DNA of 64,000 nucleotides. It comes from Thermoplasmata archaeon. Lineage in GTDB: Archaea; Thermoplasmatota; Thermoplasmata; Methanomassiliicoccales; Methanomethylophilaceae. The notes below the pieces were generated by a model, which searched no databases, had not been told where the DNA came from, and was given only the letters and a program-made list of their open reading frames with translations. Within the stretch, counting starts at the first letter, position 1. Each line of letters starts with the position of its first letter. Made by a program: the position numbers and the translations under genes. The DNA lies in NCBI GenBank assembly GCA_015063285.1, contig SUST01000001.1, positions 62,001 through 126,000 on the forward strand, in the 5' to 3' direction. Positions 1 to 64,000 of the stretch are shown here, in pieces.

Positions 1-350
1 AGCAATGCCTGCAGAGGAGAGAAGATGAGGGTGACGTTGACCTTGATTCCCTCGGAGGAGAGGATCTTGGTGGCCTTCAGTGTCTCCACGCACATAGGCA
101 GTTTGACATTGATGTTGGGGTGGATCTTGGCGAGCTCGCGGCCCTCCTTGACCATTTCGTCGCAGGTCATGGACATTGCCTCTGCGGAGATGGGTCCGTC
201 GACGATCTCAGCGATCTCCCTTACACGGGTCCTCACGTCGACTCCTTCCTTGGCGATGAGACTGGGGTTGGTCGTCACTCCGTCCAGGATTCCCCAGCTG
301 TTGATTTCCTTGATCATGTCCAGATTTGCAGTGTCTATGAATATCTTCAT
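1..350 (-). CDS. Transaldolase / fructose-6-phosphate aldolase family protein (C-terminus cut by window)
   Basis: Only the first 116 or so residues are inside the window; the rest runs off the left edge. The N-terminus [16 protein letters not shown], the stretch [13 protein letters not shown] and the segment INVKLPMC are typical of the short TalC/MipB/FSA transaldolases, which transfer or release three-carbon units in pentose phosphate metabolism. The catalytic lysine is expected in the VKLP strand, and a lysine is present there. It is the last gene of a minus-strand operon; its ATG lies 5 bases after the stop of the transketolase C-terminal subunit. The context suggests a non-oxidative pentose phosphate module supplying ribose and erythrose phosphates. 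Transaldolase and fructose-6-phosphate aldolase activity cannot be separated from this fragment. Confidence 0.9.
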
Positions 351-354
351 CTCG

Positions 355-1296
355 TCACATCCTTGAAATCGATCTCTTGGCGGCAGCGATTATATCCTGC
401 GTGGTAAGACCGTATTTGACCATCAGGTCCGCGGGTTTGCCGGATTCACCGAAGGTATCCTTGGTTCCGACCCTCTCCAGAGGCACACAGGTGCTGTCGC
501 AGAGAGCCTCCGCAACGGCTGAACCCAATCCTCCGATGATACTGTGCTCCTCGGCGGTGACGCAGCATCCTGTCTTGGTTACGGACGAGATGAGCGTCGC
601 GGTGTCGAGAGGCTTGATTGTTGACATGTTTATGACTTCGGCGTTGATTCCCTCGATCGCGAGGAACTCTGCCGCCTCGAGACAGAATGAGACCATCTGT
701 CCGCATCCGATGATGGTGACGTCTCCGCCCTCCCTCAGGACCTGCGCCTTACCGATCTCGAACTCAACGTCGGGCTCGAGAATTGTGGGGAAGTCCGCAC
801 GGCCCATCCTCATGTATGCCGGACCGTCGTAGGCGGCCAGGACTTTGGTGGCTGCGAATGCCTCGTAGGCGTCAGCAGGCGCGATTACCACCATGTTCGG
901 AAGACTGCGCATGATAGAGATGTCCTCCAGGGCCTGATGGGAAGCCCCGTCCTCACCCACGCTGATTCCGCAGTGGGTGGCTACGATCTTGACGTTCAGC
1001 TTAGGGTATGCGACTCCGAGCCTGATCTGTTCCCAACACCTTCCGGTGGCGAACACTCCGAATGTCGATGCGAAGACCGTCTTTCCGGAAGCCGCGAGTC
1101 CTGCTGCGATACCGATCATGTTGGATTCGGCGATTCCGACCTCGACAAACCTCTCGGGACATACCTTCTGGAAGTCCGAGGTCTTTGTGGATCCTGCCAG
1201 GTCAGCATCCATGACGACGACGTTGGGGTTTTCCACAGCAAGCTCTGCAAGAGCCTTTCCGTAGTAATTGCGCTGAGCGAGCTTCTCTCCTGTCAT
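355..1296 (-). CDS. Transketolase, C-terminal subunit
   Basis: This 313-residue protein is the pyrimidine-binding plus C-terminal half of transketolase, which many archaea encode as two genes. It works with the adjacent N-terminal subunit to transfer two-carbon units using thiamine diphosphate. The segment [18 protein letters not shown] (about residues 45-65) holds the conserved glutamate that activates the cofactor, and the [11 protein letters not shown] region is typical of the Pyr domain. The start MTGEKLAQ was chosen because its ATG overlaps the stop codon of the N-terminal subunit by 4 bases (ATGA), a sign of translational coupling. The reading frame stays open far upstream, but that extension only shadows the partner gene. 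Confidence 0.93.
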
Positions 1297-2123
1297 TGGA
1301 TCACCGCCCTGAGCTCTTCGACCGCTTTCGCATACTCCTCGTCGTTGCATGCCTTTCCGTGGAATCCGGCGTTGTTCTCCATGAACGATACGCCCTTTCC
1401 CTTCACGGTCTTCATTATGATAACGGTAGGCCTGGTCCTTGCGGCCGCTGCCTTGTCCAGGGCCTCCAGGATCTGACGCATGTTGTGTCCGTCGATTATG
1501 ATAACGTTCCATCCGAACGCCTTCCATTTCTCGGGAAGGGGTTCGAGACCGACGGCACCCTCGGTGTCGCCTGTGATCTGCAATCTGTTGCGGTCCACAA
1601 TGGCGATGAGGTTCGTGAGCCCTGCCTGGCGGGCGAACATTGCCGCCTCCCAGTTCTGTCCTTCCTGGAGCTCTCCGTCGCCCAGCATGCAGATGGTCCT
1701 GTAGTCCTTGCCGTCCATCTTGCCTGCCAGTGCGATACCGCATGCCATGCTGAGCCCCTGACCGAGGGATCCTGTGGACATCTCCACTCCGGGGACCTTT
1801 CCGCGTACGGGGTGTCCCTGCAGTTTCGATCCGATCTGCCTCAGGGAGGTGAGTTCCTCGACGGGGAAGTACCCCGACTCGGCCAATGCCGCATAGAGGA
1901 TGGGTGCCACGTGGCCCTTGGAGAGCACGAATCTGTCCCTGTCCTCCCACTGGGGGTTCATAGGGTCGTGCCTCATGAATCTGAAATAGAGAGCGGCCAT
2001 CATGTCCGCTGCTGACAGCGATCCCCCGGGGTGTCCCGAATGGGCCGCGTACGTCATCTCGACGACGTGGAGCCTGAGCCTGTTCGCGATGTTTTCCAGG
2101 TCGCTCAGCGTTAGTTCTTCCAT
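1293..2123 (-). CDS. Transketolase, N-terminal subunit
   Basis: A 276-residue protein forming the thiamine diphosphate-binding half of transketolase. The GHPGGSLS motif lies near residue 28 and the GDGELQEG...N cofactor motif (Mg-diphosphate binding) near residues 145-175. Together with the next gene it replaces the single roughly 630-residue bacterial enzyme. The start MEELTLSDLENIAN begins 4 bases after the PCNA stop; the longer open frame reads back into PCNA and is not credible. Its position directly behind TFS and PCNA makes a mixed operon of transcription, replication and pentose phosphate genes. Confidence 0.93.
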   Translation of the reverse strand: MEELTLSDLENIANRLRLHVVEMTYAAHSGHPGGSLSAADMMAALYFRFMRHDPMNPQWEDRDRFVLSKGHVAPILYAALAESGYFPVEELTSLRQIGSKLQGHPVRGKVPGVEMSTGSLGQGLSMACGIALAGKMDGKDYRTICMLGDGELQEGQNWEAAMFARQAGLTNLIAIVDRNRLQITGDTEGAVGLEPLPEKWKAFGWNVIIIDGHNMRQILEALDKAAAARTRPTVIIMKTVKGKGVSFMENNAGFHGKACNDEEYAKAVEELRAVIQ

Positions 2124-2127
2124 CGTC

Positions 2128-2862
2128 TCACTCGCTCTCGATTCTGGGTGCGAGGAGGTAATCCACCTTCGCTGCCCCGTCAGCAAGCGCGAACACGAGC
2201 TTGACGGGATAATCGTTGTCGAGTTCGATGTCGACCTGAGTCCCCGAGGGGATGGCCTTGATGATGTTGGCGAGATAGTCTGGAGGGAACATGCTGCACA
2301 CGTCCGTATCCGTGCTGATCTTCGCTGAGGAGGCGTCCAGTTTGAGGCTGACGGAATCTGTGTCCCCCTCGCAGGAGAGTTCGAAGAACTCGGGACCTGC
2401 CTTGAGCGTGATGTGATCGGAGATGGACTCCACTGCGCGGATTCCCTTCTGCAGCTCCTCCACGGGGACGGTGATGGTCGCCGAGAGGTTGAGCTGGGGG
2501 ACTTTGGGGTCGTTCATTCCGGTCGTGTCGATGAGGCTCATGCGCCTTGTGATGTTGCCTACCTTGAAGATGAGCTTCCCAGTGGCGTCGTCCTGCTCCA
2601 TCCTGATGGTCTCTCCGGATCCTGCCAGTTTGAGGACTCCCTTGACCTTCTCGAGGTCGAGACCGAGCTCCGTGTCCTCGGCTGAGAAGGACTCGAAAGC
2701 TCCCTTTGTGACGTTCATCTCGATCATGGCGACGTGTGCGGCGTCGACAGCCTTGAGCGTCATGCCTTCGGCGTTGACAGTGAACTTGACCTCGTCAATG
2801 AGTGTCGAGATTATGTTCACCAATCCTTTGAGTGTGTCGGATTTCAGCTCTGCAACGAACAT
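2128..2862 (-). CDS. pcn: DNA polymerase sliding clamp (PCNA)
   Basis: A 244-residue archaeal PCNA, the normal length for the family. It forms a ring around DNA and tethers polymerase, ligase, FEN1 and other partners. MFVAELKSDTLKGLVNIIST opens the first domain, the interdomain linker region follows near residue 120, and the C-terminal LLAPRIESE tail is the conserved end of the second domain. Only one PCNA is seen, so a homotrimer is likely. It sits 9 bases after the TFS gene and just before transketolase, so these genes are probably co-transcribed. Confidence 0.96.
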   Translation of the reverse strand: MFVAELKSDTLKGLVNIISTLIDEVKFTVNAEGMTLKAVDAAHVAMIEMNVTKGAFESFSAEDTELGLDLEKVKGVLKLAGSGETIRMEQDDATGKLIFKVGNITRRMSLIDTTGMNDPKVPQLNLSATITVPVEELQKGIRAVESISDHITLKAGPEFFELSCEGDTDSVSLKLDASSAKISTDTDVCSMFPPDYLANIIKAIPSGTQVDIELDNDYPVKLVFALADGAAKVDYLLAPRIESE

Positions 2863-2871
2863 ATCCGCACC

Positions 2872-3168
2872 TCAGTACTCTCTCCAGGAATGGTTGCACT
2901 TACAGCAGCGGTAGATCCTCGTCTCAGGTTCATCCGCTGCACGGGTCTGCCTGATGACGAAGAACGCTTCGGTATGTCCGCACTCGGGACAAGGGATGCG
3001 GGTCTTCGGAAGGGTCGCCACATTCTCCGTTATCACGGTGGTCTCCTTCTCCTTAACATCCGTCTTTATGACCTCTGCCTTGCCACCGATATCCTTGGTA
3101 GCACCGCAGGAATTGCAAACATACTTCCCGTCTTTGGGGAACATCATTGAGCCGCACGAGCAAAACAT
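2872..3168 (-). CDS. tfs: Transcription factor S (TFS)
   Basis: A 98-residue TFIIS-like RNA cleavage factor that helps backtracked archaeal RNA polymerase restart. The N-terminal zinc ribbon (MFCSCGSMMFP with a second CNSC pair) resembles RpoM/Rpb9. The C-terminal ribbon has CPECGH...CCKC, and the acidic tip ADEPE carries the DE pair that in this family reaches into the polymerase active site. MFCSCG was taken as the start because the family begins there and a GAGG sequence precedes it; an in-frame ATG 8 codons earlier is possible. First gene of the operon with PCNA. Confidence 0.93.
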   Translation of the reverse strand: MFCSCGSMMFPKDGKYVCNSCGATKDIGGKAEVIKTDVKEKETTVITENVATLPKTRIPCPECGHTEAFFVIRQTRAADEPETRIYRCCKCNHSWREY

Positions 3169-3192
3169 GTATTCAGCCTCTGCCTTCTGCAT

Positions 3193-3240
3193 CGACTGTC
3201 CGTATTTTAACGTTATCCGCGATAAAATATAAAGGGGTTT
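3193..3240 (-). promoter_or_regulatory. TATA promoter of the TFS-PCNA-transketolase operon
   Basis: On the minus strand, CTTTATATTTTATC (about 3220-3233) is a good archaeal TATA box. It would place transcription start near 3200, giving a short leader before tfs. It lies directly beyond the terminator hairpin of the upstream membrane-protein gene. Confidence 0.5.
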
Positions 3241-3241
3241 A

Positions 3242-3259
3242 ACGGGGGGTGTCCCCCGT
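3242..3259 (-). terminator. GC hairpin after the KEEP-rich membrane protein gene
   Basis: The minus strand reads ACGGGGGACACCCCCCGT, a short C/G stem with an ACA loop. It lies 12 bases after the stop at 3271 and is followed by T-rich DNA. It probably ends the upstream transcript. Confidence 0.45.
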
Positions 3260-3270
3260 CGTTCAAAGGA

Positions 3271-4968
3271 TCATTTCTTTGCGGGTTTCTTCTTCTTTTT
3301 GGCCGCTTTCTGAGCGCGCATGTTCGCCTTTATGGTCTCGGCGATCTCGGCCCCCTCTGCGAGTCCGTCGGTGATCTTGTTGATATCGTATCTGAGCACG
3401 ACCCAACCGTCCTCCTTCAGTTTGGCCTCGACCTCGGGGTTCTCGGATCCGGGCTCCTCGACATAGACTGCGACCTTGCCCTTCACGAATGCTACGGGTA
3501 TGTTGTATTCTCCGTAGTTCCTTCTGCACCTCATACCCTTGTTCCAAGCGGCCCTTCTGACGAGCGCTTCAGGGGAGTAGTCGGTGTAGATGTCATCCAT
3601 CTCCTCCTCGGAAAGCTCTTCGTCCGGTTCATCTTCGGGTTCGGAAGCGACTTCGGAAGCTGCTGCGACTGCTGCCGCGGCGACCACCTCTTCCTTCACG
3701 GGCTCTGCTGCGGGCTCTTCTTTCACAGGTTCCGGTTCTGCGACAGGCTCCTCCTTCACAGGCTCGGGTTCCGAGACCGGTGCGGATGTGGGCTCAGGCT
3801 CTTCCTTCAAAGGTTCGGGTTCAGGTTCTGCTACGGGTTCCTCTTTGACAGGCTCAACAACAGGCTCTTCTTTGGCCGGTTCAGGTTCTGCGACAGGCTC
3901 TTCTTTCACAGGGGCCTCCTCTACTACAGTTTCCGGTTCGGGCTCCTTCTTCGGAGGAACGATCTTTCCGCCGACATCCTTGGACGAGACCAGCCTTGAC
4001 ATGAAGTCGTTGTTGATCTTCTTGGGCTCTTCCTTCTTAGGCTCTTCCTTCACAGGCTCGGGCTCTGCTGCAGGTTCCTCTTTGACCGGCTCGGGTTCGG
4101 GCTTCGCCTCTTCCTTGACCGGTTCCAGTTCTGCGACAGGCTCTTCCTTCACAGGCTCGGGCTCTGCTACGGGCTCTTCTTTGACGGGTTCCTCGACGGG
4201 AGCCGCCTTGATCTGCTCTTTGGGTTCTTCCTTGACGGGAGCTTCCTCTTCGACGGGTTCCTCGGCCTTGGGCTCTTCCTTTGCCGCGGCGACCTCTTTC
4301 TTGTGCTCCTCGTGCTTGTGCTTCTTCTCGGACTTCTTCCTGGCCTCGAGCTTGTCCTGTCTCTCCTTCTCTTTCCTGGCCTGGGCTTCCTGCTTGCTCC
4401 TCTGTTTCTGAGCTTTCTTAGCAGATTTCCTGTTGGGATCGATCGGATTCTCCTCAACCTCTCCGTTTGCACCCATGACGAGGTACACTGCCAACCAGAA
4501 GCCGACGACGATGACTGCCGAAGCCTGAGTGATATCAAGCGAGGTCTTCATGAAGATGAGGGCAACGAGGATCAACTCGATGATGAGGAAGAAGATGTCC
4601 ACATACATCATGATGACATTCTTCCTTCCCTTATCGACCAAGCACCCTACAAGGATCGTCAACGCGCCGATTGCAGCGACGATTCCTACGACGATGTAGG
4701 CGTCCATCTCGACGATCTTGATCAGCACGTACGCCAACGCGGCGACGATACCCAATAACAAGACGGCCAGGCCGTCTATCTTCTTCGATGATTCGCCCAT
4801 AACCATCAAGATTCCAGCTATGAGTGCGAACACACCGCTTACGGTCAGAGCGATAGTCCACTCCTGGCCGTCTCCCTTCATTAGTAACATGACAAATGCC
4901 GTGATAATAAAAAGGACTGCAGCAAACAATCCCACGAATTTTCCATATTTACTGTCAAGTGTTCCCAT
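3271..4968 (-). CDS. Multi-TM protein with long KEEP-type linker and endonuclease-like C-terminal domain
   Basis: 565 residues in three parts. Residues about 5-165 hold six hydrophobic helices. Residues about 175-440 are a charged, low-complexity linker, first K/R/E/A-rich (KEKERQDKLEARKKSEKKHK), then a run of EEPVKEEPVAEPEP-like repeats. The C-terminal 100 residues (YSPEALVRRAAWNKGMRCRRNYGEYNIPVAFVKGKVAVYVEE...DGWVVLRYD) resemble the Vsr/DUF559 fold, which usually ends GW.VLR. The usual catalytic Asp of the VDF strand is Ala here, so nuclease activity is doubtful. The start MGTLDSKYGKF sits just before the first helix; the message may be leaderless. Function unknown; a membrane-tethered nucleic-acid-binding role is a guess. 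Confidence 0.7.
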   Translation of the reverse strand: MGTLDSKYGKFVGLFAAVLFIITAFVMLLMKGDGQEWTIALTVSGVFALIAGILMVMGESSKKIDGLAVLLLGIVAALAYVLIKIVEMDAYIVVGIVAAIGALTILVGCLVDKGRKNVIMMYVDIFFLIIELILVALIFMKTSLDITQASAVIVVGFWLAVYLVMGANGEVEENPIDPNRKSAKKAQKQRSKQEAQARKEKERQDKLEARKKSEKKHKHEEHKKEVAAAKEEPKAEEPVEEEAPVKEEPKEQIKAAPVEEPVKEEPVAEPEPVKEEPVAELEPVKEEAKPEPEPVKEEPAAEPEPVKEEPKKEEPKKINNDFMSRLVSSKDVGGKIVPPKKEPEPETVVEEAPVKEEPVAEPEPAKEEPVVEPVKEEPVAEPEPEPLKEEPEPTSAPVSEPEPVKEEPVAEPEPVKEEPAAEPVKEEVVAAAAVAAASEVASEPEDEPDEELSEEEMDDIYTDYSPEALVRRAAWNKGMRCRRNYGEYNIPVAFVKGKVAVYVEEPGSENPEVEAKLKEDGWVVLRYDINKITDGLAEGAEIAETIKANMRAQKAAKKKKKPAKK

Positions 4969-5275
4969 GAGTGGGGGAACGTGATTAAAGGATATAACGG
5001 TTTGTGATGTGTGGCTCATTAAGTCCATTTGCATCCATAATAATGAGCCAGCATACTGAAATTTATGTGCCAGCATTTACCAAATGGTAAGAATGCCTCA
5101 AAACTCGCAACTATTATAATTTATATAGTACGCGTAGATAGGGAAGACATATCCTTATAATGTGGGGGGAGAGGACCCCTGCATCATCATCACAGTCAAG
5201 AAGGACTCTCAGAGACCTTCTTTCACAAAGTCCTCACCGGAAAGTGAGGCAATATACGAAAAGGAGCCTAATCAC

Positions 5276-6514
5276 ATGAAAATGAAGTGTAAATTCCTGG
5301 GCGGTGCCGATATGGTCGGACGCATGGGGATGACCATGGAGGGAGACGGCATGACCGCGCTCATCGAGTACGGCCTGAGCCCCACCAAGCCTCCGGAGTA
5401 TCCCCTGCCCGCACCCCGTATCGACTATGCGTTCCTGACGCACTCTCACCTGGACCACTGCGGTATGATCCCGCAGATCTGCGGTAAGAACGAGTGCGAC
5501 CTCTTCACGACACCGCTGTCAGCGGAGATATCGGAACTCATGATGTACGACACCCTCAAGATCGCCAAGGCAGAGGATTATCCCCAGCCCTACACAACAG
5601 GCGATATCGAGAGGACCATGAAGGCCGTCGTACCCATGACATACGAGGACCAGATCAGCATCAACCACATAGACGTAACAATGCTCGACGCAGGACACAT
5701 CCCCGGAGCGGCGATGTTCCAATTCGACAAGGACGTTTCGACCATCTACTCCGGTGACATCCACACCGAAGAACAGAGACTTGTCGGCGGAGCAAAGCCC
5801 CACGACTGTACGACCCTGTTCATCGAGGGAACGTACGGAGGTCGCAACCACCCCGACAGAAACGAGACCGAGGAGAAGTTCCTCGCCAAGATCGATGAGG
5901 TCATCGACCGCGGCGGAAAGGTGCTCATCCCCTGTTTCGCCAACGGAAGGACGCAGGAGATCATGCTCCTTCTCAGAAACCTCGGATACGAGATGTGGGT
6001 GGACGGAATGGGAAGGTCCGTGACCCGCCTGTTCCTAGACTATCCCGAATACATCAAGGATGTCAAGCACCTGAAGGCAGCGAAGAGGAAGTTCAACGAG
6101 GTAAGGAACCCCAACTCCAGGCTCTCCGCCATCAAGGGACAGATCATCGTCACCACCGGCGGAATGCTCGACGGAGGACCTGTCTTAGGATACCTCAACG
6201 CCATCAAGGACGACCCCAAGAGCGCCATCCTCCTGGTAGGATATCAGGCAGAGGACACCAACGGAAGGATGCTGCTCGAAGAGGGCTGCGTAAAGATCGA
6301 CGGCGAAATCGTCAAGATCTCCTGCGAACTGCAAAAGTACGACTTCTCTGCACACGCTGACCACGATCAGATCGTGAACTTCATCAGGGAGTGCGATCCG
6401 GACAACGTCATCATCATGCACTCGGAGTCCCGTGAGGCCTTCCTGCCCGATCTCGAGGGAGACTACAAGGTCTTCCTGCCGATGACCGGAGAAGAGTTCA
6501 CAATCGACATGTGA
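5276..6514 (+). CDS. Beta-CASP metallo-beta-lactamase RNA-processing nuclease (aCPSF2-like)
   Basis: A 412-residue beta-CASP ribonuclease, in the family that cleaves or trims RNA 3' or 5' ends. The motif THSHLDHCG (about residue 60) is the HxHxDH zinc site, DAGHIPGA gives motif 3, SGDIHTEE motif 4, and the CASP region ends in the SAHADHDQI histidine motif. There are no N-terminal KH domains, so it matches the short archaeal aCPSF2 type rather than aCPSF1. The ATG at 5276 was chosen because AAGGAG lies 9 bases upstream and the protein starts MKMKCKFLGGAD, as in relatives; 38 extra upstream codons look unlike the family. Confidence 0.88.
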   Translation: MKMKCKFLGGADMVGRMGMTMEGDGMTALIEYGLSPTKPPEYPLPAPRIDYAFLTHSHLDHCGMIPQICGKNECDLFTTPLSAEISELMMYDTLKIAKAEDYPQPYTTGDIERTMKAVVPMTYEDQISINHIDVTMLDAGHIPGAAMFQFDKDVSTIYSGDIHTEEQRLVGGAKPHDCTTLFIEGTYGGRNHPDRNETEEKFLAKIDEVIDRGGKVLIPCFANGRTQEIMLLLRNLGYEMWVDGMGRSVTRLFLDYPEYIKDVKHLKAAKRKFNEVRNPNSRLSAIKGQIIVTTGGMLDGGPVLGYLNAIKDDPKSAILLVGYQAEDTNGRMLLEEGCVKIDGEIVKISCELQKYDFSAHADHDQIVNFIRECDPDNVIIMHSESREAFLPDLEGDYKVFLPMTGEEFTIDM

Positions 6515-6531
6515 AACTTCGGCTGCGGTCT

Positions 6532-6546
6532 GGGGGCATCGCCCCC
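6532..6546 (+). terminator. GGGGGC-ATC-GCCCCC hairpin
   Basis: A perfect 6-bp GC stem with a 3-base loop, 18 bases after the beta-CASP gene. There is no clear T-run, so termination is only probable. Confidence 0.35.
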
Positions 6547-6608
6547 GGGCCCTGCCCTAAATCCTTTCGAATCAATCGTTTTATACATCTGAGGGGGATA
6601 TCGGCGGT

Positions 6609-6824
6609 ATGTCCCTCAATCTGGATGAGTATACATGTGAATTCTGCGGCGGACCGTGCAAGAACGTCATCTATGCCGCATTCGTCTGCGACAACCCCGA
6701 ATGCATAGAGAAGGCCAGGGTTGCACGCGGAGGGCCCGGGGGACACATGAAGAGGAAAGCGGAAGGCAAACCCATCATCCCACAGGACCTCGAGCCTGCC
6801 ATCGAAGACAACAAAAGAGTCTGA
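6609..6824 (+). CDS. Small zinc-ribbon-like protein
   Basis: 71 residues. The first 30 contain two Cys pairs, CEFC (with GGPC close by) and CDNPEC, a likely zinc site; the remainder is basic and Gly-rich with no membrane helix. A GGGGGAT purine stretch precedes the ATG, and a TTTTATAC box at about 6580 would act as promoter. It stands alone between the beta-CASP gene and purH. I do not recognise the family. Size and Cys spacing suggest a nucleic-acid-binding or structural zinc protein; no function is assigned. Confidence 0.7.
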   Translation: MSLNLDEYTCEFCGGPCKNVIYAAFVCDNPECIEKARVARGGPGGHMKRKAEGKPIIPQDLEPAIEDNKRV

Positions 6825-6906
6825 GAAACACCAGCCGTCGTGACGGCGGCGAACATTCTTTTTAGAATAATTGAGACGGACCGGTCTCCCGGCCCGTCAA
6901 TGAGTT

Positions 6907-8466
6907 TCAGTGCCTGAAGACACGGCATCCGGTGAAGACCATAGCCATTCCGTGCTCATTGGCCGCATCGATGACCTCCTGGTCCCTGATGCTTCCTCCG
7001 GGCTGAATGATAGCGGTCACACCAGCCTTGGCAGCCTCGTCGACTCCGTCCCTGAAGGGGAAGAAGGCATCGGAGGCCATCACGCAGCCCTGCGTAGGCT
7101 CGTTGGCCTTCATAGTCGCGATCTTAGCCGAGTCCACACGGCTCATCTGACCTGCACCGATTCCGACTGCGCGCTCGCCCCTTACGTAGACGACGGCGTT
7201 GGATGTGACGTGCTTAGCGAGCTTCCATGCGAAGAGCAGAGAGTGGACCTCCTCCTCTGTGGGAGCACGGTTGGTGACGACCTTGAGGTTCTGGGGGTCG
7301 ACGGGGACATCCTCGTCGGTCTGGATGAGCATTCCTCCCTGGACCTTCTTCATCTTGAATTCCCTGACCCTCTCGGAAGGTCCGATGGGGCAGTTCGTCC
7401 TGAGGAGACGGATGTTCTTCTTGACCTCCATGATCTCCACGGCGCCCTCCTCGAAATCGGGACACAGGACGGCCTCGACGAAGTATTTGGAGATCATCTC
7501 CGCACACTCCTTGGTACAGGGCCTGTTCAGACAGATGACGCATCCGAATGCGGACAGGGGGTCGACGTTGTATGCTGTCTCGAATGCCTCGAAGATCGTG
7601 TCTGCGGAAGCGAGTCCGCAGGGGTTGGTATGCTTCATGACGACAGCTGTGGGCTTCTCGAAGTCCATACAGATGTCCAGGGCCTTGTCCAGATCGAGGA
7701 TGTTGTTGTAGGACAGCTCCTTACCCCAGAGGCATTCCGCCTTGGCCACTGTGGGCCCGGGTGTGAAGGGATCCTTGTAGAATGCGGCCGACTGGTTGGG
7801 GTTCTCTCCGTACCTGAGGTCCTGTACCTTCTCCAATGGGATCGGGAAGGAGTCGGGGAATCCGGGGATGAACCTCTTCTTCATCTGAGAGGCGATCATC
7901 GCGTCGTACTGCGATGTCACATCGAATGCCTCTGCCATGAGCCTCTGGTGGAGGTCGGGGCTGAGGTCGCCGGCGTTGGCGTACATCTGCTCGATGATCT
8001 CCGAGTACTGCTCGGGCTTGGTGACCACTGCGACAGACTGATAGTTCTTTGCGGCCGCACGGATCATGCTGGGGCCTCCGATGTCGATGTTCTCGACGAT
8101 GTCCTCGAAGGATACGCCCTCCTTGAGTACCGTCTGCTTGAATGGATACAGGTTGATGACCACCATGTCGATGGGATCGATTCCCTTGCCTTTGATGGCG
8201 CTCATGTGGTCGGGGATGTCCCTGCGTGCGAGGATACCCGCATGGATCTTGGGGTGGAGCGTCTTGACGCGTCCGTCCAACATCTCGGGGAATCCCGTGA
8301 CGTCCGATACCTCGACAACCTTGATGTCATTCTCTTTCAGAAGCTTATACGTGCCGCCTGTGGAGATCAGCTCCACGCCTGCGGTCTCTAATTTCTTCGC
8401 GAACTCGACGATACCCGTCTTGTCGGAAACACTGATGACTGCCCTCTTGATCTTAGCCAGATGCAT
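6907..8466 (-). CDS. purH: Bifunctional AICAR formyltransferase / IMP cyclohydrolase
   Basis: 519 residues, the full length of bacterial-type PurH, catalysing the last two steps of IMP synthesis. Residues 1-200 form the MGS-like IMP cyclohydrolase domain (KRAVISVSDKTGIVEFAK, ISTGGTYKLL, GRVKTLHPKIHAGIL). Residues 200-519 form the formyltransferase domain, with the KHTNPCG motif near residue 275 that carries the catalytic Lys-His. Most archaea split these roles between PurP and PurO, so this gene is of bacterial type. purP is also in the window (28329-29402), so the formyltransferase step seems doubly encoded. Its promoter region has a 19-bp palindrome. Confidence 0.95.
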   Translation of the reverse strand: MHLAKIKRAVISVSDKTGIVEFAKKLETAGVELISTGGTYKLLKENDIKVVEVSDVTGFPEMLDGRVKTLHPKIHAGILARRDIPDHMSAIKGKGIDPIDMVVINLYPFKQTVLKEGVSFEDIVENIDIGGPSMIRAAAKNYQSVAVVTKPEQYSEIIEQMYANAGDLSPDLHQRLMAEAFDVTSQYDAMIASQMKKRFIPGFPDSFPIPLEKVQDLRYGENPNQSAAFYKDPFTPGPTVAKAECLWGKELSYNNILDLDKALDICMDFEKPTAVVMKHTNPCGLASADTIFEAFETAYNVDPLSAFGCVICLNRPCTKECAEMISKYFVEAVLCPDFEEGAVEIMEVKKNIRLLRTNCPIGPSERVREFKMKKVQGGMLIQTDEDVPVDPQNLKVVTNRAPTEEEVHSLLFAWKLAKHVTSNAVVYVRGERAVGIGAGQMSRVDSAKIATMKANEPTQGCVMASDAFFPFRDGVDEAAKAGVTAIIQPGGSIRDQEVIDAANEHGMAMVFTGCRVFRH

Positions 8467-8485
8467 ACCCCCTCGTTCAGAGGAA

Positions 8486-8504
8486 ATGCATACTACGTAT
8501 GCAT
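8486..8504. promoter_or_regulatory. 19-bp palindrome upstream of purH (operator candidate)
   Basis: ATGCATAC-TAC-GTATGCAT is a perfect inverted repeat 20 bases before the purH start codon. It lies just downstream of a minus-strand TATA candidate (TTATATC, about 8524-8530), so it overlaps the expected transcription start. A further half-site, GTATGCAT, covers the purH ATG itself. No regulator is identified. Confidence 0.45.
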
Positions 8505-8574
8505 CTCGTCATCCGAGTAATCAGATATAACGGTTGCAGTCGCGCGCGTGACGCATGATCGCAGTGGACAGAAA

Positions 8575-8740
8575 TTACGAGAAAATATAGGGGATCCGGG
8601 CTCGGATTTCTCCGAACCCGGATAGATATTAGGGGAACCCGAATCACGAATCCCTTCGTGTTTCGAGGTAAATCGTTTGTTAGGGTTAGACACACCTACT
8701 ATCGACATCTTTAACCCAGTAGGCACATCCTTGAAAGGTC
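8575..8740 (-). ncRNA. Candidate structured RNA (pseudoknot plus two GNRA hairpins)
   Basis: No protein fits here. Read on the minus strand from about 8735: a TATA box (TTTAAATATA, about 8757-8766) is followed by an H-type pseudoknot made of CCTACT/AGTAGG (8718-8723 with 8695-8700) and GGGTTA/TAACCC (8712-8717 with 8683-8688). Next comes an 11-bp hairpin with loop GGGA (8640-8665), then a 13-bp hairpin with loop GAAA (8594-8623), then a T-rich tail. Both loops are GNRA only on the minus strand, which sets the direction. It matches no riboswitch consensus I can recall, and purH appears to have its own promoter. Confidence 0.45.
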
Positions 8741-8786
8741 ATTAGTTTTACGTTATATTTAAACGTATAGGTTATGTTTTCAGTAA

Positions 8787-9020
8787 ATGTACAAGCGTGA
8801 TGTAATCACTCACTACATCCCGTTAGTCGCCATCCACTTCCTCGCCTATAGCGAGTCATATTTGCGAAACGGCGATATCGTCCTCAGATATAATAATGAT
8901 ACCTATCAAAGGTCTGTAAATGTACAAACGAACGGACACGATCCGCCCTATGGTTGGATTCTATATCCATATCGCGTCCAATTATGGGGGACATATCGTC
9001 CAACTCTTCTATAATCTATA
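8787..9020 (+). other. Two tandem leaderless micro-ORF units (uncertain)
   Basis: Two ATGs at 8787 and 8920 share the 15-base context GTAAATGTACAARCG. Each has a TATA-like sequence 25-30 bases upstream (TTATATTTAAACG; AGATATAATAAT). The first frame encodes up to 75 residues (MYKRDVITH...), the second 33 (MYKRTDTIR...); both contain IH and IV...YN patterns, suggesting decayed duplicates. No ribosome site and no recognisable family. They may be real leaderless peptides, or the repeat may be only a promoter duplication. Confidence 0.25.
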
Positions 9021-9047
9021 AAGAAAGGAAGGTGCCCGGAGGCACCT
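9015..9047 (-). terminator. Terminator of gdhA
   Basis: On the minus strand AGGTGCC-TCCG-GGCACCT forms a 7-bp stem with a tetraloop (9030-9047), followed by TTCCTTTCTTTATAG. It begins 12 bases after the gdhA stop. Confidence 0.6.
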
Positions 9048-9058
9048 TTGGAAGTTTA

Positions 9059-10435
<1,377 letters not shown>

Positions 10436-10640
10436 TCATTTTTCCTGCGATTCGGCTGATATTTCTCATCAAATAAAAAATAAACTTATCTAAAATTTCT
10501 TGATGTACGTGATTTGTTTTCAGTCGCACAAATCAGAAAAATCCGTGTCGGATGTCGGTCAACAGTCTTTTCGGGATTCGTAATTTTATAGTGGCAGGCT
10601 GTAACGACGGATGCCGGCGGAAGTCCGGCGGTGAGCCGAA

Positions 10641-11237
10641 ATGATGAAGAAAAAGGATCTCGAGATGGGCCTGCAGAAGGTCAGGAACTTCGAGGATCCC
10701 GATCCGTTCCTAGAACAGTACATGACACCCGCTACCATAGCGGCGGACATATTGTTCGATGCCTACTCCAAAGGGGATATAGAGAACCTCAAAGTGGTGG
10801 ATCTTGGATGCGGAACAGGTATGTTCTCCATCGGCGCATGGATGCTCGGTGCCGCCCAGGTGGATGGCTTCGACATATCGGAATCTGCTCTCAGGGTGGC
10901 GGAACAGAACAAGAAGGACCTCGGTGCCGAGGTCTCATTCCATAATATAGATATTATTAATGTAGAAGAAGGGGCAGACACCATCTTCATGAACCCTCCC
11001 TTCGGATGTCAGAACAGGAATGCGGACAGACCCTTCCTCGACAGGGCCATGGAGCTCTCGGAATGCGTCTACTCCATACACATGGCCAACACCCTGGACT
11101 TCATAACGGAGTATGTGGAGAAACGTGGACGCACTGTCGCATTCTCTAAAATTTATAAGTACGACATCCATAATACATTTTCATTCCATACAAAGACGAA
11201 GAAGACGGTTGACGTCGCGGTCGTCAACATAAGGTGA
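10641..11237 (+). CDS. METTL5-like N6-adenine RNA methyltransferase
   Basis: A 198-residue Rossmann-fold methyltransferase. DLGCGTGMFSIGA (about residue 53) binds S-adenosylmethionine, and NPPFG (about 117-121) is the NPPF/Y motif of enzymes that methylate the exocyclic amine of adenine. Length and the opening QKVRNFEDPDPFLEQYMTPA match the METTL5/COG2263 family, which modifies a small-subunit rRNA adenosine in eukaryotes. Starts at an ATGATG pair behind a GGTGA site. It leads an operon with csl4 and a PP-loop gene; the stop and the next ribosome site overlap closely. Confidence 0.88.
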   Translation: MMKKKDLEMGLQKVRNFEDPDPFLEQYMTPATIAADILFDAYSKGDIENLKVVDLGCGTGMFSIGAWMLGAAQVDGFDISESALRVAEQNKKDLGAEVSFHNIDIINVEEGADTIFMNPPFGCQNRNADRPFLDRAMELSECVYSIHMANTLDFITEYVEKRGRTVAFSKIYKYDIHNTFSFHTKTKKTVDVAVVNIR

Positions 11238-11242
11238 TTTCA

Positions 11243-11809
11243 ATGACAGAATCCAAATTCGTGTTCCCCGGAGAGGAAGTGGCCTCGGAAGAAGAGTATC
11301 TGGCCGCAGAGGGGACATTCGCTGAGAACGGTATCGTTTACGCTTCACAGGTAGGAGAGCTCGTACTTGACGATGCAGAGTGCGTCGCAAAGGTCATCTC
11401 CCCCAATCCACCAAACATCCTTGCAGTCGGTGACATCGTCTACGGAGTCGTAGGTGACATCAGGAGCACCATGGCTACCGCGGATGTTTTCGTCAAGGAC
11501 GGAGTCGAGAGGAGACTCGGCGGAGACACATACGCCACCATTCACGTTTCGAAGATCTCCCAGGGCTACACCGACGATGTCGCCAAGGAGCTCAGGAAGG
11601 GAGACTACATCAGGGCCAGGGTCACAGCCATCAAGCCAGCTCTTCAGCTGACCACCAAGGACGACCACCTCGGAGTCATCAGGGCACAGTGCAGCAAATG
11701 CAAGACCGAGATGATCAGAAGCAAGAAGGGCGACGGTCTGTACTGCCCCGAGTGCAAGTATGCCATGCCCAGGAAGCTCGCCGACGATTATGGCGACGTG
11801 GAACTCTGA
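11243..11809 (+). CDS. csl4: Exosome RNA-binding subunit Csl4
   Basis: 188 residues in the order of the archaeal exosome cap protein Csl4: an N-terminal beta domain opening with FVFPGEEV (about 1-60), an S1 RNA-binding domain (about 65-145, with VGDIVYGVV and GDYIRARV), and a C-terminal zinc ribbon CSKC...CPEC (about 152-175). The cap guides RNA into the Rrp41/42 ring. ATG 11243 has AGGTGAT upstream. The stop TGA shares one base with the start of the next gene, so translation is coupled. Confidence 0.93.
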   Translation: MTESKFVFPGEEVASEEEYLAAEGTFAENGIVYASQVGELVLDDAECVAKVISPNPPNILAVGDIVYGVVGDIRSTMATADVFVKDGVERRLGGDTYATIHVSKISQGYTDDVAKELRKGDYIRARVTAIKPALQLTTKDDHLGVIRAQCSKCKTEMIRSKKGDGLYCPECKYAMPRKLADDYGDVEL

Positions 11810-12435
11810 TGAAGCTAGTCGCATTGATGTCCAACGGCATCGACTCGCCGGTCGCTTCATACATTATGAGCAAGCGCGGTGCGGACGTCATACTTCTCCA
11901 CATGGACAACCGTCCGTACACCGACGACCGCTCTTTGGACGTCGTCACCGCTCTGGCTGACCAATTGAGGGCAGTCACAGGAAAGGAATTCCCGCTCTAC
12001 ATCGCCAACCACGGTGCGAATCAGGAAAGGATCAAGGAGAACTGCGATTATCACTACCAATGCGTCATGTGCAAGCGCGTAATGCAGAGGACCGCCAGAG
12101 AACTGGCCAAGAAGCTCGGTGCCTCCGGGATCATCATGGGTGACTCCTTGGGACAGGTCGCTTCGCAGACCCTCAAGAACATCAAATCGGAGAATCTAGG
12201 ACTGAACTTCCCCGTCGTCAGGCCACTTATAGGCCTGGACAAGCTGGAAATCATCGACATCTCGAAGGAGACCGGACTCTTCGACATATCGATAAGGCAG
12301 ACCGCGGGATGCATGATCGTTCCGACCAGGCCCATCACCGAGGCCAATCCCGAAAAGGTCCTCACAATGAGCGAGAAGATCGATCTGGATGCTCTCGCTA
12401 AGGAATGCGCCGACGGCGCCGTGTTATATCACTGA
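11809..12435 (+). CDS. PP-loop ATPase of the ThiI C-terminal type
   Basis: 208 residues. LMSNGIDSPVAS is a variant PP-loop (SGGxDS class), and the C-terminal NFPVVRPLIGLDK...ISKETG...CMIVPTRP pattern matches the AANH domain of ThiI, which activates tRNA uridine-8 for sulfur transfer. The N-terminal ferredoxin-like and THUMP domains of full ThiI are absent, so RNA recognition must differ. A CVMCKRVM pair and the Cys in GCMIVP could act in sulfur handling. Third gene of the METTL5-csl4 operon. Its 3' end overlaps the convergent small gene by 7 bases. Confidence 0.75.
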   Translation: MKLVALMSNGIDSPVASYIMSKRGADVILLHMDNRPYTDDRSLDVVTALADQLRAVTGKEFPLYIANHGANQERIKENCDYHYQCVMCKRVMQRTARELAKKLGASGIIMGDSLGQVASQTLKNIKSENLGLNFPVVRPLIGLDKLEIIDISKETGLFDISIRQTAGCMIVPTRPITEANPEKVLTMSEKIDLDALAKECADGAVLYH

Positions 12436-12704
12436 TATCCGTGGTACCTGTTAGGGAACGCGGGACAGGCATCGATCTCATCGTCATCATAGACCATGTC
12501 GATGGTGACCTTCGAGATGTAGCGTGCGACATATCTGGAGATGTAGAGAACGTTATTGCCTATCGGTATCTGGATGTCGGTATCCTTAGGTCCTTTCACA
12601 GATGTAGGCACGAGTGCTGGCCCGAGACATGCTGTGCAGACGCGGTAATCGCAGCCTGCGTCCTTGATGAGCTGTTCGACCTCGGGATCGACGGTTATCT
12701 CCAT
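12429..12704 (-). CDS. Conserved-looking small hypothetical protein with Cys cluster
   Basis: 91 residues, soluble, opening MEITVDPEVEQLIKDAG, then CDYRVCTACLGP with three closely spaced Cys, and a fourth Cys near the end. GGAAGG lies 8 bases before the ATG. It converges on the PP-loop gene with a 7-base overlap and shares its strand with the PAP2 gene upstream (41-base gap). I do not recognise the family; the CxxC-type cluster could bind a metal or iron-sulfur cluster. Confidence 0.7.
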   Translation of the reverse strand: MEITVDPEVEQLIKDAGCDYRVCTACLGPALVPTSVKGPKDTDIQIPIGNNVLYISRYVARYISKVTIDMVYDDDEIDACPAFPNRYHGYQ

Positions 12705-12745
12705 GGCTGGATTACCTTCCCTTTAGTAGATAAGCCTTATCTCCT

Positions 12746-13639
12746 TCATGCGGACCTGCCCGAGTACCTCTTCAGCAGGTACGGATACACGAGAATTATG
12801 AATACCGCAGCGGCCGAGGTGCTTGCGATCACCCCGTAAGTGTGGATGCGGACAAGGATCTCCATCAGCACAAAGGCGACGATCAATCCGGGTATGGCGA
12901 TGGTCAGACGGTCCTTCAGGGATGCCGAGGGCACCTCGTAACCGACGAACCTTTCCTCGATCAGCAGACAGAGTGGGATGGCGACGCTGAGTCCGGCCAT
13001 CTTGTTGGACAGGAACTTGCCTGCGGTCAGGTCGCATGCGACAGATAACGCTATGGCCACGATGAGATAGCCCACCAGCACATACATGCGGTTCCTCTCG
13101 CTCTCATGGGACCAGGCCAGTATCTTGTAGTTGACGAAGCACACCGCTGCGACAATGATGATCGCCACGATGAGATCCATCGGCGTGTGCACACCGAGGT
13201 ACATCCTTGAGAAGGGGATCAGCACCGCCATAACTATGAACAATATCCTGAGAATGGTATTCTTTGACAGATAGGCCGCGGTACCGTAGCCTGAGACAGA
13301 AGATGTCGTGTGTCCGCTGGGAAGCGAATATCCGGGAGCCCCTTTCTTGGATTCCGCGGTGGGCTGGATGTCTGGATCGATGTCCCACGGCCTGGGGACC
13401 TTCGCAATGTTCTTGGCCAGATATCCGACCAGATTGGAGAATGTGAAGCTGAAGAGGAGGAACTCTCCCTCCCTCTTGCCGAAGCACCAGAGGAAGACCG
13501 CTCCCAACAGTATGGGGATGAAATATTGGAACTCCTGGCGCGCAAGGATGTTGAAGAAGTCCGTGACGAAATCGGGCAGGGACAGCCTTAGGTCCTGTAG
13601 GACAAGCAGGAAGTCAATTCCAGTCCACATCGAGTCCAA
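12746..13639 (-). CDS. PAP2-superfamily membrane phosphatase
   Basis: A 297-residue integral membrane protein with about eight hydrophobic helices. The three phosphatase motifs are all present: KVPRP (about 78-82), PSGH (about 106-109) and SRMYLGVHTPMD (about 143-154), the last holding the catalytic His and Asp. Such enzymes dephosphorylate lipid or polyprenyl phosphates at the membrane; in archaea a role in polyprenyl-phosphate recycling or phospholipid turnover is likely. The C-terminal membrane extension of about 130 residues beyond the catalytic core has no assigned role. An internal ATG three codons in is an alternative start. Confidence 0.87.
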   Translation of the reverse strand: MDSMWTGIDFLLVLQDLRLSLPDFVTDFFNILARQEFQYFIPILLGAVFLWCFGKREGEFLLFSFTFSNLVGYLAKNIAKVPRPWDIDPDIQPTAESKKGAPGYSLPSGHTTSSVSGYGTAAYLSKNTILRILFIVMAVLIPFSRMYLGVHTPMDLIVAIIIVAAVCFVNYKILAWSHESERNRMYVLVGYLIVAIALSVACDLTAGKFLSNKMAGLSVAIPLCLLIEERFVGYEVPSASLKDRLTIAIPGLIVAFVLMEILVRIHTYGVIASTSAAAVFIILVYPYLLKRYSGRSA

Positions 13640-13689
13640 ATCGGGGTTTTAGTAGATAATATGGTTGAAAAAAAGGAACTTTCAGCCTT

Positions 13690-15573
13690 TCAGAGGTCAT
13701 ACTTGGAATAACTGAAGAACTCCCTCTCCTTGGAAGGGATGTCCTGACAGAGCTCCGCGTCGATATCCTTCAGACCGGCGACCCTGCGGTCCATGATTAT
13801 GGCCACACCTCTGTCCGTCTCGGACCTGATCAGCCTTCCGATGGACTGCCTCATCTTCCTGACGGTGGGGATCGTCGAGGTGTACTTCATGCCGTCCCCG
13901 AACCTGATGTCGTAGTATCTGCGCATGGCCCTCATCTTCGCGGTGGGCTTTGGATATGGGATACCGATCAGAATCGCCATCTCCAGGGATTTGTCGGGGA
14001 AGTCCAGACCTTCGCTGATCCTTCCTCCGGTCACACAGAACAGCACGCCGCCGTCGGAGGTCTTGAAGTTCTCGAATACGCTCATCAGCTCAGGCTGCGA
14101 CATGCCCCTCTGCTCGTAGACCACATCCCTGTTCAGATACCTGACCAGACCGTCATCCACCATCTTGTCCATGAAACCGTAGGACGGGAAGAAGATCGCA
14201 GTGTTCACACGGACCGCATTGACGCAGTCCACGATCATCTGCATTAATGTATCGTAGTTCTGGGGGAGCTCCCTCTCCTCGTACTTCATCGAGACCTTAT
14301 CTGTATAGAGCGTGAGGAGGTTCTCCTTGGGGAATATCCCGTCGAGACAGAGCTTGTTCACCCTGTCCAGACCCAATTCCGTCTCGTAAGCGTCCAGAGG
14401 CTGGAGTGTACCTGACATGTGTATCGATGAGAAGCAGTCTATCAGAGGGCCGGCGGCTCCCGAGGGATCCATACAGTAGGCTTGGAAGAGGGGATTGTCC
14501 TTCTCCTTGACTATCAGCCTGACGTAGTTGTCCTCGTCGCCATCGATCCATGCACGGATGAAACGGGACATCGAATGTATGTAGGAACGGGGGAGCTTCT
14601 TGCGCTCCTTCTTCTTCTCCATGATTCCGTCGCCAATTTCCTCCATGGACTTGCACATGCGGGAGATGGTCACAGAACTGACTCCGAGACGGCTCATCAG
14701 CTCGTCCTCCAAGAAGTACGGTGGGAGCATCCCGTCCTCATCGATAAGATACTCCTTCTCCGCATGAGCCAGTATCTCCTTGAGAACCGCTACGAGATCC
14801 GTTACTGTGATCCCCTCGTGCAGCTCGAAGTCGCCATGCTCCTTGGCCTCTTTGGCGGCGAGGTCCATGGCGTGCTCGCTGTACTCGAAGGTCTGAACAT
14901 CGCGCAGATAATCAGGGAGGTTATGGGCCTCGTCCACGATGAGGATCGTCCTCGAAAGGGGTACGCCCATCCATTCGACGAAACGGTCGAGGACCATCGG
15001 CATGAAGACGAAGGGATACGGGACCGCTATGACATCCGCATACGGGAGGATGAGCTTCATCAGTTCATACGGGCAGATGCCCGTATCCTCGCACATGCGG
15101 GAGAAATCCTCAGGGTCGGGATGCTGCTGGCGGATGATCTCCACCCATTGCTCGACATCGGTCTCCTCGATGCCGCTGTAGAACTTGCAATGGCAGACAC
15201 CGCCTGACTTGCGCTTGTAGACCGAACAGAGCTTCGATATCTCCTCGGCATTACCCGACGCGAGATCGGGATCGTCCCTCATCATGGGACAGGAAGCGGC
15301 CGAACGGCCCTGGACCGCTACGCACAGGATGCCGTTGCCGATGGCGGCTGACTCCCTGATGACCTGTTTCTGCTGAGATTTGGTCCTTGTGAGGTAGACG
15401 ACCTTCATATCATGGTCCTTGGCATAGCCCAGGACACCGCATAACGATGTGATCGTCTTTCCGGTACCTGTCCCGGCCTCGATGACCGCGCATCTGCTGT
15501 CGCGGACCGTACGGTCGATGAAGCTCACAAGCTCCTTCTGGCCGGGGCGGTACTCGTAAGGGAAGTAATCCAT
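13690..15573 (-). CDS. xpd: XPD/Rad3-type DNA helicase with Fe-S cluster
   Basis: 627 residues. The Q-motif-like YRPGQ and Walker A EAGTGTGKT (about 32-40), DEAH box (VDEAHN) and C-terminal QSIGRLIRSETDRG motif VI identify a superfamily 2 5'-3' helicase. Between motifs Ia and II, cysteines in LCSVYKRKSGGVCHC and CEDTGICPYE fit the four-Cys iron-sulfur domain of XPD. In archaea XPD is thought to act in DNA repair. ATG 15573 is placed from family start MDYFPYEYRPGQ; the frame is open upstream into the neighbour. It follows the small 131-residue gene by 2 bases. Confidence 0.93.
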   Translation of the reverse strand: MDYFPYEYRPGQKELVSFIDRTVRDSRCAVIEAGTGTGKTITSLCGVLGYAKDHDMKVVYLTRTKSQQKQVIRESAAIGNGILCVAVQGRSAASCPMMRDDPDLASGNAEEISKLCSVYKRKSGGVCHCKFYSGIEETDVEQWVEIIRQQHPDPEDFSRMCEDTGICPYELMKLILPYADVIAVPYPFVFMPMVLDRFVEWMGVPLSRTILIVDEAHNLPDYLRDVQTFEYSEHAMDLAAKEAKEHGDFELHEGITVTDLVAVLKEILAHAEKEYLIDEDGMLPPYFLEDELMSRLGVSSVTISRMCKSMEEIGDGIMEKKKERKKLPRSYIHSMSRFIRAWIDGDEDNYVRLIVKEKDNPLFQAYCMDPSGAAGPLIDCFSSIHMSGTLQPLDAYETELGLDRVNKLCLDGIFPKENLLTLYTDKVSMKYEERELPQNYDTLMQMIVDCVNAVRVNTAIFFPSYGFMDKMVDDGLVRYLNRDVVYEQRGMSQPELMSVFENFKTSDGGVLFCVTGGRISEGLDFPDKSLEMAILIGIPYPKPTAKMRAMRRYYDIRFGDGMKYTSTIPTVRKMRQSIGRLIRSETDRGVAIIMDRRVAGLKDIDAELCQDIPSKEREFFSYSKYDL

Positions 15574-15575
15574 TT

Positions 15576-15971
15576 TCACTCGGCTTCTCCGCCGCCCCTC
15601 TGCCATACGTCGTCGGGGAGGTCGGAATAGACGAATTCCTCTTCGCTGTCGTCCTTCTCCTTCCTTCTGGCGTTGACCATGAGATCGGCGATCTTGTCCC
15701 TCTTGAACAGCCAGTAGTGGATCCTCCACTCCCTTCCGTCGTAGAGTGTGGTCTCCTCCCTCTCTGTGGTGAGGATCCCTCCGTCCTCGAGCATGTAGAA
15801 TGCATCGCGGTCCTCCGGCTCCAGGACGTTGTCTATGATCCTGTCGGAGTATCCAAAGAAGTTGAGGACATGGTGGGCAAGCTCGTAGGCCTGCTCCTCC
15901 ACCATGGCGTGGGAATCGTCAATGCTGTTCTTGATCGCAAGGGTCAGGTCATCGACTGTGACGATTGTCAT
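15576..15971 (-). CDS. Small protein of unknown function between serA and xpd (possibly DUF6015)
   Basis: 131 residues, soluble and acidic. It starts MTIVTVDDLTLAIKNSIDD and contains the segment EREETTLYDGREWRIHYWLF, which resembles a winged-helix wing. I believe it belongs to a family conserved in Thermoplasmata (DUF6015), but this is from memory. It lies 4 bases after serA and 2 bases before xpd, so it is probably co-transcribed with both; the tight link to xpd is suggestive of a helicase partner, though nothing in the sequence proves it. Confidence 0.7.
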   Translation of the reverse strand: MTIVTVDDLTLAIKNSIDDSHAMVEEQAYELAHHVLNFFGYSDRIIDNVLEPEDRDAFYMLEDGGILTTEREETTLYDGREWRIHYWLFKRDKIADLMVNARRKEKDDSEEEFVYSDLPDDVWQRGGGEAE

Positions 15972-15975
15972 GCTA

Positions 15976-17553
15976 TCACTCGAGTTTGACGTAGTGGATC
16001 TCTTCGACGCCGACCTTCTCTCCGACCTTCTTGACGACATCCTCGGGGACGTCTCCGTCGATGGTCAGGAACATGGTCGCCTTTCCGCTTGACCTTCCGA
16101 CTGCCATGTGGGCGATGTTGATGCCCTCCTCTCCGATGGCGTTTCCGACGGCTCCGATGACTCCGGGGGTGTCCTTGTAGGTCAGGATGATCATCCTGTT
16201 GGCCAGGGAGATATCGGTGACATAGTCGTCCATTCCGAGGATCTTGGGTTTTCCGCCGATGACGGTTCCCCTGATGCTGCGGGACTTTCCGTCGTATGTG
16301 AACTTCATCTCCACGAGGGAGGCGTAATCCTTGGCGTCGTCCTTGGTGGACTCGAAGATCTCGATTCCCTTGGATTTCGCGACGGGCATGGCGTTGATCA
16401 TGTTGGCTGTGCCGATGACCCCTTCCAGGTATCCGATCACGGTGGTGACGGTGAGGAGCTTGGTCTGTTTCTTCGAGAGGTTTCCGCAGTAGGAGATCTC
16501 CAGCTTGTTGAGCGGGTGGTTGCCGACGATCTGCTGAATGATGGAACCCATGTTCTTGACCAAAGGCATGAAGGGCTCCGTCTCGCTGTCCAGCGATCCG
16601 CGGGGAGCGTTGATGGCGTTGGAGACGATTCCGTCCTTGAGGTACATGACTGCGTGCTCCGCTACCTCGATTGCGACCCTCTCCTGTGCCTCCACGGTGG
16701 ATGCTCCCAGGTGGGGTGTGGTGACGAGATTGTCCAGCTCAAGGAGCTTCTTCTCGTCGTCGGTCAGGGGCTCGTTGCACCATACGTCGAAAGCTGCACC
16801 TGCGATGATCTTCTCCTTGAGTGCCGTGTACAGGTCGTCCTCGTTGACGATTCCTCCGCGGGCCACGTTGGCGATTCTCGCGTTGGGCTTCATCATCTTG
16901 AACTGGGGCAGGGAGATCATGTTCCTGGTCTCGGGGAGCAGGGGTGTGTGGATAGTCATGAAGTCGGCGTTCTTGATGACCTCCTCGAAGGTGGTGAGCC
17001 TGACTCCGAGGGAGTCGGCGACCTCCTTGGGAAGAAAGGGATCGTATCCGATCATGGTCATGTTGAACGCTTTCATGCGTTTTGCGACCTCTCCTCCGAC
17101 ACGGCCGACACCGATGATTCCCAGTGTCTTTCCGTTGAGCTCGACTCCGGTGTACTTGGACCTCTTCCACTCGCCCTTGTGCATGGACTCGTGTGCGAAG
17201 GGGATGTTCCTAGCGACGGCCAAGAGCATTGCGCAGGAGTGCTCGGCAGCGGACAGGATGTTCGCAGAAGGGGTGTTCATGACAAGGATTCCCTTGTCCG
17301 TGGCGTAAGGCACGTCGATGTTGTCGACACCTACTCCGGCACGGCCGATGACGCGGAGCTTCTTTCCAGCGTCGATGACCTTCTTGGTCACCTTGGTTCC
17401 GGACCTGATGATGAGAGCATCATAGTCCCCGATCTTCGCGCACAGCTCGTCCTCAGTGAGTCCTGAGACCTCGTCTACGGGGAATCCGGACTTCTTGAGT
17501 ATCTCCAGTCCCTCTGCATCCAGGGGGTCCGATACCAGAATCTTGGTTGTCAT
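15976..17553 (-). CDS. serA: D-3-phosphoglycerate dehydrogenase
   Basis: 525 residues, the long three-domain form. The substrate and Rossmann domains cover residues 1-315 (GIIGVGRVGGEVAKRM near 145-160, NVARGGIVNEDDL, and the catalytic HLGAST block). An allosteric substrate-binding domain (about 320-450) and a C-terminal ACT domain (about 453-525) follow. It oxidises 3-phosphoglycerate to phosphohydroxypyruvate, the first step to serine. GGAGG 7 bases before ATG 17553 decides the start; an ATG two codons earlier overlaps the stop of the upstream aminotransferase (ATGA). Confidence 0.95.
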   Translation of the reverse strand: MTTKILVSDPLDAEGLEILKKSGFPVDEVSGLTEDELCAKIGDYDALIIRSGTKVTKKVIDAGKKLRVIGRAGVGVDNIDVPYATDKGILVMNTPSANILSAAEHSCAMLLAVARNIPFAHESMHKGEWKRSKYTGVELNGKTLGIIGVGRVGGEVAKRMKAFNMTMIGYDPFLPKEVADSLGVRLTTFEEVIKNADFMTIHTPLLPETRNMISLPQFKMMKPNARIANVARGGIVNEDDLYTALKEKIIAGAAFDVWCNEPLTDDEKKLLELDNLVTTPHLGASTVEAQERVAIEVAEHAVMYLKDGIVSNAINAPRGSLDSETEPFMPLVKNMGSIIQQIVGNHPLNKLEISYCGNLSKKQTKLLTVTTVIGYLEGVIGTANMINAMPVAKSKGIEIFESTKDDAKDYASLVEMKFTYDGKSRSIRGTVIGGKPKILGMDDYVTDISLANRMIILTYKDTPGVIGAVGNAIGEEGINIAHMAVGRSSGKATMFLTIDGDVPEDVVKKVGEKVGVEEIHYVKLE

Positions 17554-17555
17554 TT

Positions 17556-18620
17556 TCATTCCTCCAGAACGGCGTCCATGGCGGACAGGAGCTCCTTCAC
17601 CATAGCGGGTGTGGTGTCTCCCATGTGTCCGATCCTGAACGTCTTCTCCTTTACATCGCCGTAGCCGTTGGAGATCTCGTATCCCTTGGCCTTCAGCTTC
17701 GAATTGAATGTGTCGAAATCCATGTCGCCCTTGTTGAGCACTCCGATGGAGTTAGAGCGGTACCCCTCCTCGGGGAACACGCCGTTGAGCTTCTTGTCCG
17801 CCCAGTTCCTGACCATGTCGGCCATCTCCTGGTGCCTGGCGTACCTATTCTGCATTCCCTCCTTGAGGGCCTTGTCGAGCTGGTAGTCCAATGCGTACAT
17901 GAGGGAGACTGGGGGTGTGGTGAGGGCGTAATCCACATCGGCCTGCTTCTTGATCTTCAGAAGGTCGCCGTAGAATCCGCGGTTGGGAACGGTCTTGGCC
18001 TTCTCGAGGAGCCTCTCGGAGCACAGCATGATGGCGAGTCCGGGAGGAAGGGCGAGTGCCTTCTGGGTTCCGAATACGATAGAATCCGCATCCAGGTCCT
18101 TAACCTTCAGGTCCATAGCGAAAGCGGATGTGACCGCATCGATCATGGTGAGAGCATCGGGGTTCTGGGCCCTGATTTCCTTGGTCAAAGCCAGGGAATC
18201 GCTGAATACTCCTGTGGAGGACTCGTTGCTCACCCAGTGGACGGCCTCGATGCCCTTGGTGACCTTTCCTGCGATGTGCTCGGGCTTCATTGCCTTGCCC
18301 CAGGGGACCTCCACCTTCGTGACGTCCTTTCCGTTGAGCTGTCCTAGCTCGATGGACCTGTTTCCGAAGGAACCGTTGGTCAGTCCGAGAGATTTGCTGT
18401 TGACACCGTTCCTGATTGCGGCCTCCAGCATGACGGTGGCGGATCCTCCGACGAGGAAGACGTCCATATCCGTGTTGAGAGCCTTTTGGATCTTCTCAAC
18501 GATGCCGGCGTGGAGTTCCTTGTACTCCTTGCAGCGGTGTGTGATCATAGGTTTGGTCATTGCTTGAAGTGTCGCGGCCTCTACGTGTACAGGTCCGACG
18601 GTAAACAGCGTTCTACTCAA
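17556..18620 (-). CDS. Class V aminotransferase (serine-glyoxylate/phosphoserine type)
   Basis: 354 residues. FTVGPVHVEAATLQAM at the N-terminus and VFGTQKALALPPGL, holding the PLP lysine, are typical of the alanine-glyoxylate/serine-pyruvate group of class V aminotransferases. Lying directly before serA, it probably supplies the transamination step of phosphoserine synthesis, as proposed for archaea lacking classical SerC. The start is a TTG at 18620: GAGGGA lies 6 bases upstream, no in-frame ATG gives the family N-terminus, and a TATA box (TTATTTTATA) lies about 50 bases upstream. Substrate specificity is inferred from context. Confidence 0.87.
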   Translation of the reverse strand: MSRTLFTVGPVHVEAATLQAMTKPMITHRCKEYKELHAGIVEKIQKALNTDMDVFLVGGSATVMLEAAIRNGVNSKSLGLTNGSFGNRSIELGQLNGKDVTKVEVPWGKAMKPEHIAGKVTKGIEAVHWVSNESSTGVFSDSLALTKEIRAQNPDALTMIDAVTSAFAMDLKVKDLDADSIVFGTQKALALPPGLAIMLCSERLLEKAKTVPNRGFYGDLLKIKKQADVDYALTTPPVSLMYALDYQLDKALKEGMQNRYARHQEMADMVRNWADKKLNGVFPEEGYRSNSIGVLNKGDMDFDTFNSKLKAKGYEISNGYGDVKEKTFRIGHMGDTTPAMVKELLSAMDAVLEE

Positions 18621-18732
18621 GATTATTCCCTCATTCGCATAAGCGACATTGGTTGTGTAACCAACACGTCCTATAAAATAAGGTCGCAAGTACGCGCGCA
18701 CATATGTCGCGCCATTGGGCATTAACAGCGGT

Positions 18733-19887
18733 TCAGAGACTCGACAAGGTCTTCTTGATCCTGGCGACTCCCTCTTGGATCTGATCCTCGGATGTTGCGT
18801 ACGAGATCCTGAAGAATCCCTCTCCTCCGGGTCCGAATGCGGTTCCGGGAGTGACGGCGACATGGCCTTCCTTGAGAAGGATCTCCGCGAGCTTCGCAGA
18901 GGGGATATCCTTGTTGTACTTCGGGAAGAGGTAGAATGCCCCGTTAGGGGTGTTGCATTCCATGCCGGGAATGTCCCTGATGAGATCAAGTGCCAGATCG
19001 CGTCTCTTCCTGAACGCCTTGACCATGTTGATCTTAGAATCCTGAGGTCCGTTGAGGGCCTCCACCGCAGCCTTCTGAACAAAAGAAGTACAGCATGAGA
19101 TGGAATGTGATTGGAGCTTGTTGATGTTCTTGATATTCTCCTCGGAAGCGATCGCCCATCCGAGCCTCCATCCGGTCATCGCGAACGTCTTTGAAAGTCC
19201 GGATATGAGTATGGTACGGTCCATCATACCGGGGAATGATGCCATCGATGTGTGCTGTCCCTCGTAGATGATGGCGCTGTAGATCTCATCGGACATCACC
19301 ATGACATCATGGCTGATAGCAATGTCCGCGATCTGCTTGAGCGTGTCCTTCGGAATCACCGCACCGGTGGGATTCGTCGGTGTGTTCAGGATGATCATCC
19401 TGGTCCTAGGGGTTATTGCCTGCTCGATGAGAGCGGGATTCACGACGAAACCGTCCTCGAACCTCGTGGGGACGTAGACAGGAACCCCTCCTGCCAGGCG
19501 TATGCATGCCTCGTAAGAGACCCAAGACGGATCCGGAAGGATCACCTCATCTCCGGGATCGATATAGGCCAGACAGGTCATGAAGATGGCCTGCTTGGTA
19601 GGGGTGACGAGGACATTTTTCGCCTCGCACGGAACATTGTCGTTCTTCTTCGTGTAATCCGCGATGGCCTTTCTGAGCTCCGGGATTCCGGTAGAAGGTG
19701 TGTAATGCGTGAAACCTGCATGCAGAGAATCGCATGCGGCATCGATAATGTTGGAAGGTGTTGTGAAATCGGGTTCTCCCATAGAAAAGGACACTATGTC
19801 TATGCCCTCGGCCTTCATCTGGCTGACGAGATTCGATATCGCTATCGTCCCTGACGCGGGGACCGTTTGCAACCTCTGGGAAACCAT
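18733..19887 (-). CDS. Class I PLP aminotransferase (aspartate aminotransferase-like)
   Basis: 384 residues, full length for the I-gamma aminotransferases. SMGEPDF near residue 36, the NTPTNPTGAV block that binds PLP, SDEIYSAI, and SGLSKTFAMTGWRLG with the Schiff-base lysine (about 230) are all intact, and FRISYATSE provides the carboxylate-binding arginine. It likely makes aspartate or another amino acid from its oxo acid. Monocistronic, with a minus-strand TATA box in ATTATTATAACAC about 35 bases upstream. Confidence 0.9.
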   Translation of the reverse strand: MVSQRLQTVPASGTIAISNLVSQMKAEGIDIVSFSMGEPDFTTPSNIIDAACDSLHAGFTHYTPSTGIPELRKAIADYTKKNDNVPCEAKNVLVTPTKQAIFMTCLAYIDPGDEVILPDPSWVSYEACIRLAGGVPVYVPTRFEDGFVVNPALIEQAITPRTRMIILNTPTNPTGAVIPKDTLKQIADIAISHDVMVMSDEIYSAIIYEGQHTSMASFPGMMDRTILISGLSKTFAMTGWRLGWAIASEENIKNINKLQSHSISCCTSFVQKAAVEALNGPQDSKINMVKAFRKRRDLALDLIRDIPGMECNTPNGAFYLFPKYNKDIPSAKLAEILLKEGHVAVTPGTAFGPGGEGFFRISYATSEDQIQEGVARIKKTLSSL

Positions 19888-19949
19888 TGCTTAACACACT
19901 TCTTGACCCCAGCATCAAAAAGTGTTATAATAATAGTTTCGAGGAAGGA

Positions 19950-19990
19950 TTAATGGGCGAGCAGTGCCCTTTGGAGCACCGCCCGCCAAA
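19950..19990 (-). terminator. Terminator of the two-gene ABC transporter operon
   Basis: On the minus strand an imperfect 12-bp hairpin (19956-19987: GGCGGGC-GGTGC / GCACT-GCTCGCC with an 8-base loop) follows the stop at 19996. A moderately T-rich sequence comes next. Confidence 0.4.
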
Positions 19991-19995
19991 ATGTT

Positions 19996-21738
19996 TTAGA
20001 GACTCCAAGTACCGGAATTGGTCTGCAGGTCCACCATTCTGGAAAAGATTCCTCCGGCCTCCTTGAGTTCCGATGGCGCTCCCATCTCCGCCACCTTTCC
20101 GCCGGACAGGACAACGATCTTGTCGGCATCCTCAACGGTCCTCATGCGGTGCGCGATTATCACCACGGTCTTGTCGGCTATCAGCCTGGAAAGTGCCTCC
20201 TGCACTCTGCTCTCTGATTCCGTGTCCAAGGAGGCGGTGGCCTCATCCATGATGATGATAGGGGCATCCTTCAGTATCGCACGGGCGATCGATATCCTCT
20301 GCCTCTCGCCTCCGGAAAGTTTGCCTCCGTTCTCACCTATATTGGTGTTGTAACCATCGGGCAAGGCGGATACGAACTCATCGCAAAGTGCGGCCTTGGC
20401 GGCTGCCAGAACTTCCTCGTCAGTGGCGCCTTTCCTGCCAATACGGATGTTATCCATGATGGTGGTATTGAACAAGACCACATCCTGGAAGACAATCGAG
20501 TATTTGGACATCAAGACCTCTGTATCGACCGTGGATATGTCCACCCCTCCCAGGATTATCTGGCCTTTGTCAACATCCCAGAATCTGGTAGCCAATCTGG
20601 CAACGGTGGACTTGCCCTCTCCCGAAGGTCCGACCAGTGCCGTCACCTCTCCCTGCTTCGCCACGAACGATACATCCTCAAGAACCGTCTTGCCCCCGCT
20701 GTAGGCGAAACCGACATTCTTGAATTCTATGTCGTAGTTCTCTGGGTTGAAATCATCAGTACCTGACTGAATCGGAAGATCGTTGATCTCCTGGATACGC
20801 TCGCAATGATCCTCTGCTACCAGTATGGCCGCAAGATTCTGGAGAGCGATGTTTATCGGATCATATATGCGCGACACGACGATCAGAGCTGCCAGATAGA
20901 TTATCATGGGGATCGAACCGTCTGCAAAGAGCAGGGCTCCGACCACCGCAGTGGTGGCCAGCCCTATCTTCATGACGGACTGTCCTCCGACGACGAATAG
21001 AGCTATGATGAGCTCGCACCTCACCTCCGCACCTTCCACAGCATCCAACTCCTTGTTGACCTTCTTCATGTAGGATCTCTGGGCGTCGTTGGCCTTCAGA
21101 TCATCCGAGCACTCTATGGATTCCTGTATGAGCTCGGTCACCCTCTCCATCTTGTCGAACTTCTTCTTATTCTCCCTTCTCTGGATTTTAGAGGAGAATA
21201 CGACCATGGCAAACGCCACAGGTATAGGCCAGACGATCGCAAGACCGATTATTGGGGACCATACCAGGACCATAATACCGATGATCGGAGTGAATATCAG
21301 TGACGCGATCAGTGATGGGACCCAGTGGGATAGCGCCGATTCCTGCATGGAGACGTCGCCCATCATACGGACGGTAAGGTCCGTAGGGTCCTTCTGTGAG
21401 AAGAACGATAGCGGCATTTTACGCATCTTCTCAGCCATCCCGATGCGCACGTTCTTGCTCTCGCTGTATACGTCGAAGAAACAGCGGTGGTACTCATACA
21501 TGTATACGATGAATGTCAACAGCATGAGACCAAGGCATAATGCGACATAGATCCATAAATCCAGGTCGTAATCATACTCGTTATCGCCTATCAGGTCCGC
21601 TATGAACATTATGATGACCATCATCGGGATCATGAGCACGAAATTGGTTATCGTGGCTGAGATCGAAGCACCCTTGAGGTTCTTCCAGCCCTTTTCAGAA
21701 AGACCGAACTTCCTTTTCAGTGTACTGCTGATGCTCAT
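19996..21738 (-). CDS. ABC transporter, fused permease-ATPase, subunit 2
   Basis: 580 residues: six membrane helices (about 30-320) followed by a complete ATPase with Walker A GPSGEGKST, signature LSGGERQR, Walker B IIIMDEA and the H-loop IAHRM. It pairs with the upstream gene, which it overlaps by 4 bases (ATGA), as a heterodimer of the exporter fold. Bacterial pairs with this neighbourhood (AraC regulator, iron-type importer) include YbtP/YbtQ and IrtA/IrtB, which take up iron-siderophores. That role here is inferred from the neighbours; export of a peptide or drug remains possible. Confidence 0.88.
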   Translation of the reverse strand: MSISSTLKRKFGLSEKGWKNLKGASISATITNFVLMIPMMVIIMFIADLIGDNEYDYDLDLWIYVALCLGLMLLTFIVYMYEYHRCFFDVYSESKNVRIGMAEKMRKMPLSFFSQKDPTDLTVRMMGDVSMQESALSHWVPSLIASLIFTPIIGIMVLVWSPIIGLAIVWPIPVAFAMVVFSSKIQRRENKKKFDKMERVTELIQESIECSDDLKANDAQRSYMKKVNKELDAVEGAEVRCELIIALFVVGGQSVMKIGLATTAVVGALLFADGSIPMIIYLAALIVVSRIYDPINIALQNLAAILVAEDHCERIQEINDLPIQSGTDDFNPENYDIEFKNVGFAYSGGKTVLEDVSFVAKQGEVTALVGPSGEGKSTVARLATRFWDVDKGQIILGGVDISTVDTEVLMSKYSIVFQDVVLFNTTIMDNIRIGRKGATDEEVLAAAKAALCDEFVSALPDGYNTNIGENGGKLSGGERQRISIARAILKDAPIIIMDEATASLDTESESRVQEALSRLIADKTVVIIAHRMRTVEDADKIVVLSGGKVAEMGAPSELKEAGGIFSRMVDLQTNSGTWSL

Positions 21739-23522
21739 GCGGACACCCCCTTGACCTTCCAGGACAGGACCTTCTGATAGTCCTCCCACATAGCCTGATA
21801 CTTGCCTTGGGATAGGACCAGATCGTCATGCTTCCCAGTTTCGATCACCTTTCCGTGGTCCATGACGCAGATCTGGTCTGCGTTGCGAACTGTTGTGAGA
21901 CGGTGTGCGATTAGAAGCACGGTGCGGCCTTTGGCCAGTTCTTCGAATGCTTTCTGAATGAGGTGCTCGTTCTCCGGATCCGCGAATGCCGTAGCCTCGT
22001 CCAATATGACGATGGGGGCATCTCTGAGGATAGCCCTTGCGATGGATACCCTCTGCACCTCTCCTCCGGACAGATATACCCCTCCGGGACCGATCATAGT
22101 GTCCAGACCCTCAGGCATCTTGGCAACGATGTCGTCGCACTGGGCGAGCTTCAGAGCGTTGGCCACCTGTTCGTCCGTAGCGTCGGGCCTGCCGAGGCGG
22201 ACGTTCTCTGACAGCGTTCCCTTTATGAGATGGTTGTTCTGGAAGACATAACTCTCGATCTTGCGGAGATTATCACTGCCGACGTCCTTCAGATCAATCC
22301 CGCCTACAGTAATTGAACCCTCCTGGGGATCCCAGAACCTTGCTGCCAGCCCCGCCATTGTGGATTTTCCACTCCCGGACAGACCGACCAATGCCGTGAT
22401 TGTTCCCTGCTTCAGTTCGATGGATACGCCGTCCACTGCAGGAGCAGACTCCTCGGAATAGGAGAAGCGGACGTCCTTGAAGACGATGCTGAAGTCCTGA
22501 GGGGACCTCGGAGCGGCAGGCTCATCCAACGGCTTCATGGCCAGCAGTTCGTTTATGCGCATGAGCGCATCATCGACCCTATATGTCTGATCCGACGAGA
22601 ACATTATCCTCATCAGCAGGACAGATATGATGGGTGTGAACACGACATAGAAGATCACATTGGCGATTAGGTCTCCGGAGACCGCACCGTCCTCCAGGAA
22701 TTCTATGATGATCACAGCGAATGCCACAATGAAGGCTCCGCAGCTGTTTATCAGCGTGAAGAACTCGCACATCGGCCTGCGGGCCATTTTTGTGTAGCCC
22801 AGACAGTAGTCGGAGTAATTGTCTATAGAACCCTTGAAACTCTGGAACGAATCGACCGTCTGTTGGAAGACCTTTACAACGGATATTCCCCTAACATACT
22901 CCACGGCCTTGTTGTTGACATCGGCCAGAGAATTCTGCCATTGCGTCATATGGTATTTCATCGATGACCTTCCCAGCATAGACATGGAGATGTAAATCCC
23001 CAGCAGGACGGGGATCAGCGATGCCAATCCGAGCCTCCAATCGAACACCAGCAACAGCACGATTATGGCTATCGGAAGGATATATGACGAGGCCAGGTCA
23101 GGCTGGTTGTGCGCTATGAACTCATGCGTGGATTCCACTGAATCCTGTATGGTCCTCCTTACTCTCCCGCTTCCTTCCTCGTCCAAGGCTCCAGGGGGCA
23201 GCGACAGGACGTGATTTATCATCTTTTTCTTCAGATTCTTGCTGATACGGAAGGCTGCCAGATGCGACAACATCAATGCTATGATGTAAACAAGGATCGA
23301 TATCAGTGCGAACGCCAGAGCCAACCAGCCATAGCTTATCATCAGCTCGGTATCGCCGGCACCCATGGCCTCCTTAGCTATCAGCCAAATGTAATAGAAG
23401 GGTATCACGGAGAGAATAGCGCTTATCGCAGAACCGACCATTGACAGAATGACAAGGTGATGCCTGCCTTCGGCATATTTCTCGAACTCCGAGATACGAC
23501 TCGGTTTCTTTTCTTTGCCCAT
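21735..23522 (-). CDS. ABC transporter, fused permease-ATPase, subunit 1
   Basis: 595 residues with six helices (about 25-310) and an ATPase domain: Walker A GLSGSGKST, signature LSGGEVQR, Walker B IVILDEA and H-loop IAHRL. All catalytic motifs look intact in both subunits, so neither half is plainly degenerate. The start ATG 23522 lies roughly 25 bases after a TATA-like TTTTTATTAACC on the minus strand, so the mRNA may be leaderless. An operator-like sequence sits just beyond that TATA box (23556-23569). Probably induced together with the iron-type importer at 24.7 kb. Confidence 0.88.
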   Translation of the reverse strand: MGKEKKPSRISEFEKYAEGRHHLVILSMVGSAISAILSVIPFYYIWLIAKEAMGAGDTELMISYGWLALAFALISILVYIIALMLSHLAAFRISKNLKKKMINHVLSLPPGALDEEGSGRVRRTIQDSVESTHEFIAHNQPDLASSYILPIAIIVLLLVFDWRLGLASLIPVLLGIYISMSMLGRSSMKYHMTQWQNSLADVNNKAVEYVRGISVVKVFQQTVDSFQSFKGSIDNYSDYCLGYTKMARRPMCEFFTLINSCGAFIVAFAVIIIEFLEDGAVSGDLIANVIFYVVFTPIISVLLMRIMFSSDQTYRVDDALMRINELLAMKPLDEPAAPRSPQDFSIVFKDVRFSYSEESAPAVDGVSIELKQGTITALVGLSGSGKSTMAGLAARFWDPQEGSITVGGIDLKDVGSDNLRKIESYVFQNNHLIKGTLSENVRLGRPDATDEQVANALKLAQCDDIVAKMPEGLDTMIGPGGVYLSGGEVQRVSIARAILRDAPIVILDEATAFADPENEHLIQKAFEELAKGRTVLLIAHRLTTVRNADQICVMDHGKVIETGKHDDLVLSQGKYQAMWEDYQKVLSWKVKGVSA

Positions 23523-23555
23523 GATAAAAACTGGTCATAATCGGTTAATAAAAAT

Positions 23556-23569
23556 TTAGGCAAGACTAA
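23556..23569. promoter_or_regulatory. DtxR-like operator candidate (copy 2)
   Basis: TTAGGCAAGACTAA differs from the perfect palindrome at 24611-24624 at only 2 of 14 positions. It abuts the TATA box of the ABC exporter-fold operon. The outer TTAGG...CTAA arms resemble the TTAGG/CCTAA half-sites of iron-responsive DtxR/IdeR regulators. Confidence 0.45.
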
Positions 23570-23593
23570 CAATTATGGTTTCTTTTTTCACAA

Positions 23594-24565
23594 TTATGAA
23601 TATGTATGATATTGGGTGATGAAATGTTTGGGCCTGCACCCAAACTGTTTCCTGAAGGATTCTGCGAACTTGCATTCTGCTGAATAACCGACAGATCTCC
23701 CCACCTCTTCCATACTCCTCTCCCCCAGAAGGATCGTGCTTGCGGCATCTATCATACGATAGTACTTCAGATACGAATACGGCGTCTTCCCATAGATACG
23801 AGCGAATCTCCTGCATGCTCCTGGACCATCGATTCCCAACTGCCTGCACAGGCTGTCGATCGTGACCTCTGTATTGATCTTCGATTGCAGCATGTTGCAC
23901 AATTCATCCTCGGGAGATGCCGCTGCCGGCGTATGTGCCTTGACGAAATTCACCTCATCGCTGGAATGAAGGCTCATTATCAGATCGGATACCAACACAT
24001 GTATCGTTTCGGGGTCGGGGTTCTCCCTGTCCAGTACCTTCCATATTGCCATTGTGTCCACCATTACCCTGTCACCCAATTCAAAACACCTGCCGCTGTT
24101 CATGCGGTACCTGTCCTTAATGCCATCCAATATCTTCCGGGTGGACTGGGGATCGGAACCCTTGACATAGAACTCTCCGGGGGCCACGATAACATCAAGC
24201 GATCTGTGCCTCTTGGACGGGATCAGCATATCTATTCTCTCCCAGTGTGGATTGTAAAGCTATCCGACCCCTGGAAGATAATGTGTCTGCGCAGAATCCG
24301 TCTTGTAGATGGATCTGCCGAACAGCGGGAAATGGAATTCCATTAGGTCGGTCCTGCCGATAACATTCCTGTTCGATATACTACTAGTATCAAAGTATGC
24401 CTTGCAGATACCTATAGAAGGTTCGAAGAACCTGGTTCTGACTACTGCATCCCCTTCGTTGTTATGGATCTCATACCGGAATCCGTCTGTAGTCGCGGTG
24501 CGCTCAAAGTCGTTGTGGACCGCCCGATTCTCATACGAGCCGTATTTCGAACTATCTCCTGGCAA
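23594..24565 (-). CDS. AraC-family regulator interrupted by a single in-frame TAG
   Basis: Read as one frame, this is a 323-codon AraC/PchR-like regulator. Residues about 1-100 form the effector domain, the middle has the SGRCFELGDRV region, and residues about 225-323 carry the two helix-turn-helix motifs (SLCRQLGIDGPGACRRFARIYG; EVGRSVGYSAECKFAESFRKQFG). The only interruption is TAG at 24260-24262, between HYLPGVG and LYNPHWERID; the flanking sequence is in one frame and reads like the family. Either UAG is decoded (as pyrrolysine) or the gene is a nonsense mutant. Starts probably at TTG 24565 with GGTG upstream. Divergent from the iron-type importer, a usual place for its regulator. Confidence 0.72.
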
Positions 24566-24610
24566 GAAAAGACACCATTTTTGTCAAAGTTTTGGTAATA
24601 TTTAATAATA

Positions 24611-24624
24611 TTAGGCATGCCTAA
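24611..24624. promoter_or_regulatory. DtxR-like operator candidate (perfect palindrome)
   Basis: TTAGGCATGCCTAA is a perfect 14-bp palindrome in the gap between the AraC gene and the binding-protein gene. It lies between the importer's TATA-like sequence (about 24596-24608) and its expected start site, a good place for repression. It resembles metal-dependent DtxR/IdeR boxes. Confidence 0.5.
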
Positions 24625-24682
24625 AATAGAAACAGATTCATCCAATAGAGAGTCGAACAAAACTGATTTGGAGAAATACAAA

Positions 24683-25852
24683 ATGAATAGTAAATTGATA
24701 CCTGTTGTCGCATTAATAGCAGTGGTTGCAGTTGCTGCAATCGCTATTGTGGCGGTCAGCGGAGGAAATGACAACGGATCATCCGATAAGCCCTTCGAAG
24801 CCTTCACCGTCGAGGATCTCGCTGGAAACAAAGTAACGATCAGCAAGGAGATCAAACGCGTGGCCATAACCGACGTCAGCACCTTGGAAATGTTCGCAAC
24901 CGCCTATGGCGAAGGATGGGACAAGATCGTATGCATGATGCCTGCCGACATATCCTCCAGGGATATGTCGCTCGGATCCTATATAGAGAAGACGTGGCCC
25001 GAACTGAGCAAACTTCCAAAATGCCCAGACATGTTCTCCGGATTCTCTACGAATCCTCTTTCTGTATCTGAAGCCATAATCGACACGAACCCCGATTTCG
25101 TACTGCTTGCAAAATCCTATATTGACTACTTCCCTGGAGCCCTTGATGGATTCTTCAACATGCTGAAGAAAGCAGACATACCCTATTTCGAAACCATGTT
25201 CTACACCTGGGGCCTATCCGAAGGCATCGCTGACAAGAACTTCACCCCTCTTGGAAAGATCCTGCAGAAGGAGGATCGTGCGAAGGATATGGTCAAATTC
25301 TACGATGAGAAGCTGAAGATGGTCAAGGACAGGGTTTCAGGCAGATCGGGCGATACGATCCGTTTCTATGGAGAGGTCCCGGTCGAACCCGGCACATACG
25401 GAACTGTATCCGCATACGGGTTCCCGGAGATCGATATACTCGGTTACAACATCCAGAACGATTACGGCGGAGGCTACAACTTCTCATTCAATCTTGAGAA
25501 GATGATAGAGTGCCAAGCCGATTGGATTGTGATCATATCCACTGCATATTACGGGGACAAACAGCTCACAGGCTACTTCGTACAGAAGGACGAGAAATCC
25601 CTCCAATCCGCCATGGACGAGTATCTGTCGCGTGACGGATGGTCCGAACTTGATGCTGTGAAGAACAAACATGTATGCTTCCGTTACGGGGAGATGAGGA
25701 ACGGTCTCGCGGGACTTTACGACCTCTATGATCTCGCCAACATTGTTGACGAGAAGATCGTTTCGGACAAGGAACTCGCCGACCTGACAGCCGGATTGAA
25801 CAAGTTCATGCCCTGGAAGATCGACGGAACATTCAGTTACGTGACGCAGTGA
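24683..25852 (+). CDS. Periplasmic-type iron/cobalamin binding protein, membrane anchored
   Basis: 389 residues. An N-terminal hydrophobic helix (about 5-25, LIPVVALIAVVAVAAIAIVAV) anchors it outside the membrane; no lipobox Cys is seen. The rest is a class III (FecB/BtuF-type) binding domain beginning FTVEDLAGNKVTISKEIKRVAIT, with two lobes joined by a long helix. It delivers iron-siderophore, haem or corrinoid to the permease encoded next. Start ATG 24683 has GGAG about 9 bases upstream. The frame stays open to 24617 but that would place the operator inside the gene. Confidence 0.87.
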   Translation: MNSKLIPVVALIAVVAVAAIAIVAVSGGNDNGSSDKPFEAFTVEDLAGNKVTISKEIKRVAITDVSTLEMFATAYGEGWDKIVCMMPADISSRDMSLGSYIEKTWPELSKLPKCPDMFSGFSTNPLSVSEAIIDTNPDFVLLAKSYIDYFPGALDGFFNMLKKADIPYFETMFYTWGLSEGIADKNFTPLGKILQKEDRAKDMVKFYDEKLKMVKDRVSGRSGDTIRFYGEVPVEPGTYGTVSAYGFPEIDILGYNIQNDYGGGYNFSFNLEKMIECQADWIVIISTAYYGDKQLTGYFVQKDEKSLQSAMDEYLSRDGWSELDAVKNKHVCFRYGEMRNGLAGLYDLYDLANIVDEKIVSDKELADLTAGLNKFMPWKIDGTFSYVTQ

Positions 25853-25857
25853 TAAAC

Positions 25858-26901
25858 ATGGACCCTACGATCGGACGCACACTGTACAGGAACATAACTA
25901 GGAAGAGGGTGCTGTTCATCCTCATTGCCGCGATCACTGTGGCCATCGCATTCATGTCCAACATGCTGATCAACCTTAGTGCGGGTCCGATCGAGGGCCT
26001 TAAAGCCCTTTTCGATCCAGATTCTGTCAGTAAGAGTACATATCTGATCATGCATTACTACCGTCTGCCTGAGAGCTGTTTCGGGCTCCTCGTCGGATTG
26101 GCTCTAGGTATGGCCGGTGCAGAGATGCAGACGGTGCTTAACAACCCCTTGGCAGAACCTTACACCCTGGGGATTTCATCGGCCGCTTCATTCGGTGCCG
26201 CGCTATCCATCGCATTCGGTTTCGGAGCGACCGTCTTCGGAAATTATTCCACGATAATACTAGCCTTCGCATTCTCGATGATGATATGCCTGGTAATCAC
26301 ATCGGTTATCAACAGAAGAACGGCCAACCCGACCACGACCATTCTGCTTGGAGTGGCGATGCTGTTCCTGTTCCAATCTCTGGTCAGCCTCATCCAATCG
26401 ATATCGAACAAAGATGCGGCCAACAGCATCATGTTCTGGATGTTCGGAAGTATCGGGAGGGATAACAACTACAGCGACATCGGGATACTGGCCCTGGTAG
26501 TCGTATTGGTGGCGACACTCTTCGCTTGGAATGCATGGAAACTGACATCTCTGAAGATGGGGGACAGCAAAGTCAATTCCATGGGCATTGACGTGACCAA
26601 ACTGAGGCGTAACATCATAATAGGGATATCTCTGGTGACGGCAACCGCGGTCAGCTTCACGGGGACGATAGGTTTTGTTGGGTTGGTGGGGCCGCATATC
26701 GCACGCATGCTCGTGGGCGATGATCAGAGATTCCTCCTGCCGATGTCCGGACTGTGCGGCGCGGCAATGGTACTCATCGCCTCAATCATATGCAAATTCC
26801 TCGAAAACGTGGCATCGCTGCCGATAGGTGTCGTTACATCCCTTGTCGGTGTACCGTTCTTCATTTACCTCATAATGAGAAAGAGGGCGGTGGTCTCATG
26901 A
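25858..26901 (+). CDS. FecCD-family ABC permease
   Basis: 347 residues with about nine to ten membrane helices. AGAEMQTVLNNPLAEPYTLGIS (about 80-102) and the C-terminal GFVGLVGPHIARMLVG are hallmarks of the BtuC/FecD permeases for iron-siderophores, haem and vitamin B12. ATG 25858 lies 6 bases after the stop of the binding protein; a GTG at 25849 overlapping that stop is the alternative. The next gene overlaps its stop by 4 bases. Confidence 0.9.
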   Translation: MDPTIGRTLYRNITRKRVLFILIAAITVAIAFMSNMLINLSAGPIEGLKALFDPDSVSKSTYLIMHYYRLPESCFGLLVGLALGMAGAEMQTVLNNPLAEPYTLGISSAASFGAALSIAFGFGATVFGNYSTIILAFAFSMMICLVITSVINRRTANPTTTILLGVAMLFLFQSLVSLIQSISNKDAANSIMFWMFGSIGRDNNYSDIGILALVVVLVATLFAWNAWKLTSLKMGDSKVNSMGIDVTKLRRNIIIGISLVTATAVSFTGTIGFVGLVGPHIARMLVGDDQRFLLPMSGLCGAAMVLIASIICKFLENVASLPIGVVTSLVGVPFFIYLIMRKRAVVS

Positions 26902-27623
26902 AACTGGAAGTAGACGCCCTCCGCTTCTCATACGGCAGCACGGAGATCCTGAAGGGCGTATCAATGGAGTTCGATACAGGCATCAATGCCGTACTGGGCC
27001 CGAACGGTGCTGGAAAATCCACACTGGTGAAGTGCTTGTCGGGTGTCCACAAACCTTCATCGGGCACCGCCACGTTCGATGGAGAGAGCCTGATACATAG
27101 AGACCCTTACAAGATCAACATGACCTACATGTCCCAAGAGACACCGCATATCAGCAATCTGACCGTACTTGAGTTCATGCTCCTGGGCCGTGCTAACGAA
27201 CTTAAGCTGAGGGTATCGGAAGACGACATCGACCTTGCTTATTCTCCGCTTCACAAGTTGGGGATAGAGGAATTTGCCGACAGGAATGTAGGCGAACTGT
27301 CCGGGGGACAGGCCCAGATGGTAATGATCGCCCAATGTCTCGTATCCGACCCCGACCTGATCATCCTCGATGAACCCATGAACAATCTGGACCTTAAGAG
27401 GGAATTGGACATATTCGAAATAATCAGAGAGGAGCATTCCCTGAGGGAATTGACCACCGTCATGGTGCTCCACGACCTGAATTTTGCTTCGAGGTATTGC
27501 GACCGCATAGTTGTTATGGATCATGGAGAGGTGTACTCGTCAGGAACGCCTCAGGAAGTAATTACTCCAGAAATGCTCCGTGATGTTTACAGGGTAGAGG
27601 CGGAAGTAGCGATTAACAGCTAA
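26898..27623 (+). CDS. ABC transporter ATPase, FecE/BtuD type
   Basis: 241 residues: Walker A GPNGAGKST (about 34-42), Q-loop, signature LSGGQAQM, Walker B LIILDEP and H-loop VLHDLN. It completes the binding protein-permease-ATPase importer and powers uptake. Its ATG overlaps the permease stop (ATGA). Substrate is inferred as iron-siderophore from the flanking AraC gene and DtxR-like boxes; a corrinoid is the main alternative, since methanogens of this type need much cobamide. Confidence 0.92.
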   Translation: MKLEVDALRFSYGSTEILKGVSMEFDTGINAVLGPNGAGKSTLVKCLSGVHKPSSGTATFDGESLIHRDPYKINMTYMSQETPHISNLTVLEFMLLGRANELKLRVSEDDIDLAYSPLHKLGIEEFADRNVGELSGGQAQMVMIAQCLVSDPDLIILDEPMNNLDLKRELDIFEIIREEHSLRELTTVMVLHDLNFASRYCDRIVVMDHGEVYSSGTPQEVITPEMLRDVYRVEAEVAINS

Positions 27624-27769
27624 GGGTTCCCTGTGGTGTATCCGATTAGATCAATCAAATAACGCAAACTATTGACCATCTGTTTGACCGCTCCTGAGTA
27701 CAATCCTGATAAAAAGAATAACTAGAATGACGGCGCATAAAAATAATTAAATAAAATTACTCTAAATAG

Positions 27770-28015
27770 GATAATTGCCGAATACGGTAAGTCCGGGACG
27801 CCGGGCAGACCAATTGCTCGGCGCCGGAACCGTTGGTGGGAGGTGAAATCGATGCTCTGCATCCTTATGGAACCACTTACTGTCGGTTCTATGTTGATAA
27901 TCATGACAGATGAAGTCTTGATTATCGTTGATATCCCGTGAAGGATGTCAAGGATTGGTCAGCCTAACTGACCCGGCTCCTCCGGGAGCCGTCATCCACT
28001 CTCGCATAATAAAAA
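27770..28015 (+). ncRNA. Candidate structured RNA downstream of the iron importer
   Basis: A gene-free stretch of about 430 bases contains a run of strong hairpins over 240 bases. They include TCCGG..CGCCGGGCA/TGCTCGGCG..CCGGA closed by ACGGT/ACCGT (27784-27834); GATAATCA-GAC / GTC-TGATTATC (27896-27926); GATATCC/GGATGTC (27930-27949); GGTCAG/CTGACC (27957-27973); and CGGCTCC/GGGAGCCG (27974-27991). A TATA-like AATTAAATAAAATT precedes it on the plus strand. On the minus strand a better TATA (TTTTATAC at 28029-28036) and T-rich tail also exist, so direction is unsettled. No RNase P, SRP or riboswitch consensus was recognised. Confidence 0.45.
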
Positions 28016-28052
28016 TAGTCAATGGGGAGTATAAAATACCGCTGGTGATCCG

Positions 28053-28328
28053 TTGGTTTCAGAGTTTGAGCAGATAAAAAAAGACATCTTAGAGCCGTTC
28101 TTCAACCTTACCACAATCGAAGGCCTGTCCATCATGGAGGCTCTTTCCTTCTCACTGGTCCGGATAAGAGGACTATCCCCCATAGAAGCATCTGATGCCA
28201 TTAAGGCCATCACAGGTAAGGATGTAACGAACTTCCGCGTGTCCGTGTATGTTGATCGGGGAAGGCGCAAGCTGATAGAGAACGAAACGCTTCTCAGCAC
28301 CTACGAAGGAGAGATCAACCTGGACTGA
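28053..28328 (+). CDS. Small hypothetical protein
   Basis: 91 residues starting at TTG 28053 (GGTGAT lies a few bases upstream). It is soluble and mostly helical by eye, with SLVRIRGLSPIEASDAIKAITGKDV followed by RVSVYVDRGRRK, which could be a small DNA-binding fold. It converges on purP with the two stops directly adjacent. I do not recognise the family. The box GAGTATAAAATACC ends only about 15 bases before the start, so the message would be leaderless if that is its promoter. Confidence 0.5.
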   Translation: MVSEFEQIKKDILEPFFNLTTIEGLSIMEALSFSLVRIRGLSPIEASDAIKAITGKDVTNFRVSVYVDRGRRKLIENETLLSTYEGEINLD

Positions 28329-29402
28329 TCAGGAGACGATCTCCTTCAGCTTACCGGTCTCTGCCGCTTCCTTGATGTGCATGGCCATCCTTGCGCCAGT
28401 GCTCATTCCAGGATATATCAGGTCGGCATAGGGGGAACCGGAGATGAACGGGTTGGTTCCCGCGACGATCCTTGTCGAGATCTCGAAGGCCTTGAACTGC
28501 AGCTTATCGTTGACGACGGTCTCCAGACAGAACGGTCCCCACATTCCTCCGAACAGCTCGTAAGACTTGTCCACGACCTTCTCGGCCATGTCGAACGCCT
28601 TCGGCAGGAGAGATTCCCTGAGGACCACAGGTGTGTTTCCGGTGACCACGAACGAGGGGTACATTCCGACCTTCTTCAGATCGTCTATGTTACCGAGCTT
28701 GTACAGCTCATCGATGTTAGATTCGTCCCTACGGTCCATGGACATGAGCTCGAGCGAACCGCCCTCGGCACACTTGTAACCGTCATGCTTCAGAGGGTCA
28801 TAGAAGAAGTGCATGTAGTACCTTGTACCCATGCAGTATTCCTGGATGTTGTATGACTCGTCGGGGTCGACTGCCATCTTGAAACCGTTGTAGTCCATGG
28901 CGATGAAGTAACCCTTACCGCCCTTGGCACCGTTGTACTTGACCATGACAGGCTTGTCGATGGCCTTGGGGTCGGTGATGATCTCGGGCATGGATACGCC
29001 GGCTCCGGAGATCCATTCCCTCTGCTTCTCCCTGCTGGATTCCCAATTAAGGACCTCACGGTTGCCGTACGAGGGGACGGGATAATCGCCGAACCTCTCG
29101 GAACCCATGTACTCGACAAAGGAACCGTGGGGGATGATGATCGCATTCTTCTCGTAGAGCTCGTCTACACGGGACTCCATGTCCTCGAAATCCTTGTACT
29201 TGATGATCTCGTCGGGCTTTCCGAGGGGGAACGCATCGTAGTACTTAGTGCTGTGAGATATGGTCAGACCCAAGGTCTTGAAGCCCAACTTCCTCGCGCC
29301 ATGGAAAATCTGCAGCGACGAGTGGGAGCACAGAGTTGCTATCGTGATGTCCTTCGGATCGTATTCGTCCAGGATTGCGTCGATCTTACCTTTGGGTACC
29401 AT
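28329..29402 (-). CDS. purP: Formate-dependent AICAR formyltransferase PurP
   Basis: A 357-residue ATP-grasp enzyme making FAICAR from AICAR, formate and ATP, the archaeal route for step 9 of purine synthesis. IATLCSHSSLQIFHGARKLGF opens the pre-ATP-grasp domain. KPVMVKYNGAKGGKGYF is the nucleotide-binding glycine-rich segment, and FEISTRIVAGTNPF lies in the catalytic C-terminal region. Monocistronic on the minus strand. The coexistence with bifunctional purH is unusual: the two enzymes use different formyl donors (formate versus formyl-tetrahydrofolate). Confidence 0.92.
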   Translation of the reverse strand: MVPKGKIDAILDEYDPKDITIATLCSHSSLQIFHGARKLGFKTLGLTISHSTKYYDAFPLGKPDEIIKYKDFEDMESRVDELYEKNAIIIPHGSFVEYMGSERFGDYPVPSYGNREVLNWESSREKQREWISGAGVSMPEIITDPKAIDKPVMVKYNGAKGGKGYFIAMDYNGFKMAVDPDESYNIQEYCMGTRYYMHFFYDPLKHDGYKCAEGGSLELMSMDRRDESNIDELYKLGNIDDLKKVGMYPSFVVTGNTPVVLRESLLPKAFDMAEKVVDKSYELFGGMWGPFCLETVVNDKLQFKAFEISTRIVAGTNPFISGSPYADLIYPGMSTGARMAMHIKEAAETGKLKEIVS

Positions 29403-29638
29403 TAGCGATTAATGGGATTGTCGCATTTAATAGTATCTCGCTTAAAAGGACATGTCTGGATACGCTTTCGCTGGGTTAGAGGCTGCGTGAGAATCGCCCG
29501 GTAGCGATGCTACAATTAACACTACTTTTCAATATCTGGCTATCTGCACTTTCGGGTACTTTCGGAGACCTCCCTCATATCCTTTTATACAATCGGAACG
29601 ATGATGAGATATCCCTCCGAAAGGAAGGAGTCGATACA

Positions 29639-30961
29639 ATGGAAATGGAAGAACTAACACCCCATATTCAGGAATTGCAAAGGGTGCTCGGAGACAAGAT
29701 CGACGAAGAACAGCTCATCGCGGAGCTGAACAAGTATCTGAACGAGTACCACGTGAACATCGATGCCGCCAAAAGGGGCATCATAAGGAAGTACGGGGGG
29801 ACCGACACGGCCACCTTCGTCACCGGCAACTCACTTGTGAAGAAGATCTCCGAACTCACGGGTTCGGAGCAGAACGTGGACATCACGGCCAAGGTGGTAT
29901 TCGTTGACAACAAGGAAATCACAGTCAAGGGTCTGCCCAAGCAGATCATATCAGGTATCCTTGCGGACGAGACAGGATCGGTGTCCTTCACAGTCTGGGA
30001 GCCGGGAGCGCTCGTACTCGCGAAAGGATCGGTATACCACTTCAGGAACTGCTACTGCAAGACCTGGAACGACAAGGCCCAGGTCAATCTGGGCAACCGC
30101 GGTAAGGTCGAACCCGCCGACGGAGTGAAGATCGACCTTCCCGAAAGGCAGATAACAGCCGCACCCACAGAGATCAAGATCGGAAAGATCAAGGAAGGCA
30201 TGGGCAGCGTCACGGTCACCGGTAAGATAATCTCCGTAGAGACCAGGGAGATCACTGCCAAAGGGGAACAGAAGACAGTCTACTCGGGAATCATCGCCGA
30301 TGACACCGGGAAGATACAGTTCTCGGCATGGAGCGACTTCGGCCTCAAAGAAGGGGAGTCCCTGTGCATCCAGAATGCCTACATCAGGTCATGGAAGGGC
30401 ATCCCCCAGCTCAATCTGGGCGACAGGTGCGAAGTGAGCCGCGTGGATGAGGTCACCGATATCGTTGACACATCCGCCAACATGAAGACGGTCGACGAGA
30501 TCACCAGGATAGGCGGCGGACTGGACATAACATTGGAAGGTCTGGTCGTGGACGTCCGCCAGGGAAGCGGTATCATCAGGAGATGCCCCCAGTGCAACCG
30601 TTCCATGCTCAACGGCGCGTGCACCACCCACGGAATCGTAGAAGGCGTGATGGATCTGAGGCTCAAGGTCGTCATCGACGACGGTACCGGAGCCATCGGC
30701 GCCATCATTAACAAGAACGACACCGAGAAGCTCACCGGAGTGACCCTCCAGGCCGCCCGCGGACTGGCCGCGGTGAAAGGCGAAGCCGTCGTCGGAAGGG
30801 AGATCACCAGCAAGATCCTCATGAAGAGGGTGAAGGTGACCGGCAACGTCATGAGCGACGACTACGGCCCCAGCATGATAGTCAAGACCGCCAGCCTGGA
30901 GAAAATAAACCTGCAGGCCGAAGCGAACAAACTCCTCGACGAAGTGGAGGCAGCGATATGA
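29639..30961 (+). CDS. rpa: Replication protein A, single-stranded DNA-binding subunit
   Basis: 440 residues: a short helical N-terminus (1-60), then at least three OB folds (about 75-165, 185-270, 290-420). The third contains a zinc finger CPQCNRSMLNGACTTHG with three Cys and a His, as in euryarchaeal RPA41. It coats single-stranded DNA in replication, repair and recombination. Start ATG 29639 has GGAAGGAG 9 bases upstream and a TTTTATAC promoter near 29582; the open frame further upstream lacks family similarity. It overlaps the partner gene by 4 bases. Confidence 0.92.
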   Translation: MEMEELTPHIQELQRVLGDKIDEEQLIAELNKYLNEYHVNIDAAKRGIIRKYGGTDTATFVTGNSLVKKISELTGSEQNVDITAKVVFVDNKEITVKGLPKQIISGILADETGSVSFTVWEPGALVLAKGSVYHFRNCYCKTWNDKAQVNLGNRGKVEPADGVKIDLPERQITAAPTEIKIGKIKEGMGSVTVTGKIISVETREITAKGEQKTVYSGIIADDTGKIQFSAWSDFGLKEGESLCIQNAYIRSWKGIPQLNLGDRCEVSRVDEVTDIVDTSANMKTVDEITRIGGGLDITLEGLVVDVRQGSGIIRRCPQCNRSMLNGACTTHGIVEGVMDLRLKVVIDDGTGAIGAIINKNDTEKLTGVTLQAARGLAAVKGEAVVGREITSKILMKRVKVTGNVMSDDYGPSMIVKTASLEKINLQAEANKLLDEVEAAI

Positions 30962-31866
30962 ACGCCAGGGAGACCGCATGGAGGGTGTTCGCCACCGAGC
31001 TGAACTCCACCACCCTCGAGATCAAGGCAACTGAGGAGAAGCAGCCTTCCTACATCGTCACCCCGCTTGGTGCGAAGATCAACAGGGTGCTCATCGCCGG
31101 CGTCATGACCGAGAAGGAGAACATCGGGAGCGAAGAGGAACCCATGTGGAAGGCCAGGATACAGGACGTGTCCGGAAGCTTCTACATCAACGTCGGAAGA
31201 TTCCAGCCGGAGGCCTCCGCGGCCATAGCAGATATCGAGATCCCAAGCTTCGTGGCTGCCGTCGGAAGGGTAAGGACATACACCACCGACGACCAGAGAG
31301 TCTTCGTGTCCGTCAGGCCGGAGCACATCGTCCCCATCGACGAATCCGTACGCAACGAATGGATCCTCGAGACCGCCAAATCCACTTGGAAGAGGCTCAA
31401 GGACACCAAGAAGGTTCTCGGAATGGGGGATGCCACCGAACAGGACCTGATCAAATCGGGAATGTCCCCTACCGAGGCATTCGGCATAACATATGCACTG
31501 GACAACTACGGCCAGATGCCCGATTCCACACTGTACCTCAAGACCATCCAGGCAGCCCTCAGGATGCTGCTCCCCGACAGGGATGTCGACCTCGGGTTCC
31601 CCGAGGACTACTCGGACGAGCCCGACGAGATAGAGATGCCCGAGAACGGCGAGAGCTCAGGCAACAACGCCGCACAGCTCGAGGACATGATCCTCAGGCT
31701 CCTGGAGGAGCTGGACACCGACGGCAAGGGTGCGCCCAGGGAGGAGCTCGAGAGAAGGGCCGAGGCCGAGGGCATCAGCAGCATCGAGCTCGAAGAGGTC
31801 TCCAACACCCTCATGGACAAGGGACTCGTCTACGAACCTAACCTGAGATACCTCAAACGCATTTGA
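30958..31866 (+). CDS. RPA-associated protein (COG3390 type)
   Basis: 302 residues. It has one OB-like domain at residues about 35-125 (KINRVLIAGVMTEKENIG...WKARIQDVSGSFYINVGRFQPEA). A helical middle follows, and a C-terminal winged-helix-like segment (about 235-302) ends in ALVYEP-type LVYEPNLRYLKRI. Proteins of this family are encoded next to archaeal RPA and form a complex with it. The 4-base ATGA overlap with rpa indicates coupled translation. An acidic linker (about 215-235) separates the two ends. Confidence 0.88.
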   Translation: MNARETAWRVFATELNSTTLEIKATEEKQPSYIVTPLGAKINRVLIAGVMTEKENIGSEEEPMWKARIQDVSGSFYINVGRFQPEASAAIADIEIPSFVAAVGRVRTYTTDDQRVFVSVRPEHIVPIDESVRNEWILETAKSTWKRLKDTKKVLGMGDATEQDLIKSGMSPTEAFGITYALDNYGQMPDSTLYLKTIQAALRMLLPDRDVDLGFPEDYSDEPDEIEMPENGESSGNNAAQLEDMILRLLEELDTDGKGAPREELERRAEAEGISSIELEEVSNTLMDKGLVYEPNLRYLKRI

Positions 31867-31868
31867 AC

Positions 31869-31889
31869 GTAGGGGGTCCATCCCCCTAC
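31869..31889 (+). terminator. Terminator of the RPA operon
   Basis: GTAGGGGG-TCCAT-CCCCCTAC is a perfect 8-bp stem with a 5-base loop, 3 bases after the stop codon of the RPA partner gene, followed by moderately T-rich DNA. Confidence 0.55.
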
Positions 31890-31947
31890 ATCGTTGTATT
31901 AACAAATAATATCTAATAAATATCAGGACTCCTGATTTTTTCAGAAC

Positions 31948-32211
31948 ATGAAGATAAGGCAGCATCAGCTGATAGACATCATCATCGCCAATATGCTCAT
32001 AGCGGCGTGCGTCATATCTTTCCTCAAGAGCAGAATTGTTCTAGATGAACTCAGCACCATCTCCTCATACTTCATGTTGGCAACGATAATCTTCGGAGTC
32101 GCCGTCGCCTTATATGTCATCTATACCAAGGATCAGGTGTTCGACCCTCTCAATTCCAGCCTGGATGAGAATCCAGAATGCGAAGAGGATGACAAGATCA
32201 GACTTTCTTGA
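31948..32211 (+). CDS. Small two-helix membrane protein
   Basis: 87 residues: two hydrophobic helices (about 8-27, IDIIIANMLIAACVISFL, and 42-60, MLATIIFGVAVALYVIY) and an acidic tail. The start at 31948 follows a TTTTTT tract and an AT-rich TATA-like run, so it may be leaderless. Its last 14 bases overlap the convergent glycosyltransferase gene. No family recognised. Confidence 0.6.
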   Translation: MKIRQHQLIDIIIANMLIAACVISFLKSRIVLDELSTISSYFMLATIIFGVAVALYVIYTKDQVFDPLNSSLDENPECEEDDKIRLS

Positions 32212-33385
32212 TGGTCTCGAACGACTTGAAGTCGGGTGGCCTGATCAGAGCATATATCGAGGTCATACCGTCATAGAACGCCACCGGAATCGTCAGTATG
32301 AACATCGCTATCGATATGGATGCGGAATGCATGAACGTTGCACCGAACTGATAGTACCCAAAGAAACATACCATGTTCATCACCGCTATGAATTGGGTGA
32401 AATCGCTGAGACCCGGAGCCATGAACAGCAGGACCGGGAACAGGCACAGGCACAGTAGTCCTAGGATTCCGTTTATGTACATGTACATGTAGAACAGCCA
32501 AGTCCTGAGCGAGAGCTTCCTGACGACGCCTTTGTTGTTCATCAGGGACCAGAACCATCTGCGTCTCTGCTTGTAATAATCCCTGACGGATGTTGGGGGA
32601 GCGATATAGATGTGGCCGACAGGGATCTCCGCGAACGTGTACTTCTTGGAGATCGACAACCCCATTATGAGGTCCTCTGCACCGTATGTCCCGTAATCCC
32701 ATCCGATCTCGTATTCGACATCGGCACGGACAACCAGACCCTCCCCGTGAACGAACTGCGGGCGGTTCTTATGGTTGCATCTCTTGCACCACGCCTCGCA
32801 GTTGGCGATCCTGATGATATCCGCAAGGGACGAGAACAGATGCCTTCCCCACGCGCGGAGCCTTATGCATCCCTGCGCCCCTTCGCTGATCAGATAGTAT
32901 TTCACGAACTCCAGGTAGGGCTTGTCGATTATGCTGTCATCATCCAGGTGGCAGATGTATGTCTCCTTTCCAAAACCCATCTCGTGGAATGCCTCGATAC
33001 CGTATTGCATGGCACGCATCTTGCACAGGGATCCGTTGGGGCATTTGTAATCCGAAGGGACGGTTACCATCCTGCAGCTGTATTCGAATGTATCCCTCTC
33101 CTCCTTGACTACGAAAATCTCGGAGATCACGTTGTAGCTCTTGACCCTCTTGATGATCTTCTCGACCACATCAGTAGCCATCCCGTTGGTGGTGATTGCG
33201 ACGATGACGTTGTTTGAGACCTCCAGCTTCTCATGCCTATCGAACAGCTTCCTATCGGTCATCAGCATACTGTAATCGATAAGGAAGAGCTGATAGAAAG
33301 CAAAAGGAGTGTAGAAAAGGAGCATCAGAGTAAGGACTAACTGGGGCACGGTGGTGATACCAAGTATGTCCAAACCCATGATCAT
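32198..33385 (-). CDS. Membrane glycosyltransferase, family 2
   Basis: 395 residues: one N-terminal helix (about 10-32), a cytoplasmic GT2 domain (about 55-280) and about four C-terminal helices. DDDS (about 149-152) is the nucleotide-sugar/metal motif, GAEDLIMGL gives the catalytic ED region, and QRRRW (about 275) is the Q/RxxRW motif of processive synthases such as cellulose and hyaluronan synthases. It probably polymerises or transfers sugars for a surface polysaccharide. No other glycan genes surround it. An ATG two codons downstream is an equally possible start. Confidence 0.88.
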   Translation of the reverse strand: MIMGLDILGITTVPQLVLTLMLLFYTPFAFYQLFLIDYSMLMTDRKLFDRHEKLEVSNNVIVAITTNGMATDVVEKIIKRVKSYNVISEIFVVKEERDTFEYSCRMVTVPSDYKCPNGSLCKMRAMQYGIEAFHEMGFGKETYICHLDDDSIIDKPYLEFVKYYLISEGAQGCIRLRAWGRHLFSSLADIIRIANCEAWCKRCNHKNRPQFVHGEGLVVRADVEYEIGWDYGTYGAEDLIMGLSISKKYTFAEIPVGHIYIAPPTSVRDYYKQRRRWFWSLMNNKGVVRKLSLRTWLFYMYMYINGILGLLCLCLFPVLLFMAPGLSDFTQFIAVMNMVCFFGYYQFGATFMHSASISIAMFILTIPVAFYDGMTSIYALIRPPDFKSFETIKKV

Positions 33386-33429
33386 GATGATTAAGAATTG
33401 GCTTGGTTTAATAAAATTAATGTTAGAAT

Positions 33430-34625
33430 CGTAGAATAAAGTAGGAACATAAGGTCAATCCTGACTCCACATCAGCCGTTGGCTAATGCGGAGCCCTACC
33501 CACACAAAGAGGGTACGGAGCACAGGATGGTTACCCATCCTGTACTTCGGGAGTTTATTCCGGAGGACCTTATCACCCCGGATCCGTGACACCAGGATAT
33601 GCACCACGATGTCTACGGTGCCGCTAACAATGTGGTTCCACACACCAACGCCCTTGCGGGCACTGGTGCAACACACACTGCACCGAGTTCACGCGACAGT
33701 CTTGATTCCCGACAGGAACCAAGAACGCCGACGATTGCTCGCGGATCAAGCAACAGCACACTGCCACAGGGCACCAAAACACTTATGATGTGTTTACGTG
33801 CAACCGTATGGGCCGCCGAACCCCGAGGGGAACGACGAAACCGCGATGTGTATACGCGATACGCGACACAAGACCGTCCACCATACGGCGGGCACTCCCA
33901 AACCGCGACACACGATGATGATGACGCTGCACTCCTTTGCAGGAAACGCACACGCAACCGTTTCGCACACCACGCCACATACGACGCTGATCCAATACCG
34001 CGCACAAATCTCATCGGGCTCTGCCCCCGACCTTCCCCGTTTACCGGGGCTGCACTGTCACCGTGCTTGAGCCATATCCAACAACCCATCACCTTACGGT
34101 GCGGGCGCCAACATATTGCCACCGGGAATACGGCGCACGCATCGCCTGAGCGATACATGCGTCACCCGCTGTCATAGCCAGTGTTCTTCCGGGTTTTACC
34201 CCGGACGTCCCCAACCCATGGGGACACATCGTTCACGTGCTGATCTGTCGCATATGTCTGACCGTAAGCAGCCGCCTGACCCCAAAGGGATCGACTGCAC
34301 TGCCACGGTGGTCCACCATGACACAGTGTCATGATGGCTGATGCCATATACGTACGCTATGCGCGGATTGCGGCTTCGCAACAACCAACCAGGACTCGAA
34401 CCCGGTCTCCACCCATACGGGCGACGCGCTGTCATGCGCTTGGCGCTGCACCATGCAGAAACTTCAGCCTACCCGACGACTCAGCGTCGACAGCCGAGCA
34501 ACCCTTTCCCTCCATATGGAGGTACTCGGTCCTCTTCGTTTCTCACCCGACCTTGACGGACGGTACATGGACCTAAGCGATTACTCGCTACACTTACTCA
34601 TGGAGTTTGTGATGTATTAGGCAAC
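33430..34625 (-). ncRNA. Very long candidate structured non-coding RNA (about 1.2 kb)
   Basis: No frame in this GC-rich stretch gives a credible protein, yet perfect hairpins fill it. Examples are 33465-33493, 33522-33543, 33643-33668, 33700-33724, 33777-33795, 34035-34049, 34090-34101, 34141-34154, 34188-34205, 34207-34225, 34334-34347 and 34509-34522. Long-range helices include 33449-33456 with 33566-33573, and 33804-33811 with 33881-33888. The loops at 33531, 33654 and 34094 are GUAA, GCAA and GUAA only when read on the minus strand. A minus-strand TATA box (34646-34655) and a T-rich end (about 33400-33440) fit one transcript. No rRNA, tRNA, RNase P, SRP or group I/II intron signature was found. 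Confidence 0.6.
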
Positions 34626-34645
34626 AGTATACTATGCTTGATTTC

Positions 34646-34655
34646 TATAAATAAC
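34646..34655 (-). promoter_or_regulatory. TATA box of the long RNA
   Basis: GTTATTTATA on the minus strand, at a boundary where the sequence changes from AT-rich to GC-rich. Start of transcription is expected near 34620-34625. Confidence 0.45.
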
Positions 34656-34842
34656 TTTTGATTGTTATATCCAATTGTTAGATTGCATAGATGGGTTGTA
34701 AGCAATTAAAATGGACACTTTTTCTAATGTCTGGCTAGAATTTTTTGTATCCGTTCGCTTTTATATACGATTAAAATAGGTTGGATGAATCCTATACAGT
34801 CTTTCCTTTAGAAAAAAAGACCCTTTCTTTATAATTGAATTG

Positions 34843-34863
34843 TAAAAATGCCCCCGAAGGGGC
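34843..34863 (-). terminator. Terminator of the rpoK-rpsB operon
   Basis: On the minus strand GCCCC-TTCG-GGGGC followed by ATTTTTAC, beginning 16 bases after the rpsB stop. The UUCG tetraloop and U-run make a strong hairpin terminator. About 10 bases further on is another run, GGTCTTTTTTTC. Confidence 0.65.
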
Positions 34864-34879
34864 AATGAGTTTGAGAAGC

Positions 34880-35509
34880 TCAGACGAGCTTTGCTTCGAA
34901 GTCGTCAATGGACAACTGGAAGTCGTTGGGGTCCTTGAGGTCACCGCGCTTGGTGAGGAGCTCCCTGGCGAGGATCCAGTAGACACATGCGAGTGCGCGC
35001 CTTCCCTTGTTGTTGGTGGGGATGACGAGATCGACGTTCCTGGTCTCGTTGTTGGCATCGCAGAGTGCGACGATCGGGATTCCGAGGTTGAGTGCCTCGT
35101 TGAGTGCCTGCTTGTCGGCTGCGGGGTCGGTGACGACCAGGACCTCGGGCTCGATGAAAGCGGGGTTCAAGGGGTTGGTCAGTGTTCCGGGGACGAAACG
35201 GCCTGCGAATGCGGGTGCTCCGATTGCCTTGGAGAACTCCCTTGCGGGCTTCTGTCCGTACTGCCTTGCAGAGACGACGAGGATCCTCTTGGAGTCGAAC
35301 CTTGCCAGGAAGGAAGCTGCGTCCCTAAGCCTGTCGTCGGTCTTCTTGACATCAAGGACGTACAGTCCGTCCTGCCTGACCTTGTAGATGAAATCCTTCA
35401 TGTCTGCGGATTTCTGCTGTGTTCCGATGTGAACTCCAGATGTCAGGTAGATGTCCTCTTCCACCAGGAGATCGGTTCCCGGTGCTACATATGATTCCTC
35501 TTCGCTCAT
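34880..35509 (-). CDS. rps2: 30S ribosomal protein S2
   Basis: 209 residues, the normal archaeal/eukaryotic S2 (uS2) length. [21 protein letters not shown] at residue 22, [24 protein letters not shown], and [26 protein letters not shown] are highly conserved. It binds the small-subunit head-body junction. It follows rpoK by 16 bases, the usual archaeal order in the L13-S9-RpoN-RpoK-S2 cluster, of which only the end is present here. Confidence 0.97.
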
Positions 35510-35525
35510 GATTATTACCTCTTAT

Positions 35526-35708
35526 TCAGTTCCTGACGACAGAGATCGGAATGAGATCCTTGTCGAATTCCAGCATGGCGATATCGATCGGGTCAAGCAT
35601 ATCCTCCGGATAGTCCGTGAGTACGGGCGCTCCGTATGAGATCTGCAGTGCCCTCGCTCCGATGATCCTTGCTTTCTCGAATCTTGTGTACTTACTGTGT
35701 GCTTCCAT
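35526..35708 (-). CDS. rpoK: RNA polymerase subunit K
   Basis: A 60-residue RpoK, homologous to eukaryotic Rpb6 and bacterial omega. [24 protein letters not shown] is the conserved core, and the [21 protein letters not shown] tail is complete. It helps assemble the polymerase clamp. ATG 35708 was chosen for the GGTGA site 5-7 bases upstream; an upstream in-frame ATG begins inside that site. The RpoN, S9 and L13 genes that normally precede it are not adjacent here, because the next upstream gene is a multidrug-type transporter pair. Confidence 0.95.
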
Positions 35709-35831
35709 ATAAGTCACCATACAGGATAGAGCCGTGTAGATTAGTCTTGATTATAAAGGTTTGCAGGCCCCTTATTTTTACTGTTAGTACATATATCAAA
35801 AAACGCGCGCGCGAGGGCCGTCTTTCGATAC

Positions 35832-36182
35832 TCATTCCGGGACCTTATCCGAGGCCTTGTCGTTCTTGAGATTCAGCCCTACGATGCCCCCCATCGTGAT
35901 GGCGAGGAACAGGTATCCCAACACGTTGAGGCCGTTGGAGAAGACTACGACATCGGCTATTGCGGCACCCACGACACCGATGCCTACCCATACAGCATAG
36001 CTAGACCCCATCGCAAGACCGCGCTTGAGCCCTCCGTTGAGCAGGATGGTGCCCACAATGCTCAGCGAGAGACCTAGTACAGTGTACAGAATATCCGTCA
36101 TGCCTTCGGCAAGGCCCATGAACGTAGTGTAGATGGCCTCGACGATGCCCCCTGCAATAACCCAAAGCCATGCTCTGTTCAT
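35832..36182 (-). CDS. SMR-family transporter subunit B
   Basis: 116 residues with four hydrophobic helices, the small multidrug resistance size. AWLWVIAGGIVEAIYTTFMGLAEG carries the essential membrane glutamate of helix 1, and SYAVWVGIGVVGAA is the signature of helix 3. It overlaps its partner gene by 4 bases, so the two are likely an obligate heterodimer like EbrAB or YkkCD. Substrates could be cationic drugs or guanidinium-like metabolites. Confidence 0.88.
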   Translation of the reverse strand: MNRAWLWVIAGGIVEAIYTTFMGLAEGMTDILYTVLGLSLSIVGTILLNGGLKRGLAMGSSYAVWVGIGVVGAAIADVVVFSNGLNVLGYLFLAITMGGIVGLNLKNDKASDKVPE

Positions 36183-36508
36183 CCTACCACCAGATCGAAT
36201 CCAGCGACGCCTACTACGACCATCGCTATGTAGAGTATCGTGTACCTGTCGAGGGGATCCTTGTAGAATATCCATCCGACCAGTGTGGTCATGACCGTGC
36301 CTATGCTCACCCACACCGCATATGCTATACTGACCTGCAGGGTGCCCTCGGTCGCCATGGAGAGACAGGCCGGACCGATGAACATGAACGCCAGGACCAC
36401 TGCGCCCCAGAGGAGGTTCTTCGATTTGTTGTACTTCTGGAGCGACACCATCCAAATAGGTTCCATCAATCCTGCAAGGATCACCCAAAGTATTCCGAGA
36501 TCGGCCAT
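36179..36508 (-). CDS. SMR-family transporter subunit A
   Basis: 109 residues and four hydrophobic helices. LGILWVILAGLMEPIWMVSLQK carries the helix-1 glutamate, and AYAVWVSIGTVMTTLVGW the helix-3 signature. ATG 36508 sits about 25 bases after a TTTTTATC box, consistent with a leaderless message; a TTG five codons earlier is less likely. Pair of the downstream SMR gene. Confidence 0.88.
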   Translation of the reverse strand: MADLGILWVILAGLMEPIWMVSLQKYNKSKNLLWGAVVLAFMFIGPACLSMATEGTLQVSIAYAVWVSIGTVMTTLVGWIFYKDPLDRYTILYIAMVVVGVAGFDLVVG

Positions 36509-36696
36509 TGCAGATGGGTGCAAATTGATGAGAGATAAAAACGGTTCGACACTACCATATTCATTGTTTCAATGGCTATACTTAGTAATTGTATACAAAA
36601 AAACCGCCTACTGTTTCCATGATCGCAGCTCAGAAGACAGACGCCGATGCAATAACAATATCTATCGAGTATTGATTCTTGTTACATCGTGATCGA

Positions 36697-37299
36697 ATGA
36701 CATCAACAGTATCTTTAGATGAGTCAGGAAATGTCGGCTCACAAGACAGATACTTTGTGATGTCTGCCCTGATTGTGAAGCGCACAAGCGATCTGAACAA
36801 ACCTTTCAAACTTCTTGATGAAATAAGGAAGAGAAAAACCAAAAAGAAAGGTTCCTCGTTTGAAGTAAAATTCAGTCACTCTTATACAGATGAAAAAATG
36901 GAGATTTTAAATGCGCTATCAAGTAGTTCTGTTTCTATCGTCTTCATAGTCATTGATAAGAAAAAATCGAAGCTTTACAGCGATGTACGTAACTGTGACT
37001 TATACAGGGCTTCGATAAGAGAGATATTACCCCTAATCGATAAAACTGTATTAACAAAAGACGTTAATCTGAATTTTGACGAAAATCTCTGCATCAGTAT
37101 GAAAAAACTGACAGAGATGGTTAAAGATAATCTATCGAATCATAATGTTAAATCTGTTAGAAAAGTCAATTCTTCATCAGACAAGGCTGTCCAGCTTGCA
37201 GATTTTGTATCAGGTTCGATTCGCGAAAAATATGAACACGGGAATGACGAATTCTTAGCCATCATCAAAGACAAAATATCCATTGCCCATGAGACATAA
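36697..37299 (+). CDS. DUF3800 domain protein (RNase H-like fold)
   Basis: 200 residues. LDESGNVG at residue 6, FVMSALIVKR, and QLADFVSGSIREKYE near the C-terminus match the DUF3800 pattern (acidic residue in DESG and a late Asp), an RNase H-like superfamily often found in mobile or defence-associated gene sets. Base use is much more AT-rich, with AAA, TTA and ATA codons, than neighbouring genes, which suggests recent transfer. It stands alone, flanked by gaps of about 190 bases each side. No partner gene is visible and its biochemical role is unknown. Confidence 0.78.
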   Translation: MTSTVSLDESGNVGSQDRYFVMSALIVKRTSDLNKPFKLLDEIRKRKTKKKGSSFEVKFSHSYTDEKMEILNALSSSSVSIVFIVIDKKKSKLYSDVRNCDLYRASIREILPLIDKTVLTKDVNLNFDENLCISMKKLTEMVKDNLSNHNVKSVRKVNSSSDKAVQLADFVSGSIREKYEHGNDEFLAIIKDKISIAHET

Positions 37300-37496
37300 T
37301 GGCCGCGCACTTGCAGCCGACTCATGGGTCTTACTTGGATGATAATCCAATGATTTTGTTATATTTAAACACAAGTTTGTCATGAAGAAAACAATTCATA
37401 ATCTTAATAGTAACAATCAATTCAGCGAAGACATCGATTATACCGATTAACAAATGTCCCGTAAAGCCTAATTACGGACTAATCGTTGCAGACAGC

Positions 37497-38006
37497 ATGA
37501 CCGATGAGCTGACAGTCTGCGCTGCCGCATTCTTCCGCAGCATAGGGAAGGACGTTACAACCTCTGATGAGTTCGTGATGATATCCTCCCTGGAGCTCAA
37601 ATGGATGTCACCGTCGGATGCCAAGCTCCTGCTGAGGACTCTTCTTGCCAAAGGGATATTGGAGAAGAAGGGCGATTACATCCGCGCATCCTCGGACCTG
37701 AGCGGCATCGACCTGCCTCTAGCCTACAAGCCTTCCAAGGATGTCAACGAGCTCATTCGCTCCAGCTCTGTCGAGACCTACGAATCGAAGAAGGAGACCG
37801 AACCGGACATGTTCCATATCCTGATGGATGTGGCGACCTCCAACGGCATCCAGACCAGAGATTTCGTCCCGGTCTGCACCAAGATCCAAAAGAAACTGGG
37901 CATCGATATCGCCGCCGCAGCGCTGATAGTTCTCAGGGACAACGGTGTGGACATCTCCCCATATATCGGCAAAGTATATGCCGGGATCAGCGGAGCTCAT
38001 TCCTGA
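37497..38006 (+). CDS. DUF2240-family archaeal protein
   Basis: 169 residues. The first 70 (LTVCAAAFFRSIGKDVTTSDEFVMISSLELKWMSPSDAKLLLRTLLAKGILEKKGDYIRA) look like a winged helix, and a helical C-terminal half follows a linker. Matches my memory of the archaeal DUF2240/COG3612 family. It overlaps the convergent DMT permease gene by 10 bases. A DNA-binding role is suggested by the fold only. Confidence 0.72.
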   Translation: MTDELTVCAAAFFRSIGKDVTTSDEFVMISSLELKWMSPSDAKLLLRTLLAKGILEKKGDYIRASSDLSGIDLPLAYKPSKDVNELIRSSSVETYESKKETEPDMFHILMDVATSNGIQTRDFVPVCTKIQKKLGIDIAAAALIVLRDNGVDISPYIGKVYAGISGAHS

Positions 38007-38971
38007 TCAGGGCCATCGGAACGTTTAGGGCCGTATTCCTCTTTGAGTCTCTCCACTACCTCTGGATGCTCCTCGAAGTACTTCTGGGCCTTGATGCTTA
38101 TCCTGATGTTGATTATCAGAATGGAGGAGAGCACGAGAGCGATTCCAAATATGTTGAAGATGTCCAAGACCTCATCGAATGCCACGACACCTATGATCGC
38201 CGCGGATACGACCTCGACCATAGAGACTATCGATATTACCGTTGGGGACAGATATCTTGCGCTCCACACCTCTATGAACATGGGGATGAGGGATGCGACG
38301 ATACCAAGCCCCATGATGAGAGGTATGACATCCAGACTCGTTATCGTCTCGATCACAAGATCATGCTGGATGAAGGGAAGGGCTATCAGATCGCTCAGCA
38401 TGGCGCTGAACAGCAGATACGTGGCAGGATGGTACCCTCTCTTGAAACTGAACGTTCCTCCCAGGACGTACACCGACAGTGCGAGTCCGGATATCATGGC
38501 CGCCACTATACCCATGGATTCTATCTTTCCGGTTGCGAACAGATTCCCGGTTATGAGCGTGCATCCAATGAAACCTACAAGGATCGCGACCAGCTTCTTG
38601 AGGTCGATCTTCTCCTTGAACAGGAGAAGGGATAGCACGATGATGTAGAACGGGAACATCATCTGAAGCACCGATGCCAGGGCCAGAGGGATGTAGTCTA
38701 TGGAGAATATGTAGAACACATCGGCAAGGAGCTTGAACACTCCGAACGATACGAAGAACACAAGGTCCATGGGCTTGACCTTGAGGAGCTCCCTCTTAGC
38801 TATCAGGAGCACGATGAGGAGCACTACGGTGATAGTGAACAGCCTGAGGAACGTGATGTCGATGGACCTCATTCCAAGGTCGTAGAAATAACGGGAGAAT
38901 AGACCTACGAACCCATACATCATCTCTCCCAGGATCAGGACGACCAATACGTTCGACTTGCCGAATTCCAA
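37997..38971 (-). CDS. DMT-superfamily (EamA) permease
   Basis: 324 residues with ten hydrophobic helices forming two EamA repeats (about 8-140 and 155-290), each ending in the typical LLLFKEKI or VVAFDEVL helix turn. These proteins export amino acids or other metabolites, or are of unknown substrate. The C-terminal 30 residues are charged and cytoplasmic. Monocistronic; no substrate can be inferred. Confidence 0.88.
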   Translation of the reverse strand: MEFGKSNVLVVLILGEMMYGFVGLFSRYFYDLGMRSIDITFLRLFTITVVLLIVLLIAKRELLKVKPMDLVFFVSFGVFKLLADVFYIFSIDYIPLALASVLQMMFPFYIIVLSLLLFKEKIDLKKLVAILVGFIGCTLITGNLFATGKIESMGIVAAMISGLALSVYVLGGTFSFKRGYHPATYLLFSAMLSDLIALPFIQHDLVIETITSLDVIPLIMGLGIVASLIPMFIEVWSARYLSPTVISIVSMVEVVSAAIIGVVAFDEVLDIFNIFGIALVLSSILIINIRISIKAQKYFEEHPEVVERLKEEYGPKRSDGPDQE

Positions 38972-39159
38972 CGGACCACCGGCTGTAATGATAGCATGGA
39001 ATTATCATCCAACGGATTATAAAACTACTAACCTCCGTTGTGAAATGACAGATTACTCGAAGGATGTCTCCCGTAATGCCGATTTTCGGCATGGTCTGAA
39101 TAGACCATGAATCATACTCTACTTTCTATTAGCATCAACATGGCACGATGGCCGTGAAT

Positions 39160-39207
39160 AGAATCGATAAAAATGAATCTCTGACACACGAAGGCTGTGT
39201 GCCAGAG
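39160..39207 (-). terminator. Terminator of the aMBF1 gene
   Basis: On the minus strand CTCTGGCACAC-AGCCTTC-GTGTGTCAGAG forms an 11-bp stem with one G.U pair (39179-39207), then ATTCATTTTTATC. It starts 16 bases after the stop. Confidence 0.65.
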
Positions 39208-39223
39208 TTTGAAAAATAAAGTT

Positions 39224-39712
39224 TCACTCCTTCTTGATGAAGTTGCCGAGGGTCATCTTGTTGCTGTTGTTCCCGCCACCGACGGAAACTCCCGACTGGA
39301 CGGTCTCGGTGAGCTTGATTCCCAATGCCTTCTCGATCTTCTTGATGATCTTATCATCGGGGACCAGCGAGTTGGATTCGATCTTGGCGATGGTTCCCTT
39401 CTTCTCGAGGATGGACGCGGCGAACTGTTCGAGATCCATTCCCTTGGCCTCACGGGCCTCCCTGATGACCCCGCCGTAATCGTCGACGAGCTCGGTGGAT
39501 GACGTGCCGGCGTAGATGTCTTTGGTCTTCATCCTCTTCTCGCGCTTCTCGAGCCTCTGGTCTATGACGGACGAGGATATCGGGGCACCGCTTTGGTTGG
39601 ACCTGTAGTCCTCTCCGAACCTGGCGCAGTTGGGGCACACGTTCAGCCTGCTTCCCTCCACTATGACCGTCTTGGTCAGGGGGACCTCTTTTCCGCACAT
39701 TTCGCAGATCAT
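39224..39712 (-). CDS. Archaeal multiprotein bridging factor 1 (aMBF1)
   Basis: 162 residues: an N-terminal zinc ribbon MICEMCGKEV...CPNC (1-30), a flexible middle, and a C-terminal Cro-like helix-turn-helix (about 78-135: GGVIREAREAKGMDLEQFAASILEKKGTIAKIESNSLVPDDKIIKKIEKALGI, written here as the expected arrangement). The eukaryotic counterpart is a transcription coactivator and ribosome-associated quality factor; the archaeal protein binds ribosomes. Monocistronic and divergent from PAN. Confidence 0.92.
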   Translation of the reverse strand: MICEMCGKEVPLTKTVIVEGSRLNVCPNCARFGEDYRSNQSGAPISSSVIDQRLEKREKRMKTKDIYAGTSSTELVDDYGGVIREAREAKGMDLEQFAASILEKKGTIAKIESNSLVPDDKIIKKIEKALGIKLTETVQSGVSVGGGNNSNKMTLGNFIKKE

Positions 39713-39810
39713 GCGTCACCAATCGGAGCGGTTGTAAATAACAATAATGGTAAGATAATCGAAGGATTCAAGCGCATTATTATATTGTAGCCGAACTTTA
39801 TGACGGTTCA

Positions 39811-41055
39811 ATGAGCAACGACGAGACCATAATCGATAGACAGGACCTCGATCAGACGTTCACTGACGAGGTCGCGGAACTCAAAGCTAAGATCGTCACT
39901 CTGGAAGACAGAAACGTAAGGCTTGTAGAGGACCTTCGTAACGCGGAGAACGAGAAGCGTTACGCTGAAGGGGAACTCTTCAGGCTCCAGAAGGACCTGG
40001 CGAGGCTCAGGGGCGAGATGGAGAGGCTCAAGACTCCTCCGCTCATCATCGGAAGCCTCAGGGATATCCTCCCCAACAACCGTGTTGTCGTGAAGAGTTC
40101 TACAGGACCGGATTTCGTCGTCGCACTGTCCGATTACATCGACCCCAAGACACTGATCCCGGGATCCAGGGTCACACTGAACAAGCAGACCCTGGCCGTC
40201 ATGGAGGTCATCCCCGCATCCGTCGACCCGATCGTTTCGGGAGCCGAGGTGCTGGAGAAGCCCAACGTCACCTACGACGACATCGGAGGACTCAAGCAGC
40301 AGATGCTGGAGCTCCGTGAGGCCGTCGAGGATCCGCTGCTCAGGCCCGAACTCTACGCCAAGATCGGTATCGAACCCCCGAAGGGAGTCCTCCTCGTAGG
40401 GCCTCCGGGAACCGGAAAGACCCTGATGGCCAAGGCTGTCGCGAACGCGACCAACGCCACCTTCATCAGACTGGTCGGATCCGAACTGGTCCAGAAGTAC
40501 ATCGGAGAGGGTGCAAGGCTCGTCCGCGACCTGTTCGACCTGGCGAAGCAGAAGGCACCCAGTATCATATTCATCGACGAACTGGATTCCGTCGGAGGAA
40601 AGAGGCTCGACGTCGCGACATCCGGAGACAGGGAGGTCCAGAGGACCCTCATGCAGCTCCTCTCGGAGATGGACGGATTCACCGCGATCAAGGACGTCAA
40701 GATCATCGGAGCGACCAACAGGCCCGATATCCTGGACGATGCACTCCTGAGGCCCGGAAGATTCGACCGTATCATCGATGTCGGTCTCCCCGACGTGGAA
40801 GCTAGGACGCAGATCTTCAGCATCCACATCGGTCACATGAACGTGGACAAGAAGGTCTCCGCGAGGAAGCTCGCCGAGCAGACCGAGGGACTCTCCGGAG
40901 CGGAGATCAAGAACATGTGCACCGAGGCGGGAATGCTCGCCATCAGGGACGGAAGGAACAAGGCCAACGAGCGCGACTTCATGAACGCCAAGGAAAAGGT
41001 CATGGAAGCTGGAAGGAACAAGGCCAACCCTGCTCCCGCATACATGTTCCAATAA
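39811..41055 (+). CDS. pan: Proteasome-activating nucleotidase
   Basis: 414 residues. A coiled coil (about 17-70), an OB ring domain (about 75-140) and one AAA domain: GPPGTGKT (about 193), IIFIDELD Walker B, second-region-of-homology GATNRPDILDDALLRPGRFDR, and a helical C-domain. It unfolds proteins for the 20S proteasome. The C-terminus ends AYMFQ rather than the usual HbYX tripeptide LYR; MFQ keeps the hydrophobic-aromatic pattern. Promoter TATTATATTG at about 39776. Confidence 0.95.
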   Translation: MSNDETIIDRQDLDQTFTDEVAELKAKIVTLEDRNVRLVEDLRNAENEKRYAEGELFRLQKDLARLRGEMERLKTPPLIIGSLRDILPNNRVVVKSSTGPDFVVALSDYIDPKTLIPGSRVTLNKQTLAVMEVIPASVDPIVSGAEVLEKPNVTYDDIGGLKQQMLELREAVEDPLLRPELYAKIGIEPPKGVLLVGPPGTGKTLMAKAVANATNATFIRLVGSELVQKYIGEGARLVRDLFDLAKQKAPSIIFIDELDSVGGKRLDVATSGDREVQRTLMQLLSEMDGFTAIKDVKIIGATNRPDILDDALLRPGRFDRIIDVGLPDVEARTQIFSIHIGHMNVDKKVSARKLAEQTEGLSGAEIKNMCTEAGMLAIRDGRNKANERDFMNAKEKVMEAGRNKANPAPAYMFQ

Positions 41056-41068
41056 AACTGTAACAAAA

Positions 41069-41090
41069 GGGGGCTCTGCCCCCATTATTC
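41069..41090 (+). terminator. Terminator of pan
   Basis: GGGGGC-TCT-GCCCCC (41069-41083) followed by ATTATTCTTTAT, 14 bases after the pan stop. Confidence 0.6.
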
Positions 41091-41139
41091 TTTATCGGCA
41101 AAACGGTAGGACCGTTTTCTCCAACATTACAGAGCATCG

Positions 41140-41934
41140 TCAGGACTTCTCGTTGTCCTCTCCGCCGAAGAACGACAGCTGCGCGGCAGCGTAGATCTCC
41201 TCGAGACCGACCGATGTCTCCGCAGAGACCGAACGGATCTCTCCGAAGACGCCCGTGTTCTCCATCGCCTTGAAGAGCTCCATGCCGACCACGGTCTCGG
41301 GGTTCATATCCGCATCTAGCAGGTCGCCGTAGAGCGCATCGGGTACGGAATACCAATCGAGCATCCTCTGCTCATCCTCTTCGTTGAGGGTATCCGCCTT
41401 AGAGAGAAGGTTCATCATGGGAAGCTGGAGCCTGAACTGTGCCAGCGCACCCAAGACCATTGCTGTGACGAATCCGTTAGGGGACTTGCACAAAGAAGGG
41501 TCGGACAGGTAGATAAGCATGGAATCTTCCCTTCCGAACGCATCGACAAGGACGTTAGAAGACTCCCTGAAAGCGAACAGCTCCAACTGTCCCGGCGTGT
41601 CCACGAGGACGTAATCCGTCTCGTATCCCGACAGGACGTCCTTCATCTTGTTGATGTTCACGGCCATCAGGTCCGCCGCGACAATCTGCGCTCCGTTCGG
41701 CCCGAGGTTGTACTCCTTCATGACCTCATCGAGGGAGATCCATTCCCTGATGTCCACGTCCGCGGTGTAGGGCAATGCGTCCGCCCCGGGATCCATATTG
41801 ACGATGACGGTATCCACGCCGGCATCGTCGCACCACTGTTTGAACGCTCCGACCAGAGTACTCTTCCCGCTGCCGGCTGTACCGATGAAAAACAAGAACT
41901 TCAAGTGATCAACGACCTGTTCTGATGATTGCAC
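41140..41934 (-). CDS. GPN-loop GTPase
   Basis: 264 residues. GTAGSGKST P-loop (about 18-26), the diagnostic insertion LGPNGAQI (about 77-84), DTPGQLELF (G3) and SKAD (G4). Eukaryotic GPN1-3 are needed for RNA polymerase II assembly and import; archaea have one homodimeric form of less certain role. Starts at GTG 41934 about 20 bases after a TATA box shared with the divergent gene, so the mRNA is probably leaderless. Confidence 0.92.
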   Translation of the reverse strand: MQSSEQVVDHLKFLFFIGTAGSGKSTLVGAFKQWCDDAGVDTVIVNMDPGADALPYTADVDIREWISLDEVMKEYNLGPNGAQIVAADLMAVNINKMKDVLSGYETDYVLVDTPGQLELFAFRESSNVLVDAFGREDSMLIYLSDPSLCKSPNGFVTAMVLGALAQFRLQLPMMNLLSKADTLNEEDEQRMLDWYSVPDALYGDLLDADMNPETVVGMELFKAMENTGVFGEIRSVSAETSVGLEEIYAAAQLSFFGGEDNEKS

Positions 41935-41944
41935 GGGAAATCAA

Positions 41945-41956
41945 TATAAAATAAGT
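41945..41956. promoter_or_regulatory. Shared bidirectional TATA region
   Basis: AATATAAAATAA lies between divergent genes whose start codons are 12-28 bases away on either side (GTG 41934, ATG 41973). It can be read as a TATA box on both strands and would give leaderless transcripts in both directions. Confidence 0.4.
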
Positions 41957-41972
41957 ATGCAATCTTTCGACC

Positions 41973-42572
41973 ATGTTCTCTAAAACGGGCACGGCACCGT
42001 TCTCTCTGGTCGTTATGCTCGTGGGTGCCTTCGTACCCCTGGCATTCACTGTAGCGATCTTTGCAGACGGCAGTTGGACATTTAACATCAATACCCTCTC
42101 CGACCTAGGTATCTCTGAAGATGATTTCGCCAGGATGGTCTTCACCGTTACCTGCATCATCGGAGGGATATTCACAGCATTCTTCGGATTCGGAAAATAC
42201 ATGATGAAGCACGGACTGGATTCGGCAACCGGATTCCTCCTGATCCTGGCCGGGGTGCTTCTAGTCGCGGTCGGATTGTTCAACAAGGACACCAGCGTCC
42301 ACATCCCCGTCGCAATAGGATACTTCCTCATGATGACCGCAGCGATAATCGTGGGCCTCATCGGGGATTACAGGAACAGGAGATTCCTCTCAATGTCTGT
42401 CGGTATCATAGTGCTGCTCATATCCTACGGTTCCATGCCCGGATTCGATCTGCCGGGAACGGAAGTCATCTCCGTATTCGCCATCTGCGTGTGGATGTTC
42501 ACCCAGGGAGTCTCGCTGTCCTTCAGCAATGATTATAATACGGAATCCGATAACAGGATGGTAACAGAATGA
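41973..42572 (+). CDS. DUF998-family membrane protein
   Basis: 199 residues with six hydrophobic helices. The arrangement NTLSDLGIS after helix 1 and a late GMP/FDLPGTEVISVFAICVW region match the DUF998 family, whose function is unknown. The ATG lies about 23 bases after the TATA centre. It overlaps the next membrane-protein gene by 4 bases, so the pair probably works together. Confidence 0.82.
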   Translation: MFSKTGTAPFSLVVMLVGAFVPLAFTVAIFADGSWTFNINTLSDLGISEDDFARMVFTVTCIIGGIFTAFFGFGKYMMKHGLDSATGFLLILAGVLLVAVGLFNKDTSVHIPVAIGYFLMMTAAIIVGLIGDYRNRRFLSMSVGIIVLLISYGSMPGFDLPGTEVISVFAICVWMFTQGVSLSFSNDYNTESDNRMVTE

Positions 42573-42937
42573 GCGAAATGCCCAACACAATGAAACTGGG
42601 AATGGCGGCAGCTTTCCTGGGTGCGATCTGCGCATTCATCTCCATGGCCATGGCCTGGGATGGAAGCGTCGATTCCACCAGCCTTGTCGGAGTCGACATG
42701 GCGGTTGCCGTGGTGTTCTTCGGCGTCGCTGGCAGCTTCACATCCTACAGCCCTGTAAAAGGCAACACAATCGTTGTTCTCTCAGCGATTGCGACCGCAG
42801 CCTCCATCATCGGCGGTATCTACGAAGCCCTGCCCATATACTTCGCTATACTCCTCGCAATCCTTGGAGTCGTTTGCATCATCATCGGAAACTTCTCCAG
42901 CACAAAGGATTACGTAGACGCCAACAGAGTCATCTGA
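42569..42937 (+). CDS. Four-helix membrane protein of unknown function
   Basis: 122 residues, four hydrophobic helices (about 10-30, 42-60, 68-88, 90-108) and short polar ends. Translationally coupled to the DUF998 gene (ATGA overlap). Family not recognised. Confidence 0.7.
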   Translation: MSEMPNTMKLGMAAAFLGAICAFISMAMAWDGSVDSTSLVGVDMAVAVVFFGVAGSFTSYSPVKGNTIVVLSAIATAASIIGGIYEALPIYFAILLAILGVVCIIIGNFSSTKDYVDANRVI

Positions 42938-42945
42938 AACCATAA

Positions 42946-42975
42946 GGGTCCGAAAGGACCCCATTATTATTCTTC
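42946..42975 (+). terminator. GNRA-capped terminator
   Basis: GGGTCC-GAAA-GGACCC (42946-42961) followed by ATTATTATTCTTC, 8 bases after the preceding stop codon. Confidence 0.65.
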
Positions 42976-43026
42976 AAGATTAATATCATCATCTTTTAAA
43001 TTGGTAAAATATACCGAATCGACGTT

Positions 43027-43683
43027 ATGGACGGTAAGCACACCTTCGCCCTTCGGAAGCTCGCACTCATGGGTGCCCTAGACGACTACATCATGCTCTC
43101 CTCGAGAGAATTGGGGGAGAACCTCATGATGAGTCAACAGTCAGCCTCCAAAAAGATTTTGGAACTCATCGACGAGGGATACATCGTCAGGGATCTGGGC
43201 GCCAGAAAGCAGCGCATCAAGATCACGAGCAAGGGTGTGGAGGAGATGAAGAAGGAGTACTCCGAATACCGCAGGATATTCGAGAAGAGCGACCACCTCA
43301 TCCTCCGCGGAGAGGTCGTTAGCGGAATGGGTGAGGGCGGATACTACATCTGTCAGGACGGCTACCTCACGCAGTTCGAGAAGAAGCTCGGGTTCACGCC
43401 CTTCCAGGGTACCTTCAACGTCCGCATCTATCCCGAAGAGATCGGTAAGCTGGACATCATCAGGAGCACCTCCGGGATCATGATTGACGGTTTCATCAGC
43501 GAGGGAAGGAGCTTCGGCAGTGTCATCGCATACAGGTGCAAGATCCACAACATCGAATGCGCCATCATCGTCCCCGAGAGGTCCCATTACGTGGACATCC
43601 TGGAGATCATCGCACCCTGCAGCGTACGCAGGACTCTCAGCCTGGTGGACGGCGACAAGGTCGACATCAAGGCAATATTATGA
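43027..43683 (+). CDS. ribK: CTP-dependent riboflavin kinase with N-terminal HTH
   Basis: 218 residues. A winged helix-turn-helix (about 1-85, ELGENLMMSQQSASKKILELIDEGYI) precedes the archaeal kinase domain (about 90-218), with GEGGYYI, the TPFQGTFNVRI motif (relatives have TPxxGTLNV) and the C-terminal RRTLSLVDGDKVDI end. It makes FMN from riboflavin and CTP. The fused HTH is common in the family and may make it a self- or pathway regulator. Promoter TTTTAAATTGG near 42995 gives a leaderless or short-leader message. Confidence 0.93.
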   Translation: MDGKHTFALRKLALMGALDDYIMLSSRELGENLMMSQQSASKKILELIDEGYIVRDLGARKQRIKITSKGVEEMKKEYSEYRRIFEKSDHLILRGEVVSGMGEGGYYICQDGYLTQFEKKLGFTPFQGTFNVRIYPEEIGKLDIIRSTSGIMIDGFISEGRSFGSVIAYRCKIHNIECAIIVPERSHYVDILEIIAPCSVRRTLSLVDGDKVDIKAIL

Positions 43684-43707
43684 GACGGGGTTTCCCCCGC
43701 CTCGTTT

Positions 43708-44526
43708 TCAGAACTTTTCCAAATGTTTGATAACGGATTCGAAGACGCATCTTCCGTCCCCTTCCTCCGTGTCGTATCCTCTGGTCCAATCGGGGTGCGT
43801 GAACCTGGTCATCACACGCTCGGGATGGGGCATCATACCCATGACGTTACCGGCCGGGTTGCAGATACCTGCGATGTCCGAGGGGGATCCGTTGGGGTTC
43901 CAGGGATAGTCGGCGTCGGAACCGTCCGGGCGGACGTACCTGAAGACGACCTGGTCGTTGTCCTCGAGCTTCTGGACGAAATCAGGGTCCAGGCTCAGGA
44001 GGTTACCCTCTCCGTGTGCGGAGGGGATCATCAGCGTCTTCTTCTCGGGGATGCACTTGGTGAAGATGCACTTGCCCTTGTTGTCGTTCCTAAGGACGGT
44101 CGGACGGCACTCGAACCTTCCGGACACGTTGTTGTACAGCGCAGCATTAGGTTCGTCAGCCATGACCTGGTCGAAGGCGGGCAGAAGACCAAGCTCCACC
44201 AGGATCTGGAATCCGTTGCAGACTCCGATGACGGGTTTGCCCGATTCGACAAACCTCTTCACATCGCCGCCGATACCGGCCTTGATCCTCGCTGCGAAGA
44301 TCGCTCCTGCGCGTACGTAGTCCCCTGCAGAGAATCCTCCGGGGAAGGCCAGTACGTCATAGTCCTCCAGGCTGCGCCTCATGTCGGCGGGTGCCTGTCC
44401 GATCAGCTGCTTGAGATGGACCTTCTCCGCCTTCGCACCTACCATGTTCCATGCGTTGGCCATCTCGTCCTCGCAGTTCGTACCTTCGATGCGTATGACG
44501 CATACCCTTACATCCTCTGCCTTCAT
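43708..44526 (-). CDS. purQ: FGAM synthase glutaminase subunit
   Basis: 272 residues, class I glutamine amidotransferase. FPGGFSAGDYVRAGAIFA builds the oxyanion region, IGVCNGFQIL carries the catalytic Cys (about residue 96), and MGMMPHPERV the His and Glu of the triad. It supplies ammonia to PurL in step 4 of purine synthesis. The ATG overlaps the purL stop by 4 bases. Last gene of purS-purL-purQ. Confidence 0.95.
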   Translation of the reverse strand: MKAEDVRVCVIRIEGTNCEDEMANAWNMVGAKAEKVHLKQLIGQAPADMRRSLEDYDVLAFPGGFSAGDYVRAGAIFAARIKAGIGGDVKRFVESGKPVIGVCNGFQILVELGLLPAFDQVMADEPNAALYNNVSGRFECRPTVLRNDNKGKCIFTKCIPEKKTLMIPSAHGEGNLLSLDPDFVQKLEDNDQVVFRYVRPDGSDADYPWNPNGSPSDIAGICNPAGNVMGMMPHPERVMTRFTHPDWTRGYDTEEGDGRCVFESVIKHLEKF

Positions 44527-46850
44527 TGGGAACCACCTCCCATGATGTTCCAAATGGGATCGTTCCAAGCCTTCCTCATCTCTGAGACGGGGATCTCGGT
44601 TCCGTTGTCCTTGATCTTCAGGGAATCGCCCTTGGTGATTCCGATGATCTGCGCGTCGTCGCCCATGATCTGTGTGAACTCCGTGACGTCCTTTCCGTCG
44701 ACCTCGACGATCCAACGGCTGTTGCTCTCGGAATACAGGTTCCTCCTGAGATCGCCCTCCATTGCGGAAAGGTCGAGCTCGGCCCCGATCTGACCTGAGA
44801 TGCACATCTCGGCCACTGCGATCGCCAATCCTCCGTCGGAACAGTCATGGCAGCTGAGGACCAGTCTCTTGTCCATTGCCTTCAGCAGGTTGGCCATGTT
44901 CCTCTTCAGTGCGGGGATGTCCACTCCGGGGACCTCTCCCTCTACTCCGCCGAACTTCCTGAACAGGAGCGATGCTCCCATCTCGTCCTTGGTCTTTCCG
45001 ACTATGAAGATGCAGCTTCCCGCCCTCTTGAAGTCTGCTGTGACGGCTTTGGTTACATCGTCGATGATACCGCATCCGAGCAGCATGGGCGTGGGAAGGA
45101 TGTGCTTTCCACCGGGCGCCTCGTTGTAGAGACTGACATTTCCGGAGGGTATGGGGATGTTGAGCTCGCGTGCGATCTCTCCCAGTCCCCTGACTGCCTC
45201 CCTGAACACTCCCAGCCTCTCCGGGATCTCGGGGTTTCCGAAGTTGAGACAGTCGGTGAACGCGTTGGGCATCGCACCGACGGCGACTATGTTCCTGCAT
45301 GTCTCGTCGATGGCCGCCATTCCGCCCTTGTAGGGGTCGGCCTCGCAGAACCACGGGTTGCATCCTATGGCTGCTGCCAATCCCCTCTTGCTGCCGGGTA
45401 CCGGCAGGAGGACCGATGCGTCTCCGGGACCGGTCTCGTTCAGCTTTCCGACCATCGGGTGGATGGCGGTGCTCGCACGGACCTCGTGATCGTACTGCCT
45501 GATGGCCCACTCCTTCGATGCCACGTTGAAATCGGACAGCATCTTCAGGATGACCTCCTTGTCGGAAGGCAGTGCGGGGAACTTCTCGTTGGCCTTGCTC
45601 GAGACCTTGGGAAGGGTGTAGGGCCTGTTGTAGACCGGTCCTCCGGTCAGGAACTCCAGGTCCATGTCGAATATCAGCTCGCCGTTCCAGAACAGGCGTG
45701 TGCGCCTCTTGTCCGTGGTCTTGGCGATGGGTGTGGCCAGCACATCCCACATGTCGAAGATCTCCAGGACCTTCTCCACGTTCTCGGGCTTGCAGGTGCA
45801 CATCATACGCTCCTGCGACTCGGACACCCATATCTCCCAGGGTGCGAGTCCGGGCTCCTTCAGCGGGACCTTCTCAAGATCGACATCGGCTCCGCAGCCT
45901 GCTTCCAGCGCCATCTCTCCGACGACGCAGCTGAGTCCGCCTCCTCCGAGGTCCTTCATTCCCGTGATGAGATGCTTGGCGTTGACCTCGAAGCATGCAT
46001 GCATGACAGGCTCCTTGGTGATGGGGTCTCCCAGCTGGACGGCACCCCTGGAATCCTCGTCCGACGTGGCTGTAAGGTCGGCGGACGCGAAGTTGACTCC
46101 GTGGATACCGTCACGGCCGGTACGGCCGCCTATGAGTATCATGACCTCGCCGGGCCCTCCGGCGAAGTTGTTGGCAAGGTCCTTCCTCTTGACGATTCCG
46201 AGGCATGCCACATTCACAAGGCAGTTGCCGGTGTACTTCTCGTCGAAGAAGAATCCTCCTGTGATCGTGGGGATTCCGCAGCGGTTTCCGTAGTCCCTGA
46301 TACCGGACACGACACCGTTTACCAGATACCTGGGGTGCTTTGTTCCGGGAGGGATCTCCCCGCTGTAGTCTATGGGGCCGAAGCATAACGGATCGGCCAG
46401 TCCGATGGGCTGCGCACCCATGCACACAACATCCCTGAGGATTCCGCCGATACCTGTGGCGGCACCTCCGTACGGCTCCACTGCGGAGGGGTGGTTGTGA
46501 CTCTCTATCCTCAGGCAGTAACCGTAGTCATCGTCGAATACCATGACACCGGCGTCTCCCCTGGAGAGGATGTCCTCCCTGTCCAGTCCGAAGACGAACT
46601 CCCTGAGGATCGGCTTGCTGCTCTTGTAGCAGCAGTGCTCGCTCCATGCCTGACCGAGGGACTGGAGCTCCACATCGGTGGGGTCCCTGCCCTCCTTCTT
46701 GAAATAATCGCGGACCACCTTCATCTCGTCCACGGAGAGTCCCAATGCCATGTCCGAGGATACTTGCTTGAGCTCCTCGTCTGAGGCATCCAGGATCTTC
46801 ACGTCGAACAACGGGAAGGGGACGTCGCGTTTGACCATCAGATCTGCCAT
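44523..46850 (-). CDS. purL: FGAM synthase large subunit
   Basis: 775 residues, the small (non-fused) PurL type. QAWSEHCCYKSSKP (about 65-80), the ATP/Mg motif MVFDDDYGYCLRIESHNHPS, GGATGIGGILRDV and the second-half block LSCHDCSDGGLAIAVAEM are conserved. It converts FGAR, ATP and PurQ-delivered ammonia to FGAM, in a complex with PurS and PurQ. It begins 4 bases after purS. Confidence 0.96.
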   Translation of the reverse strand: MADLMVKRDVPFPLFDVKILDASDEELKQVSSDMALGLSVDEMKVVRDYFKKEGRDPTDVELQSLGQAWSEHCCYKSSKPILREFVFGLDREDILSRGDAGVMVFDDDYGYCLRIESHNHPSAVEPYGGAATGIGGILRDVVCMGAQPIGLADPLCFGPIDYSGEIPPGTKHPRYLVNGVVSGIRDYGNRCGIPTITGGFFFDEKYTGNCLVNVACLGIVKRKDLANNFAGGPGEVMILIGGRTGRDGIHGVNFASADLTATSDEDSRGAVQLGDPITKEPVMHACFEVNAKHLITGMKDLGGGGLSCVVGEMALEAGCGADVDLEKVPLKEPGLAPWEIWVSESQERMMCTCKPENVEKVLEIFDMWDVLATPIAKTTDKRRTRLFWNGELIFDMDLEFLTGGPVYNRPYTLPKVSSKANEKFPALPSDKEVILKMLSDFNVASKEWAIRQYDHEVRASTAIHPMVGKLNETGPGDASVLLPVPGSKRGLAAAIGCNPWFCEADPYKGGMAAIDETCRNIVAVGAMPNAFTDCLNFGNPEIPERLGVFREAVRGLGEIARELNIPIPSGNVSLYNEAPGGKHILPTPMLLGCGIIDDVTKAVTADFKRAGSCIFIVGKTKDEMGASLLFRKFGGVEGEVPGVDIPALKRNMANLLKAMDKRLVLSCHDCSDGGLAIAVAEMCISGQIGAELDLSAMEGDLRRNLYSESNSRWIVEVDGKDVTEFTQIMGDDAQIIGITKGDSLKIKDNGTEIPVSEMRKAWNDPIWNIMGGGSQ

Positions 46851-46854
46851 TGGA

Positions 46855-47094
46855 TCATCTCACCGTGACCTTGTAGTTCTGGATTACGGGGTTGGCCAGG
46901 AGCTTTCTGCACATCTCCTCGCCGGCCTTCTTCGCCTCTTCCGGAGGCAGGTCGATCTCCATCTCGAACAGCTTGACGGTCTTGACCTCTCCGAGGCCCT
47001 TGAATCCAAGCGATTCCAATGTCTTCTTAGTGTTCTTTCCTTCAGGATCGGCAACGCCTTTCTTGAGCTCGATTCTGATCTCTAATACAGCCAT
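46855..47094 (-). CDS. purS: FGAM synthase subunit PurS
   Basis: 79 residues, normal PurS size: VLEIRIELKKGVADPEGKNT...LESLGFKGLGEVKTVKLFE is the family core. PurS bridges PurL and PurQ. ATG 47094 is favoured because a GGGAT-type site precedes it; an ATG two codons earlier is too close to that site. First gene of the operon; CTTTTATTG at about 47118 is its TATA box. Confidence 0.93.
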   Translation of the reverse strand: MAVLEIRIELKKGVADPEGKNTKKTLESLGFKGLGEVKTVKLFEMEIDLPPEEAKKAGEEMCRKLLANPVIQNYKVTVR

Positions 47095-47200
47095 GCCCAT
47101 CCCTATCGCGTGCGACAATAAAAGGAATCGCTGGATTGGGCATCGCATCCGCGGGTTTACGAAGGGGGCGACCGCTGATAATACGCGAAACGGTGTTGGA

Positions 47201-47593
47201 TTACGAGGATTCCACCACTATCTTGTAAAAGAGGGGATCTAGATAGTCGTTGAAGAGCTCAACGGTATACGTCCGTTCGTCCAGATTCACCAGAGACTCC
47301 GATATAATCCTGAATGAGGTTTTGCCCCATCCGAGAGACGTGTATTCCTGCTGCAATATGTATACGGTCTCGCCGGATTCCGGATCCTCGTAGTAGACGT
47401 CCCCGAACCACCAATCGCCGGGGATCTCGTCTGTCTGGCGGACGATGAGCTGGCCGAGTTTGCTCTTGTATTCGACCTCGTAAGGCAGCTCCTCCTCGGG
47501 CTCTTGGTTGAAGAACACGACCGCTAAGACGACTGCGATTGCCACGACGAAGATGACGACAATTATCTTGACGGTTGTTGGATTAGGAGCCAT
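47201..47593 (-). CDS. Membrane-anchored extracytoplasmic protein
   Basis: 130 residues: one N-terminal helix (about 8-28, IIVVIFVVAIAVVLAVVFF) then a polar beta-rich domain of about 95 residues with Trp/Tyr-rich segments (GDWWFGDVYYED; LGWGKTSFRII). No Cys pairs and no lipobox. I do not recognise it. The TAA stop and separate position suggest a monocistron between purS and the divergent CDC48 gene. Confidence 0.65.
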   Translation of the reverse strand: MAPNPTTVKIIVVIFVVAIAVVLAVVFFNQEPEEELPYEVEYKSKLGQLIVRQTDEIPGDWWFGDVYYEDPESGETVYILQQEYTSLGWGKTSFRIISESLVNLDERTYTVELFNDYLDPLFYKIVVESS

Positions 47594-47745
47594 ATTTCGC
47601 CTATTTGGAAGATTCGTCCAACAAATTAAAGGATTACCATCAGTCGATAGCTGACACCGCCGGCCCGTTGATATCAACTAGAGCACCCCGATATGTACCG
47701 AAACCATAGCCATCTTTAAGACGGCAGAAGACATCTGGTACTACG

Positions 47746-49944
47746 ATGGTTAAATCCATAGTCCTCAAGGTTGCCATGCCGCAACGTCAGGCGGAATCGG
47801 GATTCGGCCGCGCCAGATTGGACAGTGCCTCCCGCCGCGAACTAGAACTCGAAATCGGAGACATCGTGGAGATCGTAGGCAAAAGGACAGTGGTCGCCAA
47901 GGTCTTCCCCAGCTCCATAGACGAGGAAGGGCACGGCCTCATAGGCATAGACGGTCTGACGAGGACGAATGCCGGGGTATCCATCGATGAGAACGTCACC
48001 GTGAGGAAATGCGTCCCGAAGGAAGCGATATCCATCACCCTATCGCCCAACATCCCCGACGGGAAGAAGATCCGCTTCGGGAAGGGGATCGAAGAAGTGT
48101 TCTCCAACGGCCTTCAGGGAAGGCCGCTCGTCACCGGGATCGACATTATCGTCCCCAACGTCGCCCTCATGGGCAACAGGTCCACGTTCAACGTCTCATC
48201 CACCAATCCGGGCGGACCCGTCATGGTCACGAAGCGCACGGACATAGTCATCAAGGACTCCGCTCAGAAGCAGACGGTCAAGACATCCTCCGGCAAGCAG
48301 ATCACATACGACGACGTCGGAGGATTGGACGACGAGCTGAAGAGGATCAGGGAGATGGTCGAGCTCCCCCTCAAGCACCCCGAACTGTTCACGAGATTGG
48401 GCATCGGAGCACCCAAAGGAGTGCTTCTGTTCGGACCTCCTGGTACAGGTAAGACCCTCATAGCGGAGGCGGTCGCCAACGAGTCGGGTGCGAAGCTCTT
48501 CTCGGTCCGCGGACCGGAGATCATCGGACAGTATTACGGACAGAGCGAGGAGAGGCTCAGGGAGATATTCAAGGAGGCATCTGAGAGCACCCCGAGCATA
48601 GTATTCCTCGACGAAATAGATTCCATAGCCCCCAACAGGGACTCCGTGTCCGGAGAGGTGGAGAGGCGCGTCGTCGCACAGCTCCTCACGCTCATGGACG
48701 GGCTCGGGGACAGGGGCAACGTCATAGTCATCGGGGCCACCAACAGGGAGGACTCAATAGATCCCGCCCTCAGGAGGCCGGGTAGGTTCGACAGGGAGAT
48801 CGAGATAGGTATCCCCGGAAGGAAGGCCCGCAGCGATATCCTGAACGTCCACATGAGGGGGATGCCGCTCACCGAGGACGTGTCCCTCGACGCATTGGCC
48901 GGGATGACTCAGGGATTCGTGGGCGCCGACCTTGCCGCATTATGCAGGGAAGCAGCGATGAAGTGCGTCAGATCGCACATGAAGGACCTGGACCTGGACA
49001 AACCGATCCCCAACGAGATCCTGGAGAACATGAAGGTGTCCATGAACGACTTCAGGGAGGCTCTGGCCGACGTGGAGCCCAGCGGAATGAGGGAAGTCCT
49101 CGTGGAGATCCCCAAGGTCACATGGGAGGACGTCGGCGGATTGGACGATGTCCGCAAGCAGATCGAGGAGGCCTTCGTACCCGAGGAGGGCAACAAGTCC
49201 TACGAGAGGCTAGGGATAACCCCCGCCAAAGGCGTCCTGCTCTACGGTCCCCCGGGGACAGGTAAGACGCTCATCGCGAAGGCCATCGCCAACGAGGCTG
49301 GGGCCAACTTCATCACTGTCAACGGCCCCGAGATGGCCAGCAAATGGTTCGGGGAGAGCGAGAGGGCGATCCGCCAGATATTCAAGAGGGCCAAGCAGAT
49401 GGCCCCGTGCATCATATTCTTCGACGAACTGGATTCCATCGCTCCTATTCGCGGGAGCGGGGACAGTTCCGCCTGGGAGAAGGTCGTCGCCCAGATGCTC
49501 ACGTCCATGGACGGGGTGGAGAGCCTCAACAACGTCATGGTCATGGGAGCGACCAACAGGCCCGACATGATCGATCCCGCCCTTCTCAGGCCGGGAAGAT
49601 TCGACAAGCTCGTTCTGGTCGGAAAACCGAACGAGAAGGCGCGTCTCCACATCCTCAAGGTACACACGCGCAACATGCCCCTTATGGGCGTGGACCTCGA
49701 ATACATCGCATCCAAGACGGACGGATACGTGGGAGCGGACCTTGCCGCATTGTGCAGAGAGGCCGGACTGACCGCATACCGCAAGAACAACGGCGCTGAA
49801 TTCGTCTCCGCGGATGACTTCGACGGCGCACTTCAGAATGTAGTCCCGTCGGTGGATTCCCGCATGTTCGAGAACTACGACAAGATCGGGAAGGACCTCA
49901 ACAAGCGCCGCTCCGGATGGGATAACGTCCCGTTCTACGGATGA
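47746..49944 (+). CDS. cdc48: CDC48/VAT-type AAA+ ATPase
   Basis: 732 residues: N-domain (about 1-185) with double-psi barrel and KPLVTG-type four-stranded lobe, then D1 and D2 AAA domains, each with GPPGTGKT (about 230 and 505) and Walker B (FLDEIDS; FFDELDS). D2 is followed by arginine fingers and a C-terminal helix. It extracts and unfolds substrates. The last residues, NVPFYG, form an HbYX tripeptide (FYG), which in other archaeal Cdc48 proteins docks on the 20S proteasome; PAN is also present. Confidence 0.95.
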   Translation: MVKSIVLKVAMPQRQAESGFGRARLDSASRRELELEIGDIVEIVGKRTVVAKVFPSSIDEEGHGLIGIDGLTRTNAGVSIDENVTVRKCVPKEAISITLSPNIPDGKKIRFGKGIEEVFSNGLQGRPLVTGIDIIVPNVALMGNRSTFNVSSTNPGGPVMVTKRTDIVIKDSAQKQTVKTSSGKQITYDDVGGLDDELKRIREMVELPLKHPELFTRLGIGAPKGVLLFGPPGTGKTLIAEAVANESGAKLFSVRGPEIIGQYYGQSEERLREIFKEASESTPSIVFLDEIDSIAPNRDSVSGEVERRVVAQLLTLMDGLGDRGNVIVIGATNREDSIDPALRRPGRFDREIEIGIPGRKARSDILNVHMRGMPLTEDVSLDALAGMTQGFVGADLAALCREAAMKCVRSHMKDLDLDKPIPNEILENMKVSMNDFREALADVEPSGMREVLVEIPKVTWEDVGGLDDVRKQIEEAFVPEEGNKSYERLGITPAKGVLLYGPPGTGKTLIAKAIANEAGANFITVNGPEMASKWFGESERAIRQIFKRAKQMAPCIIFFDELDSIAPIRGSGDSSAWEKVVAQMLTSMDGVESLNNVMVMGATNRPDMIDPALLRPGRFDKLVLVGKPNEKARLHILKVHTRNMPLMGVDLEYIASKTDGYVGADLAALCREAGLTAYRKNNGAEFVSADDFDGALQNVVPSVDSRMFENYDKIGKDLNKRRSGWDNVPFYG

Positions 49945-51486
49945 TCAGAAGTCCTTCTGCATGTAAGGTAGAGACTTACGGAAGCCCAGCGACTCGTAGT
50001 ACTTCCTGACGCCCACGCCGCTGGTCACGCGGATACCCTGTTTGGAGTTCTCCTTGGCGATGCGCTCGGCCTCTGCCACGAGCGTCTTCCCGTAGCCTCT
50101 GTGCTGCCAATCGTCACCATCCTCGCCTATGGATACGATCTTACCGAAGACCTTCAGCTCCCTTATCGTGGCAACCGGATTATCGTCGACCCTCACGCGC
50201 ACGTATCCAACTAATGAATCCTCATACTCCAGAGCGACGAAGTACTCCTTACCTCCGCTGGCGTCGTATTCGGTTATCTTGAGCGATACTTTGTCGGGAT
50301 CCTCCAGTTTGATACCTCTGTGGCCGACCTCCCTGCAGCGTATGCATCTGCATTCGGTCCCGCGCCTCTCCATCTCGTCGGCGACGAGCTGGCGGATGTT
50401 GCTCTTCATGATCCCCGCTGTGATCTGGGGCACGGGTATGTCCCTCTGGATGCGTTGGATCCTCACATACTCGGGAACGGCCTCTTTCATCCTGCAGAGC
50501 AGATCGACCGCCTCATCGGTATCCAAGGGCTTGTATGAGCCCTCCTTCCACCATTCGAGCACCTTTGTGCCGTCTACGACCAAAGTGGGATAGAACTTCA
50601 GCATGTCCGGGCGGTAGTTCGGGTCATCGAAGACCTTCCTGAAACACTCCAGATCATGATCCGGTGACGACCCCGGCAGTCCGGGCATGAGGTGATAGCA
50701 TATCTTCAGACCGTGATCCTTGCAGCGCTTCGTGCAGTCGCGCACCGCATCGGTCCTGTGGCCGCGGTCGACCCTGTCAAGGATGTCATCGTCCAGGATC
50801 TGCACGCCCAGCTCCACCCTTGTGGCGCCGAGCCTCATCGACCTTTCGATCTGGGAATCGTCGAAGACATCGGGACGTGTCTCGACCGTGAGGCCGACGC
50901 ATCTGTGCTCGGAGAGCTCATTCAATGCCTGGGCCTCCCCCAGCGTTATGGAATCGATGCCGTTCATGGCATCGAAGCATCTGCGGACGAACCATTCCTG
51001 GTATTCCGGGTCCCTGCAGGTGAACGTCCCTCCCATTATGATCAGGTCGATCTTGTCCGTCTGATGTCCTATGTCCGTAAGCTGCTTGATCCTATCGGAG
51101 ACCTGCTTGAAGGGATCGAAATCATTCCTTCCGGCACGCCTGGCGGCCGGTTCCTTACCCGTGTACGACTGCGGGGAGTTGTTCGCCACCCCTCCGGGAC
51201 AGTATGCACACTTCCCGTGAGGGCAGTCGAAAGGCGATGACATCACCGCGACGACGGCGACTCCGCTCATCGTGCGCATCGGTTTCTTGATCAGAAACGG
51301 GGTGAGGAGCTTACGGTCCTCGTCCTTGACGTTGGCGAGGATCTCCGAACTCTTCGGTACCGTGCCTAGGTCATACTTCTTAGAAAGCTTCAATTTGAGA
51401 TTCTGCAGCTCGTCGCGGTCCTTGACGCGATGCGTCTTGACCGCATCGATGATCTCCTCGGACAGTGCCGCTATGCGCTCATCCAT
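49945..51486 (-). CDS. Elp3-like tRNA uridine-34 acetyltransferase (radical SAM + GNAT)
   Basis: 513 residues. A radical SAM domain with CPHGKCAYCPGG holding the cluster cysteines, and VETRPDVF, ELGVQ motifs, is followed by a linker with the zinc cysteines CRCIRC, and a C-terminal GNAT domain (about 385-513, WQHRGYGKTLVAEAERIA is the acetyl-CoA loop). It makes the cm5U34 modification of tRNA wobble uridine. ATG 51486 is chosen from the family N-terminus MDERIAAL; it overlaps the small upstream gene by 8 bases. Confidence 0.93.
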   Translation of the reverse strand: MDERIAALSEEIIDAVKTHRVKDRDELQNLKLKLSKKYDLGTVPKSSEILANVKDEDRKLLTPFLIKKPMRTMSGVAVVAVMSSPFDCPHGKCAYCPGGVANNSPQSYTGKEPAARRAGRNDFDPFKQVSDRIKQLTDIGHQTDKIDLIIMGGTFTCRDPEYQEWFVRRCFDAMNGIDSITLGEAQALNELSEHRCVGLTVETRPDVFDDSQIERSMRLGATRVELGVQILDDDILDRVDRGHRTDAVRDCTKRCKDHGLKICYHLMPGLPGSSPDHDLECFRKVFDDPNYRPDMLKFYPTLVVDGTKVLEWWKEGSYKPLDTDEAVDLLCRMKEAVPEYVRIQRIQRDIPVPQITAGIMKSNIRQLVADEMERRGTECRCIRCREVGHRGIKLEDPDKVSLKITEYDASGGKEYFVALEYEDSLVGYVRVRVDDNPVATIRELKVFGKIVSIGEDGDDWQHRGYGKTLVAEAERIAKENSKQGIRVTSGVGVRKYYESLGFRKSLPYMQKDF

Positions 51487-51733
51487 AGTACACGCTGCCG
51501 GTTTCCCTCTTCTTGGTCTGCTTCTTGGGAGCATCCTCGAGAAGGTCTAGGTAGATTATCTGTGCCAGATTTATGAATCTGAGGGTCTTGTCCTCCAATT
51601 CGAAGACCATCATTGTCTCCGAACCCATTGCGGAATAGCCCTTGAAAATACCTGTTGTGAGCTCCTCATCGCCGTGGTTCACACGGTACTTGGATCCGAC
51701 GGATACGACGTATTCCCCATCCAAGCCGATCAC
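51479..51733 (-). CDS. Small Sm-like protein (uncertain)
   Basis: 84 residues starting at GTG 51733, whose bases overlap the stop of the upstream gene (GTGA). The sequence YRVNHGDEELTTGIFKGYSAMGSETMMVFELEDKTLRFINLAQIIYLDLLE (read as about residues 15-65) predicts a five-strand barrel like Sm/LSm proteins, then a basic tail KKQTKKRE. Between an HTH regulator and Elp3, likely co-transcribed with both. RNA binding is a guess from the fold and tail. Confidence 0.62.
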   Translation of the reverse strand: MIGLDGEYVVSVGSKYRVNHGDEELTTGIFKGYSAMGSETMMVFELEDKTLRFINLAQIIYLDLLEDAPKKQTKKRETGSVYYG

Positions 51734-52179
51734 TTCTGAGCCATGAGTTCGCGGAAGTGGATGACGGTTTTGCGGTAGTTCTCCATCGCCATGTTGACGT
51801 TGGCCTCGGTGAAGCTCCACGCCTTGACGATGTCCCCGAACCTTATACGGTATCCCTTGCGGATCTGGTTGTTGAACTCAACATCCATGGCCTCAAGGAG
51901 ATCCATCGACTTCAGCTTGTTGATGTGCCTGTAGATTGTAGGCTTGGTGGTTTCCAAAAGGACTGCCAATTCCTCAACGGTCCACGCCTTGGAAGGGTAG
52001 GCCATGAGATAGTCCATGAAAAGACGGTACGGGACGCTGTCCCTGATGGTCACTGCCCCTGTCTTAGGGTCGTATCCCTTAGGCAGGTAACCTATCTGTA
52101 CGAGGAGTGTCTCCGCGACGACATCGACGTCCGTGACACCACTCATGGGTGTGTTACTGACCACCTGTAGCTCAAACAT
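51730..52179 (-). CDS. Winged-helix transcriptional regulator
   Basis: 149 residues. Residues about 55-110 form an HTH (WTVEELAVLLETTKPTIYRHINKLKSMDLLE) with a helical C-terminal region that may dimerise. No ligand domain. First gene of a small operon with the Sm-like gene and elp3. Starts at ATG 52179, behind AAAAACC/TATATC promoter-like DNA; an internal ATG at residue 12 is possible. ArsR-like or similar; target unknown. Confidence 0.78.
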   Translation of the reverse strand: MFELQVVSNTPMSGVTDVDVVAETLLVQIGYLPKGYDPKTGAVTIRDSVPYRLFMDYLMAYPSKAWTVEELAVLLETTKPTIYRHINKLKSMDLLEAMDVEFNNQIRKGYRIRFGDIVKAWSFTEANVNMAMENYRKTVIHFRELMAQK

Positions 52180-52284
52180 CTAATACCAGCTGACGATATA
52201 GTGATAGTGGTTTTTAAGGGTTAAGGTATCACGTTAAATCGCGTATTACTCCACCTTAAATTTGTATATAAAATAGTATGTAAA

Positions 52285-52797
52285 TCAGAGATTATTGATC
52301 AACCTCTCCATCGCCGTTTGGATGCTAGAGGTCGGTATGACACGCGATACGGGAATGGATAGGATCTTCTCGACGGTGGGTGCGACGATGGGCGCGCACA
52401 CCAATCCCAAGGCCCCGTCGCGCTCCGCACGAACAGCCGCGATTATTGCATCCTCGAGTGTGGCGACAGGGTATTCGTGGACTTTGATACTCTGTCCGCT
52501 AACCGTTACGCTCTCCGGGATGCTCTCCAATGCTGTAGAAGCCGCGATAATCGCTATGAAACGGTTCTCCTCGGCGGTGTTCAGGATCTTGAGGGCCTTT
52601 ATTACCTCGCGGACGGTCCTCAGATTGGGCTCCCTGCCCCCTTCCATGACCTTGTACAGGGTGCTCTGCGATATGCCGGTGGCACGGCAGAACTCGTTCA
52701 AGGACATATGGAGTTCGTTATCTAGGATACCGCGGAAGGCTATCTGGAATCCGCCTTCCTCCCTCAGCATCCCGGTTATGAGGTCGTCCACTGTCAT
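52285..52797 (-). CDS. HTH regulator with C-terminal sensor-like domain (COG1709 type)
   Basis: 170 residues. A Cro-like HTH (about 32-80: MSLNEFCRATGISQSTLYKVMEGGREP) precedes a Rossmann-like domain (about 85-170, HEYPVATLEDAIIAAVRAERDGALGLVCAPIVAPTVEKIL read as the pattern). It overlaps the thioredoxin reductase stop by 4 bases, so it is the last gene of trxA-trxB-regulator and may respond to redox state. That link is inferred from position only. Confidence 0.8.
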   Translation of the reverse strand: MTVDDLITGMLREEGGFQIAFRGILDNELHMSLNEFCRATGISQSTLYKVMEGGREPNLRTVREVIKALKILNTAEENRFIAIIAASTALESIPESVTVSGQSIKVHEYPVATLEDAIIAAVRAERDGALGLVCAPIVAPTVEKILSIPVSRVIPTSSIQTAMERLINNL

Positions 52798-53675
52798 GAT
52801 TTCTCTTTGACGTAATCGGCAGCGTTGAGGCCGGCGACACATCCCTGACCTACGGCCTTGGCGACCTGCCAGGGTTTCCCGGTGATGTCCCCGCAGGCGA
52901 AAACGCCGGGGACCTCGGTCTTGCAGTCGGCATCCACTTTGATGGTGTCGTCCATCTCCGGCATGACGCCTATGTCCATCGCAATGTCCGCGGCCGATTT
53001 GGCCCCGAGCTCGATGAACACACCATCCGTCGGAATGACGGTCCCGTCACCCAATGTGATCGATTCCACCTTGTCGGTACCGTCTATGGATACGGGCTTG
53101 TTGGTGTACAGCCTCACGCCTGCATCCAACGCCTTCGACACTACGGATTCGTCCGCGGTGAGGTCCCATGCGACCCATGAGGTCTCGGATGCATAGGAGG
53201 TCATCATCCTTGCTGATGAAGCCGCCTCGGACTCGTTGCCTACCAGCACGACCCTGCGGCCTTTGTAGAAATTGCAGTCGCATACCGCGCAGTAACTGAC
53301 CCCTTTGCCGTAGAGTTCCTTCTCTCCGGGAACGGCCAGCTTCTTTCTTGATACGCCAGTTGCGATGATGACGGCCTTGGCCTTGATCTCTGTTCCGTCA
53401 TCGGTGGTAAACGAGAAGGAACCGTCCTCCGCCTTTGACGACACTATGTTCTGATTGATGAACTCCGCTCCGAAGGTCTTGGCCTGACCGATACCTTCGT
53501 TGAGAAGCCCTTCCCCGTCCATATACACTCCGAAATAGTTCTCTATCTCGGTACCGTGGACGGAACTGTTTATGGGCTTCCCCACCACCAGAGTCTTGAC
53601 CTTCTTGCGGGAAGAGTGGATAGCGGCCTGCACTCCGGCAGGCCCGCTCCCGATTATCAGAACATCTGTTTCCAT
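52794..53675 (-). CDS. trxB: Thioredoxin reductase-like flavoprotein
   Basis: 293 residues: FAD-binding GSGPAGVQAA (about 8-17), redox-active CAVC (about 128-131), and a second dinucleotide fold near 140-170. In that second fold the usual GGGDSAxEE is VGNESEAA and the NADPH phosphate motif HRRxxxR is missing (AWDLTADESV follows). GDITG (about 262) completes the FAD site. Loss of the NADPH motif recalls the Thermoplasma enzyme, which does not use NADPH, so the electron donor is open. It follows trxA by 4 bases. Confidence 0.92.
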   Translation of the reverse strand: METDVLIIGSGPAGVQAAIHSSRKKVKTLVVGKPINSSVHGTEIENYFGVYMDGEGLLNEGIGQAKTFGAEFINQNIVSSKAEDGSFSFTTDDGTEIKAKAVIIATGVSRKKLAVPGEKELYGKGVSYCAVCDCNFYKGRRVVLVGNESEAASSARMMTSYASETSWVAWDLTADESVVSKALDAGVRLYTNKPVSIDGTDKVESITLGDGTVIPTDGVFIELGAKSAADIAMDIGVMPEMDDTIKVDADCKTEVPGVFACGDITGKPWQVAKAVGQGCVAGLNAADYVKEKS

Positions 53676-53679
53676 ATTT

Positions 53680-53991
53680 TCACAGGCTGTTGATATCCTC
53701 GAGGATGGCCTCTTTGGGCTTGAGTCCTACCGAGGTCTTCACAAGGACGTTGTCCTTGAACATGAGAAGGGTGGGGATCGCGTTGATGTTGAACCTGACG
53801 GAGATCGCCTGGTTCTCATCGGTGTTTAGCTTTGCTACTCCTACCTTTCCTGCGAGTTCGTTTGAGAGCTCCTCGATGATGGGGCCCATCCTCCTGCAGG
53901 GTCCGCACCAGGGTGCCCAGCAGTCGATAATTGCGACCTTGTTGTCCTCGATGAACTTGTCGAACGTTGATTCTGTGAGTTCAGTCACCAT
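53680..53991 (-). CDS. trxA: Thioredoxin
   Basis: 103 residues, the standard thioredoxin fold with the active site WCGPCRR (about 29-35) and cis-proline in AIPTLLMF (about 72-79). It reduces protein disulfides and is the likely partner of the flavoprotein encoded 4 bases downstream. Confidence 0.96.
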   Translation of the reverse strand: MVTELTESTFDKFIEDNKVAIIDCWAPWCGPCRRMGPIIEELSNELAGKVGVAKLNTDENQAISVRFNINAIPTLLMFKDNVLVKTSVGLKPKEAILEDINSL

Positions 53992-54066
53992 AATATCACT
54001 GAACGGACGGATACCATTCAGTAATAAAAAGGACTCACATGGCTATTCGGAAATATCGAACTGTGT

Positions 54067-54645
54067 TCAATCTATGCTGAACTGATCAACGGTCTTGAGC
54101 TTGGGGTATTCGCCGATCCTCTTGGGCATTATGTCCAGGTCCTCGCCGTACAGATCGGAGAGCTCCATATGCAGCATCTCAATCCTGTCCGCTCCGCGGA
54201 AGGCGCCCTTGTTGATCAGCTTGGACACCGAATGGTTGTGATCCACAACCCTGTTGTCGCTTACCAGATTGTCCGCGTGGGCTACGATCTTCTCCTCGAT
54301 GGTCTTCGGCATGTAGTCCCCCGGCGGGAGTCCGAGCTCCTCCACGTCCTCCTGGTCCAATCCTGCACCGGTATGCTTGCGTACAATATCGACCAATGTC
54401 TGCGGGAGGCCGTAGTCCTCGACGATCTTCGATCCGATGTAAGCGTGCATGATCGTGTGCTCCTTGGAGCGCCCTATGTCATGCAGAAGGGCTCCGGCTA
54501 TGACCGTGGGCATGTCTGCTATCCTTATCTTGGAGGCTATCTCCTCCGCGACGGCCCTGACGGTGCAGCAATGGATTATGACCCTCTTCTTGCAGCCCGA
54601 ATCTATCAGATACTGGATGCACTGGCGGTCATTCGGAATTGACAA
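54067..54645 (-). CDS. HDIG-domain phosphohydrolase
   Basis: 192 residues. HCCTVRAVAEEIA supplies the first His, GALLHDIGRSKEHTIMHAYIG the HD motif and following His, and a late Asp (HADNL) closes the metal site. These archaeal TIGR00295-type HD proteins are of unknown substrate. It overlaps trm56 by 17 bases on the same strand, forming an operon of regulator-trm56-HD. An RNA or nucleotide phosphoester role fits the neighbours. Confidence 0.88.
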   Translation of the reverse strand: MSIPNDRQCIQYLIDSGCKKRVIIHCCTVRAVAEEIASKIRIADMPTVIAGALLHDIGRSKEHTIMHAYIGSKIVEDYGLPQTLVDIVRKHTGAGLDQEDVEELGLPPGDYMPKTIEEKIVAHADNLVSDNRVVDHNHSVSKLINKGAFRGADRIEMLHMELSDLYGEDLDIMPKRIGEYPKLKTVDQFSID

Positions 54646-55144
54646 CGGTCTTCCCCCTTTCGTTAGGAACGACTGTGACCTTGCCGTGACGGTCCTCGTA
54701 CAGAGCCTTACCTTCGGTGTAGCGGTCCAGGAATATGGCCAATGCCGCTATCTCCGAATGTGGCTGGTTTCCAACCGAGACGTTGAAATCGGCGCGCTCG
54801 TAGACCTCAAACGGAACCTTGGATGCACCCACAATGATCATGATGTCCTCATCCTTGGGGATCTTCGGTATGGCGTCGACTACCTGCTGGCCGTACATCG
54901 TCAGATGGACTACCTTTCCCTGGAAGTCCTTCATCGCCTCTTTCCATGACACCCCGGTCTTGATGGTGTAATCGCCGCCGAAGCGGTCCACTACGCTGCG
55001 GATGTTCTCCTCTAGCACAGGGTCGTACGTATCGACGTAGATTCCCTTGGCTCCGAGGGCCCTGGAGGACAATGCGACATGGGTGGTCACCCTTTTGTCC
55101 CTCTCGGGACGGTGGCCTATCCTCATTATCCAAATGTTGTTCAT
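54629..55144 (-). CDS. trm56: tRNA (cytidine-56 2'-O)-methyltransferase
   Basis: 171 residues, a SPOUT methyltransferase of the COG1303 family. The opening NIWIMRIGHRPERDKRVTTHVALSSRALGA and the knot region VGASKVPFEVYERADFNVSVGNQPHSEIAALAIFLDR are diagnostic. It methylates ribose of C56 in the tRNA T-loop, an archaea-specific modification. It overlaps the upstream regulator by 4 bases and the HD gene by 17. Confidence 0.93.
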   Translation of the reverse strand: MNNIWIMRIGHRPERDKRVTTHVALSSRALGAKGIYVDTYDPVLEENIRSVVDRFGGDYTIKTGVSWKEAMKDFQGKVVHLTMYGQQVVDAIPKIPKDEDIMIIVGASKVPFEVYERADFNVSVGNQPHSEIAALAIFLDRYTEGKALYEDRHGKVTVVPNERGKTVVNSE

Positions 55145-55644
55145 TTCTCTTCTTTGATGAGCTCTATCCTGTGCCCGCGGTAATCCATCTTGACCGACCT
55201 GCGGACAAGGCTCTTGAGCATCGTCGAAGACAGACCCAATGTCTCTGCGATGTCGCCCGAGAACTTACCGTCCTTACCGACCTCTTCGAGGATCTTGGAC
55301 TCGATCTCGGAGTACTCCTCCTCGCTCATCATGGCGGCCGTGAGAACATCGCTGATCTCATAGACCGGCCACTGAGCGTTGATATTGAATGAGGTGTAGT
55401 ATGTATGGTAGGACTTCTTGGGGTAGTTCCCGTCCGTGGACATCCAACGCATCTCCACGAGCTTCATCTTCTCGAAGAAGATGATAGCGTCCCTGCCTTC
55501 GGGACCGTATTTCTCCTCGATCTCGTCGGCTGTTCTCCATTCCAAGGTCACCTCTTTCAACACCTCTCTTTTGATTGGTGTGTCAACGGACCTGAGCATG
55601 GGGACCAGCTCGGACGGCTCGTTGATGACCTTTATTCTGTTCAT
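55141..55644 (-). CDS. Winged-helix regulator (COG4738 type)
   Basis: 167 residues. An N-terminal ArsR-like winged helix (about 20-85: LKEVTLEWRTADEIEEKYG...FFEKMKLVEMRW) and a second HTH-like segment (about 125-160: FSGDIAETLGLSSTMLKSLVRRSVKMDY). First gene of the trm56-HD operon, to which it is translationally coupled. DNA target unknown; matches the archaeal COG4738 set found beside trm56 in relatives, as I recall. Confidence 0.8.
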   Translation of the reverse strand: MNRIKVINEPSELVPMLRSVDTPIKREVLKEVTLEWRTADEIEEKYGPEGRDAIIFFEKMKLVEMRWMSTDGNYPKKSYHTYYTSFNINAQWPVYEISDVLTAAMMSEEEYSEIESKILEEVGKDGKFSGDIAETLGLSSTMLKSLVRRSVKMDYRGHRIELIKEEK

Positions 55645-55863
55645 AAACTAGCTAAATAGCGTCAATATTATAAATGAAATAGGGAAAATTATTAGGAAAA
55701 AACTAAGAAATTGACCGTTTTTGTCTGTTTTTGTTCATTTTTCTGTCATATTACTGGCCTTTATCTGGCATTTTAGAAGAAGATTGGAACCGGAATCAAG
55801 GTGCTTAAATCCTCCTTAACAGCCAAAAAACGTTTTTATCGGACCTATTTTTATGGGCATTTC

Positions 55864-57285
55864 ATGCTATTGCTAGTTGTATGTCTGATGTGCCTTTTGC
55901 TGGGCTATCTGATATACAGCAGATTCGTCGAGAGGATGGTAGTCCCCTTCCGTGATTCTACACCCGCAGTAGCGCATCCTGACGGCATCGATTACGTCCC
56001 GATGTCCAGGATGAAGAACCACCTCATCGAGCTTCTCAACATAGCAGGTACCGGCCCCATATTCGGTGCCCTGATGGGAGCGAAATGGGGGCCTATCGTC
56101 TTCGTATGGATCGTTGCCGGTACGATCTTCGGCGGAGCTGTACACGACTATATGTGCGGGATGATGTCCGAGCGCAACAACGGCAGGTCCGTATCGTATC
56201 TCGTCCGCCATTACCTCGGAGAGAGGACAAGGTATCCCGTCCTCATCCTGCTCCTTTTCGTCCTGATCATGGTATCAGCGACGTTCGCAAGGAGCGCCAG
56301 TGACCTCCTGGGCTACATCACGGACATCCCGTCGATAATATGGATCGTCATCATTCTCATCTACTTCCTGGCATCCACACTCCTGCCCATCAACAAGCTC
56401 ATAGGGAAACTGTACCCCGTATTCGGTGTCCTTCTGATCGCCATGGCCGTCGTGATCACAGGCGGACTGTTCTTCGGAGGATACGAGTTCCCCGTCTTCA
56501 CTTTGGATAACCTCCACCCTGACGGGAAGGAGTTCTTCCCGGACATGTTCATCACGGTCGCATGCGGAGCGATCTCAGGATTCCACGCCACACAGGCGCC
56601 CATGGTCTCGAGGTGCATCACGAGCGAGAGGGACGGCCGTATGGTGTTCTACGGCGCGATGGTCGTCGAGTCGGTCATCGCCCTGCTCTGGGCAACCGCC
56701 GGGCTGACATTCTTCCAGGGAACCGCAGAATTAGCAGATGCATTGGCAGCGGGAGGTGCCTCCACAGTGGTCTACAACATCGCTGTCGGTGTGGCGGGAC
56801 CTGTGGGAGGTATACTTGCGGTCATCGGTGTCGTGATCTGCCCGATTACCTCGGGAGATACCGCACTAAGATCCGCGAGGCTGATGGTTCAGGACGACAG
56901 AGACATGGATTCGTCCGACATGAAGAAGGTCATGCTGATCACTCTCGCCCTCATGGTGCCCATAATGCTGCTGTGCTGCATCGATTTCTCCATACTTTGG
57001 AACTACTTCTCCTGGCTGAATCAGACGTTGGCATGCCTGATGCTGTGGACAGCGACGGTGTTCATCCTCTCGTACAGGAACCATATCAACTACGCGCTGT
57101 TCATCGTCATCCCTGCGATATTCATGACGATGGTGACATCGTCCTTCATCCTCCACTCGTCGCAGGGACTGGGCCTCGATTACAACCTCAGCATAGCATT
57201 GGCAGCGCTGTTCACGGTCGCCGTTACCATCCTTTTCATCAGATACTATCTCAAGAAAGTCAGGACCCATGCCGAAGACTTCTGA
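55864..57285 (+). CDS. CstA-family transporter (copy 1)
   Basis: 473 residues with about twelve to thirteen hydrophobic helices, the short CstA form. NIAGTGPIFGALMGAKWGP, HDYMCGMMSERN, ISGFHATQAPMVSRC and CPITSGDTALRSARL are conserved CstA blocks. Bacterial CstA proteins import peptides or pyruvate. ATG 55864 was chosen because the paralogue starts at the same residue and a TTTTTATC box lies about 26 bases upstream, implying a leaderless message. The open frame before it has no family match. It is about 85 percent alike by eye to copy 2. Confidence 0.9.
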   Translation: MLLLVVCLMCLLLGYLIYSRFVERMVVPFRDSTPAVAHPDGIDYVPMSRMKNHLIELLNIAGTGPIFGALMGAKWGPIVFVWIVAGTIFGGAVHDYMCGMMSERNNGRSVSYLVRHYLGERTRYPVLILLLFVLIMVSATFARSASDLLGYITDIPSIIWIVIILIYFLASTLLPINKLIGKLYPVFGVLLIAMAVVITGGLFFGGYEFPVFTLDNLHPDGKEFFPDMFITVACGAISGFHATQAPMVSRCITSERDGRMVFYGAMVVESVIALLWATAGLTFFQGTAELADALAAGGASTVVYNIAVGVAGPVGGILAVIGVVICPITSGDTALRSARLMVQDDRDMDSSDMKKVMLITLALMVPIMLLCCIDFSILWNYFSWLNQTLACLMLWTATVFILSYRNHINYALFIVIPAIFMTMVTSSFILHSSQGLGLDYNLSIALAALFTVAVTILFIRYYLKKVRTHAEDF

Positions 57286-57350
57286 GGGCCCGATTGGAGG
57301 TGCACCTATACAGCAAACAGTTTTATCAGTCCTTTTTATACTGTTAACTC

Positions 57351-58772
57351 ATGCTGTTGCTGATTGTATGTCTGATCTGCCTTTTGCTGGGCTATCTGAT
57401 ATACAGCAGGTTCGTCGAGAAGATGGTCATCCCGTTCCGTGAAACGACTCCCGCGATGGAACATGCGGACGGCATCGACTACGTCCCCATGCCCAAGGCC
57501 CAGAACCACCTCATCGAGCTTCTCAACATAGCAGGTACCGGACCCATATTCGGCGCCCTTATGGGAGCGAAATGGGGACCCATCGTCTTCATATGGATCG
57601 TCGCCGGAACGATCTTCGGAGGAGCCGTCCATGATTACATGTGCGGGATGATGTCCGAGCGCAATGATGGTAAATCGCTCTCATACCTTGTCCGCCGTTA
57701 TCTCGGGAACAAGACGAGATATCCTGTCCTCATCCTGCTCCTGTTCGTCCTGATCATGGTATCCGCGACGTTCGCGAGGAGCGCCAGCGACCTTCTGGAC
57801 ACGATCACCGGCGTTCCTTCGCTGGTTTGGGTCATACTTATTCTAATCTACTTCATGGTATCAACGGTCCTGCCCATAAACAAGCTCATCGGAAGACTGT
57901 ACCCCATATTCGGCATCATACTGATTGCGATGGCCGTCCTGATCACAGGCGGACTGATCGTCGGAGGATACGAGTTCCCAACCTTCACATTGGAGAACCT
58001 CCACCCTGACGGGACCGATTACTTCCCGGACATGTTCATCACAGTGGCCTGCGGAGCGATCTCCGGATTCCATGCGACTCAGGCCCCCATGGTTTCCAGA
58101 TGCGTCAGGAACGAGAGGGACTGCCGCATGGTGTTCTACGGCGCCATGGTCGTCGAATCCGTCATCGCACTGCTCTGGGCGACCGCCGGACTGGCCTTCT
58201 TCCATGGTACCGTAGGATTGGCCGAGGAGCTGGCGGCAGGAGGGGCGTCCACTGCGGTCTACGACATCGCCGTGGGCGTAGCCGGGCCTATAGGAGGCAT
58301 ACTGGCGGTCATCGGAGTCGTGATATGTCCAATCACTTCGGGAGATACCGCGCTGAGGTCCGCAAGGCTGATGGTTCAGGACGACAGGGACATGGACTCG
58401 TCCAACAGGAAAAAGGTCATTCTGGTCACCCTCATCCTCATGATACCGATCCTCCTGCTTTGCTCCATAGACTTCTCCATCCTTTGGAACTACTTCTCCT
58501 GGCTGAACCAGACCTTGGCATGCCTGACCCTGTGGACGGCTGCGATATTCGTCCTTTCGTACAGGAACCGCATGGGTTACGCCATCTTCCTGGTCATCCC
58601 GGCGGTATTCATGACGATGGTCACATCGTCGTTCATACTGCACTGGTCGGAGGGATTTAGCCTCGATTACGACCTCTCCATAGCCCTGGGAGCGATGTTC
58701 ACTATCATCGTCACCCTGGTGTTCATCAGGTACTACCTCAGGGTGATCAAGCCTCATCCCACAGAATTCTGA
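57351..58772 (+). CDS. CstA-family transporter (copy 2)
   Basis: 473 residues, collinear with copy 1 without gaps: the same conserved blocks and helices, differing mostly in conservative positions and the C-terminal tail. It begins 65 bases after copy 1 and has its own promoter (GTTTTATC about 28 bases before ATG), so the two can be expressed separately. A tandem duplication kept intact suggests different substrates or conditions; peptides or pyruvate are candidate substrates. Confidence 0.9.
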   Translation: MLLLIVCLICLLLGYLIYSRFVEKMVIPFRETTPAMEHADGIDYVPMPKAQNHLIELLNIAGTGPIFGALMGAKWGPIVFIWIVAGTIFGGAVHDYMCGMMSERNDGKSLSYLVRRYLGNKTRYPVLILLLFVLIMVSATFARSASDLLDTITGVPSLVWVILILIYFMVSTVLPINKLIGRLYPIFGIILIAMAVLITGGLIVGGYEFPTFTLENLHPDGTDYFPDMFITVACGAISGFHATQAPMVSRCVRNERDCRMVFYGAMVVESVIALLWATAGLAFFHGTVGLAEELAAGGASTAVYDIAVGVAGPIGGILAVIGVVICPITSGDTALRSARLMVQDDRDMDSSNRKKVILVTLILMIPILLLCSIDFSILWNYFSWLNQTLACLTLWTAAIFVLSYRNRMGYAIFLVIPAVFMTMVTSSFILHWSEGFSLDYDLSIALGAMFTIIVTLVFIRYYLRVIKPHPTEF

Positions 58773-58852
58773 GGCTCTGCCAGCGTTAAACCTGTATTCA
58801 AGGGTCTGGTCGAAAGCAAACTCTTATTAACCGACTTCCTAATCACAAACGC

Positions 58853-59020
58853 ATGAAGCAGACCAAGGAACCCGAACTCAGGTGGCAGTGTCTCAACTGC
58901 TACAAGGTCTATAAGGGTGCTGAGGGAGAGCAGAAAGCCCTCGACTGCTGCGGATCGCTCATCCAGGGATGGTGGACGAACTACGGCAAATGGGGCAAGC
59001 AGAACTGGTACGGAAGATGA
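58853..59020 (+). CDS. Small rubredoxin-like or zinc protein
   Basis: 55 residues, too short for routine gene calling. MKQTKEPELRWQCLNCYKVYKG is followed by DCCG, giving a CxxC plus CC metal site, and a Trp/Gly-rich tail GWWTNYGKWGKQNWYGR. TCTTATTAAC lies about 27 bases before the ATG, so it may be leaderless. Codon use matches neighbouring genes. No family recognised; iron or zinc binding is likely. Confidence 0.6.
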   Translation: MKQTKEPELRWQCLNCYKVYKGAEGEQKALDCCGSLIQGWWTNYGKWGKQNWYGR

Positions 59021-59089
59021 TTCCGTACCTTTCCTGAGTCTCCTCAACCCAATTTCTTTTTACATTCCAGTTGACATTAGGTATTCAAC

Positions 59090-59395
59090 ATGTCGGACGG
59101 CAAAGAACCAATCGGATCCATCTCGGAAGAATTTGCGCTTCTCGAAAGACATGTCCTGATTCTCAAGACCGTCAAGCTCAACCAGCCCGTCGGACTCATC
59201 AGGCTCTCGGAGATGACCGGGATTCCAAAGCACAAGGTCAGATATTCTTTGAAGCTCCTCGAGCAGGAAGGAATCATCAAGGCCACTCCCGAGGGAGCGA
59301 TGGTCACCGACAGGTACGATGAATTCCTGAAGAACATCTCGGAATACGTCAAGGGACTCTATTCCAAGGTGGAAGAGTTGCTTTCGCAAATCTGA
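59090..59395 (+). CDS. Winged-helix protein
   Basis: 101 residues. ALLERHVLILKTVKLNQPVGLIRLSEMTGIPKHKVRYSLKLLEQEGIIKATPEG is a classic winged helix (about 16-70), followed by a helical tail (YDEFLKNISEYVKGLYSKVEELL) that could dimerise. TTTTTACATT lies about 28 bases upstream of the start. It precedes the tRNA-Asn gene. Small archaeal transcription regulator; target unknown. Confidence 0.8.
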   Translation: MSDGKEPIGSISEEFALLERHVLILKTVKLNQPVGLIRLSEMTGIPKHKVRYSLKLLEQEGIIKATPEGAMVTDRYDEFLKNISEYVKGLYSKVEELLSQI

Positions 59396-59444
59396 CGTCA
59401 CATAGGTTAATATAGGTCTCCATCATTGCGAGGATTACTACCTT

Positions 59445-59520
59445 GCCGCTGTAGCTCAGTAGGTAGAGCGTGTGACTGTTAATCACAAGGTCCTCGGTTC
59501 AAATCCGTGCGGCGGCGCCA
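59445..59520 (+). tRNA. tRNA-Asn (GUU), 3' CCA encoded
   Basis: All arms fold: acceptor GCCGCTG with CGGCGGC (one G.U), D-arm with AGCTCAGTAGGTAGAGC, anticodon loop CTGTTAA with anticodon GTT at 59478-59480, T-arm TTCAAAT. CCA is encoded at 59518-59520, and a run of eight T follows directly as terminator. Confidence 0.95.
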
Positions 59521-59710
59521 TTTTTTTTCACTTTTTTCTAAATAAATCTCTTCCTGGCACTTATTTCTTTATAAAGAGCAATCCAACAGACCTTACTGTC
59601 ATAAAAAATGGAAAAAATTTTGGAAAAAAACAGAAAAAAATGTGAGATAATCCGAGCTATCAATTCAAGGTAAAAACACATCATTATTCTCATGAACGAA
59701 ACGTCTTATG

Positions 59711-59754
59711 AACCTGAGTTCGCCACATAAGGTAATATGATGCGAGCTCAGTTT
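59711..59754 (+). repeat. 44-bp inverted repeat, left copy (hairpin)
   Basis: 42 of 44 bases match the reverse complement of 61550-61593. The copy is itself a hairpin: AACCTGAGTTCGC and GCGAGCTCAGTTT arms around an 18-base loop, followed by TTTTTATG. The two copies bracket the leucine-rich surface protein gene and its promoter. Confidence 0.85.
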
Positions 59755-59811
59755 TTATGACAATCCAACTCTCTTTTATTTATACGAGTACGACCTGGAT
59801 TTAACAGTGAT

Positions 59812-61341
59812 ATGATGATCGCCGATTCTGGGATAAAAACGTTCAAAGGAAAGGTGTCTACATACGTTAGATCCCTCGCATGCTTAATGCTTACACTTGC
59901 CGCCGTATCTGGATTGTTGATCGTTTCTGAGGATGCTGACGCTAATGTATCTGAATGGGATCATCACAGTACATGGGGATCGAATGACTGCATCATAGAA
60001 CTTACTGGTCATATAAAATCGATTGATGGTATTAATCACTGGTCCAACACCACTCTGACTGTCAGTGGTACTGGTCCAATGGCAGACTACCCGGCAACCC
60101 AGTATTCCTATTACACTACTGCACCTTGGATTGATGCAGCGGGTTATAACAGTACGTGCAATACCGTGGAGAAGGTTGTCATTATGGAAGGGGTCACTCA
60201 TGTCGGGGCCTTATCCTTCCAGGGCTTATACAATCTTAATGAAGTAGTTTTGCCACATTCGCTCATCAGTATAGGGGACGGCGCTTTCGAAAAGTGTGGG
60301 AATCTGAAGGAAGTTATTACAAGAGATAATCTTGAATGGATCGGAAGCGACGCTTTCTCAGAGTGCAAAAGGCTTTCGCACGTCTATCTGGGCGAATCCG
60401 TGAATACTATTGGGAGTGGCGCATTCAAATGGTGTCCTCTCAAAGAAATTAACTTGCCAAATTCTGTTAAGACGATTTCGGGGGCGTTCCGCTTCTCCGG
60501 TATAGAGAGTGTTCAGCTGCCTGCAGATCTCAAGAGTATCGGTAAAGACGCCTTCAGTTATTGCAGTAATCTTAAATCGATCAAGATTCCCGAAACGATC
60601 GAGTATATAGGGGATGGCGCATTCAAACATTGCACCAGTCTTACTGCCGTAGTAATTCCTGATTCCGTCAAAGAGATTGGATATGGCGCATTCGAAAGCT
60701 GTGGGCTTCTGAGTACTGTAGAATTGCCCGACTCGATCGAAGTCATCAAATGGGACATGTTCAGCAACAGCGGTCTGCAATCCATACGCATACCGGATTC
60801 CGTGAAGATAATCGAAAGTAGTGCTTTCTCGAATTGCAAGCAGTTAACAGATGTAATGATGGGTGGATCAGTAGAAGAGATAGGTTTCTTCGCGTTCCAA
60901 GGGTGCGATAAGCTGGATGGCATCATATTCCCTGAATCACTGAAAAGGATGGGTGAAGCAACCTCTGGGTTCCAATTGCTGAAGAATTTCTATCTTCCAG
61001 CTGGTCTCGAGATCATAGATCCCACATATCGTCTTTTCAAGTGGTACGATCTCGACGGGAATCTGGTAGAGCCCACAGTGGAAAACCTAAGAGGGCATTT
61101 GTGGGAATCAGATGGTAAGCTGTTCGGCACCGCACATATGGTCACAGCTGGAGAATCGGATTCTGACAGTACCCCGTCCGATCAGATCCCTGAGAAGCTG
61201 AGTCCGTTACAGGATTATTTACGCCGCTCGGTAAGCAGACTCATCGATTGGGCAACGAGCGAGATCCCGGGACTGCTCGACATCGGAGTAACCATCTATC
61301 TGATGATCAAAACCTCTTGGTCACCTCATTTCGAATCGTGA
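59812..61341 (+). CDS. BspA-like leucine-rich repeat surface protein
   Basis: 509 residues. A signal peptide (about 1-42, with hydrophobic SLACLMLTLAAVSGLLIV) is followed by about ten LRR_5 repeats of about 23 residues (about 95-390), each with a pattern like IGDGAFEKCGNLKEV. The last 50 residues contain one hydrophobic stretch (LLDIGVTIYLMI) that may attach it to the membrane. Such proteins bind host or bacterial surfaces in gut microbes. It has a TATA box (59774-59784) and lies inside a pair of 44-bp inverted repeats. More AT-rich codons than neighbours suggest transfer. Confidence 0.85.
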   Translation: MMIADSGIKTFKGKVSTYVRSLACLMLTLAAVSGLLIVSEDADANVSEWDHHSTWGSNDCIIELTGHIKSIDGINHWSNTTLTVSGTGPMADYPATQYSYYTTAPWIDAAGYNSTCNTVEKVVIMEGVTHVGALSFQGLYNLNEVVLPHSLISIGDGAFEKCGNLKEVITRDNLEWIGSDAFSECKRLSHVYLGESVNTIGSGAFKWCPLKEINLPNSVKTISGAFRFSGIESVQLPADLKSIGKDAFSYCSNLKSIKIPETIEYIGDGAFKHCTSLTAVVIPDSVKEIGYGAFESCGLLSTVELPDSIEVIKWDMFSNSGLQSIRIPDSVKIIESSAFSNCKQLTDVMMGGSVEEIGFFAFQGCDKLDGIIFPESLKRMGEATSGFQLLKNFYLPAGLEIIDPTYRLFKWYDLDGNLVEPTVENLRGHLWESDGKLFGTAHMVTAGESDSDSTPSDQIPEKLSPLQDYLRRSVSRLIDWATSEIPGLLDIGVTIYLMIKTSWSPHFES

Positions 61342-61416
61342 CAGGAGTATGAATATGATGGAATCAGTATCTGGAGCCTAAAGTGCCTTGTACCGCTTGT
61401 TTCAAGTGGATAACTC

Positions 61417-61456
61417 GTGAGAGGTCTCACACCAGTATCTCTGTGAGTCCTCTCAC
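61417..61456. repeat. 13-bp hairpin downstream of the surface gene
   Basis: GTGAGAGG-T-CTCAC and GTGAG-T-CCTCTCAC pair around a 12-base loop with one T.T mismatch. It lies 75 bases after the surface gene; a possible terminator without a T-run. At 61482, 61494 and 61506 follow three 12-base units starting GTAAAT. Confidence 0.5.
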
Positions 61457-61549
61457 GAACTGTCCGCTGAGGCATGTCCGTGTAAATGTCCTAGTAAATG
61501 GCCGGGTAAATCGCGTTACGGCCCGAATCTCTCTGCTGTTTATTTTTAA

Positions 61550-61593
61550 AACCTGAGCTCGCATCATATTGCCTTATGTGGCGAACTCAGGTT
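61550..61593 (-). repeat. 44-bp inverted repeat, right copy (hairpin)
   Basis: Perfect outer arms AACCTGAG/CTCAGGTT; on the minus strand the hairpin is followed by TTTTAAAAATAAAC. Partner of 59711-59754, in opposite orientation. The 331-base gap 61342-61673 otherwise holds only the hairpin at 61417 and short repeats. Confidence 0.85.
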
Positions 61594-61673
61594 ATGAACA
61601 ATAATGAACACTAAGGAAGACCGTTGACCGACCATTACTTCTTCAATCATGCGATCGGTGGGCAAGGCTATGC

Positions 61674-62843
61674 TCATTCCTCGAATTCTTCGATCCTGCG
61701 CACTATGCTCATCTTGTCCTTGGTGGACTTGTTGTTCACATAGTTGACGAGATTCGATCCCGTGAGCATGACGCTAGAAGGTCCGGAACGTACGTAGAAC
61801 TCCTCGACCTTACCGTCCTTCAAGAACACGGGTTTCTTACATCTGGCACAGTCTACACGGATGATCGCTTTCCCCTCGTCCATGTCGATGACCCTGAAAG
61901 AGATGTAGGGGAAGAACTCATCCCCGATCTTCGAGGAGATCATATGGGTGAAATGCAGGTTCATCTTGTCCCTGCTGTCGAACTCCTTCTCGTCCACCCC
62001 GTAGATGGAGCCGTCGTCGGAGACCCCGATCATCAGGATTCCGCCGGTGGTGTTGAGGAACGCCACGATCGTCTTGAGGACGGCCTTCTCCATCCTCTTG
62101 TCGTTCTCCCCCGTCTGTATGTTGGTGGTGATCGTCGATTTGAACTCCAGTTTCTCGGATTCGCCCGAGGCGATGATGGCCAGGGCCTCCTCCTTGGCGC
62201 GCTCGTTGGAATATGAACCGCCCGTATAGGCCTCCATGCTCTTGTTGAGGCCGCTGTTGATGATGAACCTGTCAACCCCCAGCTCGCTGAGGAACATGGT
62301 GATGAGGGCCCCGACTATCGAGTAGATGACGTAGGTGGTTATTATCCAAATCTCGAATTCGGTGTTCTGCTGGAAATGGTAGTAGGTTATCTGCGCCACG
62401 AACATGAGCAGCTGGACGGTCATGGCGATGCCGAAGGCCGCCATGTAGACGAAACTCTTGTTGTCCTGCTCCTTCTCCGGAGAGGAGTGCATCATCGTGT
62501 ACACCACGACCTGTCCCATGAGCATCAGACAGACTCCCGTCAGGATGCTTGAGAAAATACTGATAAAAGCATGGGCGTCCCTGAACTGGTTGGATATGAC
62601 CACAACAAGGAGCGTGAACACCATCAGCATTATCAGGAGAGGAGGCACATGTGCTACCTTGCGGTCGGTTATGATCGCTATCAGCAGCATGATCGCAATC
62701 GGGACGGACAGAAGAAGTTGGTCGATCCTGCCTGCGAGGAGCTCGCTGACGATGATGAGTATGTCTAGGGCGAGGAAGGAAACGTAAAGGACCAGCGTCC
62801 TGGTCGGAATCCTGTTCTCTCCGCTGGAATGGCTCCAATCCAT
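61674..62843 (-). CDS. Membrane protein with cytoplasmic Schlafen AlbA_2 domain
   Basis: 389 residues. Six hydrophobic helices (about 18-200) are followed by an AlbA_2 (Schlafen-type, divergent AAA_4) domain at about 228-375: ESEKLEFKSTI opens it and FLNTTGGILMIGVSDDGSIYGV is its signature. AlbA_2 proteins bind nucleic acid or have nuclease roles, mostly as soluble regulators or defence proteins; a membrane-anchored form is less common. Monocistronic, downstream of tRNA-Met on the opposite strand. Confidence 0.85.
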   Translation of the reverse strand: MDWSHSSGENRIPTRTLVLYVSFLALDILIIVSELLAGRIDQLLLSVPIAIMLLIAIITDRKVAHVPPLLIMLMVFTLLVVVISNQFRDAHAFISIFSSILTGVCLMLMGQVVVYTMMHSSPEKEQDNKSFVYMAAFGIAMTVQLLMFVAQITYYHFQQNTEFEIWIITTYVIYSIVGALITMFLSELGVDRFIINSGLNKSMEAYTGGSYSNERAKEEALAIIASGESEKLEFKSTITTNIQTGENDKRMEKAVLKTIVAFLNTTGGILMIGVSDDGSIYGVDEKEFDSRDKMNLHFTHMISSKIGDEFFPYISFRVIDMDEGKAIIRVDCARCKKPVFLKDGKVEEFYVRSGPSSVMLTGSNLVNYVNNKSTKDKMSIVRRIEEFEE

Positions 62844-62933
62844 GATACCCTTAACCGCTCGGGCATATATAGGGACATGTTCTGAACCGATATTCGATAA
62901 TTTATTATGTATAATCTGTTTAACCGCACTTGT

Positions 62934-63007
62934 GGGCTCTTAGCTTAGTCAGGTAGAGCGCTCGGCTCATAACCGAGTGGTCACTGGTTCGAACCCGGTA
63001 GGGCCCA
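62934..63007 (+). tRNA. tRNA with CAU anticodon (elongator Met or Ile2)
   Basis: Acceptor GGGCTCT pairs with AGGGCCC (one G.U), D-arm TAGCTTAGTCAGGTAGAG, anticodon loop CTCATAA with CAT at 62968-62970, T-arm TTCGAAC, discriminator A63007. CCT follows, so CCA is not encoded. Promoter TTTATTATGTATAA about 30 bases upstream. Met and agmatidine-modified Ile2 cannot be separated by eye. Confidence 0.92.
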
Positions 63008-63075
63008 CCTCATTCTATAAAAAGTGCTCGTGTACAGTTTTTCGGCACTTGCATATATGACAGGATATGGCTTAC

Positions 63076-63510
63076 TCAGTCTGATTGACCGTTATGCTTC
63101 AATTTAATCTTCTGATTGGATTCGTCGATGGTTATCACAAAAACATCGAAGAACCCTTTCCTTCCTATCAACGTGGGTACCATATGGGGCGGTATCATCA
63201 ACGAACAAAACTCTGACGGGAACATTGATGCTATAGCTCTCATGACCCTTACTGATCTCCAACGTCACTTTGCTGATAATGGTATCAGCTGAACCGGTCA
63301 CACCATATGATTTGGTCCTTTCGCCATTGAGGTCCAGACCGAGAAGTTTAGCCCATCTGAAATCCAAAGCAGACATATCTGCTCCGCTGTCAATCAACGA
63401 GAGTATGTCGTACTTCAAACTGCCATTGGAGAACAAATGGGGATTGCAGGGCGCTTGCAAGTAGTGCCATCCGGATTGGCTGTCTCCGAGTATCTGAAAA
63501 CCATAGACAT
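63076..63510 (-). pseudogene. Retropepsin-like aspartic protease, two frameshifts
   Basis: Pieces in three frames add up to one small retropepsin-like protein. MSMVFRYSETANPDG...KRPAIPI comes from ATG 63510. Next is LKYDILSLIDSGADMSALD with the DSG active site. Last is VPTLIGRKGFFDVFVITIDE, ending at the stop 63076-63078. Frame changes fall near 63430 and near 63190, the second at a CCGCCCC run. Decay of a transferred gene is the simplest reading; sequencing error in homopolymers is possible. The intact family acts as single-domain aspartyl proteases of unknown target. Confidence 0.6.
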
Positions 63511-63909
63511 GGTATCACAGGAGCATGCAATCGGCTGGAAGGACCTGTGCGATGAAAGGTACCTTAGTAGGCCCGCATGCCTTCTTCGTAGCCTCTGCGA
63601 CCTATTCTAGGCAAGGAGAATGAGCGATGATGAAGCCGTCACACATACCTACGAACTCCCCAGCATAGGGGCGCTTGTCCAGCTTCATGTAAGCATCATA
63701 AGATTTGCTCATAGTGATACGATATCATTCGTCTTACATAAAGGTGGCAGTCGTAAGTCAATATCGTATGAAGGGAGATTGTCAGAGAGTGCCTTGATAA
63801 CTGTCATCGCACTGTTCCTCGTCATTTTCGTTTTATCATTAGAGTCGAGAAGGAATTACAATCACAGATCTGGACAGCCGATCAAGAGGACACTTTCCGC
63901 TTCCGGAAT
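63511..63909. other. Gene-poor stretch
   Basis: About 400 bases between the retropepsin remnant and the last partial gene. Open frames here (for example a plus-strand one from 63620) have poor codon use and no family features. I see no RNA gene or clear repeat. Confidence 0.5.
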
Positions 63910-64000
63910 TCAGACCGATCCTTCATTGTCGCTTTGCTTGGTCTCCTCATCACCTTGGAGAGAATCCGCGACTATGAACTGCATGTAGAATCCGTCCTCG
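63910..64000 (-). CDS. C-terminal tail of a gene entering from the right edge
   Basis: The last 29 residues of a minus-strand protein, EDGFYMQFIVADS then LQGDEETKQSDNEGSV and TGA at 63910-63912. Codon use fits neighbouring genes and the acidic end is typical of archaeal proteins. Too short to identify. Confidence 0.55.
   Translation of the reverse strand, partial: EDGFYMQFIVADSLQGDEETKQSDNEGSV

Follow-up and report, generated by a model that had tools for sequence, protein, structure and literature searches.

A candidate large structured RNA with a conserved head and a variable tail in one genus of Methanomethylophilaceae

The locus and its coding potential

The large ornate RNAs studied in the literature consulted are bacterial or phage-borne (PMC12286853, PMC9723947). 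Positions 33430-34660 of the window (the whole 64,000-nt stretch of DNA analysed, from the draft genome G000, which comprises 1.79 Mb in 33 contigs) raise the question of whether an archaeal chromosome can encode such a molecule. The original prediction, made from the letters of the window, suggested that this block looks like a single giant structured RNA, read from the minus strand, and may be a new archaeal class. The genes around it are housekeeping or other cellular genes (Table 1), and its proposed minus-strand 3′ end (near 33437) is a T-rich stretch. The block has a GC content of 0.55-0.60, compared with 0.38 in the AT-rich upstream flank, as had been described, and the absence of a credible protein was borne out as well. 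The two longest open reading frames inside the block have no Pfam match, and their similarity to the homologous loci is scattered over several frames, at an identity below that of the DNA itself. A protein-coding gene was rejected on these grounds (no Pfam match and no consistent frame).

Known RNA families do not account for the locus either. A covariance search of the whole window with Rfam 15 returned two distant tRNAs and nothing else (the nearest tRNAs are 25 kb from the locus), and permissive thresholds (E up to 5 in the window and 0.5 in the homologous loci) added nothing convincing over the block. No rRNA, RNase P or intron model fell on the locus, the group I and group II intron models had no match in the window or in the homologous loci, and neither ARAGORN nor Rfam found a tRNA or tmRNA fold in it. 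RNase P, rRNA, tRNA, tmRNA, intron and ornate-RNA families were thus ruled out by Rfam, ARAGORN and a genome search. The large RNA has no match in phage, plasmid and IMG/VR collections, which leaves a phage or plasmid origin unsupported; one IMG/VR match (L124) was set aside as a chance motif near tRNA genes. Searches of open-licence papers turned up no account of such an RNA in this group of methanogens.

Table 1. Positions of the features discussed, in window coordinates unless a locus name is given.
Feature	Position	Strand	Basis
Upstream motif CATCCAAC	34780..34787	minus	-133 from the TATA box at the window locus
Upstream motif AGCCAGACAT	34727..34736	minus	-82 from the TATA box at the window locus
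Promoter element TTGGATATA, 11 nt before the TATA box	34666..34674	minus	position -20 in 5/5 loci; also before the second RNA family
TATA box TTATTTATA	34646..34654	minus	sequence; position kept in five loci
Proposed RNA gene, ~1.2 kb	33437..34628	minus	start predicted from TATA spacing; 3′ boundary also predicted
Conserved 5′ head domain, ~290 nt	34338..34628	minus	63-76% identity among loci over aligned stretches; covariation; alifold z -8.2
P1: CAC-AA-ACTC-CAT-GAGT-AA-GTG	34591..34611	minus	86% of cells paired in five sequences; one double-change pair
P2: GCGA-GUAA-UCGC, GNRA-capped hairpin	34577..34588	minus	three double-change pairs; GNRA loop in 4/5
Multibranch closed by CCAUGU (34565-34570) with GCAUGG (34451-34456)	34451..34570	minus	97% of cells paired; one double-change pair
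T-loop-like hairpin CCGGG-UUCGAGU-CCUGG	34389..34405	minus	stem kept in the alignment; U-N-N-R-A-G-U loop in 4/5
Possible head-closing helix GUUGC (34621-34625) with GCAAU (34367-34371)	34367..34625	minus	RNAalifold, sequence-only alignment; partly kept across five
Variable 3′ tail, strongly folded	33437..34337	minus	z -7.15 alone; no similarity to homologues
rpsB, upstream neighbour	34880..35509	minus	Pfam Ribosomal_S2; same neighbour in G011
Glycosyltransferase gene, downstream neighbour	32198..33385	minus	Pfam Glyco_trans_2_3; absent at the corresponding place in G011
Second RNA family	L092:2610-2878, L092:3219-3487, L093:2182-2433, L102, L105, L106, others		
Second RNA family	L095:2540-2809	minus	

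Folding of the minus strand

Compared with shuffled sequence, the minus strand of this non-coding, GC-rich block (33430-34660) forms a far more stable fold. The global fold of this strand over 1,199 nt has an energy of -532 kcal/mol (z -5.95 against shuffles), which is 110 kcal/mol better than that of the plus strand over the same full length. Two overlapping pieces gave z-scores of -6.8 and -6.5 on the minus strand, and the plus strand of one piece gave -3.45. The many hairpins that had been offered as evidence of structure fared differently from the total folding energy, since the 23 hairpins counted are within about 1.6 standard deviations of the 17.6 ± 3.3 found in shuffles. With so small an excess over shuffles, hairpin number was abandoned as an argument.

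The individual elements named in the original prediction are present. Rechecking of the letters confirmed exact reverse complementarity between 33449-33456 and 33566-33573, and between 33804-33811 and 33881-33888. The hairpin at 33643-33668 reads CACCAGTGCCC-GCAA-GGGCGTTGGTG, the GUAA, GCAA and GUAA loops occur on the minus strand, and a minus-strand TATA box, GTTATTTATA, lies at 34646-34655. All of the helices named fall in the 3′ part of the proposed RNA and none within the ~290-nt head; since the 3′ part has no sequence counterpart in any homologue, it is folding energy that argues for them.

Homologues and their distribution

DNA searches found homologues in two other genomes, G011 and G024. 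With a covariance model built on the first 166 positions (R1), G008 (E 4.6e-20) and another copy in G024 were added; these score 144.8 and 53.9 bits, respectively, with a refined model that includes them (R2). Matches to the covariance models have E-values of 1e-29 or better at four loci and 3e-9 at the fifth. The comparison therefore comprises five sequences, all from draft genomes: the window locus and four others, in 4 of the 31 genomes of the genus (G000, G011, G008 and G024), with no locus elsewhere among 102 genomes of the family or 400 genomes drawn from the class. Weaker model matches in G005, G010, G015, G018, G030 and G068, as well as in G024 C11, G011 C41 and G000 C1:209677, look protein-coding by eye and were discarded. 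An RNA present in only 4 of 31 genomes of its genus is not a housekeeping RNA.

Only in G011 is the copy syntenic with the window locus, behind rpsB; the other three are at unrelated sites. As neighbouring genes differ from locus to locus, a leader or cis-regulator, either of rpsB or of the glycosyltransferase gene, is excluded. The stretch downstream of rpsB (up to the homologue of window positions 30958-31866) varies among relatives (L013, L014, L016-L019), in which AMP-ligase-like, acyltransferase-like, oxidase-like and other genes are found behind rpsB. Because different relatives hold different genes there, this position is regarded as a variable cargo site, and the large RNA occupies it in G000 and G011. 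The RNase P RNA gene of G024 has one of the two copies of the large RNA some 2 kb away (L005:1694-1988 minus, L005:3980-4750), an arrangement that differs from that in G000.

Conserved head and variable tail

The five loci are alike over their first 235-294 nt, the head, which contains the elements listed in Table 1; one of these, the T-loop-like hairpin, is not a tRNA according to ARAGORN. In an alignment of the heads guided by the covariance model, which is fitted to its own model and hence favours pairing, 90% of cells are paired and 7 pairs show double changes. None of 500 shuffles of this alignment reached the observed double changes or covariation score, and sliding the partner by 1-3 columns lowered the pairing to 34-46%. 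A sequence-only alignment gave an RNAalifold energy of -38.2 kcal/mol, against -12.5 ± 3.2 kcal/mol for column shuffles (z -8.2, with a nearly equal z of -7.8 on the opposite strand); 18 of its 56 pairs carry a double change, and its covariation term is slightly unfavourable. Head covariation is modest, because there are only five sequences.

Beyond the head, blastn found no similarity in any pair of the five loci, whose total lengths range from ~535 to ~1,200 nt. The heads folded alone are ordinary (z +0.9 to -2.4), whereas the tails, as single-sequence predictions, have z-scores of -7.15 at the window locus and -3.61, -5.32, -6.92 and -7.21 at the others. Because the tails are dissimilar yet very stable and the heads fold ordinarily, the head is kept in sequence and the tail only in stability. 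The architecture thus joins a conserved head to a tail that evolves fast and is very stable. The G011 tail has an imperfect internal duplication of ~107 nt (L004 about 4190-4300 and 4415-4525), which suggests that tails grow by module duplication.

For the original prediction, these results divide the locus in two. Comparative support extends over the first ~290 nt (~34628-34338), where four further loci were found and where the head covaries in shuffle tests; the remainder of the 'one giant structured RNA' is the 3′ part that lacks a sequence counterpart. The more general proposal, an archaeal minus-strand, TATA-driven, non-coding structured RNA of no described family, is supported by the homologues, their shared promoter, the covariation and the absence from Rfam.

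Promoter and a second RNA family

The sequence TTGGATRTA (ATGGATGTA in G011) is located exactly 11 nt ahead of an archaeal TATA-like box in all five loci. Farther upstream, CATCCAAC occurs at -130 to -145 in four loci and, with one mismatch, at -74 in the fifth. The motif AGCCAGACAT is exact at -79 to -82 in the window locus, G011 and G008, has two mismatches in G024a and is absent from G024b. The promoter of the large RNA looks strong, because a gene of another species (L011:1480-1620 in G004) that we take, by eye, to be a 5S rRNA gene is preceded by 22 nt identical to part of the G024 promoter.

The pattern TGGATRTA-N7-AAA-NN-WWTWWATA, with one mismatch allowed, was searched in the 102 family genomes and gave 46 matches versus 2 for a reversed control. 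The element, mostly with one mismatch, is also found upstream of open reading frames in L063, L064, L072, L080 and L104 that read like methylamine/methanol methyltransferase corrinoid proteins. One possibility is that it marks very high expression; another is co-regulation with methylotrophic methanogenesis. It also offers a simple route to further RNAs in the order, and has already yielded a second family.

In two sister genera, the promoter matches stand before another RNA, which is about 260 nt long (~250-270 nt) and is present in one to three copies per genome in 9/9 genomes examined and in none of the other 138 genomes of the order that were searched. It has a multibranch structure with a closed terminal helix (GCACGCG...CGCGUGC), and its covariation is strong (17 double-change pairs, 0/500 shuffles). 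Rfam has no match to it, and its matches in IMG/VR are weak. Like the large RNA, it is a stand-alone gene with a closed multibranch and the same promoter element at the same spacing. Unlike the large RNA, it is short, has no variable tail, and occurs in every examined genome of its genera. Homology between the two families was not detected in either direction.

Interpretation and alternatives

With a probability of about 0.6, the large RNA is a stand-alone, strongly transcribed, non-coding structural RNA, an accessory class within one Methanomethylophilaceae genus, that acts in trans as a ribonucleoprotein (RNP) or RNA particle. It would be transcribed from its own archaeal promoter, which has shared upstream elements. 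The head could then serve as a functional module that is recognised by a constant partner, such as the ribosome, a protein or a further molecule of the same RNA. The tail, on the other hand, would need only length, compactness and stability in order to supply mass or a scaffold, and its exact sequence would be free to drift. Such an RNA would work in trans, as an RNP or an RNA-only particle, and not as a leader, riboswitch or guide. If the tails are interchangeable, selection would act on stability and size and not on sequence, which has rarely been shown for RNA. A broader proposal, tentative and on balance doubtful, is that this is a new archaeal large-RNA class with a probably factor-binding head and a tail selected for length and stability, that the promoter defines a set of stable RNAs of gut methanogens filled by unrelated RNAs in different genera, and that the particles resemble the cages of ROOL and GOLLD.

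The patchy presence in 4/31 genomes and the unrelated sites, with two copies in G024, could instead reflect a small mobile or selfish element (or what remains of a virus or plasmid) that relocates among intergenic positions together with its promoter, any benefit to the cell being incidental. Unlinked copies share motifs across 130-145 bp upstream, the position behind rpsB hosts variable cargo, and a transposase gene is present a few kb away in G008. However, the common position in G000 and G011 favours vertical descent, no recombinase is common to the loci, the phage, plasmid and IMG/VR collections are without a match, and ends or target duplications are not definable; we consider an element of this kind rather unlikely. 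The complete divergence of the tails while head and promoter stay, together with the accessory distribution, would also be expected of an arms-race RNA, whose hypervariable tail would diversify under selection while serving as a decoy, sponge or guide directed at viruses or other elements. Against this, the neighbouring proteins include no defence system (the sole PADLOC match is an ABC-transporter ATPase domain), viral matches are lacking, and any guide sequences in the tails would be hidden by the selection of these tails for stability, making this account distinctly improbable.

Neither decay nor chance offers a better explanation. The size, the GC content and the T-loop-like hairpin do resemble parts of known structural RNAs, but it is very improbable that the locus is a pseudogene or relic of one (rRNA, RNase P, SRP RNA, group I or II intron, tmRNA), given that Rfam returns none of these families for the window or the homologous loci, whether at gathering or at permissive thresholds, that an intact RNase P RNA is present elsewhere, and that the promoter and compensatory changes are conserved. 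Scarcely credible, finally, is an intergenic stretch that is rich in GC and hairpins by chance, or a protein gene that escaped recognition. The hairpin count is close to the shuffled expectation, and shuffles are also surpassed by a coding control; against this reading stand the global folding z of about -6 with its strand preference, the conserved promoter, the covariation, the absence of a Pfam match and the lack of a consistent frame.

Comparison with known large RNAs

ROOL and GOLLD are large ornate RNAs of bacteria and phages, encoded by phages or prophages and often near tRNA islands (PMC12286853). The large archaeal RNA is like them in that it is hundreds to over 800 nt long, stand-alone and non-coding, has many hairpins and no obvious protein partner, and has variable parts beside conserved parts. 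It differs in that the Rfam 15 models do not match it, that it is on an archaeal chromosome with neither a phage nor a tRNA-island setting, and that its 5′ head is conserved whereas its entire tail is variable. ROOL and GOLLD form homo-oligomeric RNA-only complexes. OLE RNA (~600 nt, bacteria; PMC9723947) is likewise large, stand-alone and highly structured, with an unsettled function. In contrast to the archaeal RNA, which has no Rfam match and no conserved neighbour, OLE shows extensive sequence conservation and has partner proteins that are known from Gram-positive bacteria. Because it fails the model tests and the phage association, the large RNA is not filed with ROOL, GOLLD or OLE. Archaeal RNase P RNA (RF00373) is also a large structured archaeal RNA, of about the size of the head, but its genuine gene is elsewhere in the genome (contig C16, 207 bits) and, unlike the large RNA, does not have the TTGGATGTA element. 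As far as sequences can indicate, the RNA described here is of the generic kind of large stand-alone structured non-coding RNAs, being non-coding, conserved in structure, equipped with its own promoter and independent of its neighbours. If this is true, the question posed by the large ornate RNAs extends to the methane-forming archaea of the animal gut.
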